Origin: Caulobacter mirabilis
Lineage (GTDB): Bacteria; Pseudomonadota; Alphaproteobacteria; Caulobacterales; Caulobacteraceae
NCBI RefSeq assembly: GCF_002749615.1
Contig: NZ_CP024201.1
Location: 1,984,001-2,048,000 of the forward strand
DNA length: 64,000 bases
Direction: 5' to 3'
The notes beneath the pieces were generated by a model. The model was given only the letters and a program-made list of their open reading frames with translations, made no database searches and was not told the DNA's origin. This document shows, piece by piece, positions 1 to 64,000 of the stretch; the first letter of the stretch is position 1, and the number at the start of each line of letters is the position of its first letter. Position numbers and translations under genes: made by a program.

Positions 1-27
1 GGCCTCGGGGGCGGGGGTCTCGCTCAC
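1..27 (-). CDS. 5' end of a gene following the pyrC-like gene (partial)
   Basis: On the minus strand a GTG codon shares its first base with the last base of the preceding TAG stop and opens a frame reading VSETPAPEA before the window edge. Coupled starts like this are common between neighbouring genes here, so a translated gene probably begins at this point. In Caulobacter relatives plsY (glycerol-3-phosphate acyltransferase) often follows pyrC, but nine residues cannot identify it. Confidence 0.35.
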
Positions 28-1325
28 TATTCGGCCCGGTGGACGATCTTGCCGCCGGTGACGGTCATCAGCACCTGCCCCTGCAGGCGGCGGCCGTCGA
101 ACGGGGAGTTCTTGGACTTCGAGACCAGCTTGTCGGCGTCGACCAGGATTGGCGCGTTCAGGTCGCACAACACCAGGTCGGCCGGAGCCCCCGAGGCGAT
201 ACGGCCCGCGGTCAGGCCCAGGAACTGGGCCGGCGCCAGGGTCACGGTGCGGATCAGATCGATCAGCGGCACGCGCCCGTCGTGGTGCAGGGCCAGCAGG
301 GCGGACAGCAGCGTCTCCAGCCCGACTCCGCCGGGAGCGGCCTCGTCGAACGGCAGGCGCTTGTCCTCGGGCGGCGCCGGCGCGTGGGCCGAGACGACGA
401 TATCGACCAGGCCGCTCGCCAGAGCCTCGATCAGCGCCTGGCGGTCGTCCTCGGCCCGCAGCGGCGGGTCGATCTTGGCGAAGGTCCGATAGTCGCCGAT
501 GTCGAGCTCGTTGAAGCTCAGGTGGTTGATCGAGGCCGTGGCGGCGACGTTCAGCCCCTTGGCCTTGCCGCGGGCCAGGGTCTCCAGAGCGCCGGCGCTG
601 GTGATCTGGTCGACCAGCAGCTTGCCGCCGGTCAGCTCGGCCAGGGCCAGGTCGCGCTCCAGTCCGATCCGCTCGGCGGCGGCCGGGGCCGACGGCAGGC
701 CCATCCGGGCGGCGAACTCGCCTTCGGTGGCGGCGGCGCCCCTGGACAGCCAGGGATCGGTCGGCCGATGGGCGATGGCCATGCCGAAGGCCGAGGCGTA
801 GGCCATGACCCGGCGCAGCACCTTGGAATCGACGATCGGGCGGTCGACGTCGGTGACGTAGACGCAGCCGGCCTCCTTCATCAGGCCGATCTCGGCCATC
901 TGTTCGCCGGACAGACCCTTGGTCGCGGCTCCGGCGCAGAGGATGTGGGCGGCCTCGACGTCCAGGGCGCGGCGCAGGATGAAGTCGACGACCGACGGAT
1001 CGTCGACGGCGGGCCTGGTGTCGGGTTGGACGACGATCGAGGTGACGCCGCCGGCCGCGGCCGCCTGGGCCGCGGAGCGCAGGGTCTCCTTGGTCTCGGC
1101 GCCGGGCTCTCCGGTCTTGACGCGCAGGTCGATCAGGCCGGGGGCCAGCATGCCGCCGTTGCAGTCGATGACGCGAACGTCGTCCGACAGATCGTTGAAA
1201 TCCTTGCCTTTCGAGACGTCGGCGATGACGCCCTCGAAGACCACCACGGCGCCGTGGCCGTCGTAGCCGCTCTCCGGATCGACCAGGCGGGCGTTGTTGA
1301 AGGCGATGGGACGGGTGCGGGCCAT
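27..1325 (-). CDS. pyrC: Dihydroorotase-like protein, probably noncatalytic (PyrC'-type)
   Basis: This 432-residue protein has the length and overall fold signature of a class I dihydroorotase, the third step of pyrimidine synthesis. Recognisable family segments include GLID..GEPG near residues 63-75, the EG..AARMGLP region near 201, DPPLR near 286 and GGVGLET near 332. The metal-binding residues are changed. The DxHxH motif reads D66-L-R68-V-K70, the HVST histidine is Q240, and the catalytic TDHAP aspartate is A313 in SAHAP. In Pseudomonas, such inactive PyrC' chains serve as structural partners of aspartate carbamoyltransferase. The gene shares one base with the upstream pyrB, supporting that role here. 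A separate active dihydroorotase should then exist elsewhere; this is inference. Confidence 0.88.
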   Translation of the reverse strand: MARTRPIAFNNARLVDPESGYDGHGAVVVFEGVIADVSKGKDFNDLSDDVRVIDCNGGMLAPGLIDLRVKTGEPGAETKETLRSAAQAAAAGGVTSIVVQPDTRPAVDDPSVVDFILRRALDVEAAHILCAGAATKGLSGEQMAEIGLMKEAGCVYVTDVDRPIVDSKVLRRVMAYASAFGMAIAHRPTDPWLSRGAAATEGEFAARMGLPSAPAAAERIGLERDLALAELTGGKLLVDQITSAGALETLARGKAKGLNVAATASINHLSFNELDIGDYRTFAKIDPPLRAEDDRQALIEALASGLVDIVVSAHAPAPPEDKRLPFDEAAPGGVGLETLLSALLALHHDGRVPLIDLIRTVTLAPAQFLGLTAGRIASGAPADLVLCDLNAPILVDADKLVSKSKNSPFDGRRLQGQVLMTVTGGKIVHRAE

Positions 1326-2302
1326 CAGTCGTTGTCCAGCCGGGCGGCGAGGGTGGCCAGCACGGCCATGCGGGCGGCGACGCCCATCTCGATCTGATCC
1401 TGGATCAGGCTGACGGCGGGATCGTCGGCGACATCGGAGTCGATCTCCACGCCGCGGTTCATCGGGCCGGGGTGCATGACCCGGACCCGGTCGGAAGCGG
1501 CCTTCAGCTTCTCGCGGTCCAGGCCCCAGAAGCGGAAGTACTCGCGGGTCGAGGGGACCAGCGCGCCCTGCATCCGCTCCAGCTGCAGGCGCAGCATCAT
1601 CACCACGTCGGCGCCGGCGATGCCCTTCTCCATGTCGTGGTGCACCGAAGCGCCCCAGCGGTCGGCCCCGGCGGGCAGCAGGGTGGGCGGTCCGACGAGG
1701 CGAACTTCCGCGCCCAGGACGCTGAGAAGGTTGACGTTCGAGCGCGCCACGCGGCTGTGCAGGACGTCGCCGCAGATCGCCACGGTCAGACCGGCCAGGT
1801 CGCCGAACACCCGCCGCATGGCCAGGGCGTCGAGCAGGGCCTGAGTCGGGTGCTCATGCTGGCCGTCGCCGGCGTTGATCACGCTGCAGCCGACCTTCTG
1901 CGACAGCAGCTCGGCGGCGCCGGACGAAGCGTGGCGGATGACCAGCAGGTCGGGCCGCATCGCGTTCAGCGTCACCGCGGTGTCGATCAAGGTCTCGCCC
2001 TTGGCCACGGAGGAGTTCTTCACCGACATGTTCATCGTGTCGGCCCCGAGCCGCTTGCCGGCCAGTTCGAAGCTGGACTGGGTGCGGGTGGAGTTCTCGA
2101 AGAACAGGTTCACCAGGGTCCGGCCCTTGAGCAGGTCCAGCTTCTTGGTGGTCTGTCGGTTGAGCGCCACGAACGTGTCGGCCAGGTCGAGGAGGCGGTT
2201 GGCCTCGACGATGTTCAGATCCAGGGCGGACAGGAAATGGCGGCGCGGAAAGGGGAAGGTCCGTGCGCGGACCTCGTCGATACCCGGAGCCGATGTCGTC
2301 AT
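1325..2302 (-). CDS. pyrB: Aspartate carbamoyltransferase catalytic subunit
   Basis: The 325-residue protein joins carbamoyl phosphate and aspartate to make carbamoyl aspartate in pyrimidine synthesis. The phosphate-binding [12 protein letters not shown] motif lies at residues 68-79, the mobile loop SSVAKGET at 97-104, HASSG at 124-128, HPTQALLD at 151-158 and [11 protein letters not shown] near 270. The length is normal for the family. It is the first gene of a minus-strand unit and shares one base with the inactive-looking dihydroorotase gene, an arrangement like the pyrBC' pair of Pseudomonas. No regulatory pyrI gene is adjacent. The start chosen is the ATG that opens MTTSAPGI. Confidence 0.97.
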
Positions 2303-2464
2303 GAGCCGCCCTCTTAGGCGACGACGGAGATTCCGCCAAGGCTTCTAGGTTGGTGCGGGGCGATCCTGCGGCATCGGCGGCGAATGGCAAGGGTCTGGAT
2401 GCTGGCTTTGGGCGATCCCGGCGTGCCAGATTGCCGCCAACGAACAGAACACAGGGAGCCCGCC

Positions 2465-3466
2465 ATGACCGCCAATCGCCAGATCGTCCTCGCCGAACTG
2501 CCCGGCGGCGCCCGGCTCGCGCCCGAGCACTTCCGCCTGAACGAGGCCGCCGTCCCGACGCCGGGCGAAGGCGAGGCTCTCCTGAAGATCCTGTACGTCA
2601 GCCTGGACGCGGCCAACCGCGCCTGGATGCAGGGGGCGACCTACCGCTCGGCGATCAACGCCGGCGACGTGATGGCCGGCGGAGCCCTGGCCGAGGTGGT
2701 CGAGTCGCGCGACCCGTCGCTGAAGCCCGGCGACCTCGTCTTCGCCGACACCGGCTGGCAGGAGTGGGCCGTGCTGCCCGCCAAGAAGCTGCAGAAGATC
2801 CCGCGCATCGAGCCGCTGACCAACCTGCTCAGCGTCTACGGCGTGGCCGGCCAGACCGCCTATTTCGGCCTGCTGGAGTGCGGACGCCCCAAGGCCGGCG
2901 AGACGGTCGTGGTCTCCGCCGCCGCCGGTTCGGTCGGCTCGATCGTGGGCCAGATCGCCAAGATCAAGGGGTGCAAGGTGATCGGCATCGCGGGCGGCCA
3001 GGCCAAGTGCGACCTCCTGGTCAACGAACTCGGCTTCGACGCCGCCGTCGACTACAAGGCGGGCAACGTCTTCAAGGCGCTGCGAGCCGCCGCGCCGGAC
3101 GGCGTCGACGTCTATTTCGACAACGTCGGCGGCGACATCTTCGAGGCGGCGCTGTTCAACATGAACACCTTCGGCCGCATCGCGTGCTGCGGCGCGGTCA
3201 GCGGCTACGACGGTTCGGCCCCGCCCGCCGGGCCGCGCGGCGTGCCCGGCCTGATCGTCACCAAGCGCCTCAACGTGCAGGGCTTCATCGTCAGCGACTT
3301 CTACGACCGCCTGCAGCCGGCGCTCGCCGAACTGAAGGGCTGGGTCGACAGCGGCAAGCTGAAGGTCCGCGAGGATGTGCTTGAAGGCCTTGAGAGCCTC
3401 CCCGGCGCGCTCATCGGCCTGCTGGCCGGCGAGAACATCGGCAAGCGGATGGTGAAGGTGGCGTGA
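2465..3466 (+). CDS. NADP-dependent medium-chain reductase, CurA/YncB type
   Basis: The 333-residue protein belongs to the leukotriene B4 12-hydroxydehydrogenase/curcumin-reductase branch of medium-chain dehydrogenases, zinc-independent enzymes that reduce activated double bonds with NADPH. The cofactor loop AAAGSVGSIVGQIAKIKGC is intact near residues 155-173, followed by GGQAKCDLLVNELGFDAAVDY. FDNVGGDIFEAAL and the C-terminal GKRMVKV are also family hallmarks. The start is the ATG beginning MTANRQIV because GGGAG lies just upstream; an in-frame ATG 27 codons earlier lacks such a site. The stop overlaps the next gene. The substrate cannot be told from sequence. Confidence 0.9.
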   Translation: MTANRQIVLAELPGGARLAPEHFRLNEAAVPTPGEGEALLKILYVSLDAANRAWMQGATYRSAINAGDVMAGGALAEVVESRDPSLKPGDLVFADTGWQEWAVLPAKKLQKIPRIEPLTNLLSVYGVAGQTAYFGLLECGRPKAGETVVVSAAAGSVGSIVGQIAKIKGCKVIGIAGGQAKCDLLVNELGFDAAVDYKAGNVFKALRAAAPDGVDVYFDNVGGDIFEAALFNMNTFGRIACCGAVSGYDGSAPPAGPRGVPGLIVTKRLNVQGFIVSDFYDRLQPALAELKGWVDSGKLKVREDVLEGLESLPGALIGLLAGENIGKRMVKVA

Positions 3467-3981
3467 TGCTGGATCTGCCGGAAGCCCAATGGGCGGCGCT
3501 GAAGGGCGGCTATCGAACGCCGTACGATCCTCGGCCCGCGGTCAGGGCGCTCGAAGCCGGCGAGAACGAGGATGCTGTCTGGGAGGATCTCTGGGAAGAG
3601 GTTCACCACCAGGGCGACGTGGGAGACGCCTCCTATGTCGTCGTGGTCGAGCTGGCCCGGCTGCTTTCCGAGGGCCGGTCGTTGGGCTGGAACGCCTACG
3701 CCATGGCTGGGACGATCGAGACGGCCCGGCTGCGGTCGGCGGCCAACCCCGCCGTGCCTCTATGGCTGTCGCAGGATTACGCGGTCGCCTGGGTGCGTCT
3801 TCGGGACAGCGCCCTGGCGGTTCTGCCCATGGCGGACGAGGACGACCTGATCGGTCCGGCGCTCGCCGTCATCGCTTTGCAGAAAGGGTTGCCGGCCTTG
3901 GCGCGGATGGCTGTGCTGAAGGAGTCGGAGCGGGTCCGTATCCTGGACGATCTGGGCTGGGGCGAGCGGGAAGCGCGGTGA
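3466..3981 (+). CDS. Uncharacterised 171-residue protein with a HHQGDVGDASY motif
   Basis: The ATG overlaps the stop of the upstream reductase gene (TGATG), so the two are probably co-translated; a GTG one codon earlier is an alternative start. The protein is acidic, largely helical and has no signal peptide or membrane segment. The segment DLWEEVHHQGDVGDASY near residues 42-58 resembles a pattern seen in bacterial HEAT-like proteins, some of them toxin-immunity proteins (pattern ELW..L.HQG.VY.ASY). That resemblance is from memory and weak. No function can be assigned. Confidence 0.75.
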   Translation: MLDLPEAQWAALKGGYRTPYDPRPAVRALEAGENEDAVWEDLWEEVHHQGDVGDASYVVVVELARLLSEGRSLGWNAYAMAGTIETARLRSAANPAVPLWLSQDYAVAWVRLRDSALAVLPMADEDDLIGPALAVIALQKGLPALARMAVLKESERVRILDDLGWGEREAR

Positions 3982-4005
3982 AGCTGAAGCCCCGCGCGGC
4001 TTCGG

Positions 4006-4512
4006 TCAGGCCGTAAAGGTCCACACCGGTCCGGCCCAGGTTTCGCCGCCGTCCAGCCGTTCCAGTTCGTTGACGCCCGCCGCGCCAAGCGCCTTCGGCC
4101 AGAAGGCCAGGGCACCGGGGTTGCGGTCCAGCACTGCAACCTCCCAACGGCCAGGGTGGAGTTTCAGCACCTGCGCCAGGGCCGCCGCCGCCAGGCCGCG
4201 TCGTCGGTGTTGTCGCATGATGAAGAACTCGGCCATGTTGCGCTCGACGAAGCCGTCGGCGCGGTTGGAGATCTGGTTGACCAGCGCGAAACCGATCGCG
4301 GCGCCGTCCAGCCGGAAGATCAGCGGCCAGCGGCCGTCCTCCTGCCAGTAGGCGTCGAGGTAGGGATAGGGTCGGAACAGCCCGTCCGGCTCGACGTCGT
4401 AGTCCCGCGATCCTTCCGGCGCGATCTCCGAGAAGTCGTAGATGTAGAACTGCATCAGGCCGGCGAGCAGCGCGCTGTCGGCTGGCGTGGCGGGCGAGAC
4501 GGTCAGGATCAT
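4006..4512 (-). CDS. GNAT family N-acetyltransferase
   Basis: The 168-residue protein has a GNAT fold: an opening SPATPADSALLAGLM, the strand FALVNQI, and a motif A acetyl-CoA loop reading RQHRRRGLAAAAL near residues 111-123. A late segment, DRNPGALAFWPKALGA, matches the usual NP.A..FY..LGF motif. It should acetylate an amine-bearing substrate in the cytoplasm; the substrate is unknown. The start is the ATG opening MILTVSPA. The frame continues upstream only into a palindromic repeat, whose translation FPLRPGFAGPPLPRGEEL is not genuine protein. It converges with the gene ending at 3981, 24 bases away. Confidence 0.88.
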   Translation of the reverse strand: MILTVSPATPADSALLAGLMQFYIYDFSEIAPEGSRDYDVEPDGLFRPYPYLDAYWQEDGRWPLIFRLDGAAIGFALVNQISNRADGFVERNMAEFFIMRQHRRRGLAAAALAQVLKLHPGRWEVAVLDRNPGALAFWPKALGAAGVNELERLDGGETWAGPVWTFTA

Positions 4513-4520
4513 GGGACACC

Positions 4521-4583
4521 GTACCAGTTCCTCTCCCCTTGGGAGAGGTGGCCCGGCGAAGCCGGGTCGGAGTGGGAAGAACC
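4521..4583 (+). repeat. Palindromic intergenic repeat, copy A
   Basis: The element contains a hairpin, CTCTCCCCTTGGGAGAG, followed by GGCCCGGCGAAGCCGGG and CGGAGTGGGAAGAA. The reverse complement of the whole unit recurs at 5071-5130 on the other side of the DUF559 gene. It lies between the start codon of the GNAT gene and the 3' end of the DUF559 gene. Confidence 0.9.
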
Positions 4584-4609
4584 ATGGTTGGCCGGCAGGC
4601 GCCGTTCCG

Positions 4610-4660
4610 CCCACTCAGTCGTCGCTTCGCGCCGACAGCTCTCCCAAGGGGAGAGCGACT
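4610..4660 (-). repeat. Palindromic intergenic repeat, copy B
   Basis: This unit reads CCCACTCAGTCGTCGCTTCG and ends in the hairpin CTCTCCCAAGGGGAGAG. Its reverse complement recurs at 5141-5194. It supplies the last codons and the stop of the DUF559 gene, so the repeat was recruited as the 3' end of that reading frame, or the gene was inserted into the repeat. Confidence 0.9.
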
Positions 4661-5022
4661 TTGGTGGGCGCTCGCTCGCCTATCGCCGCAAGGATCGTCA
4701 TGAGGGCCCTGTTCATGTCCTTCAGCACGACTCTCGCCGGAAGGCGAAGCGTGCGGATGCCGCGCTGTGAGAGCCAGTTGTCCCGCGCCGCATCGCGCTC
4801 AGGACGGCCCTCAATGTAGTGCATCGCTCCGTCCACCTCGATCGCTAGGCGCGCGGCGTCGCAATAGAAGTCGAGCACGTAGGGACCGATGGGATGCTGT
4901 CGTCGGAAGTGGATGCCCTCAAGGCGATGCGCTCGAATGGCTCGCCAGAGGAGCCCCTCCGGAAGGGTCATTTCGCGTCGGAGGCGCTTGGCTCTCGCGC
5001 GGGTGGCCGGAGGCGATTGCAT
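4615..5022 (-). CDS. DUF559-family endonuclease-domain protein
   Basis: The 135-residue protein is a stand-alone DUF559 domain, related to very-short-patch-repair (Vsr) and PD-(D/E)XK nucleases. Visible features are RAKRLRREMTLPEGLLWRAI at residues 10-29, RRQHPIGPYVLDFYC with the catalytic-type aspartate near 51, and LAIEVDGAMH with the (D/E)xD pair near 60-67. The C-terminal IRTLRLPARVVLKDMNRAL matches the usual IRVLRF.N.EVL.N. ending. The last dozen residues (ALPLGELSARSDD) are translated from the palindromic repeat. Such genes are widespread and no biochemical role is firmly established. The gene is framed by repeat pairs on both sides. Confidence 0.88.
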   Translation of the reverse strand: MQSPPATRARAKRLRREMTLPEGLLWRAIRAHRLEGIHFRRQHPIGPYVLDFYCDAARLAIEVDGAMHYIEGRPERDAARDNWLSQRGIRTLRLPARVVLKDMNRALMTILAAIGERAPTKVALPLGELSARSDD

Positions 5023-5070
5023 TTAAAAATGCTACTATAAGTGTATTTTCGTGCAAGCGCCCGTCATCTG

Positions 5071-5130
5071 TTCTTCCCACTCCGACCCGGCTTTGCCGGG
5101 CCACCTCTCCCGCGGGGAGAGGAACTGGTA
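5071..5130 (-). repeat. Palindromic intergenic repeat, inverted copy of A
   Basis: This is close to an exact reverse complement of the unit at 4521-4583, running from TTCTTCCCACTCCGACCCGG through the hairpin CCTCTCCCGCGGGGAGAGG to AACTGGTA. It lies about 50 bases upstream of the DUF559 start codon. Confidence 0.9.
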
Positions 5131-5140
5131 GCCACCGGGT

Positions 5141-5194
5141 CGCTCTCCCCTTGGGAGAGCTGTCGCCGCGCAGCGGTGACTGAGTGGGAAGAAC
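5141..5194 (+). repeat. Palindromic intergenic repeat, inverted copy of B
   Basis: This is a near reverse complement of the unit at 4610-4660, containing the hairpin CTCTCCCCTTGGGAGAG and ending GACTGAGTGGGAAGAA. It ends at the stop codon of ruvX and might also act as a structured 3' end for that transcript. Confidence 0.88.
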
Positions 5195-5661
5195 TACCCG
5201 TTCCGCATCCGATCCAACGCGCCCTGGAGGATCCACGTCGCGGCCAGTTTATCGACGGCCTCGCTGCGGCGCTGGCGCGTCGTGTCGAACTCGTCGATCA
5301 GCATCCGGTTCACCGCCGCCGACGACAGCCGCTCGTCCCAGAACGCGATCGGCAGGTCCTTCAGGCGCAGGATGTTGCGGGCCAGAGCGCGGTTCGACTG
5401 GGCGCGGGTCCCCTCGGTGCCGTCCATGTTCATGGGCAGGCCGATGACGATGCCCAGGGCCCCGCGACTCTCCATCAGGGCGAACAGCCGCTCGGCGTCC
5501 TGGGTGAACTTCTTCTTCTGGATCGTTTCCAGGGGGCTGGCCACCATCCGGGTGGCGTCGGACACCGCCACGCCGATGGTCTTCTCGCCCGGATCGAGCC
5601 CGACGACGGGCGCGTACTGGGGCAGGGCGGCGGCGAGTTCGGTGATGTCGAGCACGGGCAT
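5194..5661 (-). CDS. ruvX: Putative Holliday junction resolvase / pre-16S rRNA nuclease YqgF
   Basis: The 155-residue RNase H-fold protein carries VVGLDPGEKTIGVAVSD near residues 19-35 with the first catalytic aspartate. It then has IVIGLPMNMDGTEG near 71-84, FWDERLSS with a catalytic glutamate near 106, and KLAATWILQGALD near the end with the last acidic residue. E. coli YqgF is essential and processes pre-16S rRNA 5' ends; recombination roles are also proposed. Its stop abuts the repeat at 5141-5194. The upstream region holds a second repeat family and then gatC in the opposite direction. Confidence 0.95.
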   Translation of the reverse strand: MPVLDITELAAALPQYAPVVGLDPGEKTIGVAVSDATRMVASPLETIQKKKFTQDAERLFALMESRGALGIVIGLPMNMDGTEGTRAQSNRALARNILRLKDLPIAFWDERLSSAAVNRMLIDEFDTTRQRRSEAVDKLAATWILQGALDRMRNG

Positions 5662-5674
5662 TCCGCTTCATACC

Positions 5675-5771
5675 GTCATCCCGGCCGCAGCGCGAAGCGC
5701 CGAGAGCCGGGATCCGGCTCATTTGCCGGGCGGGCTGGGTCCCGGATCGCCCTTCGGGCGTCCGCGATGAC
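5675..5771. repeat. Imperfect inverted-repeat intergenic element
   Basis: The element opens with GTCATCCCGG and closes with CCGCGATGAC, matching in inverted orientation at 9 of 10 positions. Inner stem-like arms include GAGAGCCGGGATCC and TCCCGGATC. It sits between divergent ruvX and gatC. Elements beginning GTCATCCCGGCCG are frequent between genes in Caulobacter-type genomes. Confidence 0.8.
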
Positions 5772-5844
5772 CCGGCGGTTGCATTCGGCTTGCAATAGTG
5801 GGGTTGCCGCGGGTAACCCCAACCTCGAACGAAAGGAGGCCAAG

Positions 5845-6132
5845 ATGGCCATCGACGCCGCGACCGTCCGCAAGGTCGCCCGGCTCGCCCGCATCGCCGA
5901 ACCCGAGGAGCGGCTCGAGCCCCTCGCGAAGGAGCTGAACGGCATCATCCAGTGGATCGAGCAGCTGGCGGAGGTCGACACCGACGGGGTCGAGCCGCTG
6001 ACCTCGGTCGTCCACGCCAAGCTCCCGCTGCGCGACGACGTCGTCACCGACGGCGGCGACGCGCCCCGCGTCCTCGCCAACGCCCCCAAGAGCGCCGACG
6101 GCTTCTTCGTCGTGCCGAAGGTGGTCGAGTAA
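5845..6132 (+). CDS. gatC: Asp/Glu-tRNA amidotransferase subunit C
   Basis: The 95-residue GatC clamps the GatA-GatB complex that converts misacylated Glu-tRNA(Gln) or Asp-tRNA(Asn) to the correct amide. Typical segments are VRKVARLARI at the N terminus, LNGIIQWIEQLAEVDTDGVE in the middle and LRDDVVTDGG, then the C-terminal FFVVPKVV. The ATG opening MAIDAATV is chosen because AAAGGAGG lies 6-13 bases before it; a longer in-frame extension crosses ruvX and the repeats and is not coding. It leads the gatCAB operon, with gatA starting three bases after its stop. Confidence 0.97.
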   Translation: MAIDAATVRKVARLARIAEPEERLEPLAKELNGIIQWIEQLAEVDTDGVEPLTSVVHAKLPLRDDVVTDGGDAPRVLANAPKSADGFFVVPKVVE

Positions 6133-6135
6133 GCC

Positions 6136-7614
6136 ATGTCCGAACTCACGTCGCTCACGCTGAAGGCCGCCCTGGACGGTCTGAAGACCAAGGATTTCTC
6201 CTCGGTCGAAATCACCAAGGCGCACGTCGCCGCGGTCGAGGCGGCCCGGCCGCTGAACGCGTATGTCCTGGAGACGCCCGAGAAGGCGCTCGACATGGCC
6301 GCCGCCTCCGACGCCCGCATCGCCAAGGGCGAGGCCGGTCCGCTGGAAGGCGCGCCGCTGGGGATCAAGGACCTGTTCTGCACCCAGGGCGTCCGCTCGA
6401 CGGCCTGCAGCAAGATCCTGGGGAACTTCGTCCCGACCTATGAGTCGACCGTCACCGGCAACCTGTTCGGCGACGGCGCGGTCATGCTCGGCAAGCTGAA
6501 CATGGACGAGTTCGCCATGGGCTCGTCGAACGAGACGAGCGCCTTCGGCAACGTCATCAACCCCTGGAAGTCGGCCGCGTCGGGCAACAAGGCCCTGACG
6601 CCGGGCGGCTCGTCGGGCGGCTCGGCCTCGGCCGTCGCGGCCGACCTCTGCCTGGGCGCCACGGCGACCGACACCGGCGGCTCGATCCGCCAGCCGGCCG
6701 CCTTCACCGGCACCGTCGGCATCAAGCCGACCTACGGCCGTTGCTCGCGCTGGGGCGTCGTCGCCTTCGCCAGCTCGCTGGACCAGGCCGGCCCGATCGC
6801 CAAGACGGTCGAGGACGCCGCCATCCTGCTGACCTCGATGGCCGGCCACGACCCGAAGGACTCGACCAGCCTGGACGTCGAGACGCCGGACTTCTCGCAG
6901 TATGTCGGCAAGTCCGTGAAGGGCCTGCGCATCGGCGTGCCGAAGGAGTACCGCGTCGACGGCATGCCGGCCGAGATCGAGAAGCTCTGGCAGGACGGCA
7001 TCGACTGGCTGCGCGAAGCCGGCGCCGAGATCGTCGAGGTCTCGCTGCCTCACACCAAGTACGCGCTGCCGGCCTACTACATCGTGGCCCCGGCCGAGGC
7101 GTCCTCGAACCTCGCCCGCTACGACGGCATGCGGTACGGCCTGCGCGCCGACGGCAAGAGCCTGACCGAGATTTACGAGAACACCCGGGCCGAAGGCTTC
7201 GGGAACGAGGTCAAGCGCCGCATCCTGATCGGCACCTATGTGCTGAGCGCCGGCTATTACGACGCCTACTACCTGAAGGCCCAGAAGGTCCGCCGGCGCA
7301 TCGCCGACGACTTCGACCAGGCCTGGCAGTCGTGCGACGCCCTGCTGACCCCGACGGCGCCGTCGGCGGCCTTCGCGCTCGGCGAGCGGATGGCCGACCC
7401 GATCGCCATGTACCTGAACGACGTCTTCACGGTGACGACCAACCTGGCCGGCCTGCCGTCGATCAGCGTGCCGGCGGGGCTGGACAGCGGCGGCCTGCCG
7501 CTGGGCCTGCAGGTGATCGGCCGGGCGCTGGACGAAGCCACGGTGTTCGCGGTCGCGGGCGCCCTCGAGAAGGCGGCGGGCTTCCGCGGCAAGAAGGCGG
7601 AGCGTTGGTGGTAG
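6136..7614 (+). CDS. gatA: Asp/Glu-tRNA amidotransferase subunit A
   Basis: The 492-residue amidase-signature subunit hydrolyses glutamine and passes ammonia to GatB. The Ser-cisSer-Lys triad is intact: K78 in GIKDLF, S159 in GGSSGGSAS and the nucleophile S183 in [10 protein letters not shown]. The C terminus keeps the conserved [12 protein letters not shown] and [14 protein letters not shown]. Length is standard. The gene sits two bases upstream of gatB and three downstream of gatC, so all three subunits are co-transcribed. Confidence 0.98.
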
Positions 7615-7615
7615 G

Positions 7616-9106
7616 ATGACTGAGACCTTCACCCTCAAGGGTCGCACGGGCGACTGGGAAATCGTGCTGGGGCTGGAAGTCCACGCCCAGGTGGCGTCGA
7701 ACGCCAAGCTGTTCAGCGGCGCGGCCGTCGGCTTCGGCGCCGGTCCGAACGAGCAGGTCAGCCTGGTCGACGCGGCCATGCCCGGCATGCTGCCGGTGCT
7801 CAACAAGTACTGCGTCGAGCAGGCGGTCCGCACGGGCCTGGGCCTGAAGGCGCAGATCAACCTGAAGAGCCGCTTCGACCGGAAGAACTACTTCTATCCG
7901 GACCTGCCGCAAGGCTACCAGATCAGCCAGTTCGACCAGCCGGTCGTGGGCGAGGGCGAGGTGACCGTCGATCGTCTCGACGGCAGCAGCTTCACCGTCC
8001 GCATCGAGCGCCTGCACCTGGAACAGGACGCCGGCAAGTCGATCCACGACCTGTCGCCGACCGAGACCTATGTCGACCTGAACCGTTCGGGCACCGCGCT
8101 GATGGAAATCGTCAGCAAGCCGGACATGCGTTCCCCTGAAGATGCAGCGGCTTACGTCAAGAAGCTGCGAGCGATCCTGGTGACGCTGGGCACCTGCGAC
8201 GGCGACATGGAGAAGGGCAACCTGCGCGCCGACGTGAACGTCTCGGTCTGCCGCCCCGGCGACTACGAGAAGTTCCGCGAGACCGGCAGCTTCAGCCACC
8301 TGGGCACGCGCTGCGAGATCAAGAACGTCAACAGCTACCGCTTCATCCAGCAGGCCATCAACTTCGAAGCCCGCCGCCAGATCGAGATCCTGGAGGACGG
8401 CGGCAAGGTCGACCAGGAAACCCGCCTGTACGACCCGACCAAGAACGAGACCCGCTCGATGCGGTCCAAGGAAGAGGCGCATGACTACCGCTACTTCCCC
8501 GACCCTGACCTGCTGCCGCTGGAGATCGATCCGGCCTGGGTGAAGGAGATCGAGGCCTCGCTGCCCGAGCTTCCGGACGCCAAGAAGGCTCGCCTGATGG
8601 CCGACTACGGCCTGTCGGCCTACGACGCCTCGGTGCTGATCTCGGACGCCGACGTGGCCGCCTTCTTCGAGGAGGCCGCCCAGGGCCGTGACGCCAAGCT
8701 GGTCGCCAACTGGACCCTGAACGACCTGATGGGTCGGCTGGGCAAGGACGGGCTGGAGATCACCGCCTCGCCGATCCCGGCTGCCGACATCGCCGCGCTG
8801 GTCGAGCTGATCGAGAAGGGGACCATCTCCTCCAAGATCGCCAAGACCGTGTTCGACCACATGTGGGCGGGCGAGGGGGCTCCGGCCGCCATCGTGGAGA
8901 AGCATGGCCTGGTCCAGATCACCGACACCGGCGCCATCGAGGCGGCGGTCGACAAACTGATCGCGGCCAATCCCGACAAGGCGGAAGCCGTGAAGGAAAA
9001 GCCCCAGGCCATCGGCTGGTTCGTCGGCCAGGTGATGAAGGAGACCGGCGGCAAGGCCAACCCGGCCGCCGTCAACGACATCCTGAAGGCCAAGCTGGGG
9101 CTGTAG
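7616..9106 (+). CDS. gatB: Asp/Glu-tRNA amidotransferase subunit B
   Basis: The 496-residue subunit phosphorylates the misacylated tRNA side chain and completes amidation. The N-terminal catalytic region starts with GLEVHAQV and includes [17 protein letters not shown] and [30 protein letters not shown] follows. The C-terminal YqeY-like tRNA-binding tail runs to residue 496 and contains [18 protein letters not shown]. The gene ends the gatCAB operon and is followed by a nested inverted repeat and an intrinsic terminator. Confidence 0.98.
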
Positions 9107-9113
9107 GGGCGCC

Positions 9114-9192
9114 GGGGACATGCTCCGCGAAGCGGTGCGTGTCCCCGTCCGATGCTGAACGAGGGGGACACGCACCTTCGGAGCATGTCCCC
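9114..9192. repeat. Nested inverted repeat after gatB
   Basis: The left arm GGGGACATGCTCCGCGAAGC...GTGTCCCC and the right arm GGGGACACGCACC...ATGTCCCC are near reverse complements about 30 bases each. Each arm is also bounded by its own GGGGACA/TGTCCCC palindrome. The element looks like a dispersed intergenic repeat rather than a gene. Confidence 0.85.
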
Positions 9193-9203
9193 GGACAACA
9201 TAG

Positions 9204-9240
9204 AAAAACGCCCCGGAGATCGCTCTCCGGGGCGTTTCTC
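9204..9240. terminator. Bidirectional intrinsic terminator between gatB and the RcnB-like gene
   Basis: A perfect 13-base-pair stem, AACGCCCCGGAGA with TCTCCGGGGCGTT around a four-base loop, is preceded by a run of A and followed by TTTCTCGTTT. It can end both the gatCAB transcript and the convergent minus-strand gene starting at 9798. Confidence 0.88.
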
Positions 9241-9258
9241 GTTTCGACGCACGTGACC

Positions 9259-9798
9259 CTAGCGGTTGATGATCACGTCCAGGATCAGGCCGGTGGCGAC
9301 GGCGGCCAGCAGATAGTCGCTGCCGTCCCGGTACCAGTAGTAGCCGCGCGGCGGCGGACGCAGGCCGTAGCGGCCGTAGTCGTACACGACGTAGCCGCGG
9401 TCCCGGTAGTAGGGCGGCAGATAGGCGCCGCGACGCCAGGAGGCGTAGCCCGGACGGTAGCCCGGACGGCCGTAGTAGCTGGACGGCGGCGGGCCGTAGT
9501 ACCAACGGTTGTTCCAGTAGTAGCCGTTGTGGCGACCACGATCCCAACGGCTACGCTGGTCCCAGCGATGGTCGTAGCGGCCGTCGCGGCGGTCCCAACG
9601 ATCCTCCCGCCGATCCCAGCGATCTTCCCGACGGTCCCAGCGATCCTCGCGCCGATCCCAACGGCCTTCCCGGTGGTCGCGGCGGTCCTCATGGCGTTCC
9701 CAGCGACCGCGGTCCTGTGCGGCCGCTTCGGTCGCCACGGCCAGCATCGGGCCGCCGACGGCGGCCGCAGCGGCGATGGTGAGCAACAGACGCTTCAT
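9259..9798 (-). CDS. Secreted RcnB-like protein with WDRRED tandem repeats
   Basis: The 179-residue protein has a clear signal peptide (MKRLLLTIAAAAAVGG..., cleavage probably after TEAAA near residue 27). An Arg/Asp/Trp-rich segment follows, in which WDRRED is repeated about four times near residues 47-71. The C-terminal 80 residues match the RcnB pattern: PGY.SWRRGAYLPPYYRDRGYVV, DYGRYGLRPPPRGYYWYR and a final hydrophobic strand. E. coli RcnB is a periplasmic protein in nickel/cobalt homeostasis; whether this one binds metal is not shown. It is convergent with gatB and divergent from the next gene across 192 bases. Confidence 0.85.
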   Translation of the reverse strand: MKRLLLTIAAAAAVGGPMLAVATEAAAQDRGRWERHEDRRDHREGRWDRREDRWDRREDRWDRREDRWDRRDGRYDHRWDQRSRWDRGRHNGYYWNNRWYYGPPPSSYYGRPGYRPGYASWRRGAYLPPYYRDRGYVVYDYGRYGLRPPPRGYYWYRDGSDYLLAAVATGLILDVIINR

Positions 9799-9990
9799 CC
9801 GAACGTCTCCTCTGACGGTTGCGGCGACGCCGCCGCACGGTTCCCTCGACTGAGGCCTGATGGTGAATCCTCGCGGCTGAACCCCGGCTGAACGCGTTCG
9901 TCAGGTTTCTCGGCTCCCGGTCTTGCGCCGACGGCGGGCGTGCGCCCATCTAGCGGGGGCAATCGCAACAAGGACGGGAGCTGAAGCAGG

Positions 9991-10863
9991 ATGAGCGACG
10001 ACACCGGATACGTCCCGCCCAAGGTCTGGACCTGGAACAAGGCCAACGGCGGCCGCTTCGCCAACATCAACCGGCCGATCGCCGGCCCGACCCATGACAA
10101 GGACCTGCCGATCGGCCAGCATCCGCTGCAGCTCTACTCCCTGGCCACGCCCAACGGGGTGAAGGTCACGGTCATGCTCGAGGAACTGCTGGCCAAGGGC
10201 CACGCGGGCGCCGAGTACGACGCCTGGCTGATCAAGATCAACGACGGCGACCAGTTCTCCAGCGGCTTCGTCGAGGCGAACCCCAACTCGAAGATCCCGG
10301 CCCTCGTCGACCGAAGCGGCGACAAGCCGGTCCGAGTCTTCGAGTCCGGCGCTATCCTGTTGTACCTGGCCGAGAAGTTCGGCGAGTTCCTGCCGACGGA
10401 CGGGACCCGCGCCGAGGCCCTGTCCTGGCTGTTCTGGCAGATGGGCAGCGGGCCGTACCTGGGCGGCGGTTTCGGGCATTTCTACGCCTACGCGCCGTTC
10501 AAGATCGAATACGCCATCGACCGCTTCGCCATGGAGGTGAAGCGCCAACTCGACGTGCTGGATCGCCGTCTGGCCGATGTCGAGTACCTGGCCGGCGACC
10601 AGTACACGATCGCCGACATGGCCGTCTGGCCCTGGTATGGGGCCCTGGCCAAGGGGCTGGTCTATGACGCCGGGGAGTTCCTGTCGGTCCACGAGTACAG
10701 GAACGTGCAGCGCTGGACCGACCAGATCGCCGCCCGTCCGGCGGTCCAGCGCGGCCGGATGGTCAACCGCGCGTTCGGCGACCCGGCCACTCAGCTGCAC
10801 GAGCGCCACGACGCGAGCGACTTCGAGACCAAGACCCAGGACAAGCTCCAGGCCGGAAGCTGA
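9991..10863 (+). CDS. yghU: Glutathione-dependent disulfide-bond oxidoreductase, YghU type
   Basis: The 290-residue protein is a nu-class glutathione transferase-like enzyme that reduces organic disulfides. It has the long N-terminal extension typical of YghU (YVPPKVWTWNKANGGRFANI), then a thioredoxin-like domain with NPNSKIPALVDRSG and FESGAILLYLAEKFG near residues 94-130. A helical C-terminal domain contains LSWLFWQMGSGPYLGGGFGHF and YTIADMAVWPWYG. It probably acts in the cytoplasm on glutathione adducts. An SD-like GGGAGC lies upstream of the ATG. Confidence 0.93.
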   Translation: MSDDTGYVPPKVWTWNKANGGRFANINRPIAGPTHDKDLPIGQHPLQLYSLATPNGVKVTVMLEELLAKGHAGAEYDAWLIKINDGDQFSSGFVEANPNSKIPALVDRSGDKPVRVFESGAILLYLAEKFGEFLPTDGTRAEALSWLFWQMGSGPYLGGGFGHFYAYAPFKIEYAIDRFAMEVKRQLDVLDRRLADVEYLAGDQYTIADMAVWPWYGALAKGLVYDAGEFLSVHEYRNVQRWTDQIAARPAVQRGRMVNRAFGDPATQLHERHDASDFETKTQDKLQAGS

Positions 10864-11004
10864 CCGCCGGCCCGCGGACCGCCCCGCCGTCATCGTGAAT
10901 GCGGGACGGTCCGTCGATTAACCCTATGTTCAGCGCCGCGGGACTTTCCTGTGAACATCGATATCGGACAGAAGCGTCCGGTCAGAGGTTCGAGGAAGAA
11001 GACC

Positions 11005-11280
11005 ATGCTTGCGAGCATCGACACCGAAGCTCCGGCGACCATCCCGCTGCCAGGACCCGACATGTCCGGCGACGACCTGTTTCGCATGGGGCTGCTGTAT
11101 TCGACCGGGCAGGGCGGCGCGCCGCTCGACTATGTCTCGGCCCATATGCTGTTCAACCTGGCGGCCATGCGCGGCTCGACGGAGGCCAAGGTCTACCGCA
11201 AGGAGCTGAGCGCCGAGATGGACCCGCTCGACGTCGCCGAGGCCCAGCGCCAGGCGCGGGAATGGCTGGCGCAGGGCTAG
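11005..11280 (+). CDS. Small Sel1-like repeat protein
   Basis: The 91-residue protein contains one recognisable Sel1-like helical hairpin: DDLFRMGLLYSTGQGGAPLD followed by YVSAHMLFNLAAMRGSTEAKV. It has no signal peptide. The ATG opening MLASIDTEAP is chosen because AGGAAGAAG precedes it; a GTG 18 codons upstream is possible. A single Sel1-like unit implies a protein-binding scaffold role, but no partner is evident. It converges with the MACPF-like gene, 27 bases away. Confidence 0.75.
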   Translation: MLASIDTEAPATIPLPGPDMSGDDLFRMGLLYSTGQGGAPLDYVSAHMLFNLAAMRGSTEAKVYRKELSAEMDPLDVAEAQRQAREWLAQG

Positions 11281-11307
11281 GCCCCACGCCAGCCGGTTCG
11301 AGGCGGC

Positions 11308-12819
11308 TTATCCGCCTGGGCGGATGACCACGCGCGGCGGTATCCGCGGCAGGGGTCTCGGCTCGAAATCGAAGATCGATCGCGGCAGGCGATCGGAGAC
11401 GACGCCGCTCTGAGCGTCCCACCACAAGACCCCGTTCCTGAAGCGGCTCACCCGGTCGAGACCGTCGCCGACGCCGGCCGGCCAGCCCGGCAGATGTCCG
11501 AGCGCCTCTTCGTCCGCGCGGGGATAGCCGAGCGGGCCCTCGCAGCCGCCGCGCGCCATGTAGGCCAGGAATATCCCGCCATAGACGATGACGGCTTCTT
11601 CCGAGATCTGCGGGTGCCAGAAGATCCCGCCGATCGGCGCGCCGTTGTTGGTGAAGATCTTGTACCGGCCGCCGTCGTGCTCGTCGTAGGTCTCGATGCC
11701 GCCAACGCAGTAGGCCTCGAGGAAGTAGGGCGCGGCGCGGGAGTCATGAAGCTTGACGTACTCCCACTTCTTGTCGAGCGGATCGGTGACGGCCAGCCGC
11801 TTGGGGTAGTCGACGGTCACGGGCTCCAGCCCCTCGAGGCTGCATTGGGCGACATCGGCGGAACACTGCTCGGCGCGTTCCGCCCATCGCGGGGCCAGGG
11901 CGTTCACCGCCGTTCGCTTGCTCTTCAGAAGCTCCAGGTCGAACGGCTCGAACTGACGCGGGTTGGCGATGATGTAGTCCAGCTTGCCGCGCTGCCGGAT
12001 GGCTTCGATGACGTTCCGGCCGCAGGCTTCGATCGTGTCGCGGCGGAGGATGCGGGAGGCCTGGCTGGCGCCCCGCGGCAGCGGCAGGTAGCGGAAGTCC
12101 TTTATATGCGCCTTGTAGTCGATCGGATGGTCGCGCACGGCGACGTTGAAGTTGGCGTAGAGCGCGCGCAGTTCGTCCAGGCTTGCCGGGTTGTGGAGGC
12201 CCGACCCGCCGCTCATCACCGCCTGAATGGACATGGACGCTTTGCGGCTCGCCCGGGCGACGGTGTTCTGGAATGAGGCGGCGATCTCCACGCCGGCAAG
12301 GAAGTTTCCGATCTCGCCGTTCAGTTCGGCCGCGACCTCGCTCTTGCTGCTCTCGTCGCGCGTCCTGAAGGTGAACAGGCCGTAGAACTCGCCGCCGCTG
12401 TAGATGGAGTCGATGTAGGTATCGCCGTAGACAGCCGTGAACTCCTCCGGCGATCGATCGTAGATCGCCTGGGCGGCCGCGGTGAGCCTCGGCGCGCGCA
12501 TGGCTCGCGGCGGGTTCTCGACCTCGACCCGGAACAGGAAGTAGAGCGAGTACTCGTTGACGGCGTGCTGCTGGGCGAACTTCATCTTCGTGTCCAGGCT
12601 GGCCGCCAGGCCATAGCGGGCGGAGAGCGCGGCGGAGATGTTCAGCGACTCCAGCAGGCTCTCCTGGCTTTCGATCATGCTGACGCTGGGATAGGCGTTC
12701 TGGCCGCCCTCGCTGCCGACTTCGCCGGCGTGTTCGATCGCCTCGCCACAGACGCGTTCGACGACGCTGTCGACGCCCATGCCGAAGCGCATGCCTTCTC
12801 GGATGTTGATGGTCTTCAT
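11308..12819 (-). CDS. MACPF-like pore-forming-fold protein with C-terminal LGFP repeat
   Basis: The 503-residue protein is not a standard annotated enzyme. Residues about 40-200 resemble a MACPF/CDC domain. NEYSLYFLFRVEVENPPR at 88-105 is followed by FTAVYGDTYIDSIYSGGEFY at 127-146, close to the family signature Y/F-G-x-x-[YF]-[IV]...GG. The flanking helical segments (54-86 and 162-203) could be the membrane-inserting regions. Near residues 428-461 the sequence GPLGYPRADEE...VSRFRNGVLWW matches an LGFP repeat, a module usually found on secreted actinobacterial proteins. There is no signal peptide, so export or release would need another route. It is last in a three-gene unit behind a C2-like protein and a STAND-type regulator. 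The family call is from motif reading only. Confidence 0.62.
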   Translation of the reverse strand: MKTINIREGMRFGMGVDSVVERVCGEAIEHAGEVGSEGGQNAYPSVSMIESQESLLESLNISAALSARYGLAASLDTKMKFAQQHAVNEYSLYFLFRVEVENPPRAMRAPRLTAAAQAIYDRSPEEFTAVYGDTYIDSIYSGGEFYGLFTFRTRDESSKSEVAAELNGEIGNFLAGVEIAASFQNTVARASRKASMSIQAVMSGGSGLHNPASLDELRALYANFNVAVRDHPIDYKAHIKDFRYLPLPRGASQASRILRRDTIEACGRNVIEAIRQRGKLDYIIANPRQFEPFDLELLKSKRTAVNALAPRWAERAEQCSADVAQCSLEGLEPVTVDYPKRLAVTDPLDKKWEYVKLHDSRAAPYFLEAYCVGGIETYDEHDGGRYKIFTNNGAPIGGIFWHPQISEEAVIVYGGIFLAYMARGGCEGPLGYPRADEEALGHLPGWPAGVGDGLDRVSRFRNGVLWWDAQSGVVSDRLPRSIFDFEPRPLPRIPPRVVIRPGG

Positions 12820-12895
12820 GGCTTCCTCCTGGAAGCGCGCGCGACTCCGCCGAGCGAGGTCGCCGCTGCAAGGAAACGGGGAAGGACGTCGCCGG

Positions 12896-13375
12896 TCAGT
12901 CGACCCGGTAGACGACGTAGTAGTACGAGTTCTCGATGGGCGATTTGGCCAGTTTGGCGATCTCGCCCTGGCCCTGTTCGGAGGCGAACATGGTCACCGA
13001 ACCCAGCAGATCGTCGTCGGAGACGGAGTCGTAGTCCCAGAGCGACAGGTTCTGGGAATGGTCGAAGGCGACGGTGACGTCCGGCGTCTCCGATTGACCG
13101 GCCTGAATCTGGACGACGCCGCCGGCGCTGGGCCAGATGGCGTTGTCGCGTCCGCCGCCCGTGCTGGTGGTGATGTACAGGTCGTCCGGATCGGCGCGGG
13201 CGGCGTCGACGGCGGCGATGACGCCGGGCAAGGCCCTGATGGCCTGCAGCGGCATGCCGCCGAACTCGCCCGGCAGCAAAAGCTCCGGCAGGCCGGCGAT
13301 CGCTTCATTGACGCCGGCGTCGGTCCCGGTCGCCTGCTGGACGCAGTAGATCATCGAGACGGTGGCTTGGGGCAT
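12896..13375 (-). CDS. Small C2-like beta-sandwich protein next to the MACPF-like gene
   Basis: The 159-residue protein is acidic and beta-rich with no signal peptide. Residues about 68-159 look like a C2-type sandwich. The strand DDLYITTSTGG is followed by a Trp-containing strand, then VTVAFDHSQNLSLWDYDSVS and DDDLLGSVTM, where clustered aspartates suggest calcium binding. The end is ENSYYYVVYRVD. The N-terminal 65 residues are unassigned. It lies 76 bases upstream of the MACPF-like gene and 77 downstream of the regulator, all on one strand. A plausible role is calcium-dependent membrane docking or control of the pore-forming partner, but this is inference. Confidence 0.6.
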   Translation of the reverse strand: MPQATVSMIYCVQQATGTDAGVNEAIAGLPELLLPGEFGGMPLQAIRALPGVIAAVDAARADPDDLYITTSTGGGRDNAIWPSAGGVVQIQAGQSETPDVTVAFDHSQNLSLWDYDSVSDDDLLGSVTMFASEQGQGEIAKLAKSPIENSYYYVVYRVD

Positions 13376-13452
13376 GGGGGTCTCCCGAGGCTTGACGCCG
13401 GCCCGGGGCGGCCGGCCTCGGAAGCGGTAACGACGTCGCGCCTACGGATGGC

Positions 13453-16400
13453 CTACGGCCCTTGCGGCGGGCGCAGGGCCGGCGAGATCAGCGCACGGAT
13501 GGCGCTGGACACCTCCTCGTCGGCCGCCTCCTGCCGGCGCTCGTACCGGGCGTAGTCCTCCAGCGCGCCGACCAGATCGTCCCGCGCCAGCCGACCGCTG
13601 ATCAGGGCGCCGTGGACGCGGGCGGAGTCCGGATAGAGCTCGAGGCATCGCAGGTAGATCGCGCGCGCCCTCTGGCCGTCGCCGTCTCCGGCGGCGAGGC
13701 GGTCGGCCAGGCCCAGCGTCAGATCACGAACCCGGTCGGCCGCGACCGTCGACCAGGGATTGGGCGGTTCGTGCGGCAGCAGCGCGCCCGGCAGAGCCAG
13801 AAACGCGGCGCGAAGCGCCGCGCGGTCGCCGCTCTCGATGGCGCTTGCGGCCCGGGCTTCCCAGGCGACCAGGTCCACCCAAACCAGCTCGGACGACAGT
13901 CGCAGCCGCCCCTCGCGCTGGATCACGAGGTCGGGGCGTCCGACCAGTCTCCTCAGTCTGTGCAACGCCTGTTCGCAGGCCGCCTTCGCCTGATCACCGT
14001 CGGAGTCGGGCCAGAGCCAGTCGTACAGCGCGGCCAGGGTGCAGGTGCGTCCCTTGCTGACCGCCAGGATCCGCAGGATGTCGAGCGATCGCGTCGCCGG
14101 CTTGCCGCCGAGCTTCAGCGGAGCATCGTCGACCGCCAGGCCGAAGTCGCCCAGGACCTGCACTCTCAGCGGCCAAGGCCAGCTCGGCCCGGCCTGGGGC
14201 GGCGGGGAAAGGCGCCGCTGAGCGATCAGGCGCCGGCAGAAGTCGGTCGCCGTCCCCTGGGCCAGCGCGTCATCGAGCATCTCCGCGAGGAGGTCGGGAA
14301 GGTTCGACAGGATCTGGCTCCAGCCCGCGGCCGCCAGCTGTTCGACGGCGGTCCGGAGCCGTTCGGGATAGCGGGCGCTGCCGCGGCGCTTCGCGTCGAT
14401 CGCGCCGGCGATGGCGATACAGACACGGGTCCGCTCAGCCACCGCGCCGTCGTCGAACAGCGGTAGAACCGCCTCCAGCTCGCGGATCGCCGTGTCCGCG
14501 TCCCGGGCGGCGATGCGGATCTGGAAGCGGGTGATGAAGTGCGGCCAGCGCTCGATCGGCGGTTCGTCGGCCGCTTCGATGGCCGTCATGAAACGCTCGC
14601 AGGCCTCCGTCGCCGCGGGGACATCGCCGTTGCGGGTGTGAAGCGCGGCCTGGCAATCGGCCACCACCGCCACCTGGGTGGTGTGGCGGCTGTCGGCGAC
14701 GGCGGCGAGCCGGTCGACGAAGGCGGCCAGCTCCTCCCAATCGTTCCGGAGCCTCATCAGGTGCTGGAGGTGGTAGAGCGCGCCGAACTCGACGGCCGGC
14801 AGGGCTTCAGCCTCGCCCAGGGCGACCGCCGTGCGCAGGGCGTGCTCGCCGCCGTCGTGGGGGAAGCCGCGCCGCGCATAGGGAAAGTAGCGGCCGCTGA
14901 CCGCGCCGAACGCCACGAGCCACAGGCCCAGGATCCATGGCGCGATGCGCTTCTGGCGCAGGTCGTCGGCGACGCTGTCGACCGCGCGCTCGAACAGGTC
15001 GGCGGCGCCGGTGGAGCCCGCGTGTTCGATCACCGAAGCGCTGGCCAGCAGACGCATGGCGACGCTTTCGCCCGAGGCGCGGACGGCGAGGCGTTCGGTC
15101 AACCGAATGGCCAAGGCCCCTCCGACCGGACCGGCCGCGGCCAGATCGTCGGCGAAGTCCATCGCGCGCAGCATTCCGACCAGCACCAGCAGGTCCTCGT
15201 CGGAGGAGGCGGGGATCCATGGCTTCCCCAGCAAGGCGGTCGCGCGACGGGTCCAGGCTGACAGGCCCGCGTGGGTGCGCCAGCTGTCGGTCTTGGTCAG
15301 CACCGCGCGGGCGGCGGCCAGGTGCTGGCCGCGAAGGTCGCCTTCGCTTTCGAAGAGGGTCCAGGCCCGGCCGAGCCAGATCTCGGCGACGGCGTCGTCC
15401 GGCAGACTCGCCACGCCCCGCCAGTAGCAGAGCCAGCTGTCCCGCTCGGCTTCCGGCAGGCGATCGCACCAGTCGATCACCGTGCTGCGGCGTCCCTGGT
15501 CGAGCAGGGCTTCGGCGTGGTCGTTGATCAGCGCTCTCGCCAAGGGCCAGGCGCCGGCGGCGAGGGCCAGCTCGACGGCGTCGACGGGACGGCCGGCCGC
15601 CGCCAGCGCTTCCGCGGCGCGTCTCTGCAGCTGGGCGCGCTGTGTCGCCGGAACGGTTTGTTCGAGCCGGCGGTGCAGGAAGTCCCGCAGCAGATCGTGC
15701 AGTCGAAGCGTGTTGCGGTCGGCCGCCGTTCCGGTGGTCAGCAGCTGACGCCGGTGAAGCCGGTCGAGCAGCGTCTCCGCGTCCCGCGATCCGACCATCT
15801 CCGCCGCCAGCTGAGGCGTGATTTCGGGCAGCAGGCTGAGGATCTGCAGGCCGCTTCGCTCGGACTCCGGCAGGGTCTCGAACACCTGGCGGCCCAGGAC
15901 GTCGAACAGCGCCGCTTCGCCGACGGGGCCGTCGCCGCCGGCGGGCGTCAAGGGCGCGCCGGCGAGATGGCCTTCCGACAGGAGCACCAGTCCGGCGGCC
16001 CAGCCCTTGGCCACGGCGAGGTCGATCACGGGGGCCTGGTGCGAGCGTTCGGCGACCAGCGCCCGGGCTTCCGGCTCGGAGAATTGCAGCAGGCCCTGGT
16101 CGAGCACGGCCAGATGGCGGGACAGCAGCAGATCGGCGAGATCGCGGGGCGGCAGGGTCCGCGACAGGCCCAGGCAGCGGACGGTCGACGGAGTTTCCCT
16201 CACCAGGATCGACAGGACCGCCCGGAAGTCCTCGGTGTCGGCATGGTGCAGGTCGTCCAGCACCAGCAGGGTGTTCGGCGGCAGTCCCGCGAACAGGGCG
16301 CGGAAGAACCGCCGCGAGAAGGCGGGGAGTTGATCGGCGTATTCCGGGCCATACCGAGGCAGCGCTTTTGCGACGGCGCTCGGGGCGGCCAGCGACAGGT

Positions 16401-16638
16401 AGTGGAAGAAGCTGGCGACGTCCTGATCGCCCTCGTCGACGCGGAGCCAAAGAGTGGCCGCTCCGCGTTGTCGGACCAGATCCACGGCGGCGGTCGTCTT
16501 GCCGTAGCCCGCCGGGGCCGCCACCCAGACGTTGGACTCGGCGAGCTGAGCCTCAAGGCGCTGCGACACCCGGGGACGGGCCAGCGTCCGGCCGGTTCCA
16601 GGCGGCGACAGCTTTGCGATCGCGGGGCGTCCGGACAT
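13453..16638 (-). CDS. Large MalT/SARP-type transcriptional regulator (STAND ATPase plus BTAD)
   Basis: The 1061-residue protein is a one-piece signal-sensing regulator. A STAND NTPase lies at the N terminus, with Walker A APAGYGKTTA at residues 41-50 and Walker B LLVLDDLHHAD at about 124-134. A winged-helix and helical region follow. A long tetratricopeptide-like middle spans about 330-800. From residue 824, LRVQVLGDFGLAVDDAPLKL begins an OmpR-type winged-helix DNA-binding domain joined to a bacterial transcriptional activator domain ending near 1061. The ATG is preceded by GGAGGAG. It is the first gene of the regulator/C2-like/MACPF-like unit and lies 68 bases after hfsD on the same strand, so readthrough from hfsD is possible. 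The ligand is unknown. Confidence 0.88.
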   Translation of the reverse strand: MSGRPAIAKLSPPGTGRTLARPRVSQRLEAQLAESNVWVAAPAGYGKTTAAVDLVRQRGAATLWLRVDEGDQDVASFFHYLSLAAPSAVAKALPRYGPEYADQLPAFSRRFFRALFAGLPPNTLLVLDDLHHADTEDFRAVLSILVRETPSTVRCLGLSRTLPPRDLADLLLSRHLAVLDQGLLQFSEPEARALVAERSHQAPVIDLAVAKGWAAGLVLLSEGHLAGAPLTPAGGDGPVGEAALFDVLGRQVFETLPESERSGLQILSLLPEITPQLAAEMVGSRDAETLLDRLHRRQLLTTGTAADRNTLRLHDLLRDFLHRRLEQTVPATQRAQLQRRAAEALAAAGRPVDAVELALAAGAWPLARALINDHAEALLDQGRRSTVIDWCDRLPEAERDSWLCYWRGVASLPDDAVAEIWLGRAWTLFESEGDLRGQHLAAARAVLTKTDSWRTHAGLSAWTRRATALLGKPWIPASSDEDLLVLVGMLRAMDFADDLAAAGPVGGALAIRLTERLAVRASGESVAMRLLASASVIEHAGSTGAADLFERAVDSVADDLRQKRIAPWILGLWLVAFGAVSGRYFPYARRGFPHDGGEHALRTAVALGEAEALPAVEFGALYHLQHLMRLRNDWEELAAFVDRLAAVADSRHTTQVAVVADCQAALHTRNGDVPAATEACERFMTAIEAADEPPIERWPHFITRFQIRIAARDADTAIRELEAVLPLFDDGAVAERTRVCIAIAGAIDAKRRGSARYPERLRTAVEQLAAAGWSQILSNLPDLLAEMLDDALAQGTATDFCRRLIAQRRLSPPPQAGPSWPWPLRVQVLGDFGLAVDDAPLKLGGKPATRSLDILRILAVSKGRTCTLAALYDWLWPDSDGDQAKAACEQALHRLRRLVGRPDLVIQREGRLRLSSELVWVDLVAWEARAASAIESGDRAALRAAFLALPGALLPHEPPNPWSTVAADRVRDLTLGLADRLAAGDGDGQRARAIYLRCLELYPDSARVHGALISGRLARDDLVGALEDYARYERRQEAADEEVSSAIRALISPALRPPQGP

Positions 16639-16706
16639 GCTGCTGCTCCTCCGCCGGCGCTATTCTAGCAGAAGGCGAGCGGGGCATCAGCCCTTGGGGC
16701 CGGAGG

Positions 16707-17420
16707 TCAGTTCCGGCCGTTGATGGCGTAGTTGAAGCCGAGCTGGATCGGCGACAGGTCGCGGAACCACTGCTGCATCCACAGCCCGGCCTCGGCGACG
16801 CTGCTGCGCGGCACATAGACGATGTCGAACCGGCGCAGCGGGACCAGGTCGGCGTTCGGGTTGCGCATGGCCTGCTTGAGATTGACGGTCCGCATCATGG
16901 CGCGGCCATCGGGGCCGCGACGGATGATCACCACCCGGTCGACCTTGGCCGTGGGACGGAAGCCGCCCGCCTGGATCACGGCCTGCAGGCTGTTGATGTC
17001 GCCGGCCATCTCGAACACGCCCGGGTTGCCGACCTCGCCGCCCACGAAGACGCGCAGGGGGCTGATCGCCTTGACCTGGATCTGCACCTCGGGGCGCAGC
17101 AATTCGGCGGCGTAGGCGGCGGAGAGGTCGCGCTGGAACTCCGGCAGGGTGCGGTCGGCGGCCATCACCGGATCGACCAGCGGCATGGTCACACGCCCGT
17201 CCGGCTGGACGATCACGCCGGTGCGGCTGAGCTCGGGAGCGGACGGCACCGCGATGTCGACCTGGTCGCCCGGATAGAGCCGATACTGCGGCTCGGTTTC
17301 GGTCCAGTCGGCATAGCCGATGTCGGGGAAGGCCTGGGTCGGGCGCGCCACGGCGGGACCCGCGGCCGGCAGGGCCGTGGACAGGGCCAGGACGAGACTG
17401 AACAGGGCGGCTCCGCGCAT
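16707..17420 (-). CDS. hfsD: Holdfast polysaccharide export protein, Wza/BexD family
   Basis: The 237-residue protein has a signal peptide (MRGAALFSLVLALSTALPAA) and a polysaccharide biosynthesis/export domain beginning YRLYPGDQVDIAV near residue 47. A SLBB-type region follows: LRVFVGGEVGNPGVFEMAGD near 123 and IQAGGFRPTAKVDRVVIIRR. It should form the outer-membrane secretin-like pore for holdfast polysaccharide. Unlike Wza, no lipobox cysteine is visible in the leader. It is divergent from hfsA across 84 bases, whereas Caulobacter crescentus is reported to have hfsD, hfsA and hfsB in one operon. The ATG opening MRGAALF is chosen because the leader begins there. Confidence 0.9.
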   Translation of the reverse strand: MRGAALFSLVLALSTALPAAGPAVARPTQAFPDIGYADWTETEPQYRLYPGDQVDIAVPSAPELSRTGVIVQPDGRVTMPLVDPVMAADRTLPEFQRDLSAAYAAELLRPEVQIQVKAISPLRVFVGGEVGNPGVFEMAGDINSLQAVIQAGGFRPTAKVDRVVIIRRGPDGRAMMRTVNLKQAMRNPNADLVPLRRFDIVYVPRSSVAEAGLWMQQWFRDLSPIQLGFNYAINGRN

Positions 17421-17504
17421 GGCCCAAAGGTTAAGGAGAATGGGTAACGGAGTGTTAATCGCGCGCGCCGAGGGTCGGACGAAGATCGGTTCACTCGGAT
17501 TCGC

Positions 17505-19007
17505 ATGGCCTCGCAGAGCGCATGGACGACCGTACCGCACGACCCGCCGCCGCGGGGCGGCTGGGCGTCGCGTCCGCGCTACGCGCCTTCGGACTTCGTC
17601 ACCCTGCTGTGGCGCGAGCGCTGGCTGATGCTGATCGTCTTCCTGGTCATCGCCCTGGCCGGCGCAGGCTTCGCCTTCACGATGAAGAAGGCCTATCCGG
17701 CCCAGGCCAGCCTGCTGATCCAGCTGGGCCAGGAGTATGTCTACGAGCCCCGCGCCGGCGACGCCGCCCGGGGCGCGGTGCCGGACACCAGCTCGCTGGT
17801 CCAGTCGGAAGTCGAGATCCTGCAGAGCGCCCAGCTGCGCGAACGGGTGATCCGCAAGATCGGCCTGGCGGCGATCTATCCCGACCTGGCCAAGGACTAC
17901 GCGCCCGCCACGCCCGCCGAGAAGGCGCTGATCATGGCCAAGGGCGTCGAGAGCATGGGCAAGAAGCTCGAGGTCGGCTCGGCGCCGGACAATCCCGTCG
18001 TCCGGGTCGGGTTCGAGCACGACGATCCGGCGATGGCCGCCAAGGTGGTGAACACGCTGGTCGAGGAATATCTGATCTACCGCCGCAACGTCCTGATCCA
18101 ACCCGGATCGATGGCGATGGAACGCCAGCGCGTCCTGTTCGAGGACCAGCTGCAGCAGGCCGACGCCGCCTACCAGACCTTCCTGACCACCAACGACATC
18201 GGCGATTTCAACGCCCAGAAGGCCTCGCTGACCCAGCTGATCGGCCAGATCGAGGCCCAGAGGTCCGCCGCCGAGGTCTCGCTGCAGGACCGCCAGGCGC
18301 GGCTGGCGACCCTGGACGCCCAGCTGCGCCAGATCGCGCCGGAGATCGGCCTCTATCGCGACATCGACCCCGCCGCGGCGACCCGGCTGGCCGCCCTGCG
18401 GCTGCAGCGCGAGGAGATGCTGTCCCGCTATCGGCCGGACTCGCAGCCGGTGCGCGACGTCGAGGCTCAGCTGCGGCAGCTGGAAGGCGCCGTCGGCAGC
18501 GGCCGGACCCAGACCGACGGCGCGCGCCGCCTGGGCGTCAATCCGGTCCACCAGACCCTGCAGACCGACCGCATCCAGACGGCGGCCGAGGTCGCCGCCC
18601 TGCAGCAGTCCCTGGCGACCTATGGGCGCCAGGCCGCGGCGGCCACCCAGCAGCTGCAGCGCCTGGCCTCCATCGAGCCGGAGTTCCAGGCCCTGAGCAT
18701 GGACCGCGACGTCCTGCAGAGCAGCGTCCGCGACTTCACGGTCAAGGAGCGCCAGGACCAGGCCGCCCGCCAGATCGCCGCCGAGACCAACGACAACATC
18801 CGTATCGTCGATCGGGCCGTGCCCTCGACCAAGGGCAAGAGCCTGCGCAAGCCCGTGCTCGCCCTGGCCCTGCTGATGGGCCTGTTCTCCGCTCTCTGCG
18901 CCGGGCTGATCCGGATGTTCCTGCGGCCGGGTCTGCCGACCCCGGCCTCGGCCGCCCGCACCCTGGACCTGCCGGTGCTCGGCGCGGCGCGACTGAAGGC
19001 GGCCTAG
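17505..19007 (+). CDS. hfsA: Holdfast polysaccharide co-polymerase, Wzc-like without kinase domain
   Basis: The 500-residue inner-membrane protein has a Wzz domain. A first membrane helix, WLMLIVFLVIALAGAGFAF, lies near residues 44-62, a long periplasmic coiled-coil region spans about 200-400, and a second helix, LALALLMGLFSALCAGLI, comes near 450. It ends with the LPTPASAARTLDLPVLGAAR linker that normally joins to a tyrosine autokinase domain; that domain is encoded separately as the next gene. It should span the periplasm and couple polymerisation to HfsD export. No strong ribosome-binding site precedes the ATG, and a GATTC (possible CcrM methylation site) lies at 17498-17502. Confidence 0.92.
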   Translation: MASQSAWTTVPHDPPPRGGWASRPRYAPSDFVTLLWRERWLMLIVFLVIALAGAGFAFTMKKAYPAQASLLIQLGQEYVYEPRAGDAARGAVPDTSSLVQSEVEILQSAQLRERVIRKIGLAAIYPDLAKDYAPATPAEKALIMAKGVESMGKKLEVGSAPDNPVVRVGFEHDDPAMAAKVVNTLVEEYLIYRRNVLIQPGSMAMERQRVLFEDQLQQADAAYQTFLTTNDIGDFNAQKASLTQLIGQIEAQRSAAEVSLQDRQARLATLDAQLRQIAPEIGLYRDIDPAAATRLAALRLQREEMLSRYRPDSQPVRDVEAQLRQLEGAVGSGRTQTDGARRLGVNPVHQTLQTDRIQTAAEVAALQQSLATYGRQAAAATQQLQRLASIEPEFQALSMDRDVLQSSVRDFTVKERQDQAARQIAAETNDNIRIVDRAVPSTKGKSLRKPVLALALLMGLFSALCAGLIRMFLRPGLPTPASAARTLDLPVLGAARLKAA

Positions 19008-19063
19008 TTCCTCGACGCGCCCTATGGGATAGCCTTGGTCGCTGGGCGCCGGGCGATTCGAGC

Positions 19064-19765
19064 ATGGTGGATTTGAGCGCAGAAGTTGCGGAGTTGTGGG
19101 CGTCCCTGGGACCGCCTGCGCCCGGCCGCGCGCGCATCGTCCAGTTCGCCTCGGCGCGCCGCGGGGAGGGGGCCTCGACGGTCGCCCGCGAGTTCGCCCT
19201 TTTCGCCGCCCGACGGGCCGCTCGCAGGGTTTGGCTGGTCGACCTGGATCTGTTCGCTTCATCGCAGCACGCCGCCATCGACGCCGCGCCCGACCGCTAT
19301 GGCCGCCTTGGCCAGCCGGTGTCGGCCAGCCCGGAGGGGCAGGCCTTCTTCACCGTCCGCCCGCCGACGCGGATGCCGGACGGCTCGGACGCGCCCGATG
19401 CGCGGTTCCTGATGGGCTATCCGGTGGGCGAGGGACGTTTCTGGGTGACCCGCTTCCGCGCCGACGTCCTGCGCGGCGGTCAGTCCGTCCACATCCTGCC
19501 CAGCGCCGACTACTGGCAAGTCCTGCGCCGCTACGCCGATGTGATCGTCGTCGACGGCCCGTCCGCGGACCGCTCGCAGTCGGCCGTGACCGTAGCGCCC
19601 TTCATGGACCAGACCGTTCTGGTGGTCGCCGCCGATCAGCCGGACGTGAAGGCGCCGGCCCAGCTGCGTGACGCGATCACGGCCGCCGGCGGCCGGCCGG
19701 CCGGGCTGTTCTTCAACCGGGCCAGCGTGGAGACGCCGGGTCTGGTCAAGGCCATTCTACCGTGA
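19064..19765 (+). CDS. hfsB: Holdfast synthesis protein HfsB, degenerate BY-kinase-like ATPase
   Basis: The 233-residue protein has the MinD/Mrp-like fold of a Wzc C-terminal kinase domain. The Walker A position reads ASARRGEGASTVARE (residues 27-41), lacking the invariant lysine of GEGKST. The Walker A' equivalent is VWLVDLDLF. The C terminus has no tyrosine cluster, ending GLFFNRASVETPGLVKAILP. It is therefore probably not an active autokinase but a partner for HfsA. Its stop overlaps the GTG start of hfsC. The ATG opening MVDLSAEV is the first after hfsA, 56 bases downstream. Confidence 0.85.
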   Translation: MVDLSAEVAELWASLGPPAPGRARIVQFASARRGEGASTVAREFALFAARRAARRVWLVDLDLFASSQHAAIDAAPDRYGRLGQPVSASPEGQAFFTVRPPTRMPDGSDAPDARFLMGYPVGEGRFWVTRFRADVLRGGQSVHILPSADYWQVLRRYADVIVVDGPSADRSQSAVTVAPFMDQTVLVVAADQPDVKAPAQLRDAITAAGGRPAGLFFNRASVETPGLVKAILP

Positions 19766-21018
19766 CCTATCCGGCCGCGGCCCGCTGGGACGCCGGCCCC
19801 GCCCGCGACCGCGCGGACCTGTGGGACTGGCTGGCCTTCGGCCTGCTGGTCTTCAGCCTGATCCTCTACAGCCAGGGCTGGATCCTGCCGATCTTCGGCA
19901 GCAAGTTCGACGCCGCCAGCTCCAGCGCCATCCGCAACGCCTACATGCCGGTCTATGCCGGCGCCGTCGTGGTGCTGGCCATGCGGCCCTGGGATGCGGC
20001 CCTGGCGCTGATGCGTCAGCCGTTCCTGATCCTGCTGCTCGTCATCTGCGGCCTGTCGATGACCTGGTCGATCGACTCCGGCGCCAGCATGCGGCGTCTG
20101 ATCGCCCTCTACGCCACGACCCTGACGGGGTTGGTGCTGGCGGTTCGGTTCCGCTGGGCGACGATGGCCGAGGTCATGGCCACGGCCTTCGCCGTCCTCA
20201 CCCTGGGCTCGCTGGTCGCCGGGGCGGTCCTGCCGTTCGGTCGGATGAGCGATCTGTTCCCCGGCGCCTGGCGTGGCCTCTGGATGGAGAAGAACGCCCT
20301 GGGCGGGAACATGGCCTTCGCCTTCTCGATCTTCGGCGCCGCGGCCATGCTGGCGCCCAAGCGGGCTTGGTTGTGGTGGCTGTTCGCGGCCATGGCGCTG
20401 GGGCTGGTCCTGCTGTCGACCTCCAAGACGTCGCTGGTGTCGCTGATCCTCGGCGCGGCCGGGCTGGTCTTCGTCTGGGTCTGTCGCCGTGGGCCGGCCA
20501 CCGGCGTGGCGGCCACCTGGGCCGCGGTGCTGGGGGCGGGGCTGCTGGCCGGTTTCGTCCTGGTCGCCTCGGACGTGTTCCTGGGCCTGCTCGGCAAGGA
20601 CGCCACCCTGACCGGCCGGACCAAGATCTGGGCCGCCGTCATGCGCCAGATCGAGGAGCGGCCCTGGACCGGCTTCGGCTACGCCGCCGTCTGGGACGAC
20701 AAGAGCGGCTGGGGCCCGCTCGCCTGGATCACCCGGGACGCCGGCTTCAAGGCCCAGCATGCCCACAACAGCTGGCTCGAGCAGTGGCTGGGCATGGGGT
20801 TGGGCGGGCTGATCGCCTGGGGCCTGTTCTATCTGCAGACGCTCGGCGCCGCCCTGGTGGCCGTGTTCCGGGAGAAGGGGGCGTATCTCGCCCTGCCGTT
20901 CCTGGTGATCTACAGCCTGGTCAGCCTGACCGAGAGCATCGCCGTCAGCTACAACGACATGCGCTGGGCGATCTTCGTGGCCCTGGCGGTCAAGCTGGCC
21001 TGGGGCGATCGGGACTGA
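19762..21018 (+). CDS. hfsC: Holdfast polysaccharide polymerase, O-antigen ligase/Wzy family
   Basis: The 418-residue protein has about ten hydrophobic membrane segments, starting WLAFGLLVFSLILYSQGW near residue 24. The large periplasmic loop carries GRTKIWAAVMRQIEERPWTG and the family histidine in FKAQHAHNSWLEQWLGMGL near residues 330-348. It should link repeat units of holdfast polysaccharide at the inner membrane. It starts with GTG overlapping the hfsB stop, so it belongs to an hfsABC operon. Its stop codon abuts that of the convergent hfsH in the palindrome TGATCA. Confidence 0.9.
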   Translation: MTYPAAARWDAGPARDRADLWDWLAFGLLVFSLILYSQGWILPIFGSKFDAASSSAIRNAYMPVYAGAVVVLAMRPWDAALALMRQPFLILLLVICGLSMTWSIDSGASMRRLIALYATTLTGLVLAVRFRWATMAEVMATAFAVLTLGSLVAGAVLPFGRMSDLFPGAWRGLWMEKNALGGNMAFAFSIFGAAAMLAPKRAWLWWLFAAMALGLVLLSTSKTSLVSLILGAAGLVFVWVCRRGPATGVAATWAAVLGAGLLAGFVLVASDVFLGLLGKDATLTGRTKIWAAVMRQIEERPWTGFGYAAVWDDKSGWGPLAWITRDAGFKAQHAHNSWLEQWLGMGLGGLIAWGLFYLQTLGAALVAVFREKGAYLALPFLVIYSLVSLTESIAVSYNDMRWAIFVALAVKLAWGDRD

Positions 21019-21771
21019 TCACAGGTTCAGGCGACGGGCGCCTTCCGCCACCGTGACGACCTCGAACCCACGCGCCTGGGCGGCGTCGGCGAGATGACCC
21101 AGAGCTTCCGCCGTACAGCCCCAGGCGGACGGACTTGGCGCCACGTCATGGGTGTAGAGGATCAACCAGGCCCGGCGATCGGCCGCGCGATCGAGCCAGT
21201 GCAGGGCCTTGGCCTCGCCGTCCTCGCCCTCGACGCCCACGGCGGGCAGCTGGTTGGCGTCGGCGCCGTCCTCAATCAGGCCGGCCTGCACGGTGCGCAG
21301 GGTGCGGAACCGGCCGCCGAGGACGCGTTTGGCCGGGATCGACACGTCGCCATAGGGATAGGCGAAGCTCTCGGTCGCGGCCGTTCCCCAGGCTCGGAGC
21401 CCTTCGGCGTTGCGATCGACGTCCAGGGTGATCGCCAGGGCGTCCGCCTTGCCGCAATCGAGGTGGGAATGGGTGTGGCAGGCGATTTCATGTCCCGCCG
21501 CGGCCAGGCGGCGCGCGTCCGCTTCGGTCGCGTAGGGGCCCATCGGGCCCTCGCCGCCGGCCAACCCCACCGAGAAGTAGTAGGTGCCGCGCATTCCCCG
21601 GGCTTCCAGCACCTGTGCGCCGGCCAGCGTGGCCGTGGTCGGGGCGTCGTCGAAGCTGAAGCTGATCATCGGCCGCTCCAGCGCCATCCGGAGTGGACGG
21701 CGGCAGGCCAGGCGGGCGATGCGGCGGCGCAGCTTGCCCTTCAGCGAGCGGTCGGCGGAATAGGCTTCCAT
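21019..21771 (-). CDS. hfsH: Holdfast polysaccharide deacetylase, NodB-like
   Basis: The 250-residue carbohydrate-esterase family 4 protein removes acetyl groups from N-acetylglucosamine in holdfast polysaccharide, needed for adhesion and cohesion in Caulobacter. Motif 1 is ISFSFDDAP near residues 35-43 with the metal and base aspartates. Motif 2 is HEIACHTHSHLD near 93-104 with both metal histidines. Motif 3-like FAYPYGD follows, and LYTHDVAP supplies the late histidine. No signal peptide is visible, in line with cytoplasmic action. The ATG overlaps the hfsG stop (TGATG); a GTG one codon earlier is an alternative. Confidence 0.92.
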   Translation of the reverse strand: MEAYSADRSLKGKLRRRIARLACRRPLRMALERPMISFSFDDAPTTATLAGAQVLEARGMRGTYYFSVGLAGGEGPMGPYATEADARRLAAAGHEIACHTHSHLDCGKADALAITLDVDRNAEGLRAWGTAATESFAYPYGDVSIPAKRVLGGRFRTLRTVQAGLIEDGADANQLPAVGVEGEDGEAKALHWLDRAADRRAWLILYTHDVAPSPSAWGCTAEALGHLADAAQARGFEVVTVAEGARRLNL

Positions 21772-22703
21772 CACACGGCCTCCGCGTAAAGGGCCGCGCG
21801 GTAGGTTCGCATGGCCAGGTCGCGCAGTCCGAGCGGCAGGCCTTCGGCCAGGGCGACGACCTTGAGGATCGGCCGCCAGAGGTTTCGCAGAGGGACCGCC
21901 TTCAGGAGCCTTGCGGCGCGGTAGCTGGGGTAGGTCTCGACCACCTCGCGATGAGCGGCGACCACGCGGGCGAAGTTGACGGCGGACTGTTCGTACTTGC
22001 GCGCCATGGCCGGAGCGGCGTCGAGACCCAGATGGCTGGCCGGGATGTCGGCGTGAACGATCTCATAGGCCTGCGTCACCCGCATGGCCCATTCGACGTC
22101 CTCCCAGCCCCAGCCGGCGAAGGCCTCGTCAAAGGCGATGCGGTCGAAGACGTCGCGTCGGACCAGCAGGTTGGAGGTGAAGACGTGCTTCTCCGGCGCC
22201 AGGGCGCGTTCGGCGGCGGGCAGGCAGTCGCTCTTCAGCGCCATGGCGCGGTGCAGGGCGTGTTCGGCCTTCTTCGGCGTCTGGTCGAGCGAGAAGCCGC
22301 CGAACGCCACGGCCGGATCGCGCTCGTCGACCAGATCCAGCCAGGCGCGCAGGAAGGTTTCGCTGTCGGGAGCCATGTCGGCGTCCAGGAACAGCAGCCG
22401 TTCGGCGCGGGCGTGCCCAACCAGCCGGTTGCGGCCGCGGGCGCGGCCCTCGTTGGCGGTCAGCCGCACGAACCGGGCCGGCAGGCGCATGGCCTCGACG
22501 GCCTCGGCGATGCGCAGGGCCAGGTCGGCGTCGCCGGATCCGTCGTCGAGGACGATCACCTCCGCCCGCACCGCCTCGCGGTTCAGCTGGGCCAGCAGCA
22601 GCACCGGGTCGTCGCGGTAGGTCGGGATCAGCACCGACAGCATCGGCCGGGCGTGGGCCCAGGCCGCGTTCTCGGTGGTCCACTCGCTGGCCTGGGCGGT
22701 CAT
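21771..22703 (-). CDS. hfsG: Holdfast glycosyltransferase, family 2
   Basis: The 310-residue GT-A enzyme begins its nucleotide-sugar fold with MLSVLIPTYRDDP near residues 21-33. It has VIVLDDGSGDADL, then the DxD metal site in LFLDADMAPDSE near 104-115. The acceptor-side motif FAGWGWEDVEWAMRV lies near 190-204, with a C-terminal amphipathic region KAVPLRNLWRPILKVVA. It should add sugars to the undecaprenyl-linked holdfast repeat unit on the cytoplasmic face. It overlaps hfsF by four bases (ATGA) and hfsH by one. Confidence 0.92.
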   Translation of the reverse strand: MTAQASEWTTENAAWAHARPMLSVLIPTYRDDPVLLLAQLNREAVRAEVIVLDDGSGDADLALRIAEAVEAMRLPARFVRLTANEGRARGRNRLVGHARAERLLFLDADMAPDSETFLRAWLDLVDERDPAVAFGGFSLDQTPKKAEHALHRAMALKSDCLPAAERALAPEKHVFTSNLLVRRDVFDRIAFDEAFAGWGWEDVEWAMRVTQAYEIVHADIPASHLGLDAAPAMARKYEQSAVNFARVVAAHREVVETYPSYRAARLLKAVPLRNLWRPILKVVALAEGLPLGLRDLAMRTYRAALYAEAV

Positions 22704-24148
22704 TCCGCAGTCCTTTCGCGCAGGCTGCGGACCATGCCGAGGCCGCGGCTGCGCAGGCCGCCGGCGTCGAGACCCAGGATGACGGCGGCGTAGACGATCG
22801 CCCCGGCCGCGGCCTTGAGGGTCAGTTCGAGGATGCCGCCGAGGTCCGGGATGGCCAGGACCGTGAGCGCCATGGCGACACAGGCGACGCCCGCCTTCCA
22901 CAGAGCCTCGATCGGCAGGGGCAGGGGCATGGCCTGTCGGCCGAGCGCCCAGGAAGCGGCGGCGCCGACCGCATAGCTGATCGCCGTGGCCCACATCGCG
23001 CCGTCGATGCCGAAGCGGGGGATCAGCAGCAGGTTCAGCAGCAGGTTCAAGCCGGCCGGGATGGTCATGGCGACGAACAGCAGCCGGGTCTTCTGGCCCA
23101 GGGTGAAGGCCTGATGCAGGTAGTAGGTGGTGACCCCGGCGAAGAAGGCGCCGAACGCCACCCACGGGGTCACGCGGGCCGCGCCCTCCGCCAGGCCTTC
23201 GCCGACCATAACCTGCGTCAGCGGGTGGGCGACCAGGGCCACGCCGACGGCGGCGGGCAGGGTCAGCAGCACCATGAAGGACGACTGTTCGCGCGCGGAG
23301 GCCTCCAGGGCGGGGCGGCCCCCACGCTCCAGCGCGGCGACCATGGCGGGGCCGCCGGCCATGCCGAGCCAGATGAACATCACGTCCAGGGTGCGGTTCG
23401 CGAGGCTGTAGCCGGCGTGGTAGACGCCCACCGCCGTCTCGTCGAGGAAGGCGGCCAGCAGGAAGCGATCGGTCGTCGAGATGACGATCGCCAGGATCAG
23501 CGACAACGCAACCGGCAGGCCGTAGGCGGCGTACTCGGTCAGGCGGTCCATCTGGAAGCGGCCGCCCCACATCAGGGCCAGTTCACGGCGCAGGGTGATC
23601 GCCAGGCACAGCACGGCGACCGCGGTCATGCCCAGGAACGGCCCGGCCGCGCCCAGGCCCAGGGCGATGAAGGCCACTCCGACCAGGAAGGCGCCGACCG
23701 TGAGCGCCATGTCCAGCAGCGAGGCGGCGACGACTTCGCCGTCGGCGCGGCGGCGCTCCTGCACCAGCTTGATCAGACTGCGGGCCATGACGGTGGTGAG
23801 CGCCGCCCCGACGGCCAGCTTCAGGGCCCCGGGCAACGGAGCCAGCCAGACTGCGACCGCCGCCACGATCGGGAAGCCGAACGCCAGAACCGCCCAGGCG
23901 CGATAGATGGTGACCATGTGATTGGAGGCGTCGCCGCGCTCGATGGACCGCGCCTGGAAGCGGGCCATGGCCGCCTCGATCCAGGTGAACACCAGCGTGT
24001 GGGCCAGGGTCATCGCCGACATCGCCAGGGCGTAGGCGCCGTACTGCGCCGGCTCCAGCAGGCGGGTGAAGACCACGATGGTGAGAAGTCCGACCACCCC
24101 GGCCGCGATGTTGGCGGGCAGGTAGCCGATCAGGCCGCGGCGAAACAT
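22700..24148 (-). CDS. hfsF: Holdfast repeat-unit flippase, Wzx-like
   Basis: The 482-residue protein has about twelve to fourteen predicted membrane helices of the MATE/Wzx polysaccharide-flippase type. The first is near residues 6-30 (GYLPANIAAGVVGLLTIVVF) and a typical early motif is LEPAQYGAYALA. It should flip the lipid-linked holdfast repeat to the periplasm. It lies seven bases after hfsE and overlaps hfsG, consistent with an hfsEFGH operon. Confidence 0.92.
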   Translation of the reverse strand: MFRRGLIGYLPANIAAGVVGLLTIVVFTRLLEPAQYGAYALAMSAMTLAHTLVFTWIEAAMARFQARSIERGDASNHMVTIYRAWAVLAFGFPIVAAVAVWLAPLPGALKLAVGAALTTVMARSLIKLVQERRRADGEVVAASLLDMALTVGAFLVGVAFIALGLGAAGPFLGMTAVAVLCLAITLRRELALMWGGRFQMDRLTEYAAYGLPVALSLILAIVISTTDRFLLAAFLDETAVGVYHAGYSLANRTLDVMFIWLGMAGGPAMVAALERGGRPALEASAREQSSFMVLLTLPAAVGVALVAHPLTQVMVGEGLAEGAARVTPWVAFGAFFAGVTTYYLHQAFTLGQKTRLLFVAMTIPAGLNLLLNLLLIPRFGIDGAMWATAISYAVGAAASWALGRQAMPLPLPIEALWKAGVACVAMALTVLAIPDLGGILELTLKAAAGAIVYAAVILGLDAGGLRSRGLGMVRSLRERTAE

Positions 24149-24154
24149 GGGCGG

Positions 24155-25726
24155 TTACCGGACGGCCTGCCGGTCCCCCAGCAGGCAGGGGATCGTCATG
24201 GCCATGATGTAGAGGTCGAACCAGAACGACTGGCGTTCGATGTAGTCGATGTCGAGGGCCACGCGGCGGCGGACCAGCTCGGGCGTGTCGACCGGCCCGC
24301 GCGAGCCGTTGATCGCCGCCCAGCCGGTCATGCCCGGCTTCATCCGGTGGCGATGGGCGTACTCGGCGACGATGCGGGCGGATTCGATCTCGCCGGTCTT
24401 CATGCCGATCGCGTGGGGGCGGGGGCCGACCAGGGACATCTCGCCGACCAGGACGTTGAACAGCTGCGGCAGCTCGTCGAGGCTGGTCTTGCGGATGAAG
24501 CGTCCGACCCGGGTGACGCGATCATCGCCGGCGGTGACCTGGCGGGCGGCGGTGGCGTCGGCGGTTTCCTGGCGCATGGAGCGGAACTTCCAGACCAGGA
24601 TCTCCTCGTTGTTGAAGCCGTGGCGGCGCTGGCGGAAGAACACCGGCCCGGGGCTGTCCAGCTTGATGAACAGCGCGACGGCCAGCATGATCGGCCAGGC
24701 GAGCAGCAGGGCGAGCGCGCCGACCGCGAGGTCCTGGGCGCGCTTGAAGGCGGCGCGACGGGCGTCGGTCGGCCCGCCCGACAGCTGGGCGACCTGGGCG
24801 TCGGCGATCCGTGACAGCGTGCGGTTCGGCGAGACGCTTCCCGCCGCGTCGAGCACCAGGGAGACATCGTTCGGCAGGACCCTGAGCCGTCGGATCAGCT
24901 CGGCGATCCGGTTCTCGGCCGAGGCCGGCACGGCGATCACGATGCGGTCGACGTAGGGCAGGACCTTGTGGCCCAGCAGGTCGGCGGTGTCGCCGAGCAC
25001 CGGCACGCCGGACAGATTGTTGGGCACGCGGCCGATGCGGTCGTCGAAGATGCCGAGCACCGCGACGTCGCGGCTCTCCAGGGCCGCGTCGATCAGGGTG
25101 CGCGCCGCGGGGGTGGCGCCGACGATCACGATGTTGGGCGTCAGCTTGCCCTCGCGACGCCAGCCGCGGACCATGGCCCACCAGCCGCCGTTCAGGGCCA
25201 TCAGCGCGCAGAAGGTGATGCAGAACCAGGCGATCGCCGGCGCGCGCAGCGGTTCGGCGGCCGGCAGCAGCAGGGCGGCGGCCAAGGTCAGGCCGGCCAG
25301 GCCGAAGGCCGCGGCCGTTCGGGTCAGATGCCGCATCAGGCCTTCGCGCGGGCCGAAGGCGTAGGCGCCCAGCAGATGCAGGCTCCAGATCAGCAGGCCG
25401 ACGCCGAGGAGAGCGGGCGCGGCTCCGGCGAGCGTGGCGTTGGCGAGTCCGCCCGGCGCGACCGCGTTGAGCACCGCCGCGGCGGCCAAGGCGGCGACGG
25501 CGGCGTCCGCGAGGCGGAAGAGGCCGGTGATCTGGCGCAGTTCGAGGCGCGCCCGCACGGGCGTGAGGCGATGGGGGCGGAAGGGGCCGCGGCGGTCCTT
25601 GCCCTGAGGGTCGACGTCGGGCTGGAACCCGCTCTCGACCTCCTGGCGCAGCGCGCGCGCGGCTTCCAGCCAGTCCTCCTCGGACTGGTCGCGCCTATGA
25701 TCGCGAGCTGCGGCGGCCGTCGACAT
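24155..25726 (-). CDS. hfsE: Holdfast initiating sugar-phosphate transferase
   Basis: The 523-residue polyprenyl-phosphate hexose-1-phosphate transferase loads the first sugar onto undecaprenyl phosphate. About four hydrophobic segments lie at residues 70-190. A CoA/NAD-binding-like domain follows (NIVIVGATPAARTLIDAAL). The catalytic C-terminal domain has SPGPVFFRQRRHGFNNEEI, VWKFRSM, LDELPQLFNVLVGEMSLVGP and RHRMKPGMTGWA. The ATG opening MSTAAAARD is used; an upstream in-frame start would add eight basic residues. Caulobacter has partly redundant HfsE paralogues elsewhere. It heads hfsEFGH. Confidence 0.92.
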   Translation of the reverse strand: MSTAAAARDHRRDQSEEDWLEAARALRQEVESGFQPDVDPQGKDRRGPFRPHRLTPVRARLELRQITGLFRLADAAVAALAAAAVLNAVAPGGLANATLAGAAPALLGVGLLIWSLHLLGAYAFGPREGLMRHLTRTAAAFGLAGLTLAAALLLPAAEPLRAPAIAWFCITFCALMALNGGWWAMVRGWRREGKLTPNIVIVGATPAARTLIDAALESRDVAVLGIFDDRIGRVPNNLSGVPVLGDTADLLGHKVLPYVDRIVIAVPASAENRIAELIRRLRVLPNDVSLVLDAAGSVSPNRTLSRIADAQVAQLSGGPTDARRAAFKRAQDLAVGALALLLAWPIMLAVALFIKLDSPGPVFFRQRRHGFNNEEILVWKFRSMRQETADATAARQVTAGDDRVTRVGRFIRKTSLDELPQLFNVLVGEMSLVGPRPHAIGMKTGEIESARIVAEYAHRHRMKPGMTGWAAINGSRGPVDTPELVRRRVALDIDYIERQSFWFDLYIMAMTIPCLLGDRQAVR

Positions 25727-25880
25727 GACGCGACCATGGCAGGATCGCCTCAAGCGCCGGTTAACGCGGTTCTCCGGAAGGTTGTCGGGTTTGACGCCTT
25801 CAGGCGTATTTTCCCGAGCGGCCGCATTGCGAAACGCACGGCGCTTGGATAAGAGAGGCGTCCCGCGACGCGGGGGGTGT

Positions 25881-25972
25881 GGAGACGTGGCCGAGAGGCT
25901 GAAGGCACTCGTTTGCTAAATGAGCGTACCCCCAAAAGGGTACCGAGGGTTCGAATCCCTCCGTCTCCGCCA
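25881..25972 (+). tRNA. tRNA-Ser (anticodon GCU)
   Basis: The 92-base gene has a seven-pair acceptor stem (GGAGACG with CGTCTCC), a discriminator G and an encoded CCA. The anticodon loop TTGCTAA is closed by CTCGT/ATGAG and reads AGC/AGU serine codons. A long variable arm (CGTACCCCCAAAAGGGTACCG) and the T arm AGGGTTCGAATCCCT are typical of tRNA-Ser. Confidence 0.97.
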
Positions 25973-26065
25973 TCCGCCTATTGTTTCGTAAGATCTTTTC
26001 CCACAACCCGACGCACGGTGCGGCAGGGCATGGACGCCATCGTGTCCGTCGGAGACGCGACGCGT

Positions 26066-27163
26066 TCAGTCGGCGTCCTGATTCCCCATCGGGAAGGTGG
26101 CCAGCAGCTTGAGCAGGGCGCTTTGGCGGTTGACGCCGGTCTTCAGGAACAGCGATTTCAGCTGGGTGCGCAGGGTCTCGCGCACGACGCCGCGCAGGTC
26201 GGCGATCTCATCGAGGGAATGTTCCGCGTACAGGCGCAGCGCCAGATCCGCCTCCATGGTCGTGAGACCGTAGGCGTCCTGCAGCGCCCGACGCCAGTCG
26301 GTTCCGGGCGTCGGCCGGTCGGGGTCGTCGATCCGCAGCAGCGCGCCGGCGTCGCCGTCGAAGCCCGCCGGCAGGAGCGCCAGCCGATAGGGACGGCGAC
26401 CGGAAGGCCGGTGACAGAGCAGCGCCGCGCGCGCCAGCGTCGTCCGATCGATGACCGCGGCGACGGCGGCCCGGAGCTCCGTGGCCACGCCGGCCGGCGC
26501 AACGAGGCTTCTTCGGTTCAGGCTCAGACCGTCCCCGGCGTCCACCAGGCGACGGGCCGCGGCGGAGAGCGCTATGACCTGGAGGTTCCGGTCGAGGCGC
26601 AGGATCGCCTCGCCGGTCTGGTCGACGATGTCCTGAAGCCGGGCGCTTCGGTCGCGCTCCAGCGCCAGGGTTTTGCGAAGCGAAACGACGCGGCGGACAT
26701 GGCCATAGACCTCGTCGAGCCGTTGCTCGTCGGCGACCGTAAAGGCCGCATCGCCGGCGGCCCGGTGGATGGCCATGATCAGACCTTCCCGCCCGGGCGG
26801 CGGCATCACGCCGAGGCACCGTCCGGTGTCGTCGCCGTGGACGCGAAGCAGATCATTGTAGATCGCGGTGTCGACAAGATCTTCCGGGGGCAGGCGCTGG
26901 TCGAGCGCCGCCGCGCGGCCGAAGCGGCCGATGGTCACCGCCGTCTCCGTCCAAGGGTCGGCCTGGATGAAGTTCCGCTGGTACTCGGCCAACAAGGCCC
27001 TGTCCCAATAGTTGGCCCGAAGCCAGGACGCGGTTCCATCCGGCTGCTGGCCGACGAAGATGGCCGAACGCGTGTCGCAGGCCGAGGCGATGTGGTCGGC
27101 CAGCTGATCGAACGCGCGATCATCCTCGATCGCGGCGTAGATTCCATCGAGGTCGATCGTCAT
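26066..27163 (-). CDS. LuxR-type helix-turn-helix transcriptional regulator
   Basis: The 365-residue protein ends in a LuxR-like DNA-binding domain: YGLTTMEADLALRLYAEHSL near residues 290-309, DEIADLRGVVRETLRTQLKS with the recognition helix, and LKTGVNRQSALLKLLATFP. The upstream region holds two sensor-like stretches: a GAF/autoinducer-like part with NFIQADPWTETAV near 67-79, and a PAS-like part with DIVDQTGEAILRLDRNLQVI near 180-199. The signal and targets are unknown; no synthase gene is adjacent. Confidence 0.85.
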   Translation of the reverse strand: MTIDLDGIYAAIEDDRAFDQLADHIASACDTRSAIFVGQQPDGTASWLRANYWDRALLAEYQRNFIQADPWTETAVTIGRFGRAAALDQRLPPEDLVDTAIYNDLLRVHGDDTGRCLGVMPPPGREGLIMAIHRAAGDAAFTVADEQRLDEVYGHVRRVVSLRKTLALERDRSARLQDIVDQTGEAILRLDRNLQVIALSAAARRLVDAGDGLSLNRRSLVAPAGVATELRAAVAAVIDRTTLARAALLCHRPSGRRPYRLALLPAGFDGDAGALLRIDDPDRPTPGTDWRRALQDAYGLTTMEADLALRLYAEHSLDEIADLRGVVRETLRTQLKSLFLKTGVNRQSALLKLLATFPMGNQDAD

Positions 27164-27380
27164 CGCGCCGTTTCGAGCTCGTCTCGACGCCTGTCCCTCA
27201 AGCGCCTCCGGGTCGAGTTAGCGCCCGTTTCTCCACAGCGACAAGGCGGCGTGGGCGAGACGCTCCGTCGCAGGGGGAGGCGCTCACCCGTGCGGGGGAT
27301 GCCCGTCGAACGAAGGGCGGCTATGCCGCTTCGCGATGGGCGCCGGGGCTGGCCCGGCGCTGGGTTTGGAGGGAAGGGCG

Positions 27381-27803
27381 ATGTTCAGACGCTTCATCGT
27401 CGCGTCGGCGGCAGGGATGCTGGCCTGTCTCGGCTTCGGCGCGTCCGGCAGGGCGGACCCGTCCGATCCTGTTCCGGTGACGCTGGAGGGGCTGCAACAG
27501 AGCTGTGACGGCGGCGAAGCGGTCGACTGCGCCGCGCTTGGCCATCTGTATCGCAGGGGCGAGGAGGTCCCTCAGGACCTGTCCCGCGCCATCGCGATGT
27601 TCCGGAGGGGCTGCGACCTCAGCAGCGGCGCCGAGGAGTTCGGAAGCTATGCCTGCCACTTCCTGGCCGCCTTCTACGAGAGCGGCGAGGGCGTGCCGCG
27701 GGATCTGGCGCGCGCGCTTCAGCTGTACGAGAAGTCCTGCAAGGCGGGGAACGACGACAGCTGTTCGCAGGCCAGGGTCGTGCGGCTCTCGATCGGGAAT
27801 TAG
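27381..27803 (+). CDS. Secreted cysteine-rich Sel1-like repeat protein
   Basis: The 140-residue protein has a signal peptide (MFRRFIVASAAGMLACLGFG...) and two to three Sel1-like repeats with paired cysteines: SCDGGEAVDCAALGHLYRRG, RGCDLSS..SYACHFLAAFY and KSCKAGNDDSCSQA. Disulfide-bridged Sel1 repeats of this kind occur in Helicobacter Hcp-type proteins. The AGGGCG before the ATG supports this start. A periplasmic scaffold or peptidoglycan-linked role is plausible but not shown. Confidence 0.82.
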   Translation: MFRRFIVASAAGMLACLGFGASGRADPSDPVPVTLEGLQQSCDGGEAVDCAALGHLYRRGEEVPQDLSRAIAMFRRGCDLSSGAEEFGSYACHFLAAFYESGEGVPRDLARALQLYEKSCKAGNDDSCSQARVVRLSIGN

Positions 27804-27833
27804 GCTCCCGAACCAAGACCGGATGGTCGCCGA

Positions 27834-28961
27834 TCAGGCCGCCGGGGCCGGGGCCGCCAGGCAGGGCGCGGAAAACAGGTCGCCGCGCCAGGCGCCGTGC
27901 AGGGTCCGCGCCGCGACCAGACCCCAGACCGCGACGAGCGCTGCGGCCAGGACCGTTCCGGCCGCCTTCAGGCCGATCAGGTCCAGCGTTCCGCCCAGGC
28001 GCAGGGTTGCCAGGGTGTAGACGCCCAGCGGAAAGACGTAGCCCCACCAGCCGAGATTGAACGGCGCGCCCTCGCGGACGTGGCGGCCGGTGATCAGCAG
28101 CGCCAGCAGCAGCCACCACAGGCCGAGGCCCCACAGCGCCAGTCCGCCGATCACGCCCAGGCCCTGGGCGACCCGACCGACCTCCGCCAGTCCGTGCTGG
28201 GCGAAGACGGCGGGCGCGTCGCCGCCCAGCAGCAGCAGTCCGAGCGCGCCCGTGCCGATCGGCCCCAGGGTCAGCCAGCTCGACGCCGCCATGTCGGCCG
28301 GCGGCAGGCGATGCAGCGCCATGCGCAGCAGCAGGATGGTCAGGATGGCGAAGGCGATCGGCACGGAATAGGCCCACAGGACGTAGCCGCTCGCGAGCAG
28401 GACGAAACGCGCGCCCGGGTCGGCCAGATGCGGTGCGACCAGGCCGGCGCTGGCGGCCGTGACCTCCGCCGCCACCACCGGCAGCAGCCAGACGGCGGTC
28501 ATCCGGTCCAGGGCGTGCTCCTGGCGGGTGAACATCAGATACGGGAGCAGCACTCCGCAACCGATCGCCAGGACCGCGTCGATCCACCAGAGGCCGTGGG
28601 CGATCTCGATCGCCGCCTGGCCGAAGCGAGGCAGGCCGAACACCACGAAGCCGTTGATGATCGTCGCCAGCCCCATCGGGATGGTTCCGATGAACATCGA
28701 GGCCGTGGCGTGGCCGAAGATCCGGCGGGCCTCGTCGCCGAACAGGATCCAACGCGCCGCGTAGAGCCCGCTGAACAGCACGAACAGGCCGATATCGACC
28801 AGCCAGAGCGCTTCGCCGACGGCGCGAAGGCCGGGGACGGGAACCTGGGCCAGCACCAGGGCGACCACGCCGACGCCCATGGTGACGGCGAACCAGTTGG
28901 GCGTGAACCGACGGATCGCCTCCAACGGACGGTCGAGTTCGGCGAGGGGACGCAGGCTCAT
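27834..28961 (-). CDS. TDT-family (TehA/Mae1-like) membrane transporter
   Basis: The 375-residue protein has ten predicted membrane helices and begins FTPNWFAVTMGVGVVALVL near residue 19, the usual first helix of the tellurite-resistance/dicarboxylate transporter family. Related proteins export C4-dicarboxylates or sulfite, or act as anion channels. Later segments GTIPMGLATIINGFVVFG and FNLGWWGYVFPLGVYTLAT are also family features. Its ATG overlaps the stop of the upstream LysR gene by four bases, so the two are co-expressed and the regulator probably controls the transporter. The substrate is not certain. Confidence 0.88.
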   Translation of the reverse strand: MSLRPLAELDRPLEAIRRFTPNWFAVTMGVGVVALVLAQVPVPGLRAVGEALWLVDIGLFVLFSGLYAARWILFGDEARRIFGHATASMFIGTIPMGLATIINGFVVFGLPRFGQAAIEIAHGLWWIDAVLAIGCGVLLPYLMFTRQEHALDRMTAVWLLPVVAAEVTAASAGLVAPHLADPGARFVLLASGYVLWAYSVPIAFAILTILLLRMALHRLPPADMAASSWLTLGPIGTGALGLLLLGGDAPAVFAQHGLAEVGRVAQGLGVIGGLALWGLGLWWLLLALLITGRHVREGAPFNLGWWGYVFPLGVYTLATLRLGGTLDLIGLKAAGTVLAAALVAVWGLVAARTLHGAWRGDLFSAPCLAAPAPAA

Positions 28962-29827
28962 GACGGCGCTCCGATCAGGTCGAGCAGGGCCGCAGAGGCC
29001 CGGCTGCGGCTGCAGTCGCGTCGACGCAGGGCGAACAGCGGCCGCTCGGGCAGGGCGAAGGGCAGGGCGTGCAGAGCGCCGACCGTCAGGGAGGTCTCCA
29101 CAACCAGGCTGGACAGGGCGGCGATCCCGGCGCCCGCCTCCACCGCGCTGCGCACCGCCTCGTTGGACGGGGCGACCAGAGCGACGTCGAGGGCGTTCGG
29201 ATCCAGGCCCAGGTCGACCAGCACGCGCTCGAAGGACGACCGCGTGCCCGAGCCGGGCTCGCGCATCACCCAGCGAGCGGCGCGCAGATCGGCCGCCTCA
29301 AACCGCGCCGCTGGATGAGCGGAGACCAACAACAGCCGGTCGGCGGAAACGGGCGAGACCTCCAGAGCCGGGTCCTCGACCACCCCCTCGACGAAGGCCA
29401 GTTCGGCGCGGCCGTCGCGCAGTCGCCGGGCGGCGCCTTCGGTGTTCTCCAACGCCAGGTCGATCTCGACGCCGGGATACCGCTCGTGGAAGGCCGCCAG
29501 GTGCCGCGGGAGCCAGTAGCCGGCCAGGGTGTGGCTCGCCGCCAGCCGTAGGCGGCCGCGCTTGAGGCCGGCGATGTCCGACAGCGCCTGTTCGGCCTCG
29601 TCGGCGGCGGCCAGGACGCCGCGGGCCGCGGCCAGGAACTGCCGTCCCGCCTCGGTCAGGGCGATGCCGCGCCCGACGCGGTCGAAGAGGGCCACGCCAT
29701 GCCGGCCTTCGAGAACGGCGATGGCGGCGCTGGCCGCGGACTGGGTGACGTTCAGGGCTTCGGCCGCGCGGGTCATGTGCTCGCGCTCGGCGACGGCGAC
29801 GAAGATGCGGAGCTGCTCAAGGGTCAT
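28958..29827 (-). CDS. LysR-family transcriptional regulator paired with the TDT transporter
   Basis: The 289-residue protein starts with a winged helix (MTLEQLRIFVAVAEREHMTRAAEALNVTQSAASAAIAVLEG) and continues into a periplasmic-binding-like effector domain. GRLRLAASHTLAGYWLPRHL near residue 90 resembles the YeiE/CbbR/CysB-like branch. The ATG is chosen because the winged helix begins there; upstream sequence crosses the regulatory region. An inverted repeat TCAAT-N11-ATTGA lies 24 bases upstream of this start. Confidence 0.9.
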   Translation of the reverse strand: MTLEQLRIFVAVAEREHMTRAAEALNVTQSAASAAIAVLEGRHGVALFDRVGRGIALTEAGRQFLAAARGVLAAADEAEQALSDIAGLKRGRLRLAASHTLAGYWLPRHLAAFHERYPGVEIDLALENTEGAARRLRDGRAELAFVEGVVEDPALEVSPVSADRLLLVSAHPAARFEAADLRAARWVMREPGSGTRSSFERVLVDLGLDPNALDVALVAPSNEAVRSAVEAGAGIAALSSLVVETSLTVGALHALPFALPERPLFALRRRDCSRSRASAALLDLIGAPS

Positions 29828-29850
29828 GGAGAGTCCATGCGCCTCGCCAA

Positions 29851-29871
29851 TCAATCGGTCCAATGAATTGA
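29851..29871. promoter_or_regulatory. Candidate LysR operator (T-N11-A type)
   Basis: TCAAT and ATTGA form a perfect five-base inverted repeat separated by 11 bases, the classic LysR half-site spacing. It lies in the AT-rich gap between the LysR gene and the divergent glycosylase gene, so it is placed for autoregulation. Confidence 0.6.
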
Positions 29872-29961
29872 TATGCTCAATATGATCGATAAAGCAGATT
29901 GAAACTCGACTCTTCCGCCCTGTCGCGATCGCGGGCACGATCGCTTCGGGAGGATCCGGCC

Positions 29962-30639
29962 ATGGCCTTGCGGGCGTTCGAGGAGATCTGGGATCGCGCC
30001 GCGGCGCGGAAAGGCGGAGACGCGGCCGTCGAGGGGCAGCTGCCGACGATGAAGACGCCGGCGGAGCTGGCGGCCATCCCGGATGACCGCTGGCTGTCGC
30101 AGATGGCCCGCTGCGTGTTCCAGGCCGGCTTCTCATGGCAGGTGGTCGACAAGAAGTGGCCGGGGACCGAGGAGGCCTTCTGGAACTTCTCGCCGTCCCG
30201 CTGTCGGGCGATGTCGGACGAGGCGTTCGACGCCCTGCTCAAGGACGCCCGGATCATCCGCAACGGCGCCAAGGTCCGCTCCGTGCAGAACAACGCCGCC
30301 TTCCTGCTGGACCTGGCGGCGGAGCACGGGACCAGCGCCGGGGCGGTGTTCGCGAACTGGCCGATGAGCGACTACGTCGGCCTGCTGGACCTGATCAAGA
30401 CGCGCGGCGACCGCCTGGGCGGCAACGCCGGCATGATGTTCCTGCGCTTCATGGGCAAGGACAGCTGGGTGACCTCGATGGACATGGTCAAGGCGCTGGC
30501 GGTCGAGGGCGTCATCGACGGCGCGCCCGACACCAAGAAGGCCCGCAAGGCGACCCAGGCGGCCTTCGATCAATGGGCCCAGGAAAGCGGCCGCCCGTTC
30601 GCCCACATCAGCCGGGTGCTGGCGATGAGCGTGGACTGA
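29962..30639 (+). CDS. DNA-3-methyladenine glycosylase I-like protein
   Basis: The 225-residue protein matches the Tag/COG2818 helix-hairpin-helix glycosylases that remove alkylated adenine. Visible segments are FQAGFSWQVVDKKWPGTEEA near residues 54-73, FWNFSP, RIIRNGAKVRSVQNNAAFLL near 115, and the C-terminal FDQWAQESGRPFAHISRVLA. The zinc-snap cysteines of E. coli Tag are not evident, so it belongs to a diverged branch. The ATG opening MALRAFEE has AGGATC upstream; an earlier in-frame ATG would add 21 basic residues. Confidence 0.85.
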   Translation: MALRAFEEIWDRAAARKGGDAAVEGQLPTMKTPAELAAIPDDRWLSQMARCVFQAGFSWQVVDKKWPGTEEAFWNFSPSRCRAMSDEAFDALLKDARIIRNGAKVRSVQNNAAFLLDLAAEHGTSAGAVFANWPMSDYVGLLDLIKTRGDRLGGNAGMMFLRFMGKDSWVTSMDMVKALAVEGVIDGAPDTKKARKATQAAFDQWAQESGRPFAHISRVLAMSVD

Positions 30640-30700
30640 CGTCGGGTCACGCTGTTCGCCGAGTTCAGCGGGGTGCATGATCCTCCGAAACGGGGAGGAC

Positions 30701-32446
30701 ATGGCGATGCATGACCTGGTGATCCGCAACGGGCGGGTGGTCGACGGAACCGGCGCGCCGGCTTTTCAAGCCGACATCGCCATCGAGAACGGCGTGATCG
30801 TCGCGGTCGGCGAGGTCCGGACCGCCGGGCGGCGCGAGATCGACGCGGCGGGCCGGATCGTCACGCCGGGCTGGGTCGACATCCACACCCACTACGACGG
30901 CCAGGTCACCTGGGATCCCTATCTGTCGCCGTCCAGCTGGCATGGGGTGACCACCGCGGTGATGGGGAACTGCGGCGTCGGTTTCGCGCCCGTGAGGCCC
31001 GACCGTCACGACTGGCTGATCGAGCTGATGGAGGGGGTCGAGGACATTCCGGGCTCGGCCCTGGCCGAGGGCATCGACTGGACCTGGGAGACCTTCCCGC
31101 AGTACCTCGACAGCCTGGACGCTCAGCCGCGCGTGCTCGATGTCGCCGCCCAAGTGCCGCACAGCGCCGTCCGCGCCTATGTTATGGGCGAGCGCGGCGC
31201 CCGCAACGAGGACGCGACGGCGCAGGATATCGCGGAGATGTCGCGGATCGTGGCCGAGGGCATGGAGGCGGGCGCGCTGGGCTTCTCGACCTCGCGCACC
31301 GTGGTGCATGTCACCAAGGACGGCGCGGTGATGCCGGGCACCACAGCGGCGGCCGACGAACTGCTGGCCATCGGACGGGCCATGTCCGAGGTCGGGCCGG
31401 GCGTGTTCGAGATGGCCTCCGACATGGCGCCCGCCGAGCCCGAATTCGAGTGGATGCGGGCCATGTCGATGGATACCGGCGTGACCGTGACCTACAGCCT
31501 GCTGCAGTCGCCGATGAATCCGCGCAACTGGGTCAAGCTGCTTGAGCTGAACGCTCAGGCGCGGGCGCAGGGCGCCAGCATCACCGCCCAGATCGCCTGC
31601 CGGCCGACCGGGCTGGTGCTGGGCTGGCAGAGCACCATCCACCCCTTTGTGGGTCGCCAGACCTATCGCGACATCGCCCATCTGCCGTTCCCGGAGCGGC
31701 TGGAGAGGCTGCGCGATCCGGCGGTGCGGGCGGCGATCCTGGCCGATCCGAGCAAGAAGATGGGGCCGCTGGGCGCGATCATGACCCAGGGCTTCGACCG
31801 GATGTTCCGCCTGCAGCAGCCCGACGGCCGGCTGGACTACGAGCCGCGGGCCGAGGACTCGATCAAGGCCCTGGCCGAGGCGAGCGGCCAGGCGCCGGAC
31901 GCCGTCGTCTTCGACATGCTGATGGAGAACGATGGGCGCGGGTACATCTACCTGCCGCTGCTGAACTACACCGAGTTCAGCTTCGACCACATCCACGCGA
32001 TGATGCACGACCCGAACACGGTGCTGAGCCTGTCGGACGGCGGCGCCCACTGCGGGGTGATCTGCGACGCCAGCTTCCCGACCTACATGCTGACCCACTG
32101 GGTCCGCGACCGCTCGCGCGGACCGCGCCTGACGCTCGAGAAGGTGGTCTCGATGCAGACCCGCGACACCGCCCGGCTGTACGGCCTGAACGATCGCGGC
32201 GTGCTCGCGGTCGGGATGAAGGCGGACGTCAACGTCATCGACTTCGACGCCCTGGCCATCCAGCCGCCGGAGATGGTCTTTGACCTCCCGGCGGGCGGCC
32301 GCCGCATGATTCAGAAAGCCGTCGGCTATGTGGCCACGGTGGTCAGCGGCGTGGTCACCTATGAGAACGGCGAGGCGACGGGCGCCCTGCCGGGCAAGCT
32401 CATCCGCGGCCCGCAGGGCGCGGGCGCGCGGATGGCGGCGGAGTAG
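30701..32446 (+). CDS. N-acyl-D-amino-acid deacylase-type amidohydrolase
   Basis: The 581-residue protein belongs to the D-aminoacylase branch of the amidohydrolase superfamily. The metal site GWVDIHTHYDGQVTWDP lies near residues 58-74 and VMGNCGVGFAPVRP near 87-100. The late metal aspartate sits in LSDGGAHCGVICDASFPTYM near 445, and the C-terminal beta-domain is NDRGVLAVGMKADVNVIDFD. It should hydrolyse an N-acylated D-amino acid or similar amide. The ATG opening MAMHDLVIRNG follows GGGGAGGAC; an earlier in-frame ATG eight codons upstream is less likely. Confidence 0.88.
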   Translation: MAMHDLVIRNGRVVDGTGAPAFQADIAIENGVIVAVGEVRTAGRREIDAAGRIVTPGWVDIHTHYDGQVTWDPYLSPSSWHGVTTAVMGNCGVGFAPVRPDRHDWLIELMEGVEDIPGSALAEGIDWTWETFPQYLDSLDAQPRVLDVAAQVPHSAVRAYVMGERGARNEDATAQDIAEMSRIVAEGMEAGALGFSTSRTVVHVTKDGAVMPGTTAAADELLAIGRAMSEVGPGVFEMASDMAPAEPEFEWMRAMSMDTGVTVTYSLLQSPMNPRNWVKLLELNAQARAQGASITAQIACRPTGLVLGWQSTIHPFVGRQTYRDIAHLPFPERLERLRDPAVRAAILADPSKKMGPLGAIMTQGFDRMFRLQQPDGRLDYEPRAEDSIKALAEASGQAPDAVVFDMLMENDGRGYIYLPLLNYTEFSFDHIHAMMHDPNTVLSLSDGGAHCGVICDASFPTYMLTHWVRDRSRGPRLTLEKVVSMQTRDTARLYGLNDRGVLAVGMKADVNVIDFDALAIQPPEMVFDLPAGGRRMIQKAVGYVATVVSGVVTYENGEATGALPGKLIRGPQGAGARMAAE

Positions 32447-32453
32447 GGCGCTT

Positions 32454-32888
32454 CTAGGCGGCGCAGGCGGCCGGCTTGACCGGGATCGGGAAGACCCGGT
32501 CGTAGGTCAGGTTGAACAGGAAGGCGTAGACCACATAGAAGCCGGCGAAGGTCATATCCATCAGGAAGGCCTGCGTCAGGCTGATCCCGAGATACCAGGC
32601 GATCGGCGGCAGCAGCATGATCAGCAGCCCGGCCTCGAACAGGGCGACGTGCAGCACGCGCAGGGGCAGGGTCTTGCGGGTGTGTCCCGCGGCGCGCTGC
32701 ATCGCGTGGTCGAAGCCGAGGTTGAAGACGAAGTTCCACACGGTCGCCAGGGTCGCGCCGGCGACGCCGACGACGCCCATGTGCTTGGCCGGGATGTTGA
32801 ACAGATAGGCCGCCGCCGGGATGAACACGGCGAGGGCGATCGCCTCGAACAACACCGCGTGCCGGATACGGTCTTGGACGGTGCGCAT
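32454..32888 (-). CDS. PACE-family multidrug efflux protein (AceI-like)
   Basis: The 144-residue membrane protein contains two tandem bacterial-transmembrane-pair domains with four helices. It opens MRTVQDRIRHAVLFEAIAL with E15, the glutamate needed for proton coupling in Acinetobacter AceI. The repeat RVLHVALFEAGLLIMLLPPI in the second half carries the matching glutamate. NFVFNLGFDHAMQR and LFNLTYDRVFPI are family end motifs. It should export biocides such as chlorhexidine, or a natural diamine. A LysR gene is divergent, as in aceR-aceI pairs. Confidence 0.93.
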   Translation of the reverse strand: MRTVQDRIRHAVLFEAIALAVFIPAAAYLFNIPAKHMGVVGVAGATLATVWNFVFNLGFDHAMQRAAGHTRKTLPLRVLHVALFEAGLLIMLLPPIAWYLGISLTQAFLMDMTFAGFYVVYAFLFNLTYDRVFPIPVKPAACAA

Positions 32889-32960
32889 GATCAGAAGTCC
32901 TCTCTTGCGGATGAAGGAGGCGCTTTCTATCGATCATTGGGGTTGTCTCAAGTTGGGTAG

Positions 32961-32977
32961 TATCTGAATATCAGATA
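32961..32977. promoter_or_regulatory. Candidate LysR operator abutting the LysR start codon
   Basis: TATCTGA and TCAGATA are perfect inverted repeats separated by ATA, and contain ATC-N9-GAT, a known LysR-family binding pattern. The site ends one base before the ATG at 32979 and lies in the gap shared with the PACE efflux gene. Confidence 0.65.
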
Positions 32978-32978
32978 G

Positions 32979-33872
32979 ATGACCGTTTCTCTCGATCAGC
33001 TCCGCGCCTTCGTCGCCGCCGCCGAGCAGGGGTCCTTCTCCGCGGCCGCGCGTGTCTTGCGGAAGGCGCAGTCCGCGATCAGCACCCAGGTGTCGAACCT
33101 GGAGGAGGACCTGGGCGTGGCGCTGTTCAGCCGGCAGGGGCGCAATCCGGTGCTGACGCCGGCCGGCGAGCGCCTGCTGCTGGAAGCCAAGGTGGTGCTG
33201 GACCGGCGCGAGCACTTGATCGGCGTGGCGCGCAGCTTCGAGGCTCATGTCGAGCAGCGGCTGACGGTGGCGATCGACGAGCTGTATCCTGAGCGGAATC
33301 TGGGCGCGCTGTTCGCCGATTTCGCCCGGGCGTTCCCGCATGTGGAGCTGGAGCTTCTGTTCCCGGTGATGGAGGACGTCAGCGCCCTGGTCCTGGCGGG
33401 CAAGGCGGATCTGGGCGTCATGTGGCGACAGGAGGCGCTGCCGGTCGAGCTGGGCTTCCAGGCGCTGGGCTGGGTCCCGCTGAAGCTGGTCTGCGCCAGG
33501 GACCATCCGCTGGCGAACGTGCGGGTGGCCTGGGAGGACCTGAAGCGCCACCGCCAGATCCTGCTGGCCATGCGCAGCGACGGTCCCGAGAAGCAGCGTC
33601 TGCGCGCCGCCGCCGAGGTGTGGTGGGTCGAGAGCCACTGGGTGATCCTGCGGCTGGTGGAGCAGGGGATCGGCTGGGCCCTGGTCCCCGACCACATCAT
33701 CGCCCACTCCCCGATCGCGGCGAACCTGGCGACGCCGGAGCTTCAGTTCGACGACGTCGACTGGCCGGTGGCGCTGGAGATGGTCTGGCACAAGCAGCGC
33801 CCCTGCGGTCCCGCCGCCGAATGGCTGCGCGAACGCTTCGCCGCGACCCGGATCGGGGCGACGGGGGACTGA
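32979..33872 (+). CDS. LysR-family regulator divergent from the PACE efflux gene
   Basis: The 297-residue protein has an N-terminal winged helix (VSLDQLRAFVAAAEQGSFSA...AQSAISTQVSNLEEDLG) and an effector-binding domain from about residue 90. Its position opposite a PACE gene matches AceR, the activator of AceI. The dyad at 32961-32977 touches its start codon and no Shine-Dalgarno is visible before the ATG, so translation may be leaderless or autoregulated. Confidence 0.92.
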   Translation: MTVSLDQLRAFVAAAEQGSFSAAARVLRKAQSAISTQVSNLEEDLGVALFSRQGRNPVLTPAGERLLLEAKVVLDRREHLIGVARSFEAHVEQRLTVAIDELYPERNLGALFADFARAFPHVELELLFPVMEDVSALVLAGKADLGVMWRQEALPVELGFQALGWVPLKLVCARDHPLANVRVAWEDLKRHRQILLAMRSDGPEKQRLRAAAEVWWVESHWVILRLVEQGIGWALVPDHIIAHSPIAANLATPELQFDDVDWPVALEMVWHKQRPCGPAAEWLRERFAATRIGATGD

Positions 33873-34000
33873 GGCTTCGCAGGCGGATAGTCCAGGCCAC
33901 AGAGACGAGGCCTGGACTTGACGCCGATCCCACCGACCAAAGGCGCCGCGCGGGAGGGTATCTTCGGTCGGCGGAACGGCGATCACGCCATTGTCTGCGC

Positions 34001-35479
34001 CTACTGCGTACCGCCCCCGATGAGCATCGGGTTGGCCGTCTCGCACAGGTTGTCCCGGATCACATACCCGGCGCCGGTGCTCGACGCCGCCCGGATGCAG
34101 GCGGGATCGGGGCGTGCGTTCGGAGCGGCGTCCGTGGGACGGGCGAACCGGTTGCCGGTGATCGTAGCGCCGGCGCCCGGGTAGACCCCCTCGACATCAT
34201 GCCTTCCGAGGTTCCAGTTTTCGACCCGGTTGCCGGAGATGATCGAGTTGGCCGTCGGGGCGTAGATGCCGACGAACTGAACGTTCTGGACGATGTTGCC
34301 CATGATCGTGACGGCGCCGGGCGTGGCGCCCTGATAGCCGATGCCCGTGCCGTTGCTGTCGCGGACCTGATTGTTCGCGATGATGACGCCGCGGCTCTGG
34401 GTGACGTTGCCGGCCGAGACATTCAACGCGACGGCGTAGTGGTTGCCGCCGCCGTACGAGACCGTGTTGCCGATGATCGTCCCGCCCCACTGCGCCTCGA
34501 TCCGGATAGGGCTCTCAAAGTCCGAGCAATGGTTGCCGACGATCTGCGGCCAGGTCACGCCCGAAACCTTGACCCCGCGGATCGAGCGTCGGGGGACCCC
34601 CTGGGCGGCTTCCGCGCGCCAGCGGCCAACGATGGTGTTCCCCGTCACCGCGCTGGTCACGGCCTTGGTGATGTTCACCCCGAAGGCGCTGCAGTCGATG
34701 GTGTTGTTGCTGAAGTGGATGCTGTTCGACTGCTGGAAGGAGGCGCAGGCGGCCGTGCTTTCGATGTCGGTCCAGGTGCAGTCGGTGACGGTCTGACGGA
34801 CGCAGTTGATCGTCTGGACGACGTTCCGCGTCGGCAAGGGAACGTTCAAGGGCGTCGACGCCCTGAAGTTCCTGATCGTCACGCCGTCCATGACGAAGTC
34901 CTCGTAGAACTGCAGGCGGAAGGCCAAGCCTTCGGCATCGTTCTTGGTGCAGCGGGCGCCGTCGATCACGCCGTTGGCGATCCGGCACTTCGGCAGCATC
35001 TGGGCCGCGGACACGAAGTAGGCCGAGACCGTGCCCAGGAAGGTCACCGGAAGGGGACGGTCGAGGGACACCGCGGCGCCCGTGACGTTGGAGACCCTCG
35101 ACCAGCAGAACGGATAGAAGAGGACGTCCTCCGGCGGGCTGTTGACCGCCGTGATGGCGAGCCAGCCGCCTTCCACGATGCCGGCCGGGTTGGCGACGAC
35201 CACCTGAAGGCTGCCCTCCGTCGCGCCGGATGCGACGGTCGTCGTGGCCGTGAACGCACCGTCGCGATTGAGGAAGTTGTGCGCGCCGTGCAGCGCGATC
35301 GTCGATCCGTTCAGGTCGATGTCGATGGCCTTGCTCGGAAACACCGCGCCGTCGAGGCGATAAGTCCGGCCCGGTCCGCACTGGATGGGGCGGCCGGTGT
35401 CGACGGCCGCCTGCCAGGCGGCGGCGTCATTCGCGACGCCGTCGCCGACGGCGCCGAAGTTTTCGGGGGAATTCGTCAT
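34001..35479 (-). CDS. Orphan right-handed parallel beta-helix protein (pectate-lyase superfamily)
   Basis: The 492-residue protein opens with the pectate_lyase_3-like signature [20 protein letters not shown] near residues 6-25. It then shows many short parallel beta-helix turns, for example [49 protein letters not shown] and [13 protein letters not shown]. Such folds occur in polysaccharide lyases, epimerases and phage tail spikes. No signal peptide is visible and no phage genes flank it. It may act on polysaccharide, or be a remnant of a prophage or exported adhesin. The start is the ATG of MTNSPENF. Confidence 0.75.
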
Positions 35480-35567
35480 GTCTACTCTCTCCAGGGAGCG
35501 CACAGAACGTCCGTGCGTCCTGCGGCCATCCTGGAGGCGCCCGGCGGGGGCGCGGGGAAACGAAGAT

Positions 35568-37193
35568 CTATCCCCCTGTCAGGTGTCCGCCCCACTGGGC
35601 CCGCAGCGTCTTCTTGTCGATTTTCCCCGTCGCGGTCAGGGGCACGGCGGCGAAGACCACGTCGTCGGGCGTCCACCACTTGACGATCTTGCCCTCCAGG
35701 AAGGCCAGCACCTCGGCCTTGGTCACCGCGCGGCCGTCATGGGGCTCGATGACCAGCAGCGGGCGCTCTTCCCACTTGGGATGCGGCACGCCGACGACGG
35801 CGGCGATCTTCACGCCCGGACAGGCGACGGCGATGTTCTCCAGGTCGATGGAGCTGATCCATTCCCCGCCGGTCTTGATCACGTCCTTGGCGCGGTCGGT
35901 GATGCGCATGAAACCGTGCTCGTCCAGGGTGGCGATGTCGCCGGTGTCGAACCAGCCGTCGTCGTTCACGGCGTCGGCCTCCTTGCGGAAATAGCGGTTC
36001 ACCACCCAGGGTCCGCGGACCAGCAGCGAGCCGCTGGTCTCGCCGTCGCGCGGGCATTCGTTCCCGTCGTCGTCGACCACCTTCAGCTCGATGCCGAACT
36101 GCAGCCGGCCCTGGCGGGTCCAGATGATCTCGTCGACCTGGTCCTCGCCCAGGGCGGCGACGGAGGGGGTCGGCGTGGCGACCACGCCCAGCGGGCAGGT
36201 CTCGGTCATACCCCAGATCTGCAGCACCTGGACGCCGTAGCGGCGCTTGAAGGTCTCGGCCATGGCCCGCGGCACGGCGGAGCCGCCGATGATCACCCGC
36301 TGAAGCCGGCCGGGCGTCTGGCCGTTCTGGTCCAGCCAGTCGAGGTACATGGTCCAGATCGTCGGCACCCCGCCGGTGAAGGTCACGCCCTCCTGGGCGA
36401 TCAGCTCCTGCAGCGACGCGCCGTCCATCTTCTCGGCCGGGAAGACCATCTTGCAGCCGTTGATCGGGGCGATGAACGGCAGGCCCCAGGCGGTGGCGTG
36501 GTAGAGCGACGAGCAGGGCATCACCACGTCGAAGGCGGTCAGGCCGAAGGCGCTGGCCAACCCGGCCGCCAGGCCGTGCAGCACCACGGCGCGGTGGCTG
36601 TAGAGCACGCCCTTGGGATCGCCGGTGGTGCCGGAGGTGTAGCAGAGGAAGGCGGCGGCGTTCTCGTCGAAGCTCGGCCAGGCGAGCGGGCCGTCATCCT
36701 CGGCGCCGATCAGCGCCTCGTAGTTCAGCGCGCCGATCGCGCCGGCGTCGTGGACGTCCTCGTCGCTCATCAGGACGAAGGTCTTCACCGTGGTGAAGCG
36801 GTCCTTCAGGCGGTCCACCAGCGGGGCGAAGGTGCGGTCGTAGAACAGCACCGTGCTTTCGGCATGGTCCAGGACGTAGACGATCTGGTCGTCGAACAGG
36901 CGCGGATTGACCGTGTTCAGCACCGCGCCCAGGCCGGGGACGGCGTAGAACAGCTCCATATGGCGGTGGGTGTTCCAGGCCAGGCTCGCCACCCGATCGC
37001 CGCTCTTCACCCCCAACCGCAGCAGCGCCCGCGCCAGCCGCCGGGTCCGCGCGGCCAGGCCGGCGTAGTCGTAGCGGTGGATGCGGCCCTCGACGGTGCG
37101 GGAGACGATCTCCGTCCGGCCGTGGGCGACCTCGACGTGGTTGAGAATGGCGGTCGTCAGCAGCGGGACGTCCTGCATCAGGCCTGGAATCAC
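35568..37193 (-). CDS. Acyl-CoA synthetase (long- or medium-chain fatty acid CoA ligase)
   Basis: The 541-residue ANL-family enzyme activates a carboxylic acid to its CoA thioester via an adenylate. The ATP motif [20 protein letters not shown] lies near residues 177-196, [10 protein letters not shown] near 325, [15 protein letters not shown] near 420 and the C-terminal lysine motif [13 protein letters not shown] near 522. The GTG opening VIPGLMQDV is preferred because AAAGGAAA lies just upstream; the ATG five codons later is an alternative. It follows a TetR gene on the same strand by 56 bases, so it is probably under that repressor. Confidence 0.9.
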
Positions 37194-37249
37194 TGGGGCG
37201 TTTCCTTTGTTGTGCTTTGCCCCGCAGCATCCGTCCGGCCGGCCGGCTG

Positions 37250-37867
37250 TCAATCCAGGCGGAAGGCTTCCCGCGCCGCTTCGCGCCAGGCCTTCACGAT
37301 CCGGCCCCACCAGCGGATGCGTTCCTCGTCGGTGAGGCCGTCGCGGTCTTCCAGCCAGGTGATCATGCTGTCGACGAACAGGCCGAACATCGCGCCGGAG
37401 GCCTTCAGCGCCCGGGTGTCGGCGCCGGCGGGGGCGTTTGGACCCGGCTCGAACAGCGGCATCGAGGTCCGGGCCATGATCCGGCGCAGGCGGTCCTCCC
37501 AGTCCAGCTGGCCGGACCGGCAATTCTTGAGCACCACCAGGAACGGCGCGGGCTCCTTGCGGGCGACGGCCAGGACGCGGCCGACCATCGAGCCATAGCC
37601 CTCCCAAGGCTGGGCGTAGGCGTCGAGGATGATCGCCTCGACCTTCAGGAACACCGCCTCGACCAGGGCCTCGCGTGAGGGGAACAGGCGGTAGAACAGC
37701 ACCTTGGCGGCGCCGGCGGCCTCGGCGATGTCGCGCATGGTGGCGGCGTGCAGGCCCTTGTCGTGCAGCACGCGGGCCGCCACCGAGACATACTCCGCCC
37801 GGCGGGCGTCGTGATCCACCCGCGGCTTGCGACGGGCGGGCGAGGCGAGGGGCGCGGCGTCGTCCAT
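37250..37867 (-). CDS. TetR-family repressor upstream of the acyl-CoA ligase
   Basis: The 205-residue protein has a TetR N-terminal domain (VSVAARVLHDKGLHAATMRDIAEAAGAAKVLFYRLFPSRE near residues 28-67). Its helical C-terminal ligand domain contains RIVKAWREAAREAF at the end. It is transcribed with the CoA ligase and divergent from a dioxygenase gene. A perfect palindrome, ACCAATTGGT, lies in the shared 116-base gap. Regulation by an acyl-CoA or related ligand is inferred from context. Confidence 0.9.
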   Translation of the reverse strand: MDDAAPLASPARRKPRVDHDARRAEYVSVAARVLHDKGLHAATMRDIAEAAGAAKVLFYRLFPSREALVEAVFLKVEAIILDAYAQPWEGYGSMVGRVLAVARKEPAPFLVVLKNCRSGQLDWEDRLRRIMARTSMPLFEPGPNAPAGADTRALKASGAMFGLFVDSMITWLEDRDGLTDEERIRWWGRIVKAWREAAREAFRLD

Positions 37868-37907
37868 GACCTGTGCTTAGCCGATGATTTCCGGCTTGCC
37901 GAATGAG

Positions 37908-37917
37908 ACCAATTGGT
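37908..37917. promoter_or_regulatory. Candidate TetR operator palindrome
   Basis: ACCAATTGGT is a perfect ten-base palindrome 40 bases upstream of the TetR start and 66 upstream of the divergent dioxygenase start, placed to control both directions. Confidence 0.5.
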
Positions 37918-37983
37918 AACATTATATCGACGTGACGGCCAATGCGCCCGAAGAGGCGCGACCTGTGCTTCTGGAGGAACGCC

Positions 37984-38841
37984 ATGAACCAGCTCGTCCG
38001 CAGCCTCGAGATCGAGAGCCTGACCCTTCTGCCGATGACCCCGACGATCGGGGCCGAAGTCGAGGGGCTGGACCTGTCCCGTCCTCTGGACGCCTCGACG
38101 GTCGCCGCCCTGCGCCAGGCGCTGCTCGACTGGAAGGTGCTGTTCTTCCGCGACCAGGACATCACGACCGAGCAGCACCTGGCCTTTGCAGGGAACTTCG
38201 GCGCGCTGGAGGTGCATCCGTTCGCGCCGCACAAGCCGGGCTATCCGGAGGTGCTGGCCATCACCCACGACGACAAGTCCAAGGGGCGCGAGAACACCTG
38301 GCACAGCGACGTGACCTGGCGGGTCGAGCCGTCGCTGGGCTCGATCCTGCGGGCGCTGGAGATCCCGCCGGTGGGCGGCGACACCCTGTTCGCCGACATG
38401 TACGCCGCCTACGACGGCCTGAAGGACGAGGTGAAGGAACGGATCGAGGGCCGCCAGGCCGTCCACGACTTCGCCCATTTCCGGATCGCGATGCGCAAGC
38501 GCGGCGCCACGGAGGCGGAGATCGAGGCCTTCAACGAACAGTACCCGATGGTCGAGCACCCGGTGGTCCGGACCCATCCCGAGACCGGCCGGAAATGCCT
38601 CTACGTGAACGCCGCCTTCACCCAGCACATCGTCGACATGGACGAGCACGACAGCCGGTCGCTGCTGCGTCATCTCTACGCCCAGGCGGCGATCCCGGAA
38701 TACCAGTGCCGCTTCCGCTGGGAGAAGAACTCCATCGCCTTCTGGGACAACCGCGCCAGCCAGCACTACGCCGCCAGCGACTACTTCCCCGCGGTGCGCC
38801 GGATGGAGCGGGTGACGGTGATCGGCGATCGGCCTTACTGA
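37984..38841 (+). CDS. TauD/TfdA-family Fe(II)/2-oxoglutarate dioxygenase
   Basis: The 285-residue protein has the iron-binding HxD motif in NTWHSDVTW with H107 and D109, and the distal histidine in NRASQHYAASDYF near 258-270. The 2-oxoglutarate arginine is in RRMERVTVIGDRPY near the end. GAEVEGLDLSRPLD and KVLFFRDQDIT are usual N-terminal features. It should hydroxylate a small acid such as a sulfonate, but the substrate cannot be read. The ATG has GGAGGAAC upstream. It is divergent from the TetR/CoA-ligase unit, suggesting a shared catabolic function. Confidence 0.9.
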   Translation: MNQLVRSLEIESLTLLPMTPTIGAEVEGLDLSRPLDASTVAALRQALLDWKVLFFRDQDITTEQHLAFAGNFGALEVHPFAPHKPGYPEVLAITHDDKSKGRENTWHSDVTWRVEPSLGSILRALEIPPVGGDTLFADMYAAYDGLKDEVKERIEGRQAVHDFAHFRIAMRKRGATEAEIEAFNEQYPMVEHPVVRTHPETGRKCLYVNAAFTQHIVDMDEHDSRSLLRHLYAQAAIPEYQCRFRWEKNSIAFWDNRASQHYAASDYFPAVRRMERVTVIGDRPY

Positions 38842-38866
38842 CGTTCGGGCCTTCATGAGCTATCTT

Positions 38867-38882
38867 CTGACCAGCTAGTCAG
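38867..38882. promoter_or_regulatory. Candidate toxin-antitoxin operator
   Basis: CTGAC and GTCAG form an inverted repeat around CAGCTA, partly overlapping the AGGAG ribosome-binding site of the antitoxin gene and just after a TATCTT box. Autoregulation by the antitoxin-toxin complex is typical of this family. Confidence 0.5.
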
Positions 38883-38891
38883 GAGATGGCG

Positions 38892-39185
38892 ATGGCCGGT
38901 CGAAAGCCACCCGCGTCCGGGGTCTCGGAAGCCGACGGCAATGTCTGGAAGCTGGAGGACGCCAAGGCGCGCTTCAGTGAAGTGGTGCGCCGCGCACGGG
39001 CCGTGGGACCGCAGCGTGTGACGGTGCGGGGCGAGCCGGCGGTGGTGATCATCGACGCCGCCGAGCTGGAACGGTTGGCGCCCTCGGAACGGCGTCAGCC
39101 GCTGGTGCCATTCCTTGAAGGTCTCGGCCTCGACGAACTGGATCTGACCCGGGAAAGGGACACCGGCCGGGACATCGACCTGTGA
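38892..39185 (+). CDS. Phd/YefM-family antitoxin
   Basis: The 97-residue protein carries the Phd fold core VWKLEDAKARFSEVVRRARA near residues 16-35 and PQRVTVRGEPAVVIIDAAEL near 40-59. An acidic C-terminal tail follows that should wrap the toxin (EGLGLDELDLTRERDTGRDI). The ATG of MAGRKPPAS is preferred, six bases after AGGAG; the ATG two codons earlier is too close to it. Its stop overlaps the GTG start of the PIN-domain toxin gene. Confidence 0.9.
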   Translation: MAGRKPPASGVSEADGNVWKLEDAKARFSEVVRRARAVGPQRVTVRGEPAVVIIDAAELERLAPSERRQPLVPFLEGLGLDELDLTRERDTGRDIDL

Positions 39186-39652
39186 TCGGCTGGCTGCTCG
39201 ACACGAACGTTGTCGCGTCGTTGATGTCCGCCAACGGCGCGCCCAGCGTGAAGGCCTGGGCGAATGTGCAGGACGAGCATCGACTGTTCATCAGCGTAAT
39301 CACCCTGGCTGAAATCGACAAGGGCATCCACCATCTGTCGGACGATCATCCGGCGCGGCCACGTTACCGCCTGGCCCTGGCGATGCTGGAGGAGCGGTTC
39401 GCGGGGCGCGTCCTGTCGCTGAACGACGCCGCGGTGCGCCGCTGGGGGCGGGTTTCGGGAACCGTGCTGCGTCGGAACGGCGTCGCGCCGTCGGTCGTCG
39501 ATACGCTGCTGGCCGCCACGGCCCTGGAGCACGACCTGCACTTCGTCACGCGCAATGTACGCGACGTGGCCGACGTCGGCGCTTCGGTGTTCAATCCCTG
39601 GACCGATGACGCGACAAACTTCCCTGTGGCTGGGGCGCCGCCGCGTCGCTGA
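39182..39652 (+). CDS. PIN-domain toxin, VapC/FitB type
   Basis: The 156-residue protein is a PIN-domain ribonuclease toxin. Catalytic acidic residues are visible in GWLLDTNVVASLM (D7), ISVITLAEIDKG (glutamate near 42), PSVVDTLLAATALEH (aspartate near 105) and FVTRNVRDV near 122-130. The GTG start overlaps the antitoxin stop. Pairing with a Phd-type antitoxin rather than a VapB is common for the FitB branch. Targets are likely tRNA or rRNA, by family. Confidence 0.92.
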   Translation: MIGWLLDTNVVASLMSANGAPSVKAWANVQDEHRLFISVITLAEIDKGIHHLSDDHPARPRYRLALAMLEERFAGRVLSLNDAAVRRWGRVSGTVLRRNGVAPSVVDTLLAATALEHDLHFVTRNVRDVADVGASVFNPWTDDATNFPVAGAPPRR

Positions 39653-39655
39653 CCG

Positions 39656-40897
39656 CTACTCCCGCCGCAGGGCCTCGATCGGGTCCAGCCGGGCCGCGCG
39701 CCAGCTCGGATAGGCGCCGAACACCAGGCCAACCAGCATCGAGAAACCGAGCGAGACCGGGATCGACCAGGGGGCGATCGCCACCGGCCAGTCGCCGAGC
39801 TTGGCCATCAGGAAGGCTCCGCCAACTCCGAGGAGCAAACCGATCGCCCCGCCGATGACCGACAGGGTGATGGCCTCCAGCGCGAACTGGAACAGCACGT
39901 CGTTGCGCCTCGCGCCCACGGCCATGCGCAGGCCGATCTCCCGCGTGCGCTCGGTGACGGCGACGAGCATGATGTTCATGATCCCCACGCCGCCGACCAC
40001 CAGCGATACGGCGGCGACCGCGGCCAGCAGGCCGGTGAAGGTCTTCACCGAGGCCTGCATGGCCTCCATGATCGAGGCCATGTTCTGGACGCTGAAATCG
40101 TCCTCGGCGCCCGGGCGGATGCGGTGCCGCTCGCGCAACAGGTTGGAGACGTCCTCCTGCACCCGGTCCAGGTCGTCGGCGGAGGCCGCCTTGACGTAGA
40201 TGGTCTGGACGTTGTCGCCCTTCACCCGCCGGCCGACGACGCGCGAGCGCACCGCCTGCAGCGGGCCCAGCACGATGTCGTCCTGGTCCTGGCCGAAGCC
40301 GCTCTGGCCCTTGGAGGCGAGCAGGCCGATCACCTCGAACGGCACCGAGCCGACGCGGATGCGCTTGCCGATCGGGTCGGAGTCGGGGCCGAACAGCTCG
40401 TTGGCGATGGTCTGGCCGATGACGATGACCTTGCGGCCCTGGCGCGCCTCGTTCTCGTCGAACATGCGGCCTTCGGCGATGGTCAGGTCGCGGGCGAGCA
40501 GATAGTCGGGCGTGACGCCCTCGACCCGGGTGCTCCAGTTGGCGCCCTCGGCCGCCAGCTGGGCCGCGCCGCGGACGCCGGGCGCCACGGCGACGGCGCC
40601 GTCGACCTGGGCCGCGATCGCGGCCGCGTCGCCGTCGGTCAGGGTCATGCCGGTGCCGGCTCCCTGGCTGACGAACCCGCCGCCGGGACCGCGCGAGGCG
40701 CCCGGCTGGATGATCAGCAGATTGGAGCCCAGGCCGCCGATGGCGCTGGTCACACGCTGCTGCGCGCCCAGGCCGATGGAGGTCATCATGACCACCGCGG
40801 CGACGCCGATGACCACGCCCAGCGAGGTGAGGGCGCTGCGCATCGGGTGGGCGGCGATGGCGCCGGCGGCGAAGCCGACCAGGTCGATCCGTCTCAT
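39656..40897 (-). CDS. MacB-like ABC transporter permease
   Basis: The 413-residue protein has the MacB/FtsX topology: an N-terminal helix (AIAAHPMRSALTSLGVVIGV), a periplasmic MacB core domain of about 200 residues, and three C-terminal helices. The last part contains GGVGIMNIMLVAVTERTREI, GLRMAVGARRNDVLFQFALE and the closing SWRAARLDPIEALRRE. Such proteins do not carry substrate through the membrane but drive a periplasmic pump with TolC. It overlaps the ATPase gene by four bases (ATGA). No TolC gene is in the window. Confidence 0.94.
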   Translation of the reverse strand: MRRIDLVGFAAGAIAAHPMRSALTSLGVVIGVAAVVMMTSIGLGAQQRVTSAIGGLGSNLLIIQPGASRGPGGGFVSQGAGTGMTLTDGDAAAIAAQVDGAVAVAPGVRGAAQLAAEGANWSTRVEGVTPDYLLARDLTIAEGRMFDENEARQGRKVIVIGQTIANELFGPDSDPIGKRIRVGSVPFEVIGLLASKGQSGFGQDQDDIVLGPLQAVRSRVVGRRVKGDNVQTIYVKAASADDLDRVQEDVSNLLRERHRIRPGAEDDFSVQNMASIMEAMQASVKTFTGLLAAVAAVSLVVGGVGIMNIMLVAVTERTREIGLRMAVGARRNDVLFQFALEAITLSVIGGAIGLLLGVGGAFLMAKLGDWPVAIAPWSIPVSLGFSMLVGLVFGAYPSWRAARLDPIEALRRE

Positions 40898-41580
40898 GCC
40901 GCTTCGCCTCCGCGTTCGTCGCCGACGATCAGGCCGTCGCGGAAGGTCACCCGCCGCTGCGCCTCCGCCGCGACCTCCAGATCGTGCGTGACGATCACCA
41001 CGGTCAGACCCTCGGCGTTGAGGTCCTTGAACAGCTGCAGCACCTCCTTGGAGGTGTGGGTGTCCAACGCGCCGGTCGGCTCGTCGGCGAGCAGCAGGTC
41101 CGGTCCGTTGGCCAGGGCGCGGGCGATGGCCACCCGCTGTTGCTGGCCGCCGGAGAGCTGCGTCGGCCGGTGGCCCATCCGCGAGCCGAGGCCAACCCGC
41201 TCCAGCATCTCGGCCGCCCGCGCCTTGCGCGCCGCCGGTTCGAGGCCGCCGTAGATCATCGGCAGCTCGACGTTCTGTAGCGCCGACAGTCGCGGCAGCA
41301 GCTGGAACGACTGGAACACGAAGCCGATGCGGCGATTGCGGAAGTCGGCCAGGGAGTCGTCGTCCATGTGGCCGACGTCCTCGCCCTCGAAGCGGTAGAG
41401 GCCGGCGGTCGGGCGATCGAGACCGCCTAGGACGTTCATCAGCGACGACTTGCCCGAGCCCGAGGGACCGATGATCGCCGTGTGCTCGCCCCGCTCGATG
41501 ATCAGGGAGACGCCGGCCAGCGCGGCCACCGTCTCCTCGCCCATCTGGTAGATCTTGGTCAGATCCTGGATCTCGATCAT
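40894..41580 (-). CDS. MacB-like ABC transporter ATPase
   Basis: The 228-residue LolD/MacB-type ATPase has Walker A GPSGSGKSSLMNVLGGLDRP near residues 37-56, the Q loop FVFQSFQLLP, signature LSGGQQQRVAIARALAN near 140 and Walker B LLLADEPTGALD, then the H switch VIVTHD. In E. coli the ATPase is fused to the permease; here they are separate, as in many Alphaproteobacteria. The ATG of MIEIQDLTKIY lies seven bases after the adaptor gene. Confidence 0.96.
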   Translation of the reverse strand: MIEIQDLTKIYQMGEETVAALAGVSLIIERGEHTAIIGPSGSGKSSLMNVLGGLDRPTAGLYRFEGEDVGHMDDDSLADFRNRRIGFVFQSFQLLPRLSALQNVELPMIYGGLEPAARKARAAEMLERVGLGSRMGHRPTQLSGGQQQRVAIARALANGPDLLLADEPTGALDTHTSKEVLQLFKDLNAEGLTVVIVTHDLEVAAEAQRRVTFRDGLIVGDERGGEAA

Positions 41581-41587
41581 GCCAGGC

Positions 41588-43159
41588 CTACATCCGGACC
41601 CGGACCTGGCCGCCGCCCATCGGGCCGCCGCGGGCCTGGACCTTGGCCTTGGGCCCACCGCCGATGATCACCTGATCGCCCGGCTTCAGGTCGCCGACGA
41701 TCTGGGTGAAGGAGCCGTCGGTGGCGCCCACGCGCACCGGAACGGCGGCCGGCTTCTTGTCGCGCAGGACATAGACCACGCCGGCGGTCATCCCGCCGCG
41801 GCCGCGGCCGCCGCCCATCTGGGCCATGCGGGCGCGCAGGGCGATGAGCTTTTCCTTCTGGGCCGGCTTGAGGATCGGCTCCAGCTTGGTCAGAGCCTCC
41901 TCCATCGCCTTGCGCATGGCCTGGCGACGCGCCTGGGGATCATCGGAGGCGGCGGCCTGGGCCTTGGTCCGAGCCTCGGCGAAGATGGCTTCGGCCTTGG
42001 CCTTCTGACCGGCGTCGAGATCGAGCTGCTCGAGCATCCGGCCGCCCATCATGCCCTGGCGCTGGCCGCCCTGGCCGCTGCCTTGGCGCTGTCCGCCGCC
42101 GGGCGGCGGGCCGCCCACGCCGGGAGGCCCTCCGGGGCCGCGCTGCTGCGACGACGAGGCCTGGTCGGCCGGGGTCCAGCGCAGCGCCGCCGCCGGGACC
42201 TTCATCACCCCGCGCAGGTTCTGCAGCACGATGTCGGCGTTGGCGGTCATGCCGGGCAACAGCTTGCCGCCGGGATTGTCGGCCTGGGCGATCACCACAT
42301 AGGCGACCACGTTCTGGTCGGTCTCCGCCTGTTTGCGCACCTGGGTGACCACGCCGGTGTAGGTGTCGTCCGGGAAGGCGTCGACGGTGAAACGGACGGT
42401 CTGGCCCTCGACGACCTGGCCGATGTCGGCCTCGTCGACGGTGATCTTCACCTCAAGTTTCGACAGGTCCTGAGCGATCTGGAACAGCACTGGAGCCTGC
42501 AGACTGGCGGCGACGGTGTTGCCGGGCTCGATGGCGCGGTTCACGACCACGCCGTTGATCGGCGAGACGATCTTGGTGCGGCCAAGGTCGACCTCGGTCG
42601 CCGCCAGCGAGGCGCGGTTCTGGGCGACGCTGGCCTGGGCCGACTGAATGCCGGCGCGGGCGGTCTTCCAGGCCGCTTCGGCGGTCTCCAAGGCCGCGGG
42701 CGCGACGATGCCCTTGTCGAACAGGGCCTTCGTGCGGTTGTAGGCGGCCTGGGCCTCGGCGGCCTGCGCCTGGGCCTGGGCGACGCCGGCCTGGGCCTGG
42801 GCCACCTGGGCCTGGCCCTGACGCTGGCGGCTGACGTAGGTCTGCGGGTCCAGGGTGGCCAGCAGTTGGCCGGCCTTCACCTGGTCGTTGAAGTCGACGA
42901 ACACCTGATCGATCTGGCCGGAAATCTGCGAGCCGACGTCGACCGTCACCAGCGCCTGCAGCGAGCCTGAGGCCGACACCGACTTGGTGATGTCGCCCTG
43001 CTGCACCGCCTCGGTGCGGTAGGGGTCCTTCGGCGCCTTGGGTTTCAACAACTGCCAGCCGGCGAAGGCGGCCGCCAGGACGACCAGCGCCGTCAGGCCA
43101 TAGACGACCGGTCGCGGCAGGCGGTTCCGGCGCGGGGGCTTCGAGGAGTTCAGGCTCAT
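41588..43159 (-). CDS. MacA-like periplasmic adaptor with Spy-like helical insertion
   Basis: The 523-residue membrane-fusion protein has one N-terminal anchor helix (VVYGLTALVVLAAAFAGWQL). A lipoyl half follows (VTVDVGSQISGQIDQVFVDF near 71-90), an alanine/glutamine-rich coiled-coil hairpin from about 108 to 190, the second lipoyl half and a beta-barrel. Inside the membrane-proximal region, about residues 335-456, is a foreign-looking insertion. Gly/Pro/Gln-rich linkers flank a helical segment whose repeats LDLDAGQKAKAEAI and LKPAQKEKLIAL resemble LTxxQ motifs of Spy/CpxP chaperones. Normal MacA is about 370 residues. It precedes the ATPase and permease genes in one unit. Confidence 0.92.
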   Translation of the reverse strand: MSLNSSKPPRRNRLPRPVVYGLTALVVLAAAFAGWQLLKPKAPKDPYRTEAVQQGDITKSVSASGSLQALVTVDVGSQISGQIDQVFVDFNDQVKAGQLLATLDPQTYVSRQRQGQAQVAQAQAGVAQAQAQAAEAQAAYNRTKALFDKGIVAPAALETAEAAWKTARAGIQSAQASVAQNRASLAATEVDLGRTKIVSPINGVVVNRAIEPGNTVAASLQAPVLFQIAQDLSKLEVKITVDEADIGQVVEGQTVRFTVDAFPDDTYTGVVTQVRKQAETDQNVVAYVVIAQADNPGGKLLPGMTANADIVLQNLRGVMKVPAAALRWTPADQASSSQQRGPGGPPGVGGPPPGGGQRQGSGQGGQRQGMMGGRMLEQLDLDAGQKAKAEAIFAEARTKAQAAASDDPQARRQAMRKAMEEALTKLEPILKPAQKEKLIALRARMAQMGGGRGRGGMTAGVVYVLRDKKPAAVPVRVGATDGSFTQIVGDLKPGDQVIIGGGPKAKVQARGGPMGGGQVRVRM

Positions 43160-43248
43160 GGCTTCCCGGGGCTAGGCAGGGCGTTCTCTGGACGCGACCT
43201 GAACGCGGTAACGGGTCCAGTTTGCAGCCGGATTTCAGGTTGTGACGG

Positions 43249-43962
43249 TCATTTCTTCGCCGCCGCCCGTTCGAACAGCCACTGCATCGGCGTCGGCGGA
43301 AGCTCGGCCTGGGTCAGGCGGCCGTCATGATCCTTGTCGAGCAGGTCGAAGCGCCGGCGGGCCGCGGTCTCGGCCTCGGCGCGGCTGACCTTCTGGTCCA
43401 GGTCGGCGTCGGCGCCGCGCACCGGATGCGGCTCGTTCAGCAGGCCGTACTGGGCCGCGCCCTGTCGTCGGCGCTCCCGGTCGCGCTTGCCGTCGCCATC
43501 GCGGGACGTCAGCAGGGAGCGGCCCAGCTCGGCGTCGTCGCGGCTGAACGGGTTCCAGCCGCGCGCGCGGGGGGCGTCGGGGGGACGCATCACGCCGTTG
43601 ATCTCGGGCGCGATGGTCTTCTCGTAGTCGCCGTTCTCGAAACCGTCGACGAAGCCGTCCTTGTCGGCGTCCAGCCGGTCGAAGAAGGCCAGGGCGTCGG
43701 CGACGAACTCGGCCTTGGTCAGGACGCCGTCCTTGTCCCTGTCCGCCTGGGCGAACCAGGCCGCGACCGGATAGGGCTTGTCCGCGGGGCCGCGGAAGGG
43801 CTCGCCCGCCGGGCTGATGAAGATCAGTTCCTCGGGCCCGCCGTAAGGCTGATCGACCTTGAGCGCCGGCGGCGGCGTGGCGTCCGCCGGGGGCGCGCCA
43901 TGCTGGGCCGCGGCCGGACCGGCGGCCAACAGGGCGAGGAGGGCGAGACGGCGGGCGGGCAT
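43249..43962 (-). CDS. Secreted EF-hand calcium-binding protein
   Basis: The 237-residue protein has a signal peptide (MPARRLALLALLAAGPAAAQ) and four EF-hand loops: DRDKDGVLTKAE near 73-84, DADKDGFVDGFE near 97-108, DADLDQKVSRAE near 184-195 and DKDHDGRLTQAE near 208-219. It is probably periplasmic and binds calcium. It sits between a histidine-kinase gene and the MacA-like adaptor on the same strand, suggesting that calcium or an envelope signal influences the system. Confidence 0.9.
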   Translation of the reverse strand: MPARRLALLALLAAGPAAAQHGAPPADATPPPALKVDQPYGGPEELIFISPAGEPFRGPADKPYPVAAWFAQADRDKDGVLTKAEFVADALAFFDRLDADKDGFVDGFENGDYEKTIAPEINGVMRPPDAPRARGWNPFSRDDAELGRSLLTSRDGDGKRDRERRRQGAAQYGLLNEPHPVRGADADLDQKVSRAEAETAARRRFDLLDKDHDGRLTQAELPPTPMQWLFERAAAKK

Positions 43963-44017
43963 GGCGACTCCGGGAACGCGGGAACGGCGGCAGTAGGTCA
44001 GGCCGCCGCCCGATCGT

Positions 44018-45475
44018 CTAGAGCGGCAGCGAGACGCGGGCGGTCAGGCCGCCGCCGCGCCGGTTCAACAGGACGACGTCGCCGCCGTGGGCGCGGGCGA
44101 TGGAGCGAACCACCGCCAGGCCTAGGCCGGCGCCGCCCGTCTCGCGGCTGCGGGACGGCTCCCGGCGATAGAAGGGTTCGAACACCCGCTCCATCTCGGC
44201 CGGCGGCACGCCGGGGCCGTCGTCCTCGATCTCGATGACCGCGCAGCCGCCCTCGGCGAATACGCGGCCGCGGGCGCGGGCCCCGTACTTCACCGCGTTC
44301 TCGACCAGGTTGGCGACCAGCCGGCGCAGGGACAGCGGATCGCCGTCGACGACCAGCTTCTCCGAGGGCAGGGCGGTGGCGTCGGCGCCGGTTTCCGCCG
44401 CCTCGTCCAGGACGCTCTCGACCAGCGACGACAACTCCAGCCGCTCGCGCGCGCCGGCGCGGGTGGCGTCGCGGACGAAGCCCAGGGCGGCGGCGATCAT
44501 GGCGTCCATCTGGTCGATGTCCGCCGCAAGCTTGGCGCGGATGTCGTCCGGCACGGCCTCGATCCGGAAACGCAGGCGGGTCAGCGGCGTGCGCAGGTCA
44601 TGGGCGATGGCCCCGACCATGGCGGTGCGGTCCTCGACATAGCGGCTGAGCCGCTCCTGCATCTGGTTGAAGGCCTCGGCGGCGGCGGCGATCTCGCGCG
44701 AGCCCTCGATCTCCAGCGGCGGGGCGCGGGGATCGCGGCCGAGACGCTCGGCGGCCTTGGCGAAGGCGCTGATCGGGGCGGCCAGGCGGCGCGCGAACAA
44801 CCAGGCCAACGGCGCCACGGCCAGGGCCGACAGCAGCAGCGTCAGCAGGATGCGGCCCTGCCAGGACTCGAGGCGAAAGCCGGGGTTCGGCTCGGCGACC
44901 AGCCAGCGGCCGTCCGGCTGGCGCACGCCGACGCGGAAGGGCGCGAAGATCACCCGGTCGTCGCTCCGCCGCATGGTGACGCGTCCGCGCGGCCCGTCTG
45001 GCGCGCCGCGGTCCTTCCGCAGGTGCAGCTCCACCGTCTGGCCGCGGCCGACGCCGTCCGGCGGCGGAGGCGGCGCGCGGAACACCTGCAGGGCCACGAT
45101 CCGTTCGGCCTGCATGGTCTGGACGAACATGCGACGAGGGCCCTGGGTCTCGATGCGGATGTCTTCCGGCTGGACCTGGAGCTGCTGGGCCAGCATCCGG
45201 CGGAAGTCGTCCCGCCAGCGGGCCTTTCGGATCAGCGGACGCTCCTCGGGCGGCTTGGAGCGGACCTTGACCAGCAGCGGACGACCGTCGCCGACGGGCG
45301 TCAGTCCCGGGCTCTTGAGCGCGCGCGAGATGTCGGTCAGCCGGTAGATCTCGGGCGGCGGCGGCGGCAGCGAGAAGATCACCGCGGTCGAGACCAGATG
45401 CGCCGCGATCAGGGTCGCGACGGCCAGGGCCAGCATCTGGACGAACAGCGGCGCGCCGCGCCTGACCGATTTCAT
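44018..45475 (-). CDS. Sensor histidine kinase, OmpR-partner type
   Basis: The 485-residue protein has two membrane helices (near residues 11-32 and 207-228) around a periplasmic sensor region of about 170 residues. A HAMP segment follows with RRLAAPISAFAKAAERLGRD, then the phosphoacceptor helix MVGAIAHDLRTPLTRLRFRI with its histidine near 291. The ATPase domain shows NLVENAVKYG, EDDGPGVPPAEMERVFEPFY and GGAGLGLAVVRSIARAHGG. Its start overlaps the response-regulator stop. It likely senses an envelope stress relevant to the MacAB-like pump. Confidence 0.95.
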   Translation of the reverse strand: MKSVRRGAPLFVQMLALAVATLIAAHLVSTAVIFSLPPPPPEIYRLTDISRALKSPGLTPVGDGRPLLVKVRSKPPEERPLIRKARWRDDFRRMLAQQLQVQPEDIRIETQGPRRMFVQTMQAERIVALQVFRAPPPPPDGVGRGQTVELHLRKDRGAPDGPRGRVTMRRSDDRVIFAPFRVGVRQPDGRWLVAEPNPGFRLESWQGRILLTLLLSALAVAPLAWLFARRLAAPISAFAKAAERLGRDPRAPPLEIEGSREIAAAAEAFNQMQERLSRYVEDRTAMVGAIAHDLRTPLTRLRFRIEAVPDDIRAKLAADIDQMDAMIAAALGFVRDATRAGARERLELSSLVESVLDEAAETGADATALPSEKLVVDGDPLSLRRLVANLVENAVKYGARARGRVFAEGGCAVIEIEDDGPGVPPAEMERVFEPFYRREPSRSRETGGAGLGLAVVRSIARAHGGDVVLLNRRGGGLTARVSLPL

Positions 45476-46227
45476 GATTGGCGCGTGACCTTGGGCGAGA
45501 ACATGTAGCCCTCGTTGCGGATGGTGCGGATCATCTCCGCCCCGCCGCCGTCGTCGAGCTTCTTGCGCAGGCGGCTGATCTGGACGTCGATCGCCCGGTC
45601 GTAGGCGTCGGTGTCGGGGCCTCGGGCGAGGTCAAGCAGCTGGTCGCGGGTCAGCACGCGCTGCGGCCGGTCGACAAAGGCCCGCAGCAGCGAGAACTCG
45701 CCGCTGGACAGGTTGACGATCACGCCCTGGGGCGAGCGCAGGTCGCGGCGGACCAGGTCGAGCCGCCAGCCCGCGAACTCGCAGGCGGCGCCGTGCTGGT
45801 CCTCAGCCGCGCGAGGTTCGTTCCTGCGACGCAGAACGGCCCTGACGCGGGCCAGCAGCTCGCGCGGGTTGCACGGCTTGGGCAGATAGTCGTCGGCGCC
45901 GAGCTCCAGGCCGACGATGCGGTCGGTGTCCTCGCCCATGGCCGACAGCATGACGATCCCGGGACCGCCGCTCTGGCCGGCCAGGCGGCGGCAGATCGAC
46001 AGCCCGTCCTCGCCCGGCATCATGACGTCCAGGACGATCAGGTCGAACGGTCCCTTCAGCTGCATCCGGGCGTCCATCGTCCGCGCGTCGGAGGCCTCCT
46101 CGACCCGGTAGCCGTGACGGGTCAGGAACTCGGCGATGACGTCGCGGATCCCCGGATCGTCGTCGACGATGAGAATGCGGGCGCCGGCCTCCTCGGCGGT
46201 GGCGCTCTTGTCCATGGTCAGCTCCAT
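45472..46227 (-). CDS. OmpR-family response regulator
   Basis: The 251-residue protein has a receiver domain (ILIVDDDPGIRDVIAEFLTR near residues 18-37, phosphorylation aspartate in LIVLDVMMPGEDGL near 67, KP at the end of GADDYLPKPCNPREL). Its winged-helix DNA-binding domain ends RTIRNEGYMF. It is the first gene of the two-component/EF-hand/MacAB-like unit, probably its own target. The ATG of MELTMDKS is used; the ATG four codons later is also possible. Confidence 0.95.
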   Translation of the reverse strand: MELTMDKSATAEEAGARILIVDDDPGIRDVIAEFLTRHGYRVEEASDARTMDARMQLKGPFDLIVLDVMMPGEDGLSICRRLAGQSGGPGIVMLSAMGEDTDRIVGLELGADDYLPKPCNPRELLARVRAVLRRRNEPRAAEDQHGAACEFAGWRLDLVRRDLRSPQGVIVNLSSGEFSLLRAFVDRPQRVLTRDQLLDLARGPDTDAYDRAIDVQISRLRKKLDDGGGAEMIRTIRNEGYMFSPKVTRQS

Positions 46228-46301
46228 GCCTCCGTCATGACAATCGCACGTGGCGTCTGGATTTCAGGGCTGAAACAAGGTCTGCGACCGGTCGTCCCGG
46301 C

Positions 46302-47039
46302 TCAGCTGTACCGCTTGGGCACGCCCTCGGGGGCAAGTCCCGCCTCGTCGGCGCTGGCCCCGCCCACGATGACGTCGGCGACGAAGGGGTTGGTCTTGCG
46401 CTCGGCGCCGAAGGTGCTCATCGGACCGTGGCCGGGAACGAAGGCGACATGCTCGCCAAGGGGCCACAGCTTGCGGGTGATCGAGTCGATCAGCTGGTCG
46501 TAGTTCCCCTTCGGGAAGTCGGTGCGGCCGATCGAGCCTTTGAACAGCACGTCGCCGACCTGCGCGAAACCGGCCTCGCGGTGGAAGAACACCACATGCC
46601 CCGGCGTATGGCCCGGGCAGTGGATGACCTCGAACTCGGTTTCGCCCAGCGTCACGACGTCGCCGTCGCCCAGCCAGCGGTCGGGCGTGAAGCCCTGAGC
46701 GTCCGGCATGCCGTAGCGGGCGGCGCTTTCTGGAATCTGATCGATCCAGAACTGGTCGTCGGGATGCGGCCCTTCGACGGGAACGCCGGTGAGTTCTTTC
46801 AGCCTGGCCGTGCCGCCGGCGTGGTCGAGGTGGCCGTGGGTGATCCAGATCTTCTCCAGCTCCAGCCCGTGCTGCTTCAGGCCGGCGACCAGGCGGTCGA
46901 CTTCGCCGCCCGGGTCGATGATCGCGGCCTTCTTGGTCTTGGTGCACCAGACGATCGTGCAGTTCTGCTGCAGCGGGGTCACCGGCGCCAGCATGGCGCG
47001 GATCGGCGGTTCGGGGCGGTCGGTCGTCGGGGTGCTCAT
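46302..47039 (-). CDS. Metallo-beta-lactamase-fold hydrolase, glyoxalase II-like
   Basis: The 245-residue protein has the dinuclear metal motif ITHGHLDHAGG near residues 65-75. VIHCPGHTPGHVVFF carries the next histidine, QVGDVLFKGSIGRTDFPKG the bridging aspartate, and VAFVPGHGPMSTFGAE the last histidine. It groups with YcbL-like hydrolases that act on glutathione thioesters; the exact substrate is not known. The ATG opening MSTPTTDR is chosen from the alignment to the first domain strand. Confidence 0.93.
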   Translation of the reverse strand: MSTPTTDRPEPPIRAMLAPVTPLQQNCTIVWCTKTKKAAIIDPGGEVDRLVAGLKQHGLELEKIWITHGHLDHAGGTARLKELTGVPVEGPHPDDQFWIDQIPESAARYGMPDAQGFTPDRWLGDGDVVTLGETEFEVIHCPGHTPGHVVFFHREAGFAQVGDVLFKGSIGRTDFPKGNYDQLIDSITRKLWPLGEHVAFVPGHGPMSTFGAERKTNPFVADVIVGGASADEAGLAPEGVPKRYS

Positions 47040-47091
47040 GGGCTTATGATCGGCGTTCAGGGGCGCGGAATAAAGGCCCTGCGGCAAAGAA

Positions 47092-47120
47092 GAAGGCCCG
47101 GGATCGCTCCCGGGCCTCTC
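47092..47120 (-). terminator. Intrinsic terminator after the amino-acid permease gene
   Basis: AGGCCCGGGA and TCCCGGGCCT form a perfect ten-pair stem with a four-base loop. Read on the minus strand it is followed by CTTCTTCTTT, so it should end the permease transcript before the hydrolase gene. Confidence 0.85.
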
Positions 47121-47149
47121 CAGTCCGTCGATGAAGTCAGGCGCGGGGC

Positions 47150-48802
47150 CTATTTCTCCTTCACGTCGTCCACGCCGAAGACCATGGCTTCGGCCGGGCT
47201 CGACATCGAGGTGTCCTCGGTGATGTCGATGCCCTTGGCCAGCTTGGAGTTCCAGAAGCCGTAGAGGGCGTAGACCACCGCGCCGACCGCCGCGTAGCTG
47301 CCCAGGATGGTCAGCGGCAGCGGGTTGTCGTTCATCGCGTGCTGCAGCATCGGCGAGAAGTTGTTCCAGGCCAGGAACAGGCAGGCCAGGATGCCGGCGA
47401 CGGCGGTGTAGATGCCGCCGGGGACCCGGAACGGGCGCTCCATCTCCGGGTGCTTGATGCGCAGGTAGATGACCGACAGGCAGACGATCGAGAAGGCCAG
47501 GGCGGTGCCCAGCGACACGAGGTCGCCCAGCAGGCTGATCGGCAGGAACGAGGCGGCGATGGCGATCAGCACGCCCAGCAGGATGGTGCCCATCCAGGGG
47601 GTGCGGAACTTCTGGTGGATGTTGGCGAACACCTTCGGCAGCAGGCCGTCGCGGGCCATGGTGTAGAAGATGCGGGTCTGGCCGTAGCAGAGCACCAGCA
47701 TCACCGAGCTGAGGCCGGTGATCGCGCCGATCTTGATCATGAAGCTGATCAGGTTGAACGGCTTGCCGTCGGCGTTGTTGAACGGAAGGTTGGCCCATTC
47801 CAGGCCCATGCGGTCGATGGCGACGGCGATGGGGGCCGGGCTGGCCAGTTGCTTGTAGGGCACCACGCCGGTCATGACGGCCGCGACGGCCATGTAGATC
47901 AGGGTGCAGATCACCAGGGCGCCCAGGATGCCGATCGGCACGTCCTTCGAGGGGTTCTTGGCTTCGGCGGCGGCGGTCGAGACGGCCTCGAAGCCGACGT
48001 AGGCGAAGAAGATGATCGAGGCGCCGCGGAAGATGCCGCCCCAGCCGAACTCGCCGGGCTGGCCGGTCGGTTCGGGGATGAACGGCGACCAGTTGGCCGG
48101 GTTGATGTAGGCGATGCCGACGCCGATGAAGGTCATCAGCACGATCACCTTGATGACCACGATGGCGTTGTTGACGTTGGCGGATTCGCTGACGCCGATG
48201 ACCAGCAGGATCGACACCAGGGCGATGCCGATGGCGGCGATGACGTTGATGCCGCCGGTCATCTGGAAGCTGACGTTGCCGGCCGCGTCGGGCACGGCCT
48301 GGATCAGCGGCGTGCCCCACTGGACCACTTCGTTTCCGCCGACGGTTATCATCGGCAAATGGACCCCGAAGTCGTGCAGGAAGCTGACCACATAGCCGGA
48401 CCAGCCGACCGCCACGGTCGAGGCGGCGACTCCGTATTCGAGGACGAGCAGCCAGCCCATGACCCAGGCGAAGACCTCGCCCAGCGTGCCGTAGGCGTAG
48501 GTGTAGGCCGAGCCGGAAACCGGCATGGTCGAGGCCAGTTCGGCGTAGCAGAGGCCCGCGAGGCCGCAGGCGATGCCGGCGACGACGAACGACAGCAGGA
48601 TGGCCGGGCCGGCATTGGCGGACGCCACCTGGCCGGTCAGCACGAAGATGCCGGCGCCGATGATGGCGCCGACGCCGAGGCTGACGAGATTGACGGGACC
48701 CAGCGACCGCTTCAGCTCACTGCGAGCGGCCTCCTTCTGAATGTTTGCGATCGACTTCTTGAGAAAAAGTCGGTTTCCGCGTGGCGCGGTGTCGGCGGAC
48801 AT
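47150..48802 (-). CDS. APC-family amino-acid permease
   Basis: The 550-residue protein has about twelve membrane helices. The first substrate-binding helix shows SLGVGAIIGAGIFVLTG near residues 47-63, typical of cationic amino-acid transporters (CAT/YfnA-like). GASIIFFAYVGFEAVSTAAA near 248 is the equivalent helix 6. It should import a cationic or neutral amino acid by proton symport. The ATG opening MSADTAPRG is preferred, with GGGAGCG eight bases upstream; an ATG six codons earlier lacks a site. Divergent from hrpB. Confidence 0.92.
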   Translation of the reverse strand: MSADTAPRGNRLFLKKSIANIQKEAARSELKRSLGPVNLVSLGVGAIIGAGIFVLTGQVASANAGPAILLSFVVAGIACGLAGLCYAELASTMPVSGSAYTYAYGTLGEVFAWVMGWLLVLEYGVAASTVAVGWSGYVVSFLHDFGVHLPMITVGGNEVVQWGTPLIQAVPDAAGNVSFQMTGGINVIAAIGIALVSILLVIGVSESANVNNAIVVIKVIVLMTFIGVGIAYINPANWSPFIPEPTGQPGEFGWGGIFRGASIIFFAYVGFEAVSTAAAEAKNPSKDVPIGILGALVICTLIYMAVAAVMTGVVPYKQLASPAPIAVAIDRMGLEWANLPFNNADGKPFNLISFMIKIGAITGLSSVMLVLCYGQTRIFYTMARDGLLPKVFANIHQKFRTPWMGTILLGVLIAIAASFLPISLLGDLVSLGTALAFSIVCLSVIYLRIKHPEMERPFRVPGGIYTAVAGILACLFLAWNNFSPMLQHAMNDNPLPLTILGSYAAVGAVVYALYGFWNSKLAKGIDITEDTSMSSPAEAMVFGVDDVKEK

Positions 48803-48930
48803 TGCGTCTCGCTCCCCCATGATTGGCCGGCGACCCCCGCCAGCAAATTGGCGCGACGTTAGGCGCCCGGGCGTCCTCGCGCAACGGCTTACGGTGACGG
48901 AGCGCATTGGACGCACTAGGACTGCGCCCG

Positions 48931-51369
48931 ATGCTGCCGATCGAGCAAATCCTGCCCCGCCTCCAGGCGACGCTCCGCGAGCGTCCCAACGCCGTGCTGG
49001 TCGCCCCGCCCGGAGCGGGCAAAACGACCGGCGTTCCCTTGGCGCTGAAGGACGAGCCGTGGACGGACGGCCGCAAGCTGATCGTGCTCGAGCCTCGCCG
49101 GCTGGCCGCCCGCGCGGCGGCGGCGCGCATGGCCTCGACCCTGGGCGAAAGCGTCGGCCAGACGGTCGGGTATCGGGTCCGGATGCAATCGAGGGTGTCG
49201 GCCGCCACCCGAATCGAGGTGGTGACCGAGGGGGTCTTCACCCGGATGATCCAGGACGACCCGGCGCTGGACGGGGTCGCGGCGGTCCTGTTCGACGAGT
49301 TCCACGAGCGCAGCCTCGACGCCGACCTGGGCCTGGCCTTCGCGCGCGACAGCCAGGGCGTGCTGCGCGAGGATCTGCGCCTGCTGGTCATGTCGGCGAC
49401 GCTCGACGGGGCGGCGGTGGCCAGGCTCCTGGACGAGGCCCCGGTGATCGAGAGCGAGGGCCGCGCCTGGCCGGTCGACACCCGCTACCTCGGCCGCGAT
49501 CCCGCCAAGCGCCTTGAGGAGCAGGTCGCCCGCGCGGTGGACAAGGCCCTGGCCGAAGAGACCGGCAGCCTTCTGGTCTTCCTGCCGGGACAGGGCGAGA
49601 TTCTGCGCACGCGCGACCTGATCGCCGAGCGGATGCGCCGTCCGGACGTCGACCTGGCGCCGCTCTATGGCGCGATGGAGGGCCGGGACCAGGACCTGGC
49701 CATCAGCCCTTCGCCGGCCGGGCGCCGCAAGGTGGTGCTGGCCACGGCGATCGCCGAGACCAGCCTGACCATCGAAGGCGTGCGGGTGGTCATCGACGCC
49801 GGGCTGGCCCGGGTTCCGAGATTCGACCCGGCCAGCGGACTGACGCGGCTGGAGACGGTCCGCGTCTCGCGCGCCGCTGCCGACCAACGCCGCGGGCGCG
49901 CCGGACGGACCGAGCCGGGCGTCTGCTACCGCCTGTGGGACGAGGAGGAGACCCGGGCGCTGGTCCCGTTCGGGCGGCCGGAGATCCTGGAAACCGACCT
50001 GTCGGGCCTGGCGCTGGACCTCGCCCGCTGGGGCGCGCGCGATCCGTCCGAACTCCAGTTCCTGGACCCGCCGCCGGTGGCCGCCTTCGCCGAGGCGCGG
50101 ACGCTGCTGGCGCGGCTACGGGCGCTGGACGGGCAGGGCGCGCTGACCGCCCACGGCAAGGCGCTGGCCGATCTGCCGCTGCCGCCGCGGCTGGCGCATA
50201 TGGTGGTCCGCGGCGCGGCCGGCGGGCAGGGATTGCTGGCCGCCCGGATCGCCGCCCTGCTGACCGAACGCGGCCTGGGCGGTCGCGACGCGCACCTCGG
50301 GCATCGGCTGGAGGCGTTCGACCGCGATCGGAGCCAGCGCGCCAAGGACGCCCGGGCCCTGGCGGAGCGCTGGGCCCGCGCCGCCGGTTCGCCGCCGAAA
50401 CAGCCGCCGCTGGATGAGGCGCTGCTGCTGGCGGAAGCCTTCCCTGAGCGGGTGGCCAAGGCGCGAGGGTCGTCCGGAGAGTTCCAGCTGGCCACCGGCC
50501 GCGGCGCCCATGTCGAGCCGACCGACGTGCTGGCCCGCGAAAAATGGGTCGCCGTCGGCGAACTGGGCGGCGGGGGGCAGCGCGACCGCATCCTGCTGGC
50601 CGCGCCGCTGGACGAGACCGCCCTGCGCGAGGCTTTCGCCGACCGCCTGACCCGCGAAGAGCGGCTGGAGATCGAGGGCGACGGCAAGGTTCGGGGCCGC
50701 CGTCTGCTCAAGCTCGACCGGCTGGTCGTCGAGGATCGCCTGATCGACAGGCCGGACCCGGAGATGATCGCCCGCGCCCTGGCCGACCGGGTCCGGCGCG
50801 AAGGCCTGGCGGCGCTGAAGCCGGGCGAGCGCACGGCGTCCCTGCTGGAGCGGCTGGTCTTCCTGCATGCCCGTCGACCGGAGGCCTGGCCGGACCTGTC
50901 CGAGCCGGTGCTGGTCGAGCGCCTCGACGAATGGCTGGAGCCGCTGCTGGTCGGCAAGCGGTCGCTGGCCGATCTCGCCGACGATGCGGTGGCGGACGCC
51001 ATCCGCACCCTGCTGCCCTGGGACCTGGCTCAGCGCCTGAACCAGGAGGCGCCGGCGCGTTGGGAGGCCCCGACCGGCAGTCGCTTTCGTATCGACTACG
51101 CCGCGGAGGGCGGACCGCGCGTCGAGGGGCGGGTGATGGAGTTCTACGGGCTATCCGAACACCCGACCGCGGCCGGCGTGCCGCTGACCCTGGCGCTGCT
51201 GTCGCCCGCCCATCGCCCGATCCAGGTGACCAGGGACCTGCCGGGTTTCTGGCGCGGGAGCTGGAAGGAGGTCCGCACCGAGATGAAGGGCCGCTACCCG
51301 CGCCACGTCTGGCCGGAGGAGCCCTGGGCCGCCCAGGCTACGACCCGGGCCAAGCCACGCGGAACCTGA
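48931..51369 (+). CDS. hrpB: ATP-dependent RNA helicase HrpB
   Basis: The 812-residue DEAH-type helicase has motif I APPGAGKTTGVPLAL near residues 30-44, the DEFH box in VLFDEFHERSLDADL near 116-130, SATLDG, ATAIAETSLTIEGVRVVIDA and QRRGRAGRTEPGVCYRLW near 312-329. An HA2 region follows, then the C-terminal HrpB-specific domain ending WPEEPWAAQATTRAK. The role in bacteria is uncertain, with mRNA processing proposed. The ATG opening MLPIEQIL is used; upstream codons include TTG but no ribosome-binding site. Confidence 0.95.
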   Translation: MLPIEQILPRLQATLRERPNAVLVAPPGAGKTTGVPLALKDEPWTDGRKLIVLEPRRLAARAAAARMASTLGESVGQTVGYRVRMQSRVSAATRIEVVTEGVFTRMIQDDPALDGVAAVLFDEFHERSLDADLGLAFARDSQGVLREDLRLLVMSATLDGAAVARLLDEAPVIESEGRAWPVDTRYLGRDPAKRLEEQVARAVDKALAEETGSLLVFLPGQGEILRTRDLIAERMRRPDVDLAPLYGAMEGRDQDLAISPSPAGRRKVVLATAIAETSLTIEGVRVVIDAGLARVPRFDPASGLTRLETVRVSRAAADQRRGRAGRTEPGVCYRLWDEEETRALVPFGRPEILETDLSGLALDLARWGARDPSELQFLDPPPVAAFAEARTLLARLRALDGQGALTAHGKALADLPLPPRLAHMVVRGAAGGQGLLAARIAALLTERGLGGRDAHLGHRLEAFDRDRSQRAKDARALAERWARAAGSPPKQPPLDEALLLAEAFPERVAKARGSSGEFQLATGRGAHVEPTDVLAREKWVAVGELGGGGQRDRILLAAPLDETALREAFADRLTREERLEIEGDGKVRGRRLLKLDRLVVEDRLIDRPDPEMIARALADRVRREGLAALKPGERTASLLERLVFLHARRPEAWPDLSEPVLVERLDEWLEPLLVGKRSLADLADDAVADAIRTLLPWDLAQRLNQEAPARWEAPTGSRFRIDYAAEGGPRVEGRVMEFYGLSEHPTAAGVPLTLALLSPAHRPIQVTRDLPGFWRGSWKEVRTEMKGRYPRHVWPEEPWAAQATTRAKPRGT

Positions 51370-51448
51370 GGGCGGGAAGGTTACGGGGATTTAAGGCGCG
51401 GGAGCGTTCGGCCGCCTTTAGCGTCTGCTGAAACCTCCGGGGGACGAC

Positions 51449-52744
51449 ATGATCGCAGCACTGGGCCTGGCGGCGGCGCTGACCGCGCAACCGGTTCCCG
51501 AGCCGGGTGTCTGGCGCAGCCAGGGCTACGGCTATGTGCTGGACGTCAGCTCCAGGGGCGCCCAGCTCTACGACTTCGACGGCGGCCGCTGCGTGCGGGG
51601 CGACTTCATCGAAGACCTGTCGGACATGGGCGCGATCACGCCGGCGGGGCCGGGACGGTTCCTGCTCACCGGCGACGAGATGCACATCGGCTTCGAGCGG
51701 ATTGCGGGCCTGCCGAAGCCCTGTGACTGGCCGTCCGGTCCGTCGGCCGATCCGCTGGTCAATTTCGACACGCTCTGGGCGATGCTCGACGAGCATTATC
51801 CCTTCTTCACGGCGCGCGGCGTCGACTGGACGGCGGTCCGCCGCGAGTATCGTCCGAAGGTCCAGGCGTTGGGCTCCAAGGGAGATCCCTGGCCGATCTT
51901 CACCGAGATGCTGGGCAAGCTCCACGATCCGCACACACGGCTCGTCGACGGGCAGCGGCGGTTCCAGGCGCGCCGCGGCGACGCCTCGCCGATCGCACCG
52001 ATCCAGGCTGCCCTGCTGGCCTATCTCGCCAAGTCCGACAGCCCGTTGGCCGGGAAGGTGGAGACCCTCGCCCACGAGCGCCTGGTCTTCGGCAGGACCC
52101 CGGACGATGTCGGCTACATCGCCGTGCCCACGATGGGCGGGTTCGACGCGGGCCCGGTCGGCTGGCCGGCCAACACCAGCGCCGCGGCGGATCAGCGAGC
52201 GGCGACCCAGGCGCTGACGACCGCGTTCAGCCGGCTGGCCGGAGTGCGCGGCCTGATCCTGGACCTGCGCGTCAATCCGGGCGGGTCGGAGGCCTTCGCG
52301 GATCTGATCGCCGGCTGCTTCGCGGACCGGAGGCGCCTGGCCTACAGCAAGGCGGCCAAGGACGGCGCCGGGCAGGGGCCGGCCTATGAGGCCTATGTCG
52401 AGCCCGGCGCCTGCCCGCGCTTCGAAGGGCCGGTCGTCGTGCTCGTCGGCGAACGCACGACCAGCGCGGCCGAGGCGCTGGTGATGCGGCTGCGGGTCCT
52501 GCCGAACGTCACGACGCTGGGTCAGCCGACGCAAGGGGCGCATTCGGAGGTGCTGGACAAGACCCTGCCGAACGGCTGGCGCCTGGGTCTGTCGAACGAG
52601 GTCTACCGTCTGGCGGACGGCAAGGTCTACGAGGGTGTCGGCATCCCCCCGGCCGTCGTGACGCCGGCGACCGCGCCGACGGATCCGGACGAGATCCGCT
52701 TCGGGCGCGACATTCGCGCGGCGCAGCAGCGTCTGCGGCCGTAG
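51449..52744 (+). CDS. Secreted S41-family peptidase
   Basis: The 431-residue protein begins with a short hydrophobic leader (MIAALGLAAALTAQPVPEPG) likely to be a signal peptide. The peptidase core has LILDLRVNPGGSEAF near residue 269 and the catalytic serine in VLVGERTTSAAEALVMRLR near 333. GQPTQGAHSEVLDKTLPNGW fits the region after the active site, though the lysine partner is not clear. A tricorn-like N-terminal domain with the segment LDEHYPFFTARGVDW precedes the core. No PDZ domain is obvious. Substrates are unknown. Confidence 0.85.
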   Translation: MIAALGLAAALTAQPVPEPGVWRSQGYGYVLDVSSRGAQLYDFDGGRCVRGDFIEDLSDMGAITPAGPGRFLLTGDEMHIGFERIAGLPKPCDWPSGPSADPLVNFDTLWAMLDEHYPFFTARGVDWTAVRREYRPKVQALGSKGDPWPIFTEMLGKLHDPHTRLVDGQRRFQARRGDASPIAPIQAALLAYLAKSDSPLAGKVETLAHERLVFGRTPDDVGYIAVPTMGGFDAGPVGWPANTSAAADQRAATQALTTAFSRLAGVRGLILDLRVNPGGSEAFADLIAGCFADRRRLAYSKAAKDGAGQGPAYEAYVEPGACPRFEGPVVVLVGERTTSAAEALVMRLRVLPNVTTLGQPTQGAHSEVLDKTLPNGWRLGLSNEVYRLADGKVYEGVGIPPAVVTPATAPTDPDEIRFGRDIRAAQQRLRP

Positions 52745-52814
52745 CACGCTCAGGGACGCCGCTTGCGCCGCGCGCTCCAAAAATGGGCGGAGCGGAGGCG
52801 AACCCGTCGCTCGC

Positions 52815-53159
52815 CTAGTCGGAGTACAGCGCCCGCACCTCGATCGGCAGGGTGATCGCCGTCGCCAGCCGGGTCGCCCAGTCCCGCGCCTCGTCGAGAG
52901 TCGCCACGTCGATGATGGTGAAGCCGCCGATATGTTCCTTGGTCTCGGCGAAGGGGCCGTCGGTGACGGCCGGCTTGCCGCGGCCGGTGCGGACCACGAA
53001 GGCCTGGCTGGGCGGCGTCAGGCCGACGGCCATCACCCGGACGCCGGCGGCGGTCATGTCGGCGTTGACCTTGGCCAGGTCGGCCAGGATCGGGTCGAGG
53101 ATCTCGGGCGGCGGGGGCGGGCCGTCGGGCTGGATGATGCTGAGGATGTAGCGGGTCAT
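52815..53159 (-). CDS. YCII-related protein
   Basis: The 114-residue protein has the YCII fold: MTRYILSIIQ at the N terminus, VRVMAVGLTPPSQAFVVRTG in the middle, then GPFAETKEHIGGFTIIDVAT and ATRLATAITLPIEVRAL. Such proteins occur as stand-alone units or with sigma-factor genes and have no settled function. An ECF sigma factor is often nearby in other genomes but is not present here. Confidence 0.9.
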   Translation of the reverse strand: MTRYILSIIQPDGPPPPPEILDPILADLAKVNADMTAAGVRVMAVGLTPPSQAFVVRTGRGKPAVTDGPFAETKEHIGGFTIIDVATLDEARDWATRLATAITLPIEVRALYSD

Positions 53160-53248
53160 GTCGATGGTCCTTCCGTTGAGCCGCCTGGGCGGCTGACGGC
53201 CGAAGGACGGAGCGGGGGACCGCCGGCCGACATTCGCAACCTCTCGCG

Positions 53249-54037
53249 TCAGTCTCCCGCCGCATAGATCATGATCCCCGTGGCCACCGACAGGTTCAGG
53301 CTGTCGGCGCGGCCGCGCATGGGGATCTTGACGTTGACGTCGCAGAGGGCCGCCAGCTCGGGCGTCAGGCCGGCCTGTTCGTTGCCCATCAGGACCAGGG
53401 AGGGGCGGCGATAGTCGGCGCTCTTGTGGTCGACCGTAGCGGTCAGCAGGGTGCCGACCACCGAACCCGGCCAGCGGTCGCGCCAGGCGATGAACTCAGC
53501 CTCGGCGGCCTTGGCGATCGGCACGGCGAAGATCGAACCCATCGTCGCCCGCACGGCCTCGACGGAGTAGGGGTCGCAGCAGTCGCCGACCAGGATCACC
53601 CCGCCGGCGCCGGCCGCGTCGGCCGTGCGGATGATGGTGCCCAGGTTGCCGGGGTCGCGCACGCGGTGCAGCCCGACCCAGACCTTGGCCGCCTGCGGCT
53701 CCAAGGTCTGCAGCGGCGTGAAGCGCTGGTCGAAGACGGCGAGCACGGCCTGCGGATTGTCCCGCTTGGCGATCTTCTCGAGGATCTCGCGATTGACCTC
53801 GATGACCTCGCCGCCGGCCTTCTCGGTCGCCGCGACGGCCCTGGTCAGCAGCGGATGGCCGTCGGCGTCCTTGCCGTAGAGCAGGATCTTCGGCGCGTGG
53901 CCCAGCTCGACCGCTTCGGTGACGATCTTCAGGCCCTCGGCCAGGAACTGGCCGCTCTCCTCGCGCGCCTTGCGCATGTGGAGAGCCTTCACCGCCTTGA
54001 CGGTGGGGTTGCTGTGGGAGGTGACGAGCCGGCTCAC
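53249..54037 (-). CDS. TrmH/SpoU-family RNA 2'-O-methyltransferase
   Basis: The 262-residue protein has an N-terminal substrate-binding domain (HSNPTVKAVKALHMRKARE) and a C-terminal knotted methyltransferase domain. The SPOUT motifs are LHRVRDPGNLGTIIRTADAA near 137-156, VLMGNEQAGLT near 221 and IPMRGRADSLNLSVATGIMI near 239. It probably methylates a ribose in rRNA or tRNA. The GTG start at 54037 overlaps the stop of the upstream methyltransferase gene (GTGA); a GTG three codons earlier is possible. Confidence 0.92.
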   Translation of the reverse strand: MSRLVTSHSNPTVKAVKALHMRKAREESGQFLAEGLKIVTEAVELGHAPKILLYGKDADGHPLLTRAVAATEKAGGEVIEVNREILEKIAKRDNPQAVLAVFDQRFTPLQTLEPQAAKVWVGLHRVRDPGNLGTIIRTADAAGAGGVILVGDCCDPYSVEAVRATMGSIFAVPIAKAAEAEFIAWRDRWPGSVVGTLLTATVDHKSADYRRPSLVLMGNEQAGLTPELAALCDVNVKIPMRGRADSLNLSVATGIMIYAAGD

Positions 54038-54924
54038 GAGGACCACCGCGCGAAGAAGGAGAGGCCGACCTGCCGCTCGCCGGCCTCCTCGACCAGGGCC
54101 AGCTCGCCCCAGTCGACGCGGCCGGGCCTGTTCACCGCCTCGGCGACCAGGCCGGCCATCGAGGCGCCCGAGATGCGGGCGGCGTAGGCGTTGAGGATCA
54201 GGAAGGAGGCGTCGTCCGACAGCAGGCCGCCGCACAGGCCGATCATCTCCGGCAGGTCCTCGAACAGGCGCCACACCTCGCCGTCCGGTCCGCGGCCGAA
54301 CTTCGGCGGATCCAGGATGATCCCGTCGTAGCGGTTGCCGCGGCGGTCCTCGCGCTGAACGAAGCGACGGGCGTCCTCGACGATCCAGCGGACGTTGGCG
54401 ACGCCGGACAGCTCGGCGTTCTCGCGGGCGCGCTGGACTGACTGTTTCGAGGCGTCGACGTGGGTCACCTGGGCGCCGGCCAGGGAGCAGACCAGGCTGG
54501 CGACGCCGGTGTAGCCGAACAGGTTCAGGATCTTCAGCGGTCGGCCGGCGGCGCGCTGACGAGCGTCCAGCCATTCCCAGTTGGCCGCCTGCTCGGGGAA
54601 GAAGGCCAGATGGCGGAAATTCGTGAAGCGGCCATGGAAGCGCGCCTGGTTCCAGGCCAACGCCCAGCTCTCGACCGGCTTGCCCTTGAAGCGCCAGCGG
54701 CCGGCTTCGTCCTCGTCGGTCGGGTCGAAGACGGCGTCGGCGCTATCCCAGGCCTTGGCGTCCAGGCGGGGCGTCCATAGGCACTGCGGCTCTGGCCGCA
54801 CGACGCGGTAGGGGCCGTAGCGCTCCAGCTTGCGGCCGCCGCCGCTGTCGAGCAGGGCGTAGTCCGCCCAGCCCGTGGTGCGCATCAGGCTGGGAGCGTC
54901 GGCGATGATCGGGCCTTGGGTCAT
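54034..54924 (-). CDS. Class I SAM-dependent rRNA methyltransferase, RlmI/RlmK-like
   Basis: The 296-residue protein has a Rossmann-fold methyltransferase: motif I ILNLFGYTGVASLVCSLAGA near residues 129-148, VTHVDASKQSVQRARENA, and the catalytic-like motif IILDPPKFGRGPDGEVW near 201-217. The domain order fits the RlmI/RlmK group that modifies 23S rRNA cytosine or guanine. The N-terminal region GGGRKLERYGPYRVVRPEPQ replaces the PUA domain of E. coli RlmI. It lies between a glycosyltransferase gene (17 bases upstream) and the TrmH-type gene, with which it overlaps. Confidence 0.88.
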   Translation of the reverse strand: MTQGPIIADAPSLMRTTGWADYALLDSGGGRKLERYGPYRVVRPEPQCLWTPRLDAKAWDSADAVFDPTDEDEAGRWRFKGKPVESWALAWNQARFHGRFTNFRHLAFFPEQAANWEWLDARQRAAGRPLKILNLFGYTGVASLVCSLAGAQVTHVDASKQSVQRARENAELSGVANVRWIVEDARRFVQREDRRGNRYDGIILDPPKFGRGPDGEVWRLFEDLPEMIGLCGGLLSDDASFLILNAYAARISGASMAGLVAEAVNRPGRVDWGELALVEEAGERQVGLSFFARWSS

Positions 54925-54941
54925 CGCCCGGCGGATACGGG

Positions 54942-56375
54942 TCAGGCGCGCGCCTGTCCAGTCCGCGCGCCGTGATCCGCTCGATGCGGGGTCTTGTCCC
55001 AGTGGTGCGGCTTGGTGAACAGCTGATAGATCGCGTGGGCCCCGGCGAGGGAATGCAGCGGCCAGTAGAAGGGCGCGATGAGCAGGTCGCGAACCCCCAC
55101 GGGACGTCCGGCGCGACGGCCGCCGACCACCGCGGCCAGGCCCGCGGCGATCCAGCCGAAACCGAACAGCCAAAGGTCCAGCGGCGTCACCCAGTCGATC
55201 TCGCCGGCCAGCCGGCCGAGGCCGCCGATGAGCGTCCAGGCGACCATGGGGCCGTGCAGCAGGGCGGCGGCGATGGCCACGCCCAGGGTGAGGAGCAGCG
55301 AGGCCGCGGCGCCGGTCCGCCAGTGCGGCGGGTTGCGAGCCTGGACTCCGAAGGTCTGCATGTAGCCCTTCACCCAGCGGGTCCGCTGCGGCAGCCATTC
55401 GCGCAGGTTCCGGGGCGGCGGCTCCAGCGTCGGGCGCTCCAGCATGCCGAGCTCGTAGCCCTCGGACGCCAGTCGAAAGCCCATGTCGGCGTCTTCGGTG
55501 ACGTTCCAGGCGTCCCACCCGCCGAGCGCCTTCAGGGGCTCGATCCGGAAGTGGTTGCTCGTGCCGCCGAGCGGAAAGGGCAGCCCGATGCGGACCAGGA
55601 ACGGCAGCACGACCTCGAACTGCACCGCGTATTCGAGGCCGAACTGGGCCGGAATGAAGCGGCGGTCGACGTCGATGCGCAACGGCGCCTGCAGGCAGGC
55701 CAGTCGCGGCGACCCGGTCGCGAACCGCGCCGCCGCCTCTCGCAGCTGGCCGGGGTCGGGACGATCCTCGGCGTCATAGATCGTGAGCAGATCTCCGGTC
55801 GCCAGCTCCAACGCCACGTTGCAGGCGCGGGGCTTGGTGCGCGGGTGGCCGGGCGGGGCGACGATCACCTCGATGAAGGACGGCAGGTCCAGCCGGTGCA
55901 GAGCCGCCAGGGTCGCCGTGTCGTCGGCCTCCAGCGCCACCAGCGCCTGAAGACGGTCTCGCGGGTAGTCGAGCGCCTCCAGGGCGGCGATCAGGTCTGG
56001 AGCGATGTCCGCCTCGCCGTAGAGCGGCGCGATGATGGTGTAGCGGGGCAGATCCGCCTCGTGGATCGGCGGCGGCGTGACCCCTTCGCGCGGCGTCAGG
56101 GCGGCGACGAGACGAAGTCCCGCGCCGAGGGTGAAGGCGACGAAAAACAGCGGATGCAGAATCGCCCAGGCCGTAGCCGGCGCCAGCAGCAGGCCGGCGA
56201 CCGGCAATCCGGCCGCGAGAAGGAGCAAGGTCCACTGCAGCCGATCGGGCGGGCAGGCCGCGCCGCGTCTGTGGAGCGTATCGGCGTCTCCGGCCAGCCT
56301 CGGCGCCGGTCTGCGAAGGACACGCGTGCGCTTGAGGCGGCGACGATGCGCCGTCAAATCGTCCTGCCAGGCCAT
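54942..56375 (-). CDS. BcsA/XagB-like processive glycosyltransferase
   Basis: The 477-residue membrane protein has two N-terminal helices near residues 47-90 and a GT2 core: YTIIAPLYGEADIAP near 112, VALEADD, LTIYDAEDRPDPGQ with the DxD near 195, GGTSNHFRIEPLKALGGWDA, TEDADMGFRLASEGY and the acceptor motif LPQRTRWVKGYMQTFG near 327. Four helices close the protein. This layout matches cellulose-synthase-like enzymes that polymerise and export a beta-glycan. No PilZ domain or bcsB-like partner is adjacent. It heads a minus-strand trio with two RNA methyltransferase genes. Confidence 0.88.
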   Translation of the reverse strand: MAWQDDLTAHRRRLKRTRVLRRPAPRLAGDADTLHRRGAACPPDRLQWTLLLLAAGLPVAGLLLAPATAWAILHPLFFVAFTLGAGLRLVAALTPREGVTPPPIHEADLPRYTIIAPLYGEADIAPDLIAALEALDYPRDRLQALVALEADDTATLAALHRLDLPSFIEVIVAPPGHPRTKPRACNVALELATGDLLTIYDAEDRPDPGQLREAAARFATGSPRLACLQAPLRIDVDRRFIPAQFGLEYAVQFEVVLPFLVRIGLPFPLGGTSNHFRIEPLKALGGWDAWNVTEDADMGFRLASEGYELGMLERPTLEPPPRNLREWLPQRTRWVKGYMQTFGVQARNPPHWRTGAAASLLLTLGVAIAAALLHGPMVAWTLIGGLGRLAGEIDWVTPLDLWLFGFGWIAAGLAAVVGGRRAGRPVGVRDLLIAPFYWPLHSLAGAHAIYQLFTKPHHWDKTPHRADHGARTGQARA

Positions 56376-56439
56376 GCACTCCCCCGGTCGCCGCCCAGCC
56401 GCGACTCAAGGGAGGCGCACGAATGCGCGTCAAGAGGGA

Positions 56440-56451
56440 ATCGTTAACGAT
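56440..56451. promoter_or_regulatory. Candidate operator palindrome upstream of the TetR/BtuFCD unit
   Basis: ATCGTTAACGAT is a perfect 12-base palindrome in the 161-base gap between the divergent glycosyltransferase and TetR genes. A GAATC (GANTC, CcrM-type) overlaps its left edge. It could be the TetR operator; GTTAAC also resembles a CtrA half-site. Confidence 0.45.
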
Positions 56452-56536
56452 GCAACCAAAAGCTGTCGCGCGGCGGTTTGGCCGCTTGCCGCCCCCAGGT
56501 GATTGCCGTTTAGTGTCCTAAGGGGAACGCCAGGGG

Positions 56537-57184
56537 ATGAGCCGAGTCGTGACAACGACCTTGAAGAAGCCGCAGCGATCTGCACGTAAACCGAAGGGCG
56601 ACGGCCACCTGCGGCGGGGGGAAATCCTGCAGGCGGCCGAGCGGATCTTCATCGCCGAAGGTTATCATGGCGCGACGATCCGCAAGATCGCGGATGAAGT
56701 CGGCGTCTCGTCGACGGCGCTGTACATGCACTTTCGGGACAAGGACGAGATCCTGCTCGAGATCTGCGACGGCGCGATCGAACAACTGTTGAACATCAAT
56801 CTGGAGATTTCCGCCCGGCCGATCGACGCGGTCGCTCGCGTGCGGCTGATGCTCGACGCCTACATGGCCTTCGCGATGGATAATCCGAACGCCTACCAGC
56901 TGGTGTTCTGCGGCCCGGCCGGCGTGCTGTCGGAAGCGAAACAGGCTGCGACCCAGGCGCTGGGCGATCGCTGCTACGAGAAGTTCGTCGGCGTGGTGCG
57001 CGAGATCGGCGCTTCCGGGCGTCTGCGCACGGGAACCGTGGACAGCGCCGCCCAGTCGATGTGGGCGGCCTGTCACGGCCTTGTGTCGCTGCTGCTGACC
57101 AAGTCGGGCTTCAACTGGGCGCCGGCCGACGAACTCCGCGCGGTGCTGCTCGACGGCCTGCTGTACGGTCTCGTCACGGACTGA
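56537..57184 (+). CDS. TetR-family regulator of the BtuFCD-like operon
   Basis: The 215-residue protein has a TetR DNA-binding domain at residues about 25-70 (EILQAAERIFIAEGYHGATI, VGVSSTALYMHFRDKDEILL) and a C-terminal domain of the TetR_C33/WHG type. It has a basic N-terminal extension of about 24 residues. Four bases separate its stop from the next start, so it is the first gene of the uptake operon. Confidence 0.92.
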   Translation: MSRVVTTTLKKPQRSARKPKGDGHLRRGEILQAAERIFIAEGYHGATIRKIADEVGVSSTALYMHFRDKDEILLEICDGAIEQLLNINLEISARPIDAVARVRLMLDAYMAFAMDNPNAYQLVFCGPAGVLSEAKQAATQALGDRCYEKFVGVVREIGASGRLRTGTVDSAAQSMWAACHGLVSLLLTKSGFNWAPADELRAVLLDGLLYGLVTD

Positions 57185-57188
57185 TCCC

Positions 57189-57995
57189 ATGCCGGCGCCG
57201 CTTCGTTACGCCGTCGCTCTGGCGGCGGGGCTGGCGCTCGCAGGGCCGGCTTCGGCCTCGCCCCGCGTGATGTCGCTGGACAGTTGCGCGGACCAGTATG
57301 TCGTGGCCTTGAGCCCGCGCGAGGCGATCGTCGGCGTGTCCGCCCGGGCCGACGACCCGGACTCCTACATGCATGCTCAGGCAAAGGGGTTGCCCATCCG
57401 TCGCGCGACCACCGAGACCGTCCTGAGCCTCAAGCCGGACGTCGTGGTCCGCTACTGGGGCGGCGACGCCCGGATCGGCGAGGCGCTCGACCGTCGCGGG
57501 ATCAAGGTCGTCAGGATCGAGGACGCCACGGACTTTGCGACCGTTCGCGCCAATGTCAGGGGCGTGGCGGCCGCGCTGGGCCAGCAGCCTCGCGGCGAGG
57601 CCCTGATCGCCGACATGGACGCGCGGCTGGCGCGGTCGAAGGACGCGTGGGGCGGCCGCAAGGCCCTGTACCTGACGCCCAGCGGCTACACCTCGGGCGG
57701 CGGCACCCTGATGGACGCCATGCTGCGGGCGGCCGGACTAACCAATCTGGTATCGGGCGCCGCCTGGGAGCCGATCCCGCTGGAGACCCTGGTGCGCGAC
57801 ACGCCGGCCGCCTTCGTCCTGGGTTTCTTCAAGGATGTCTCGACCGCGATGACCCGCTGGGGACCGGGGCGGCACCAGGCGCTGCGCAAACGGCTGGAGG
57901 GGCGCACCGTCGCCTCGCTGCCGGGGTCGATGATCGGCTGCCCGGCCTGGTTCATCGGCGAAGGCGTCGAGACCATCGCCGAGGCGGCCCGATGA
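57189..57995 (+). CDS. Periplasmic substrate-binding protein, BtuF/FepB family
   Basis: The 268-residue protein has a signal peptide (YAVALAAGLALAGPASASP) and a class III binding-protein fold. VMSLDSCADQYVVALSPREA opens the first lobe, TTETVLSLKPDVVVRYWGG follows, then a long connecting helix. The second lobe includes ALYLTPSGYTSGGGTLMDAM. The ligand is probably vitamin B12, haem or a ferric siderophore. Its stop overlaps the permease ATG by four bases. Confidence 0.9.
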   Translation: MPAPLRYAVALAAGLALAGPASASPRVMSLDSCADQYVVALSPREAIVGVSARADDPDSYMHAQAKGLPIRRATTETVLSLKPDVVVRYWGGDARIGEALDRRGIKVVRIEDATDFATVRANVRGVAAALGQQPRGEALIADMDARLARSKDAWGGRKALYLTPSGYTSGGGTLMDAMLRAAGLTNLVSGAAWEPIPLETLVRDTPAAFVLGFFKDVSTAMTRWGPGRHQALRKRLEGRTVASLPGSMIGCPAWFIGEGVETIAEAAR

Positions 57996-58978
57996 CCGGC
58001 CGTTCGGGATCGATTCTGCTGGCGGTCCTGCTGACCCTCGTCCTGGTCCTGGCGTTGCTGGCCGGGGAGACCGCGCTGACGCCGGGCGAGTATCTGCAGG
58101 CGCTGACCGCCCCGGCCTCCTCGGCCGGCGAGATCCTGTGGACCCTGCGGGCGCCGCGAGCGGTCACGGCCGCCTTGGTCGGCGCGGCGTTGGGGCTGGC
58201 GGGCGCGGCGTTGCAAGGTCTGCTGCGCAATCCGCTGGCCGATCCGGGCGTGCTGGGCGTATCGGCCAGCGCCGGCCTCGGCGCGGGGCTGGCGATCATG
58301 TTCGGCCTGGCCGCCATCCCCTGGGCGATCGAGAGCTCGGCCCTGGCCGGCGCGCTGATCGCCGGCGTGGTTGTGGTCGCCCTGGCCGCCCGGTTCCGCG
58401 AGCCGGAGGCGCTGATCCTGCTCGGCGTCTCGATCTCGGCCTTCGCCGGAGCGCTGACCTCGCTGGTCTACAACTTCGCCGCCTCGCCGGTGCAGGCGAC
58501 CGAGGTGCTGAACTGGATGCTCGGCTCGGTGGCCAACCGCGACTGGCCCGACGTCCTGCGCCTGGCGCCGGTCCTGGCGGCCGGGGCGGGCCTGGTCGCC
58601 TGGTCGGCCGGCGGCCTGCGCATGCTGACCCTGGGTGAGGAGACGGCGGCGCTGTCCGGCCTGCCCATGGCGCGGCTGCGCGCGGCCGCCGTCGGCGGCG
58701 CGGCCATCCTGGCCGGGGCGGCGGTGGCCAGCGCCGGCGTCATCGGCTTCGTCGGCCTGGCCGCCCCGCATCTGGTGAGGCGGCGCGCGGGGGACGATCC
58801 GGCCCGGACCCTGCTGCCCTCGGCGCTGGCCGGCGCGATCCTGCTGGTCCTGGCCGATCTGGCGGCGCGGGTCATTCCGACGGAGCAGGAACTCAAGCTC
58901 GGGGTGGTCACAGCCCTGTTCGGCGCGCCGCTGTTCGCCCTGGTCGCCTGGCGCGCCTCGCGGAGCTGGCGGCGATGA
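57992..58978 (+). CDS. FecCD-family permease (BtuC-like)
   Basis: The 328-residue protein has about ten membrane helices and the FecCD hallmarks LRAPRAVTAALVGAALGLAG near residues 50-69, LRNPLADPGVLGVSASAGLG near 79-98 and the ATPase-contact region VGLAAPHLVRR near 253. Together with the flanking genes it forms a B12/siderophore-type importer. The ATG opening MTGRSGSI overlaps the binding-protein stop. Confidence 0.94.
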   Translation: MTGRSGSILLAVLLTLVLVLALLAGETALTPGEYLQALTAPASSAGEILWTLRAPRAVTAALVGAALGLAGAALQGLLRNPLADPGVLGVSASAGLGAGLAIMFGLAAIPWAIESSALAGALIAGVVVVALAARFREPEALILLGVSISAFAGALTSLVYNFAASPVQATEVLNWMLGSVANRDWPDVLRLAPVLAAGAGLVAWSAGGLRMLTLGEETAALSGLPMARLRAAAVGGAAILAGAAVASAGVIGFVGLAAPHLVRRRAGDDPARTLLPSALAGAILLVLADLAARVIPTEQELKLGVVTALFGAPLFALVAWRASRSWRR

Positions 58979-59751
58979 ACGGCGCGGCCTTGAAGGGAGC
59001 GGCCTGGGAGATCGAGGGCCTGGTCGTGCGCCAGGGCGGCCACAGGGCGCTGGACGGCGCCGGCCTCGTCGTCCGTCCGGGCGAGGTGCTGGGCGTGCTC
59101 GGGCCCAACGGCTCGGGCAAGACCACCCTGCTGCGCGCGGGGCTGGGTCTGCTCAGGGCCGAGGCGGGCGCCGCGCGCCTGTCCGGACGGCCCGTCGCGG
59201 CGCTGTCCGAACCGGAGCGAGCCCGCCTGGCCGGCTATCTGCCGCAGGAACGCCGCGTCGGCTGGAACCTGGCCGCGCTGGAGATCGCCGCCTTGGGCGC
59301 GCCCGATCTGCCCGTGGCCCGGGCCCGCGCGATCGCCGCCGAGGCGCTGGGGCGCGTGGGCCTGGCCGGCTTCGAGCGCCGCGGGGTGCTGGACATGTCC
59401 GGCGGGGAGCGGGCGAGGGTGCTGCTGGCCCGGCTGCTGGCGACGCGCGCGCCGCTGCTGATCGCCGACGAGCCGGCCGCCGGCCTCGACCCCGACGCCC
59501 AGTTCCTGACCCTCGACCTGCTGCGGCAGGAGGCGGCGCGGGGCGCGGCGGTGGTCGTCACCCTGCACGACCTGACCCTGGCGGCCCGGGGCTGCGACCG
59601 GCTGCTGATCCTGAAGGGCGGCCGGGTCGCCGCCGAGGGACCGCCGGCCGAGGCGCTGTCGCCCGCGGTGCTTCGGCAGGCGTTCGGCCTCGACGGCGAG
59701 CTGATCCAGACGCCGGCCGGACCGGTGGTCGCGGCGCGGCGTCTGGCCTGA
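58975..59751 (+). CDS. ABC transporter ATPase (BtuD/FecE-like)
   Basis: The 258-residue ATPase has Walker A LGPNGSGKTTLLRAGLGLLR near residues 43-62, the signature LDMSGGERARVLLARLLATR near 138-157, Walker B LLIADEPAAGLD and the switch VVVTLHDLTLAARGCDRLLI. Its ATG overlaps the permease stop. It completes the TetR-BtuFCD unit and converges with the transglycosylase gene five bases away. Confidence 0.95.
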   Translation: MNGAALKGAAWEIEGLVVRQGGHRALDGAGLVVRPGEVLGVLGPNGSGKTTLLRAGLGLLRAEAGAARLSGRPVAALSEPERARLAGYLPQERRVGWNLAALEIAALGAPDLPVARARAIAAEALGRVGLAGFERRGVLDMSGGERARVLLARLLATRAPLLIADEPAAGLDPDAQFLTLDLLRQEAARGAAVVVTLHDLTLAARGCDRLLILKGGRVAAEGPPAEALSPAVLRQAFGLDGELIQTPAGPVVAARRLA

Positions 59752-59756
59752 CGGAT

Positions 59757-61880
59757 CTACTGCGGGTCGCTGGTCCCCGTCGCGCCTTCCGGGCGGTTGT
59801 AGGGGAAAGCCGATCCGCCTGGGACGTATGGCTGCGGGCCGCTGGGCAGCAGGGTCGGCTTGGTCCCGCGATTGATTTCCTGGCTCAGGACCAGCGGCGT
59901 GCTGCCGCCGTTCAGCCGGGCGCGATAGACCATCATCGTCTCGGTGGTCCGCATGACGTAGTTGCGCGTCTCCGAGAAGGGGATGCATTCGATGAAGTCG
60001 AGGGCGTCGGTGCTGGCTCCGCGCGGATCGCTGCAGATCTGGATCCACTGCAGCGGGCGACCCGGCCCGGCGTTGTAGCCGGCGGCCGCCATCACGTAGC
60101 TGCCGCCGAAGTTGCCGATGATGTCGCCCAGGTACCGCGCGCCGAGCCGCATGTTGTATTCGGCCTCGTAGAGGCGGCTCTCGACATAGTCGTCGCCCAG
60201 CTTGCGGGCCACGACCCGCGCGGTGCTGGGCAGCAGCTGCATCATGCCGCGGGCGTCGGCGCTGGACCGGGCGCGGGGATCGAAGTTGCTCTCCTGCCGG
60301 GTGATCGACAGCACGAAGGCCTTCTCGGCGTCGCCGGGCGCCTCGCGGTAGTTCAGCAGCGGATAGCCGCGCTCGGGCATGATCATGCCGCGCTGGGCGG
60401 CCGTGCGGATCACCCGCATGGCGGTGTCGAAGTCGCCGTAGCCGCGGGCCAGGTCGTAGAGCAGGGCGCACTCCGCCGCCGTGGGCAGGGTGTCGTCCAG
60501 GTGCAGGGTGAAGACCTTGAAGGTGTCGCGGTTGCCGCTCTCGACCAGGACACGGATCGCCCGGACCAGCTCGCGGCCCTCGAAGCGGGCGCGGTCGGCC
60601 TGGGTGACGGCGGGGTCCTTGCCCAGGGTCAGGGTCTTGATCCCGGCCTTTTCGCCGGCCAGCTGGCCGTAGAAGGTCGTGTAGAACTCGGCGGCCTGGC
60701 GATAGAAGCCCTGCGCCTCGGACGGCTTGTTCAGCGCTTCGGCGGCGCGGCCCTGCCAGTACAGCGCCCGGCTGCGGGTCAGCGGCGAGGTGCCGGCGCC
60801 CGCCAGGACGGCGAAATGCCGCTCGGCCGCCTTGGCGTCGCGCAGGCGGGTGAGAGCGATCCAGCCCGCGTAGAACTCGGCTTCCGAGGCCTCGACGCCG
60901 ACCGTCGCCCCGGTGCTGCCGGCGATATGGTAGGCCGCCTGGCTGTCGCCGGCCTGCAGGGCGTCGACCACCATCCGCTTGCGGCCGTTGGTCCAGACGC
61001 GTCCGCCCAGCTCGTTGGTCGGAGCGGGCTTGAGGCCGCGGGCGAGGCTGCGCGCCGAGCTGTCCAGCCCTTGGCGGCGGAAGTAGTCAGCCTGTTCGGA
61101 GATCAGACCCGGATCCTGGCGCTGCTCGTGGGTCATCGCCGCGACCAGGTCGTTCGCCGTGCGCTGGTTGGCGCGGAAGGCGAGGCGGGCCTCGCCGACC
61201 TGGCGGTAGGGGCCGATCAGCTGCGAGACATGGTCGCGCGCCGCCGGTCCCTGCGGCCCGTAGAGCAGGACGTCGGCGCGGCGGAGGTGATCGTCCTCGG
61301 TCAGGTACTGGCCGAAGCGGGCGCGCATGGAGCGCTGCGGATCGGCCTCGAACAGCTTCTCGCGCCACCAGCGGCGGACCAGGTCGCGGGCTTCGGTCTC
61401 CTTGCCGGTCGCGCGGTAGGCGCCGGCCAGGGCGATGGCGCCTTCGGCCGTCTCCGGTTCGACGCCGCCGAACCAGGCGACGATGCGGTCGGGACCCAGG
61501 CCCGAGGTCTCGAGCAGCTTCTCGGCGGCGGCCTGGCGCTTGGCCTGGCGCGGCCAGCCGTTCAGGTCGCGACGCGCGGCGTCGGCCTCGAAGAAGCTCA
61601 GCGATTCGGGGAATCGGTCGACCAGGGCCCACAGCGCGATCTTCCTGGCCGTGGCGTCCTGGATCGAATCCATCGCCATCCGGATGTTGGCCGCCGAGGT
61701 TCCGTTGAGCGCCGCGCGCAGGTTGGCGGCGTCCATGTCGGAAACGCGCTGACCATAGGCGGTCTGAGGCGTGGACACGGTTTGCGGCGTACTGACGCCG
61801 GCCGGTTGGGCCGCCGCCGCGCTCGCCAATATCGCGGTCAGAACCGCCCCCGTCCCCCACTTCCGACCGATCAACGCCAA
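59757..61880 (-). CDS. Soluble lytic murein transglycosylase
   Basis: The 707-residue protein is a Slt-type enzyme. A signal peptide (ALIGRKWGTGAVLTAILASA) is followed by a long alpha-superhelical region of about 500 residues. The catalytic SLT domain has the glutamate in SITRQESNFDPRARSSADAR near residue 535 and GMMQLLPSTARVVA, then AAAGYNAGPGRPLQWIQ. It cleaves peptidoglycan to anhydromuropeptides in the periplasm. The start is a TTG with AGGAG eight bases upstream; a GTG nine codons earlier is an alternative, and no suitable ATG precedes the leader. Confidence 0.9.
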   Translation of the reverse strand: MALIGRKWGTGAVLTAILASAAAAQPAGVSTPQTVSTPQTAYGQRVSDMDAANLRAALNGTSAANIRMAMDSIQDATARKIALWALVDRFPESLSFFEADAARRDLNGWPRQAKRQAAAEKLLETSGLGPDRIVAWFGGVEPETAEGAIALAGAYRATGKETEARDLVRRWWREKLFEADPQRSMRARFGQYLTEDDHLRRADVLLYGPQGPAARDHVSQLIGPYRQVGEARLAFRANQRTANDLVAAMTHEQRQDPGLISEQADYFRRQGLDSSARSLARGLKPAPTNELGGRVWTNGRKRMVVDALQAGDSQAAYHIAGSTGATVGVEASEAEFYAGWIALTRLRDAKAAERHFAVLAGAGTSPLTRSRALYWQGRAAEALNKPSEAQGFYRQAAEFYTTFYGQLAGEKAGIKTLTLGKDPAVTQADRARFEGRELVRAIRVLVESGNRDTFKVFTLHLDDTLPTAAECALLYDLARGYGDFDTAMRVIRTAAQRGMIMPERGYPLLNYREAPGDAEKAFVLSITRQESNFDPRARSSADARGMMQLLPSTARVVARKLGDDYVESRLYEAEYNMRLGARYLGDIIGNFGGSYVMAAAGYNAGPGRPLQWIQICSDPRGASTDALDFIECIPFSETRNYVMRTTETMMVYRARLNGGSTPLVLSQEINRGTKPTLLPSGPQPYVPGGSAFPYNRPEGATGTSDPQ

Positions 61881-62006
61881 ACCTTCGTCTCCTGAGCGAT
61901 TCACACGCGCGAGCCATTGCTTCGGCCCGGCGGGGGGACATATTGTCCGCGCCCTCTCCATAGCCGCAATCGAAAGCGGCGATCTCACGGCCTTTTGCGA
62001 CACGTC

Positions 62007-62897
62007 ATGCCTCACATTCCCTTCCGGGGCGCCTTCACCGCCCTGATCACCCCGTTCCGTGACGGCGCGGTCGACGAAGACGCCTTCGTGGCGCTCGTCG
62101 AACGCCAGATCGCGGGCGGCATCCACGGCCTGGTTCCCGTCGGCACGACCGGCGAGACCTCGACGCTGAGCCATGACGAGCACAAACGCGTGGTCGAGCT
62201 GTGCGTGAAGACCGCGCGCGGGCGCGTGCCGGTGATCGCCGGCGCCGGCTCCAACGCCACCGCCGAGTCGATCGACCTGGCCCGCTACGCCAAGAGCGTC
62301 GGCGCCGATGCGGTGCTGGTCGTCGCGCCCTACTACAACCGCCCGAGCCAGGAAGGCATCTACCGCCACTACGAGGCCATCAACGACGCGGTGCAGATCC
62401 CGATCGTCACCTACAACGTGCCCGGCCGCACGGTGGCGGACATTTCCAACGAGACCCTGGAGCGGCTGTCGAAGCTGCCCAACGTCGTCGGGATCAAGGA
62501 CGCCACCAGCGACCTGACCCGGATCAGCATCCAGCGCCTGACCTGCGGCGACGACTGGGTGATGCTGTCGGGCGACGATCCCACGGGCCTGGGCTACATG
62601 GCGCACGGCGGCCACGGCTGCATCAGCGTGACCTCGAACGTGGCCCCGGACGCGGTGTCGGCCTTCTACGCCGCCTGCCTGAACAAGGACTACGACACCG
62701 CCCTGTACTGGCAGGATCGCCTGATCCGGCTGCACAAGGCGCTGTTCCTGGACGCCTCGCCGTCGCCGACCAAGTTCGCCCTGGCGCAGCTCGGTCTGTG
62801 CTCGGAGGAGGTGCGCCTGCCGATCGCCCCTTGCTCCGACGCGGTGAAACCCCAGATTCTGGCGGCCATGCGGGACGCCGGACTGATCAACTCGTGA
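62007..62897 (+). CDS. dapA: 4-hydroxy-tetrahydrodipicolinate synthase
   Basis: The 296-residue enzyme condenses pyruvate with aspartate semialdehyde in lysine and diaminopimelate synthesis. The substrate loop [17 protein letters not shown] lies near residues 41-57, the catalytic tyrosine in [13 protein letters not shown] near 133, and the Schiff-base lysine in [11 protein letters not shown] near 161. The ATG opening MPHIPFRG is chosen because the family begins there. Its stop overlaps the GTG start of smpB. Confidence 0.97.
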
Positions 62898-63346
62898 CCA
62901 AACCCATCGCCGAGAACCGTCGCGCGCGGTACGACTACTTCATCGAGGAAACGGTGGAGGCGGGCCTGGTCCTGACCGGCACCGAGGTGAAGAGCCTGCG
63001 CGTCGGTCGGGCGAACATCGCCGAATCCTATGCGGCGGTCGAAGGTCAGGAGATCGTGCTGATCAACGCCGACATCCCGCCCTACGCGGGCGGAAACCGC
63101 TTCAACCACGAGCCTCGGCGGCCCCGGAAACTCCTCCTGCACCGCAAGCAGATCGGCAAGCTGATCGGCGCGGTGCAGCGGGACGGGCGGACCCTGATCC
63201 CGACCAAGCTCTATTGGAACGAGAAGGGCATCGCCAAGCTCGAGATCGGCCTGGCCAAGGGCAAGAAGACCCACGACAAGCGCGAGGCCGCCGCCGAGCG
63301 CGACTGGCAGCGCGACAAGGCCCGCCTGATGCGGGACAAGGGCTGA
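62894..63346 (+). CDS. smpB: SsrA-binding protein
   Basis: The 150-residue protein binds tmRNA and delivers it to stalled ribosomes. It keeps [20 protein letters not shown] near residues 6-25, [19 protein letters not shown] near 29-47, [14 protein letters not shown] in the middle and the basic tail [20 protein letters not shown]. The GTG start overlaps the dapA stop (GTGA), so translation is coupled. In Caulobacter trans-translation affects cell-cycle timing. Confidence 0.97.
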
Positions 63347-63351
63347 GGCGC

Positions 63352-63876
63352 ATGGCCGGCGCGGTTCCGACGCGGATCGCCTGGGCCGTCGATCGCCTGT
63401 CCATTCGTCCGGACGAAACCCTGCTCGAGATCGGCTGCGGCCGCGGCGTCGCCGCCGGCCTGGTCTGCGCCCGGCTCGGCGAGGGGCGGCTGGTCGCCAT
63501 CGATCGCTCCGATACGGCCGTGGCGGCGGCCCGCGCGGCCAACGCGGCCTGGATCGCCGCCGGCCGGCTGGAGGTGATCGCCGCGGACATGACGGGCGAC
63601 GCCTTGCGGGATCGCCGCTTCGACGCGGTCTTCGCGATCAACGTCAATCTGTTCTGGACCGCCCCTGACGCCGCGGTTCCGGCCGTTCGCGGGCTGCTGA
63701 AGCCCGGCGGCCGCCTGCTGCTGGTCTATGAGACCCCGGGCCGCGCGCGGGCCGAGGACCTGGCGGCGCGGCTGCCGGCCTTGCTGAGCGCCGGAGGGCT
63801 GACGGTCGCGGGCGTCGACCTGGACCCCTTCGGCGCGCCGTTGCTGGCGGCGGCGGCCACGCGCGGCGCCGCGTGA
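63352..63876 (+). CDS. Small SAM-dependent methyltransferase
   Basis: The 174-residue protein has a Rossmann-fold methyltransferase: motif I ETLLEIGCGRGVAAGLV near residues 22-38, the acidic LVAIDRSDTAVAAARAANA near 47-65, then FAINVNLFW and LLKPGGRLLLVYETPGR. The substrate is unknown. It starts five bases after smpB, in the dapA-smpB transcript. The start is the ATG of MAGAVPTR. Confidence 0.88.
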   Translation: MAGAVPTRIAWAVDRLSIRPDETLLEIGCGRGVAAGLVCARLGEGRLVAIDRSDTAVAAARAANAAWIAAGRLEVIAADMTGDALRDRRFDAVFAINVNLFWTAPDAAVPAVRGLLKPGGRLLLVYETPGRARAEDLAARLPALLSAGGLTVAGVDLDPFGAPLLAAAATRGAA

Positions 63877-63880
63877 CGGC

Positions 63881-64000
63881 TCAGCCGCCGGTCGCGCCCT
63901 GGCCGGCCGCGTAGCCGCTCATCAGATCCTCGAAGTCCGCCATTTCCGGGAAGCGGGGGAAGCTGCGCACGGCCGGCGTGGAGGCCCAGGGCAGCTTCTC
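63881..64000 (-). CDS. 3' end of an unidentified minus-strand gene (partial)
   Basis: Thirty-nine codons and a TGA are visible, reading in the minus direction KLPWASTPAVRSFPRFPEMA and then DFEDLMSGYAAGQGATGG. The 5' part lies outside the window, and I cannot assign a family from this tail. It converges with the methyltransferase gene, four bases away. Confidence 0.6.
   Translation of the reverse strand, partial: EKLPWASTPAVRSFPRFPEMADFEDLMSGYAAGQGATGG

What the first reader, a model, noticed from the sequence alone, without database searches (positions are those of the whole stretch)
11308..16638. Regulator / C2-like / MACPF-LGFP cassette, possibly an undescribed pore-forming system
Three minus-strand genes lie in a row with 76-77 base gaps: a 1061-residue STAND-ATPase/SARP-like regulator, a 159-residue C2-like protein, and a 503-residue protein whose middle carries a MACPF-type YGDTYI...GGEF signature. 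The set combines a signal-gated activator, a possible calcium/membrane-binding factor and a pore-forming fold. That suggests a regulated toxin, defence or predation unit inserted between housekeeping genes and the holdfast locus. No immunity protein or secretion signal is visible. The co-transcription and shared function are inferred from layout.
Basis: partly seen in the sequence, partly recalled or inferred. Interest (0 to 1): 0.78.

Follow-up and report, generated by a model that had tools for sequence, protein, structure and literature searches.

The report
Split perforin-like pore-forming gene cassette
A bacterium carries an inserted set of three neighbouring genes for a switch protein, a small calcium-type membrane-binding (C2) protein and a perforin-like pore protein with a wall-binding tail, which looks like a pore-forming weapon whose membrane-binding part is made as a separate protein.

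Summary
The three minus-strand genes are real and lie where stated. The 503-aa protein has a MACPF/CDC fold: residues 1-340 match stonustoxin, perforin and the fungal Aeg-L pore by structure and Aeg-L by profile (E 2.4e-10). The MACPF signature is in 23 of 23 aligned members; an LGFP tail follows. The 159-aa protein is a C2 domain whose five expected Ca2+-ligand positions are acidic in at least 73 of 74 aligned members. MACPF and C2 relatives share a contig length in 4 of 23 cases; the MalT-like regulator does not, 0 of 119 listed relatives. C2 and regulator were found in this genome only, 1 of 75 of the genus. The cassette sits between two genes that are 15-57 bp apart in 5 of 7 relatives examined. 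Best reading: a laterally acquired two-component pore-former with a separate C2 protein as Ca2+-triggered membrane adaptor, like aegerolysin/MACPF pairs or a perforin split in two. Partnership, pore formation and release are inferred. Other relatives keep the pore core but swap the tail. No paper in the library holds both MACPF and LGFP.

The parts
13453..16638 (-). Regulator, 1061 aa: MalT-like STAND ATPase N-terminal part; C-terminal part of BTAD/SARP class by its relatives
   Evidence: MalT solved structure 8bob E 1e-18 over residues 15-389; NCBIfam MalT 141.5 bits, below the 537-bit equivalog cut-off; Trans_reg_C only 16.4 bits of 26.2; many listed relatives carry PF03704
12896..13375 (-). 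C2-domain protein, 159 aa, no signal peptide seen by inspection
13181..13207 (-). C2 Ca2+-binding loop 1 (residues 57-65, D57 and D64)
   Evidence: D57 73 of 74, D64 74 of 74; assignment to loop 1 by recalled C2 anatomy
13010..13036 (-). C2 Ca2+-binding loop 3 (residues 114-122, D114, D116, D122)
   Evidence: D114 71 of 74 (3 E), D116 74 of 74, D122 74 of 74; aligned to ferlin C2 stretches
11308..12819 (-). MACPF-LGFP protein, 503 aa
11788..12819 (-). Pore core, residues 1-344 (MACPF domain plus helical hairpin)
12391..12429 (-). MACPF signature Y131-G-x2-Y-x6-G-G143
   Evidence: 23 of 23 aligned members, own included
11392..11784 (-). LGFP-repeat tail, residues 346-476
11281..16706 (.). Inserted segment between the Sel1-type gene and the polysaccharide-export (hfsD-like) gene
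   Evidence: Flanking genes 15-57 bp apart in 5 of 7 relatives examined
10951..11280 (+). Left flanking gene, Sel1-type (25.6 bits, below the cut-off of 30.7)
16707..17300 (-). Right flanking gene, Poly_export/SLBB (named hfsD-like from recalled holdfast gene order); start not settled

Best explanation
A laterally acquired, two-component pore-former. The 159-aa C2 protein is the membrane adaptor: it stays soluble in the Ca2+-poor cytosol and docks on anionic lipid when exposed to Ca2+ outside. The 503-aa protein is the pore subunit: its MACPF core (residues 1-344) is recruited, forms rings and inserts its two helical clusters as amphipathic beta-hairpins, while the LGFP tail holds it on a cell-wall polysaccharide. 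Because neither protein shows a signal peptide, release is probably by lysis of the producer (or by an unrecognised route), and Ca2+ dependence would spare the living producer and explain the absent immunity gene. The MalT-like regulator next door probably switches the pair on in response to a small ligand. Shown: genes, folds, ligand residues, insertion, and shared contig lengths of the pair's relatives. Inferred: physical partnership, Ca2+ trigger, pore formation, release, target, regulation.
Against: Pfam MACPF is not reached: 3 of 23 members match at E up to 1, best 0.018. Pfam C2 is matched by 46 of 74 at E up to 1, best 7.3e-4. VIA Z for the C2 is middling (8.2). The Aeg-L superposition has a poor rmsd (11.6). 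A third, higher beta-amphipathic peak (269-277) lies in a predicted helix outside the hairpins, so that test is not clean. The distance correlation of five pairs is weak (r 0.73, 8 of 120 permutations as high). For the C2 family my crude N-terminus measure does not exclude export: 20 of 74 rows exceed 1.8, like the visibly signal-bearing relatives (1.85-2.06); the window protein is not among them. C2 relatives occur without this MACPF: 5 of 5 actinobacterial genomes searched whole have no MACPF-core match. The MACPF has its own LGFP tail, so it may need no adaptor. No complex was modelled.
Confidence: 0.5

Rival explanations
1. One-component MACPF: the 503-aa protein binds its target through the LGFP tail alone and forms pores; the C2 protein is a neighbour with a separate job such as membrane repair or attachment.
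For: The same core occurs with other built-in ends: PASTA, crystallin, GON, jacalin, tail collar. C2 relatives exist without a MACPF-core match in the same genome (5 of 5) or in the stretch fetched (8 loci L066-L073).
Against: Shared contig lengths of the two families (4 of 23). At another locus an all-LGFP protein is itself a separate gene 52 bp before a MACPF-crystallin gene (L025), so a two-gene arrangement occurs there too.
Confidence: 0.25
2. Intracellular suicide system (abortive defence): the regulator senses infection, and the cytosolic C2 and MACPF proteins attack the producer's own inner membrane.
For: No signal peptide seen in the MACPF-LGFP family; MalT-like STAND-type ATPase next door.
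Against: PADLOC gave only two weak Cas3 matches (E 0.067 and 0.086) for the regulator and none for the other two. The LGFP tail points to an extracellular wall ligand. Cytosolic Ca2+ is expected to be too low for a C2 switch (general knowledge).
Confidence: 0.12
3. The C2 protein belongs to phage-tail-like particles and the pair is a detached remnant of such cargo.
For: In Streptomyces loci the C2 gene lies near an M23 peptidase (L019, L020), DUF6519 (L019) or Baseplate_J (L021). A relative of the MACPF core carries a tail-fibre/collar end and sits near a phage major head gene (L074). The window's LGFP part has a weak PHROG endolysin match (1.9e-4).
Against: No tail gene among the window genes scanned. 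These scattered links do not form one history.
Confidence: 0.08

Closest known systems
Aegerolysin/MACPF binary pore-formers (Aeg-S/Aeg-L, OlyA6/PlyB)
   Same: Small lipid-binding protein plus larger MACPF-type protein; the 503-aa core is related to Aeg-L by sequence profile and fold. That Aeg-S is the aegerolysin and Aeg-L its MACPF-type partner is recalled.
   Different: The small partner is a C2 domain, not an aegerolysin; the MACPF has an LGFP tail; bacterial, same-strand gene order.
Perforin-1 (MACPF plus C2 in one chain)
   Different: C2 is a separate gene placed before the MACPF gene; LGFP tail added; identity 11-15 percent in those alignments.
Stonustoxin
   Same: Best Foldseek match of the pore core, residues 1-338 including the helices after the MACPF domain.
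   Different: Pfam shows only LGFP in the rest of the window protein; stonustoxin's other domains are recalled, not compared.
Two-component CDC-like toxins of Bacteroidota (CDCL)
   Different: CDCL parts are both CDC-like, proteolytically activated and countered by a surface lipoprotein of the producer (PMC11169675, abstract and section list).
Corynebacterial mycoloyltransferase A LGFP domain
   Different: Only the tail is shared; the enzyme domain is absent.

Membership tests
MACPF/CDC superfamily | MACPF/CDC fold | tested here: met
MACPF/CDC superfamily | Signature Y/F-G-x2-F/Y-x6-G-G (as given in PMC9505663, passages) | tested here: met
   23 of 23 aligned members, own included; the same paper notes fungal MACPF-type sequences that Pfam does not recognise
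MACPF/CDC superfamily | Detection by Pfam PF01823 | tested here: inconclusive
   Window protein no match; 3 of 23 members weak, best E 0.018; crystallin-tailed relative 17.5 bits vs 21.5; no PF01823 match in the own genome
MACPF/CDC superfamily | Two clusters able to become amphipathic beta-hairpins | tested here: inconclusive
   Peaks at 57-60 and 155-161 around or above the 99th percentile of permuted columns, but a higher one at 269-277
MACPF/CDC superfamily | Pore formation | not testable with these tools
   Needs protein
C2 domain | C2 beta-sandwich fold | tested here: met
C2 domain | Acidic Ca2+ ligands in loops 1 and 3 | tested here: met
   D57 73, D64 74, D114 71 (plus 3 E), D116 74, D122 74 of 74; loop assignment partly recalled
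C2 domain | Detection by Pfam PF00168 | tested here: inconclusive
   Window protein 13.2 of 22 bits; 46 of 74 members at E up to 1, best 7.3e-4
C2 domain | Ca2+-dependent lipid binding | not testable with these tools
   Needs protein
Aegerolysin/MACPF binary toxins | MACPF-fold large component | tested here: met
Aegerolysin/MACPF binary toxins | Aegerolysin small component | tested here: not met
   No aegerolysin family among the 9 Pfam families matched by any of the 74 members at E up to 1; C2 fold and ligand pattern instead
Perforin-1 | MACPF and C2 in one chain | tested here: not met
   Two genes 76 bp apart
MalT-type STAND regulators | MalT-like ATPase region | tested here: met
   8bob E 1e-18, residues 15-389
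MalT-type STAND regulators | MalT equivalog score | tested here: not met
   141.5 vs 537 bits: a relative, not MalT itself

The most novel reading that the evidence does not exclude
A bacterial 'split perforin': a C2 protein encoded apart from the MACPF pore subunit works as a Ca2+-operated arming switch, so the pair is stored harmless in the cytosol and becomes active only after the cell breaks. It would be the C2 counterpart of the aegerolysin/MACPF pairs, built on a pore core that bacteria fit with interchangeable targeting tails (LGFP, PASTA, crystallin, GON, jacalin, phage collar).
Probability: 0.38. Interest if true: 0.75.

Novelty: new variant of a known kind. Interest (0 to 1): 0.57.

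Why it matters
The MACPF pairs described in the review passages seen use an aegerolysin as membrane adaptor (PMC9505663), and perforin carries its C2 in the same chain. A bacterial pair with a stand-alone C2 would show that the adaptor role is interchangeable, would suggest how cytosolic pore-formers without immunity genes spare their producer, and would give a simple purified system for asking how a separate adaptor recruits and triggers a MACPF ring.

Tried and rejected
Regulator as conserved third part: its 119 listed non-self relatives share no contig length with the MACPF or C2 relatives, so dropped as a core component. Limits: 191 relatives passed E 1e-60, 120 (self included) were listed, and only 7990 candidates were scored. 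Defence-system reading: PADLOC gave two weak Cas3 matches for the regulator and none for the others. Aegerolysin for the small gene: no Pfam match; aegerolysins were also not listed among the fold matches shown, which excludes nothing. Viral contigs: no relatives of either protein. Genome contigs with the MACPF alignment: 146 pattern hits, none a relative; with the C2 alignment 5 relatives among 40 pattern hits. Repeats at the insert ends: with 8-base seeds only a few short matches, none placed as a target-site duplication.

Whole-genome counts: MACPF alignment 6 of 398 in the phylum, 5 besides this genome, 4 of them matching in the core and 1 in LGFP only; 8 of 299 in the family, 7 besides this genome, 2 in the core and 5 in LGFP only. 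C2 alignment 1 of 75 in the genus; 4 of 398 in the phylum, the 3 others weak and partial, of which one locus was looked at by its ORFs; 1 of 385 in the class; 12 of 249 in the family of G689, two of them full-length. Regulator 1 of 75 in the genus at E up to 1e-50.

Rows left out: the MACPF alignment used 23 of 24 hits, own included (P0024, 323 aa, left out; 7994 candidates scored, a cap). The C2 alignment used 73 of 76 hits plus the window protein (P0061, P0097 and P0100, short, left out). Synteny: 7 of the 11 relatives whose loci were fetched were examined.

Literature: searches (20 of 120 papers listed; none; none; 20; 2; 20 of 97 listed; 18; none) showed no bacterial MACPF-C2 pair or MACPF-LGFP protein in titles or starts of abstracts; the library is open-licence only, and subscription papers are mostly missing.

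Full report
The observation. One search lists three minus-strand ORFs, 13453-16638 (1061 aa), 12896-13375 (159 aa) and 11308-12819 (503 aa), with gaps of 77 and 76 bases. Third-position G+C is 0.88-0.90 in all three, and purine-rich stretches precede each ATG. The two small genes have 66-67 percent G+C and the regulator 72 percent. No sigma-70-like promoter was found in 10800-17600, and terminator-like sites are at chance level (2 found, 2.2 expected), so co-transcription is neither supported nor excluded.

The regulator. Residues 15-389 match MalT (1e-18); the NCBIfam MalT score is far below equivalog level. Its listed relatives have about 49-59 percent identity, among them proteins named from Mesorhizobium, Inquilinus and Rhizobium, many with BTAD (PF03704). 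In the window protein itself the DNA-binding end is only weakly seen (Trans_reg_C 16.4 bits, cut-off 26.2).

Do they belong together? The MACPF-LGFP and C2 families share longest-contig lengths 78685, 99990, 3779819 and 3369: 4 of the 23 non-self MACPF hits. The short one could be chance (two near-misses within 5 bases); the longest two or three can hardly be. The listed regulator relatives share none with either family: 0 of 119. Within the genus, C2 is found in 1 of 75 genomes and the regulator in 1 of 75, both times only this genome. The MACPF alignment, searched in 299 genomes of the family, gives a full-length match only here. In the 7 genus relatives examined, the Sel1-type gene and the hfsD-like gene are neighbours. 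The space between the aligned coding ends is 15-57 bp in 5 of 7, and about 640-700 bp with room for another ORF in 2 of 7. In the window the same space is 5.4 kb and holds the three genes. So the three sit in one insert at a variable site. The pair's relatives recur together elsewhere; the regulator has not been seen with them elsewhere.

A wider family. tblastn on plasmids gave 5 records; 4 match the pore core and one LGFP. Together with genome hits, the same core (profile positions about 5-344 in the best cases, fewer in others) occurs with a PASTA end (L007), beta/gamma-crystallin (L025), GON (L026, L005), jacalin (L003), a phage tail-collar end (L002/L074), a charged, helical-looking end (L024, by eye) or almost none (L027); L004 and L008 have no Pfam match. 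In L025 a 172-aa protein of three LGFP repeats is encoded 52 bp before the MACPF-crystallin gene: there LGFP is the separate part. This suggests a pore core with interchangeable targeting parts, usually fused, sometimes perhaps a neighbouring gene.

How it most likely works. No MACPF-LGFP member has a hydrophobic N-terminus (23 of 23, best 10-residue mean 1.25), and the window C2 protein begins directly with its first strand. For the C2 family the same crude measure is not decisive: 20 of 74 rows exceed 1.8 (the window's not among them), and visibly signal-bearing distant relatives score 1.85-2.06. I infer storage in the cytosol and release on lysis. A C2 domain with a full Ca2+ site would be inactive at cytosolic Ca2+ and active outside; perforin is held inactive in granules in a comparable way (PMC7593815, passages). 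The LGFP tail would hold the pore protein on a wall polysaccharide, as MytA LGFP does with the arabinogalactan-peptidoglycan wall (PMC11299179, passages). Target, lipid, partnership and pore formation are not shown.

Against this reading. The MACPF has its own targeting tail. C2 relatives live without any MACPF-core match in 5 of 5 actinobacterial genomes searched whole; one of the five has LGFP matches only. In three of these the C2 gene lies near an M23 peptidase (L019, L020), DUF6519 (L019) or Baseplate_J (L021) gene; a zinc-ribbon-like ORF follows it in all three by eye, with a sub-threshold Pfam match tested in L019 only. More distant actinobacterial C2 relatives (4 inspected) have signal-peptide-like N-termini. 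Thus C2 is a wider family with several settings, and adaptor for the MACPF is one inferred use.

Novelty. In the library, no paper holds both MACPF and LGFP, none the four phrases for bacterial or prokaryotic C2 domains that I searched, and the searches for MACPF with aegerolysin, C2, Caulobacter, antibacterial or stonustoxin listed no bacterial MACPF-C2 pair by title or start of abstract; two of these listings showed 20 of 120 and 20 of 97 papers. The review of aegerolysin partners (PMC9505663, passages) describes binary pairs with aegerolysins only in the passages I saw. I file this as a new variant of the known two-component MACPF kind, by analogy; it is not a member of the aegerolysin pairs, since the small component is not an aegerolysin.

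Noticed in passing
L074:230-1813 (-), with L074:5818-6768 (-): A relative of the MACPF core is fused to a tail-fibre/collar end (PHROG tail fibre 1.2e-28) on an 8.7 kb contig that also encodes a phage major head protein (2.2e-24): possibly a phage tail fibre with a perforin-like domain.
   Followed up: partly
L019, L020 around locus position 8000; L021 around 1900-2350: In Streptomyces genomes the C2 gene lies near an M23 peptidase (L019, L020), DUF6519 (L019) or Baseplate_J (L021) gene, as in a phage-tail-like cluster.
   Followed up: partly
L025:4415-4933 and 4986-6593 (+): On a Streptomyces plasmid an all-LGFP protein is encoded 52 bp before a MACPF-crystallin protein, in a stretch with transposase and recombinase genes.
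   Followed up: partly
L048:2121-2819, L049:10058-10698: The same space between the Sel1-type and hfsD-like genes holds other sequence in two relatives (a 214-codon open frame with membrane-like stretches, and one resembling a SET-domain protein by eye): a variable cargo site beside the holdfast-type genes.
   Followed up: no
L068, L069, L072, L073: Distant C2-like relatives in actinobacteria have signal-peptide-like N-termini and no MACPF-core match in the stretch fetched.
   Followed up: partly
L071:4003-4929, 5297-5620, 5719-6624: A minimal C2-like gene is flanked by two ORFs with similar N-terminal stretches (SLYRT..SYRS.G); meaning unknown.
   Followed up: no
window 9259-9798 (-): RcnB-type protein with a run of imperfect RWDRREDR-like repeats.
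   Followed up: no
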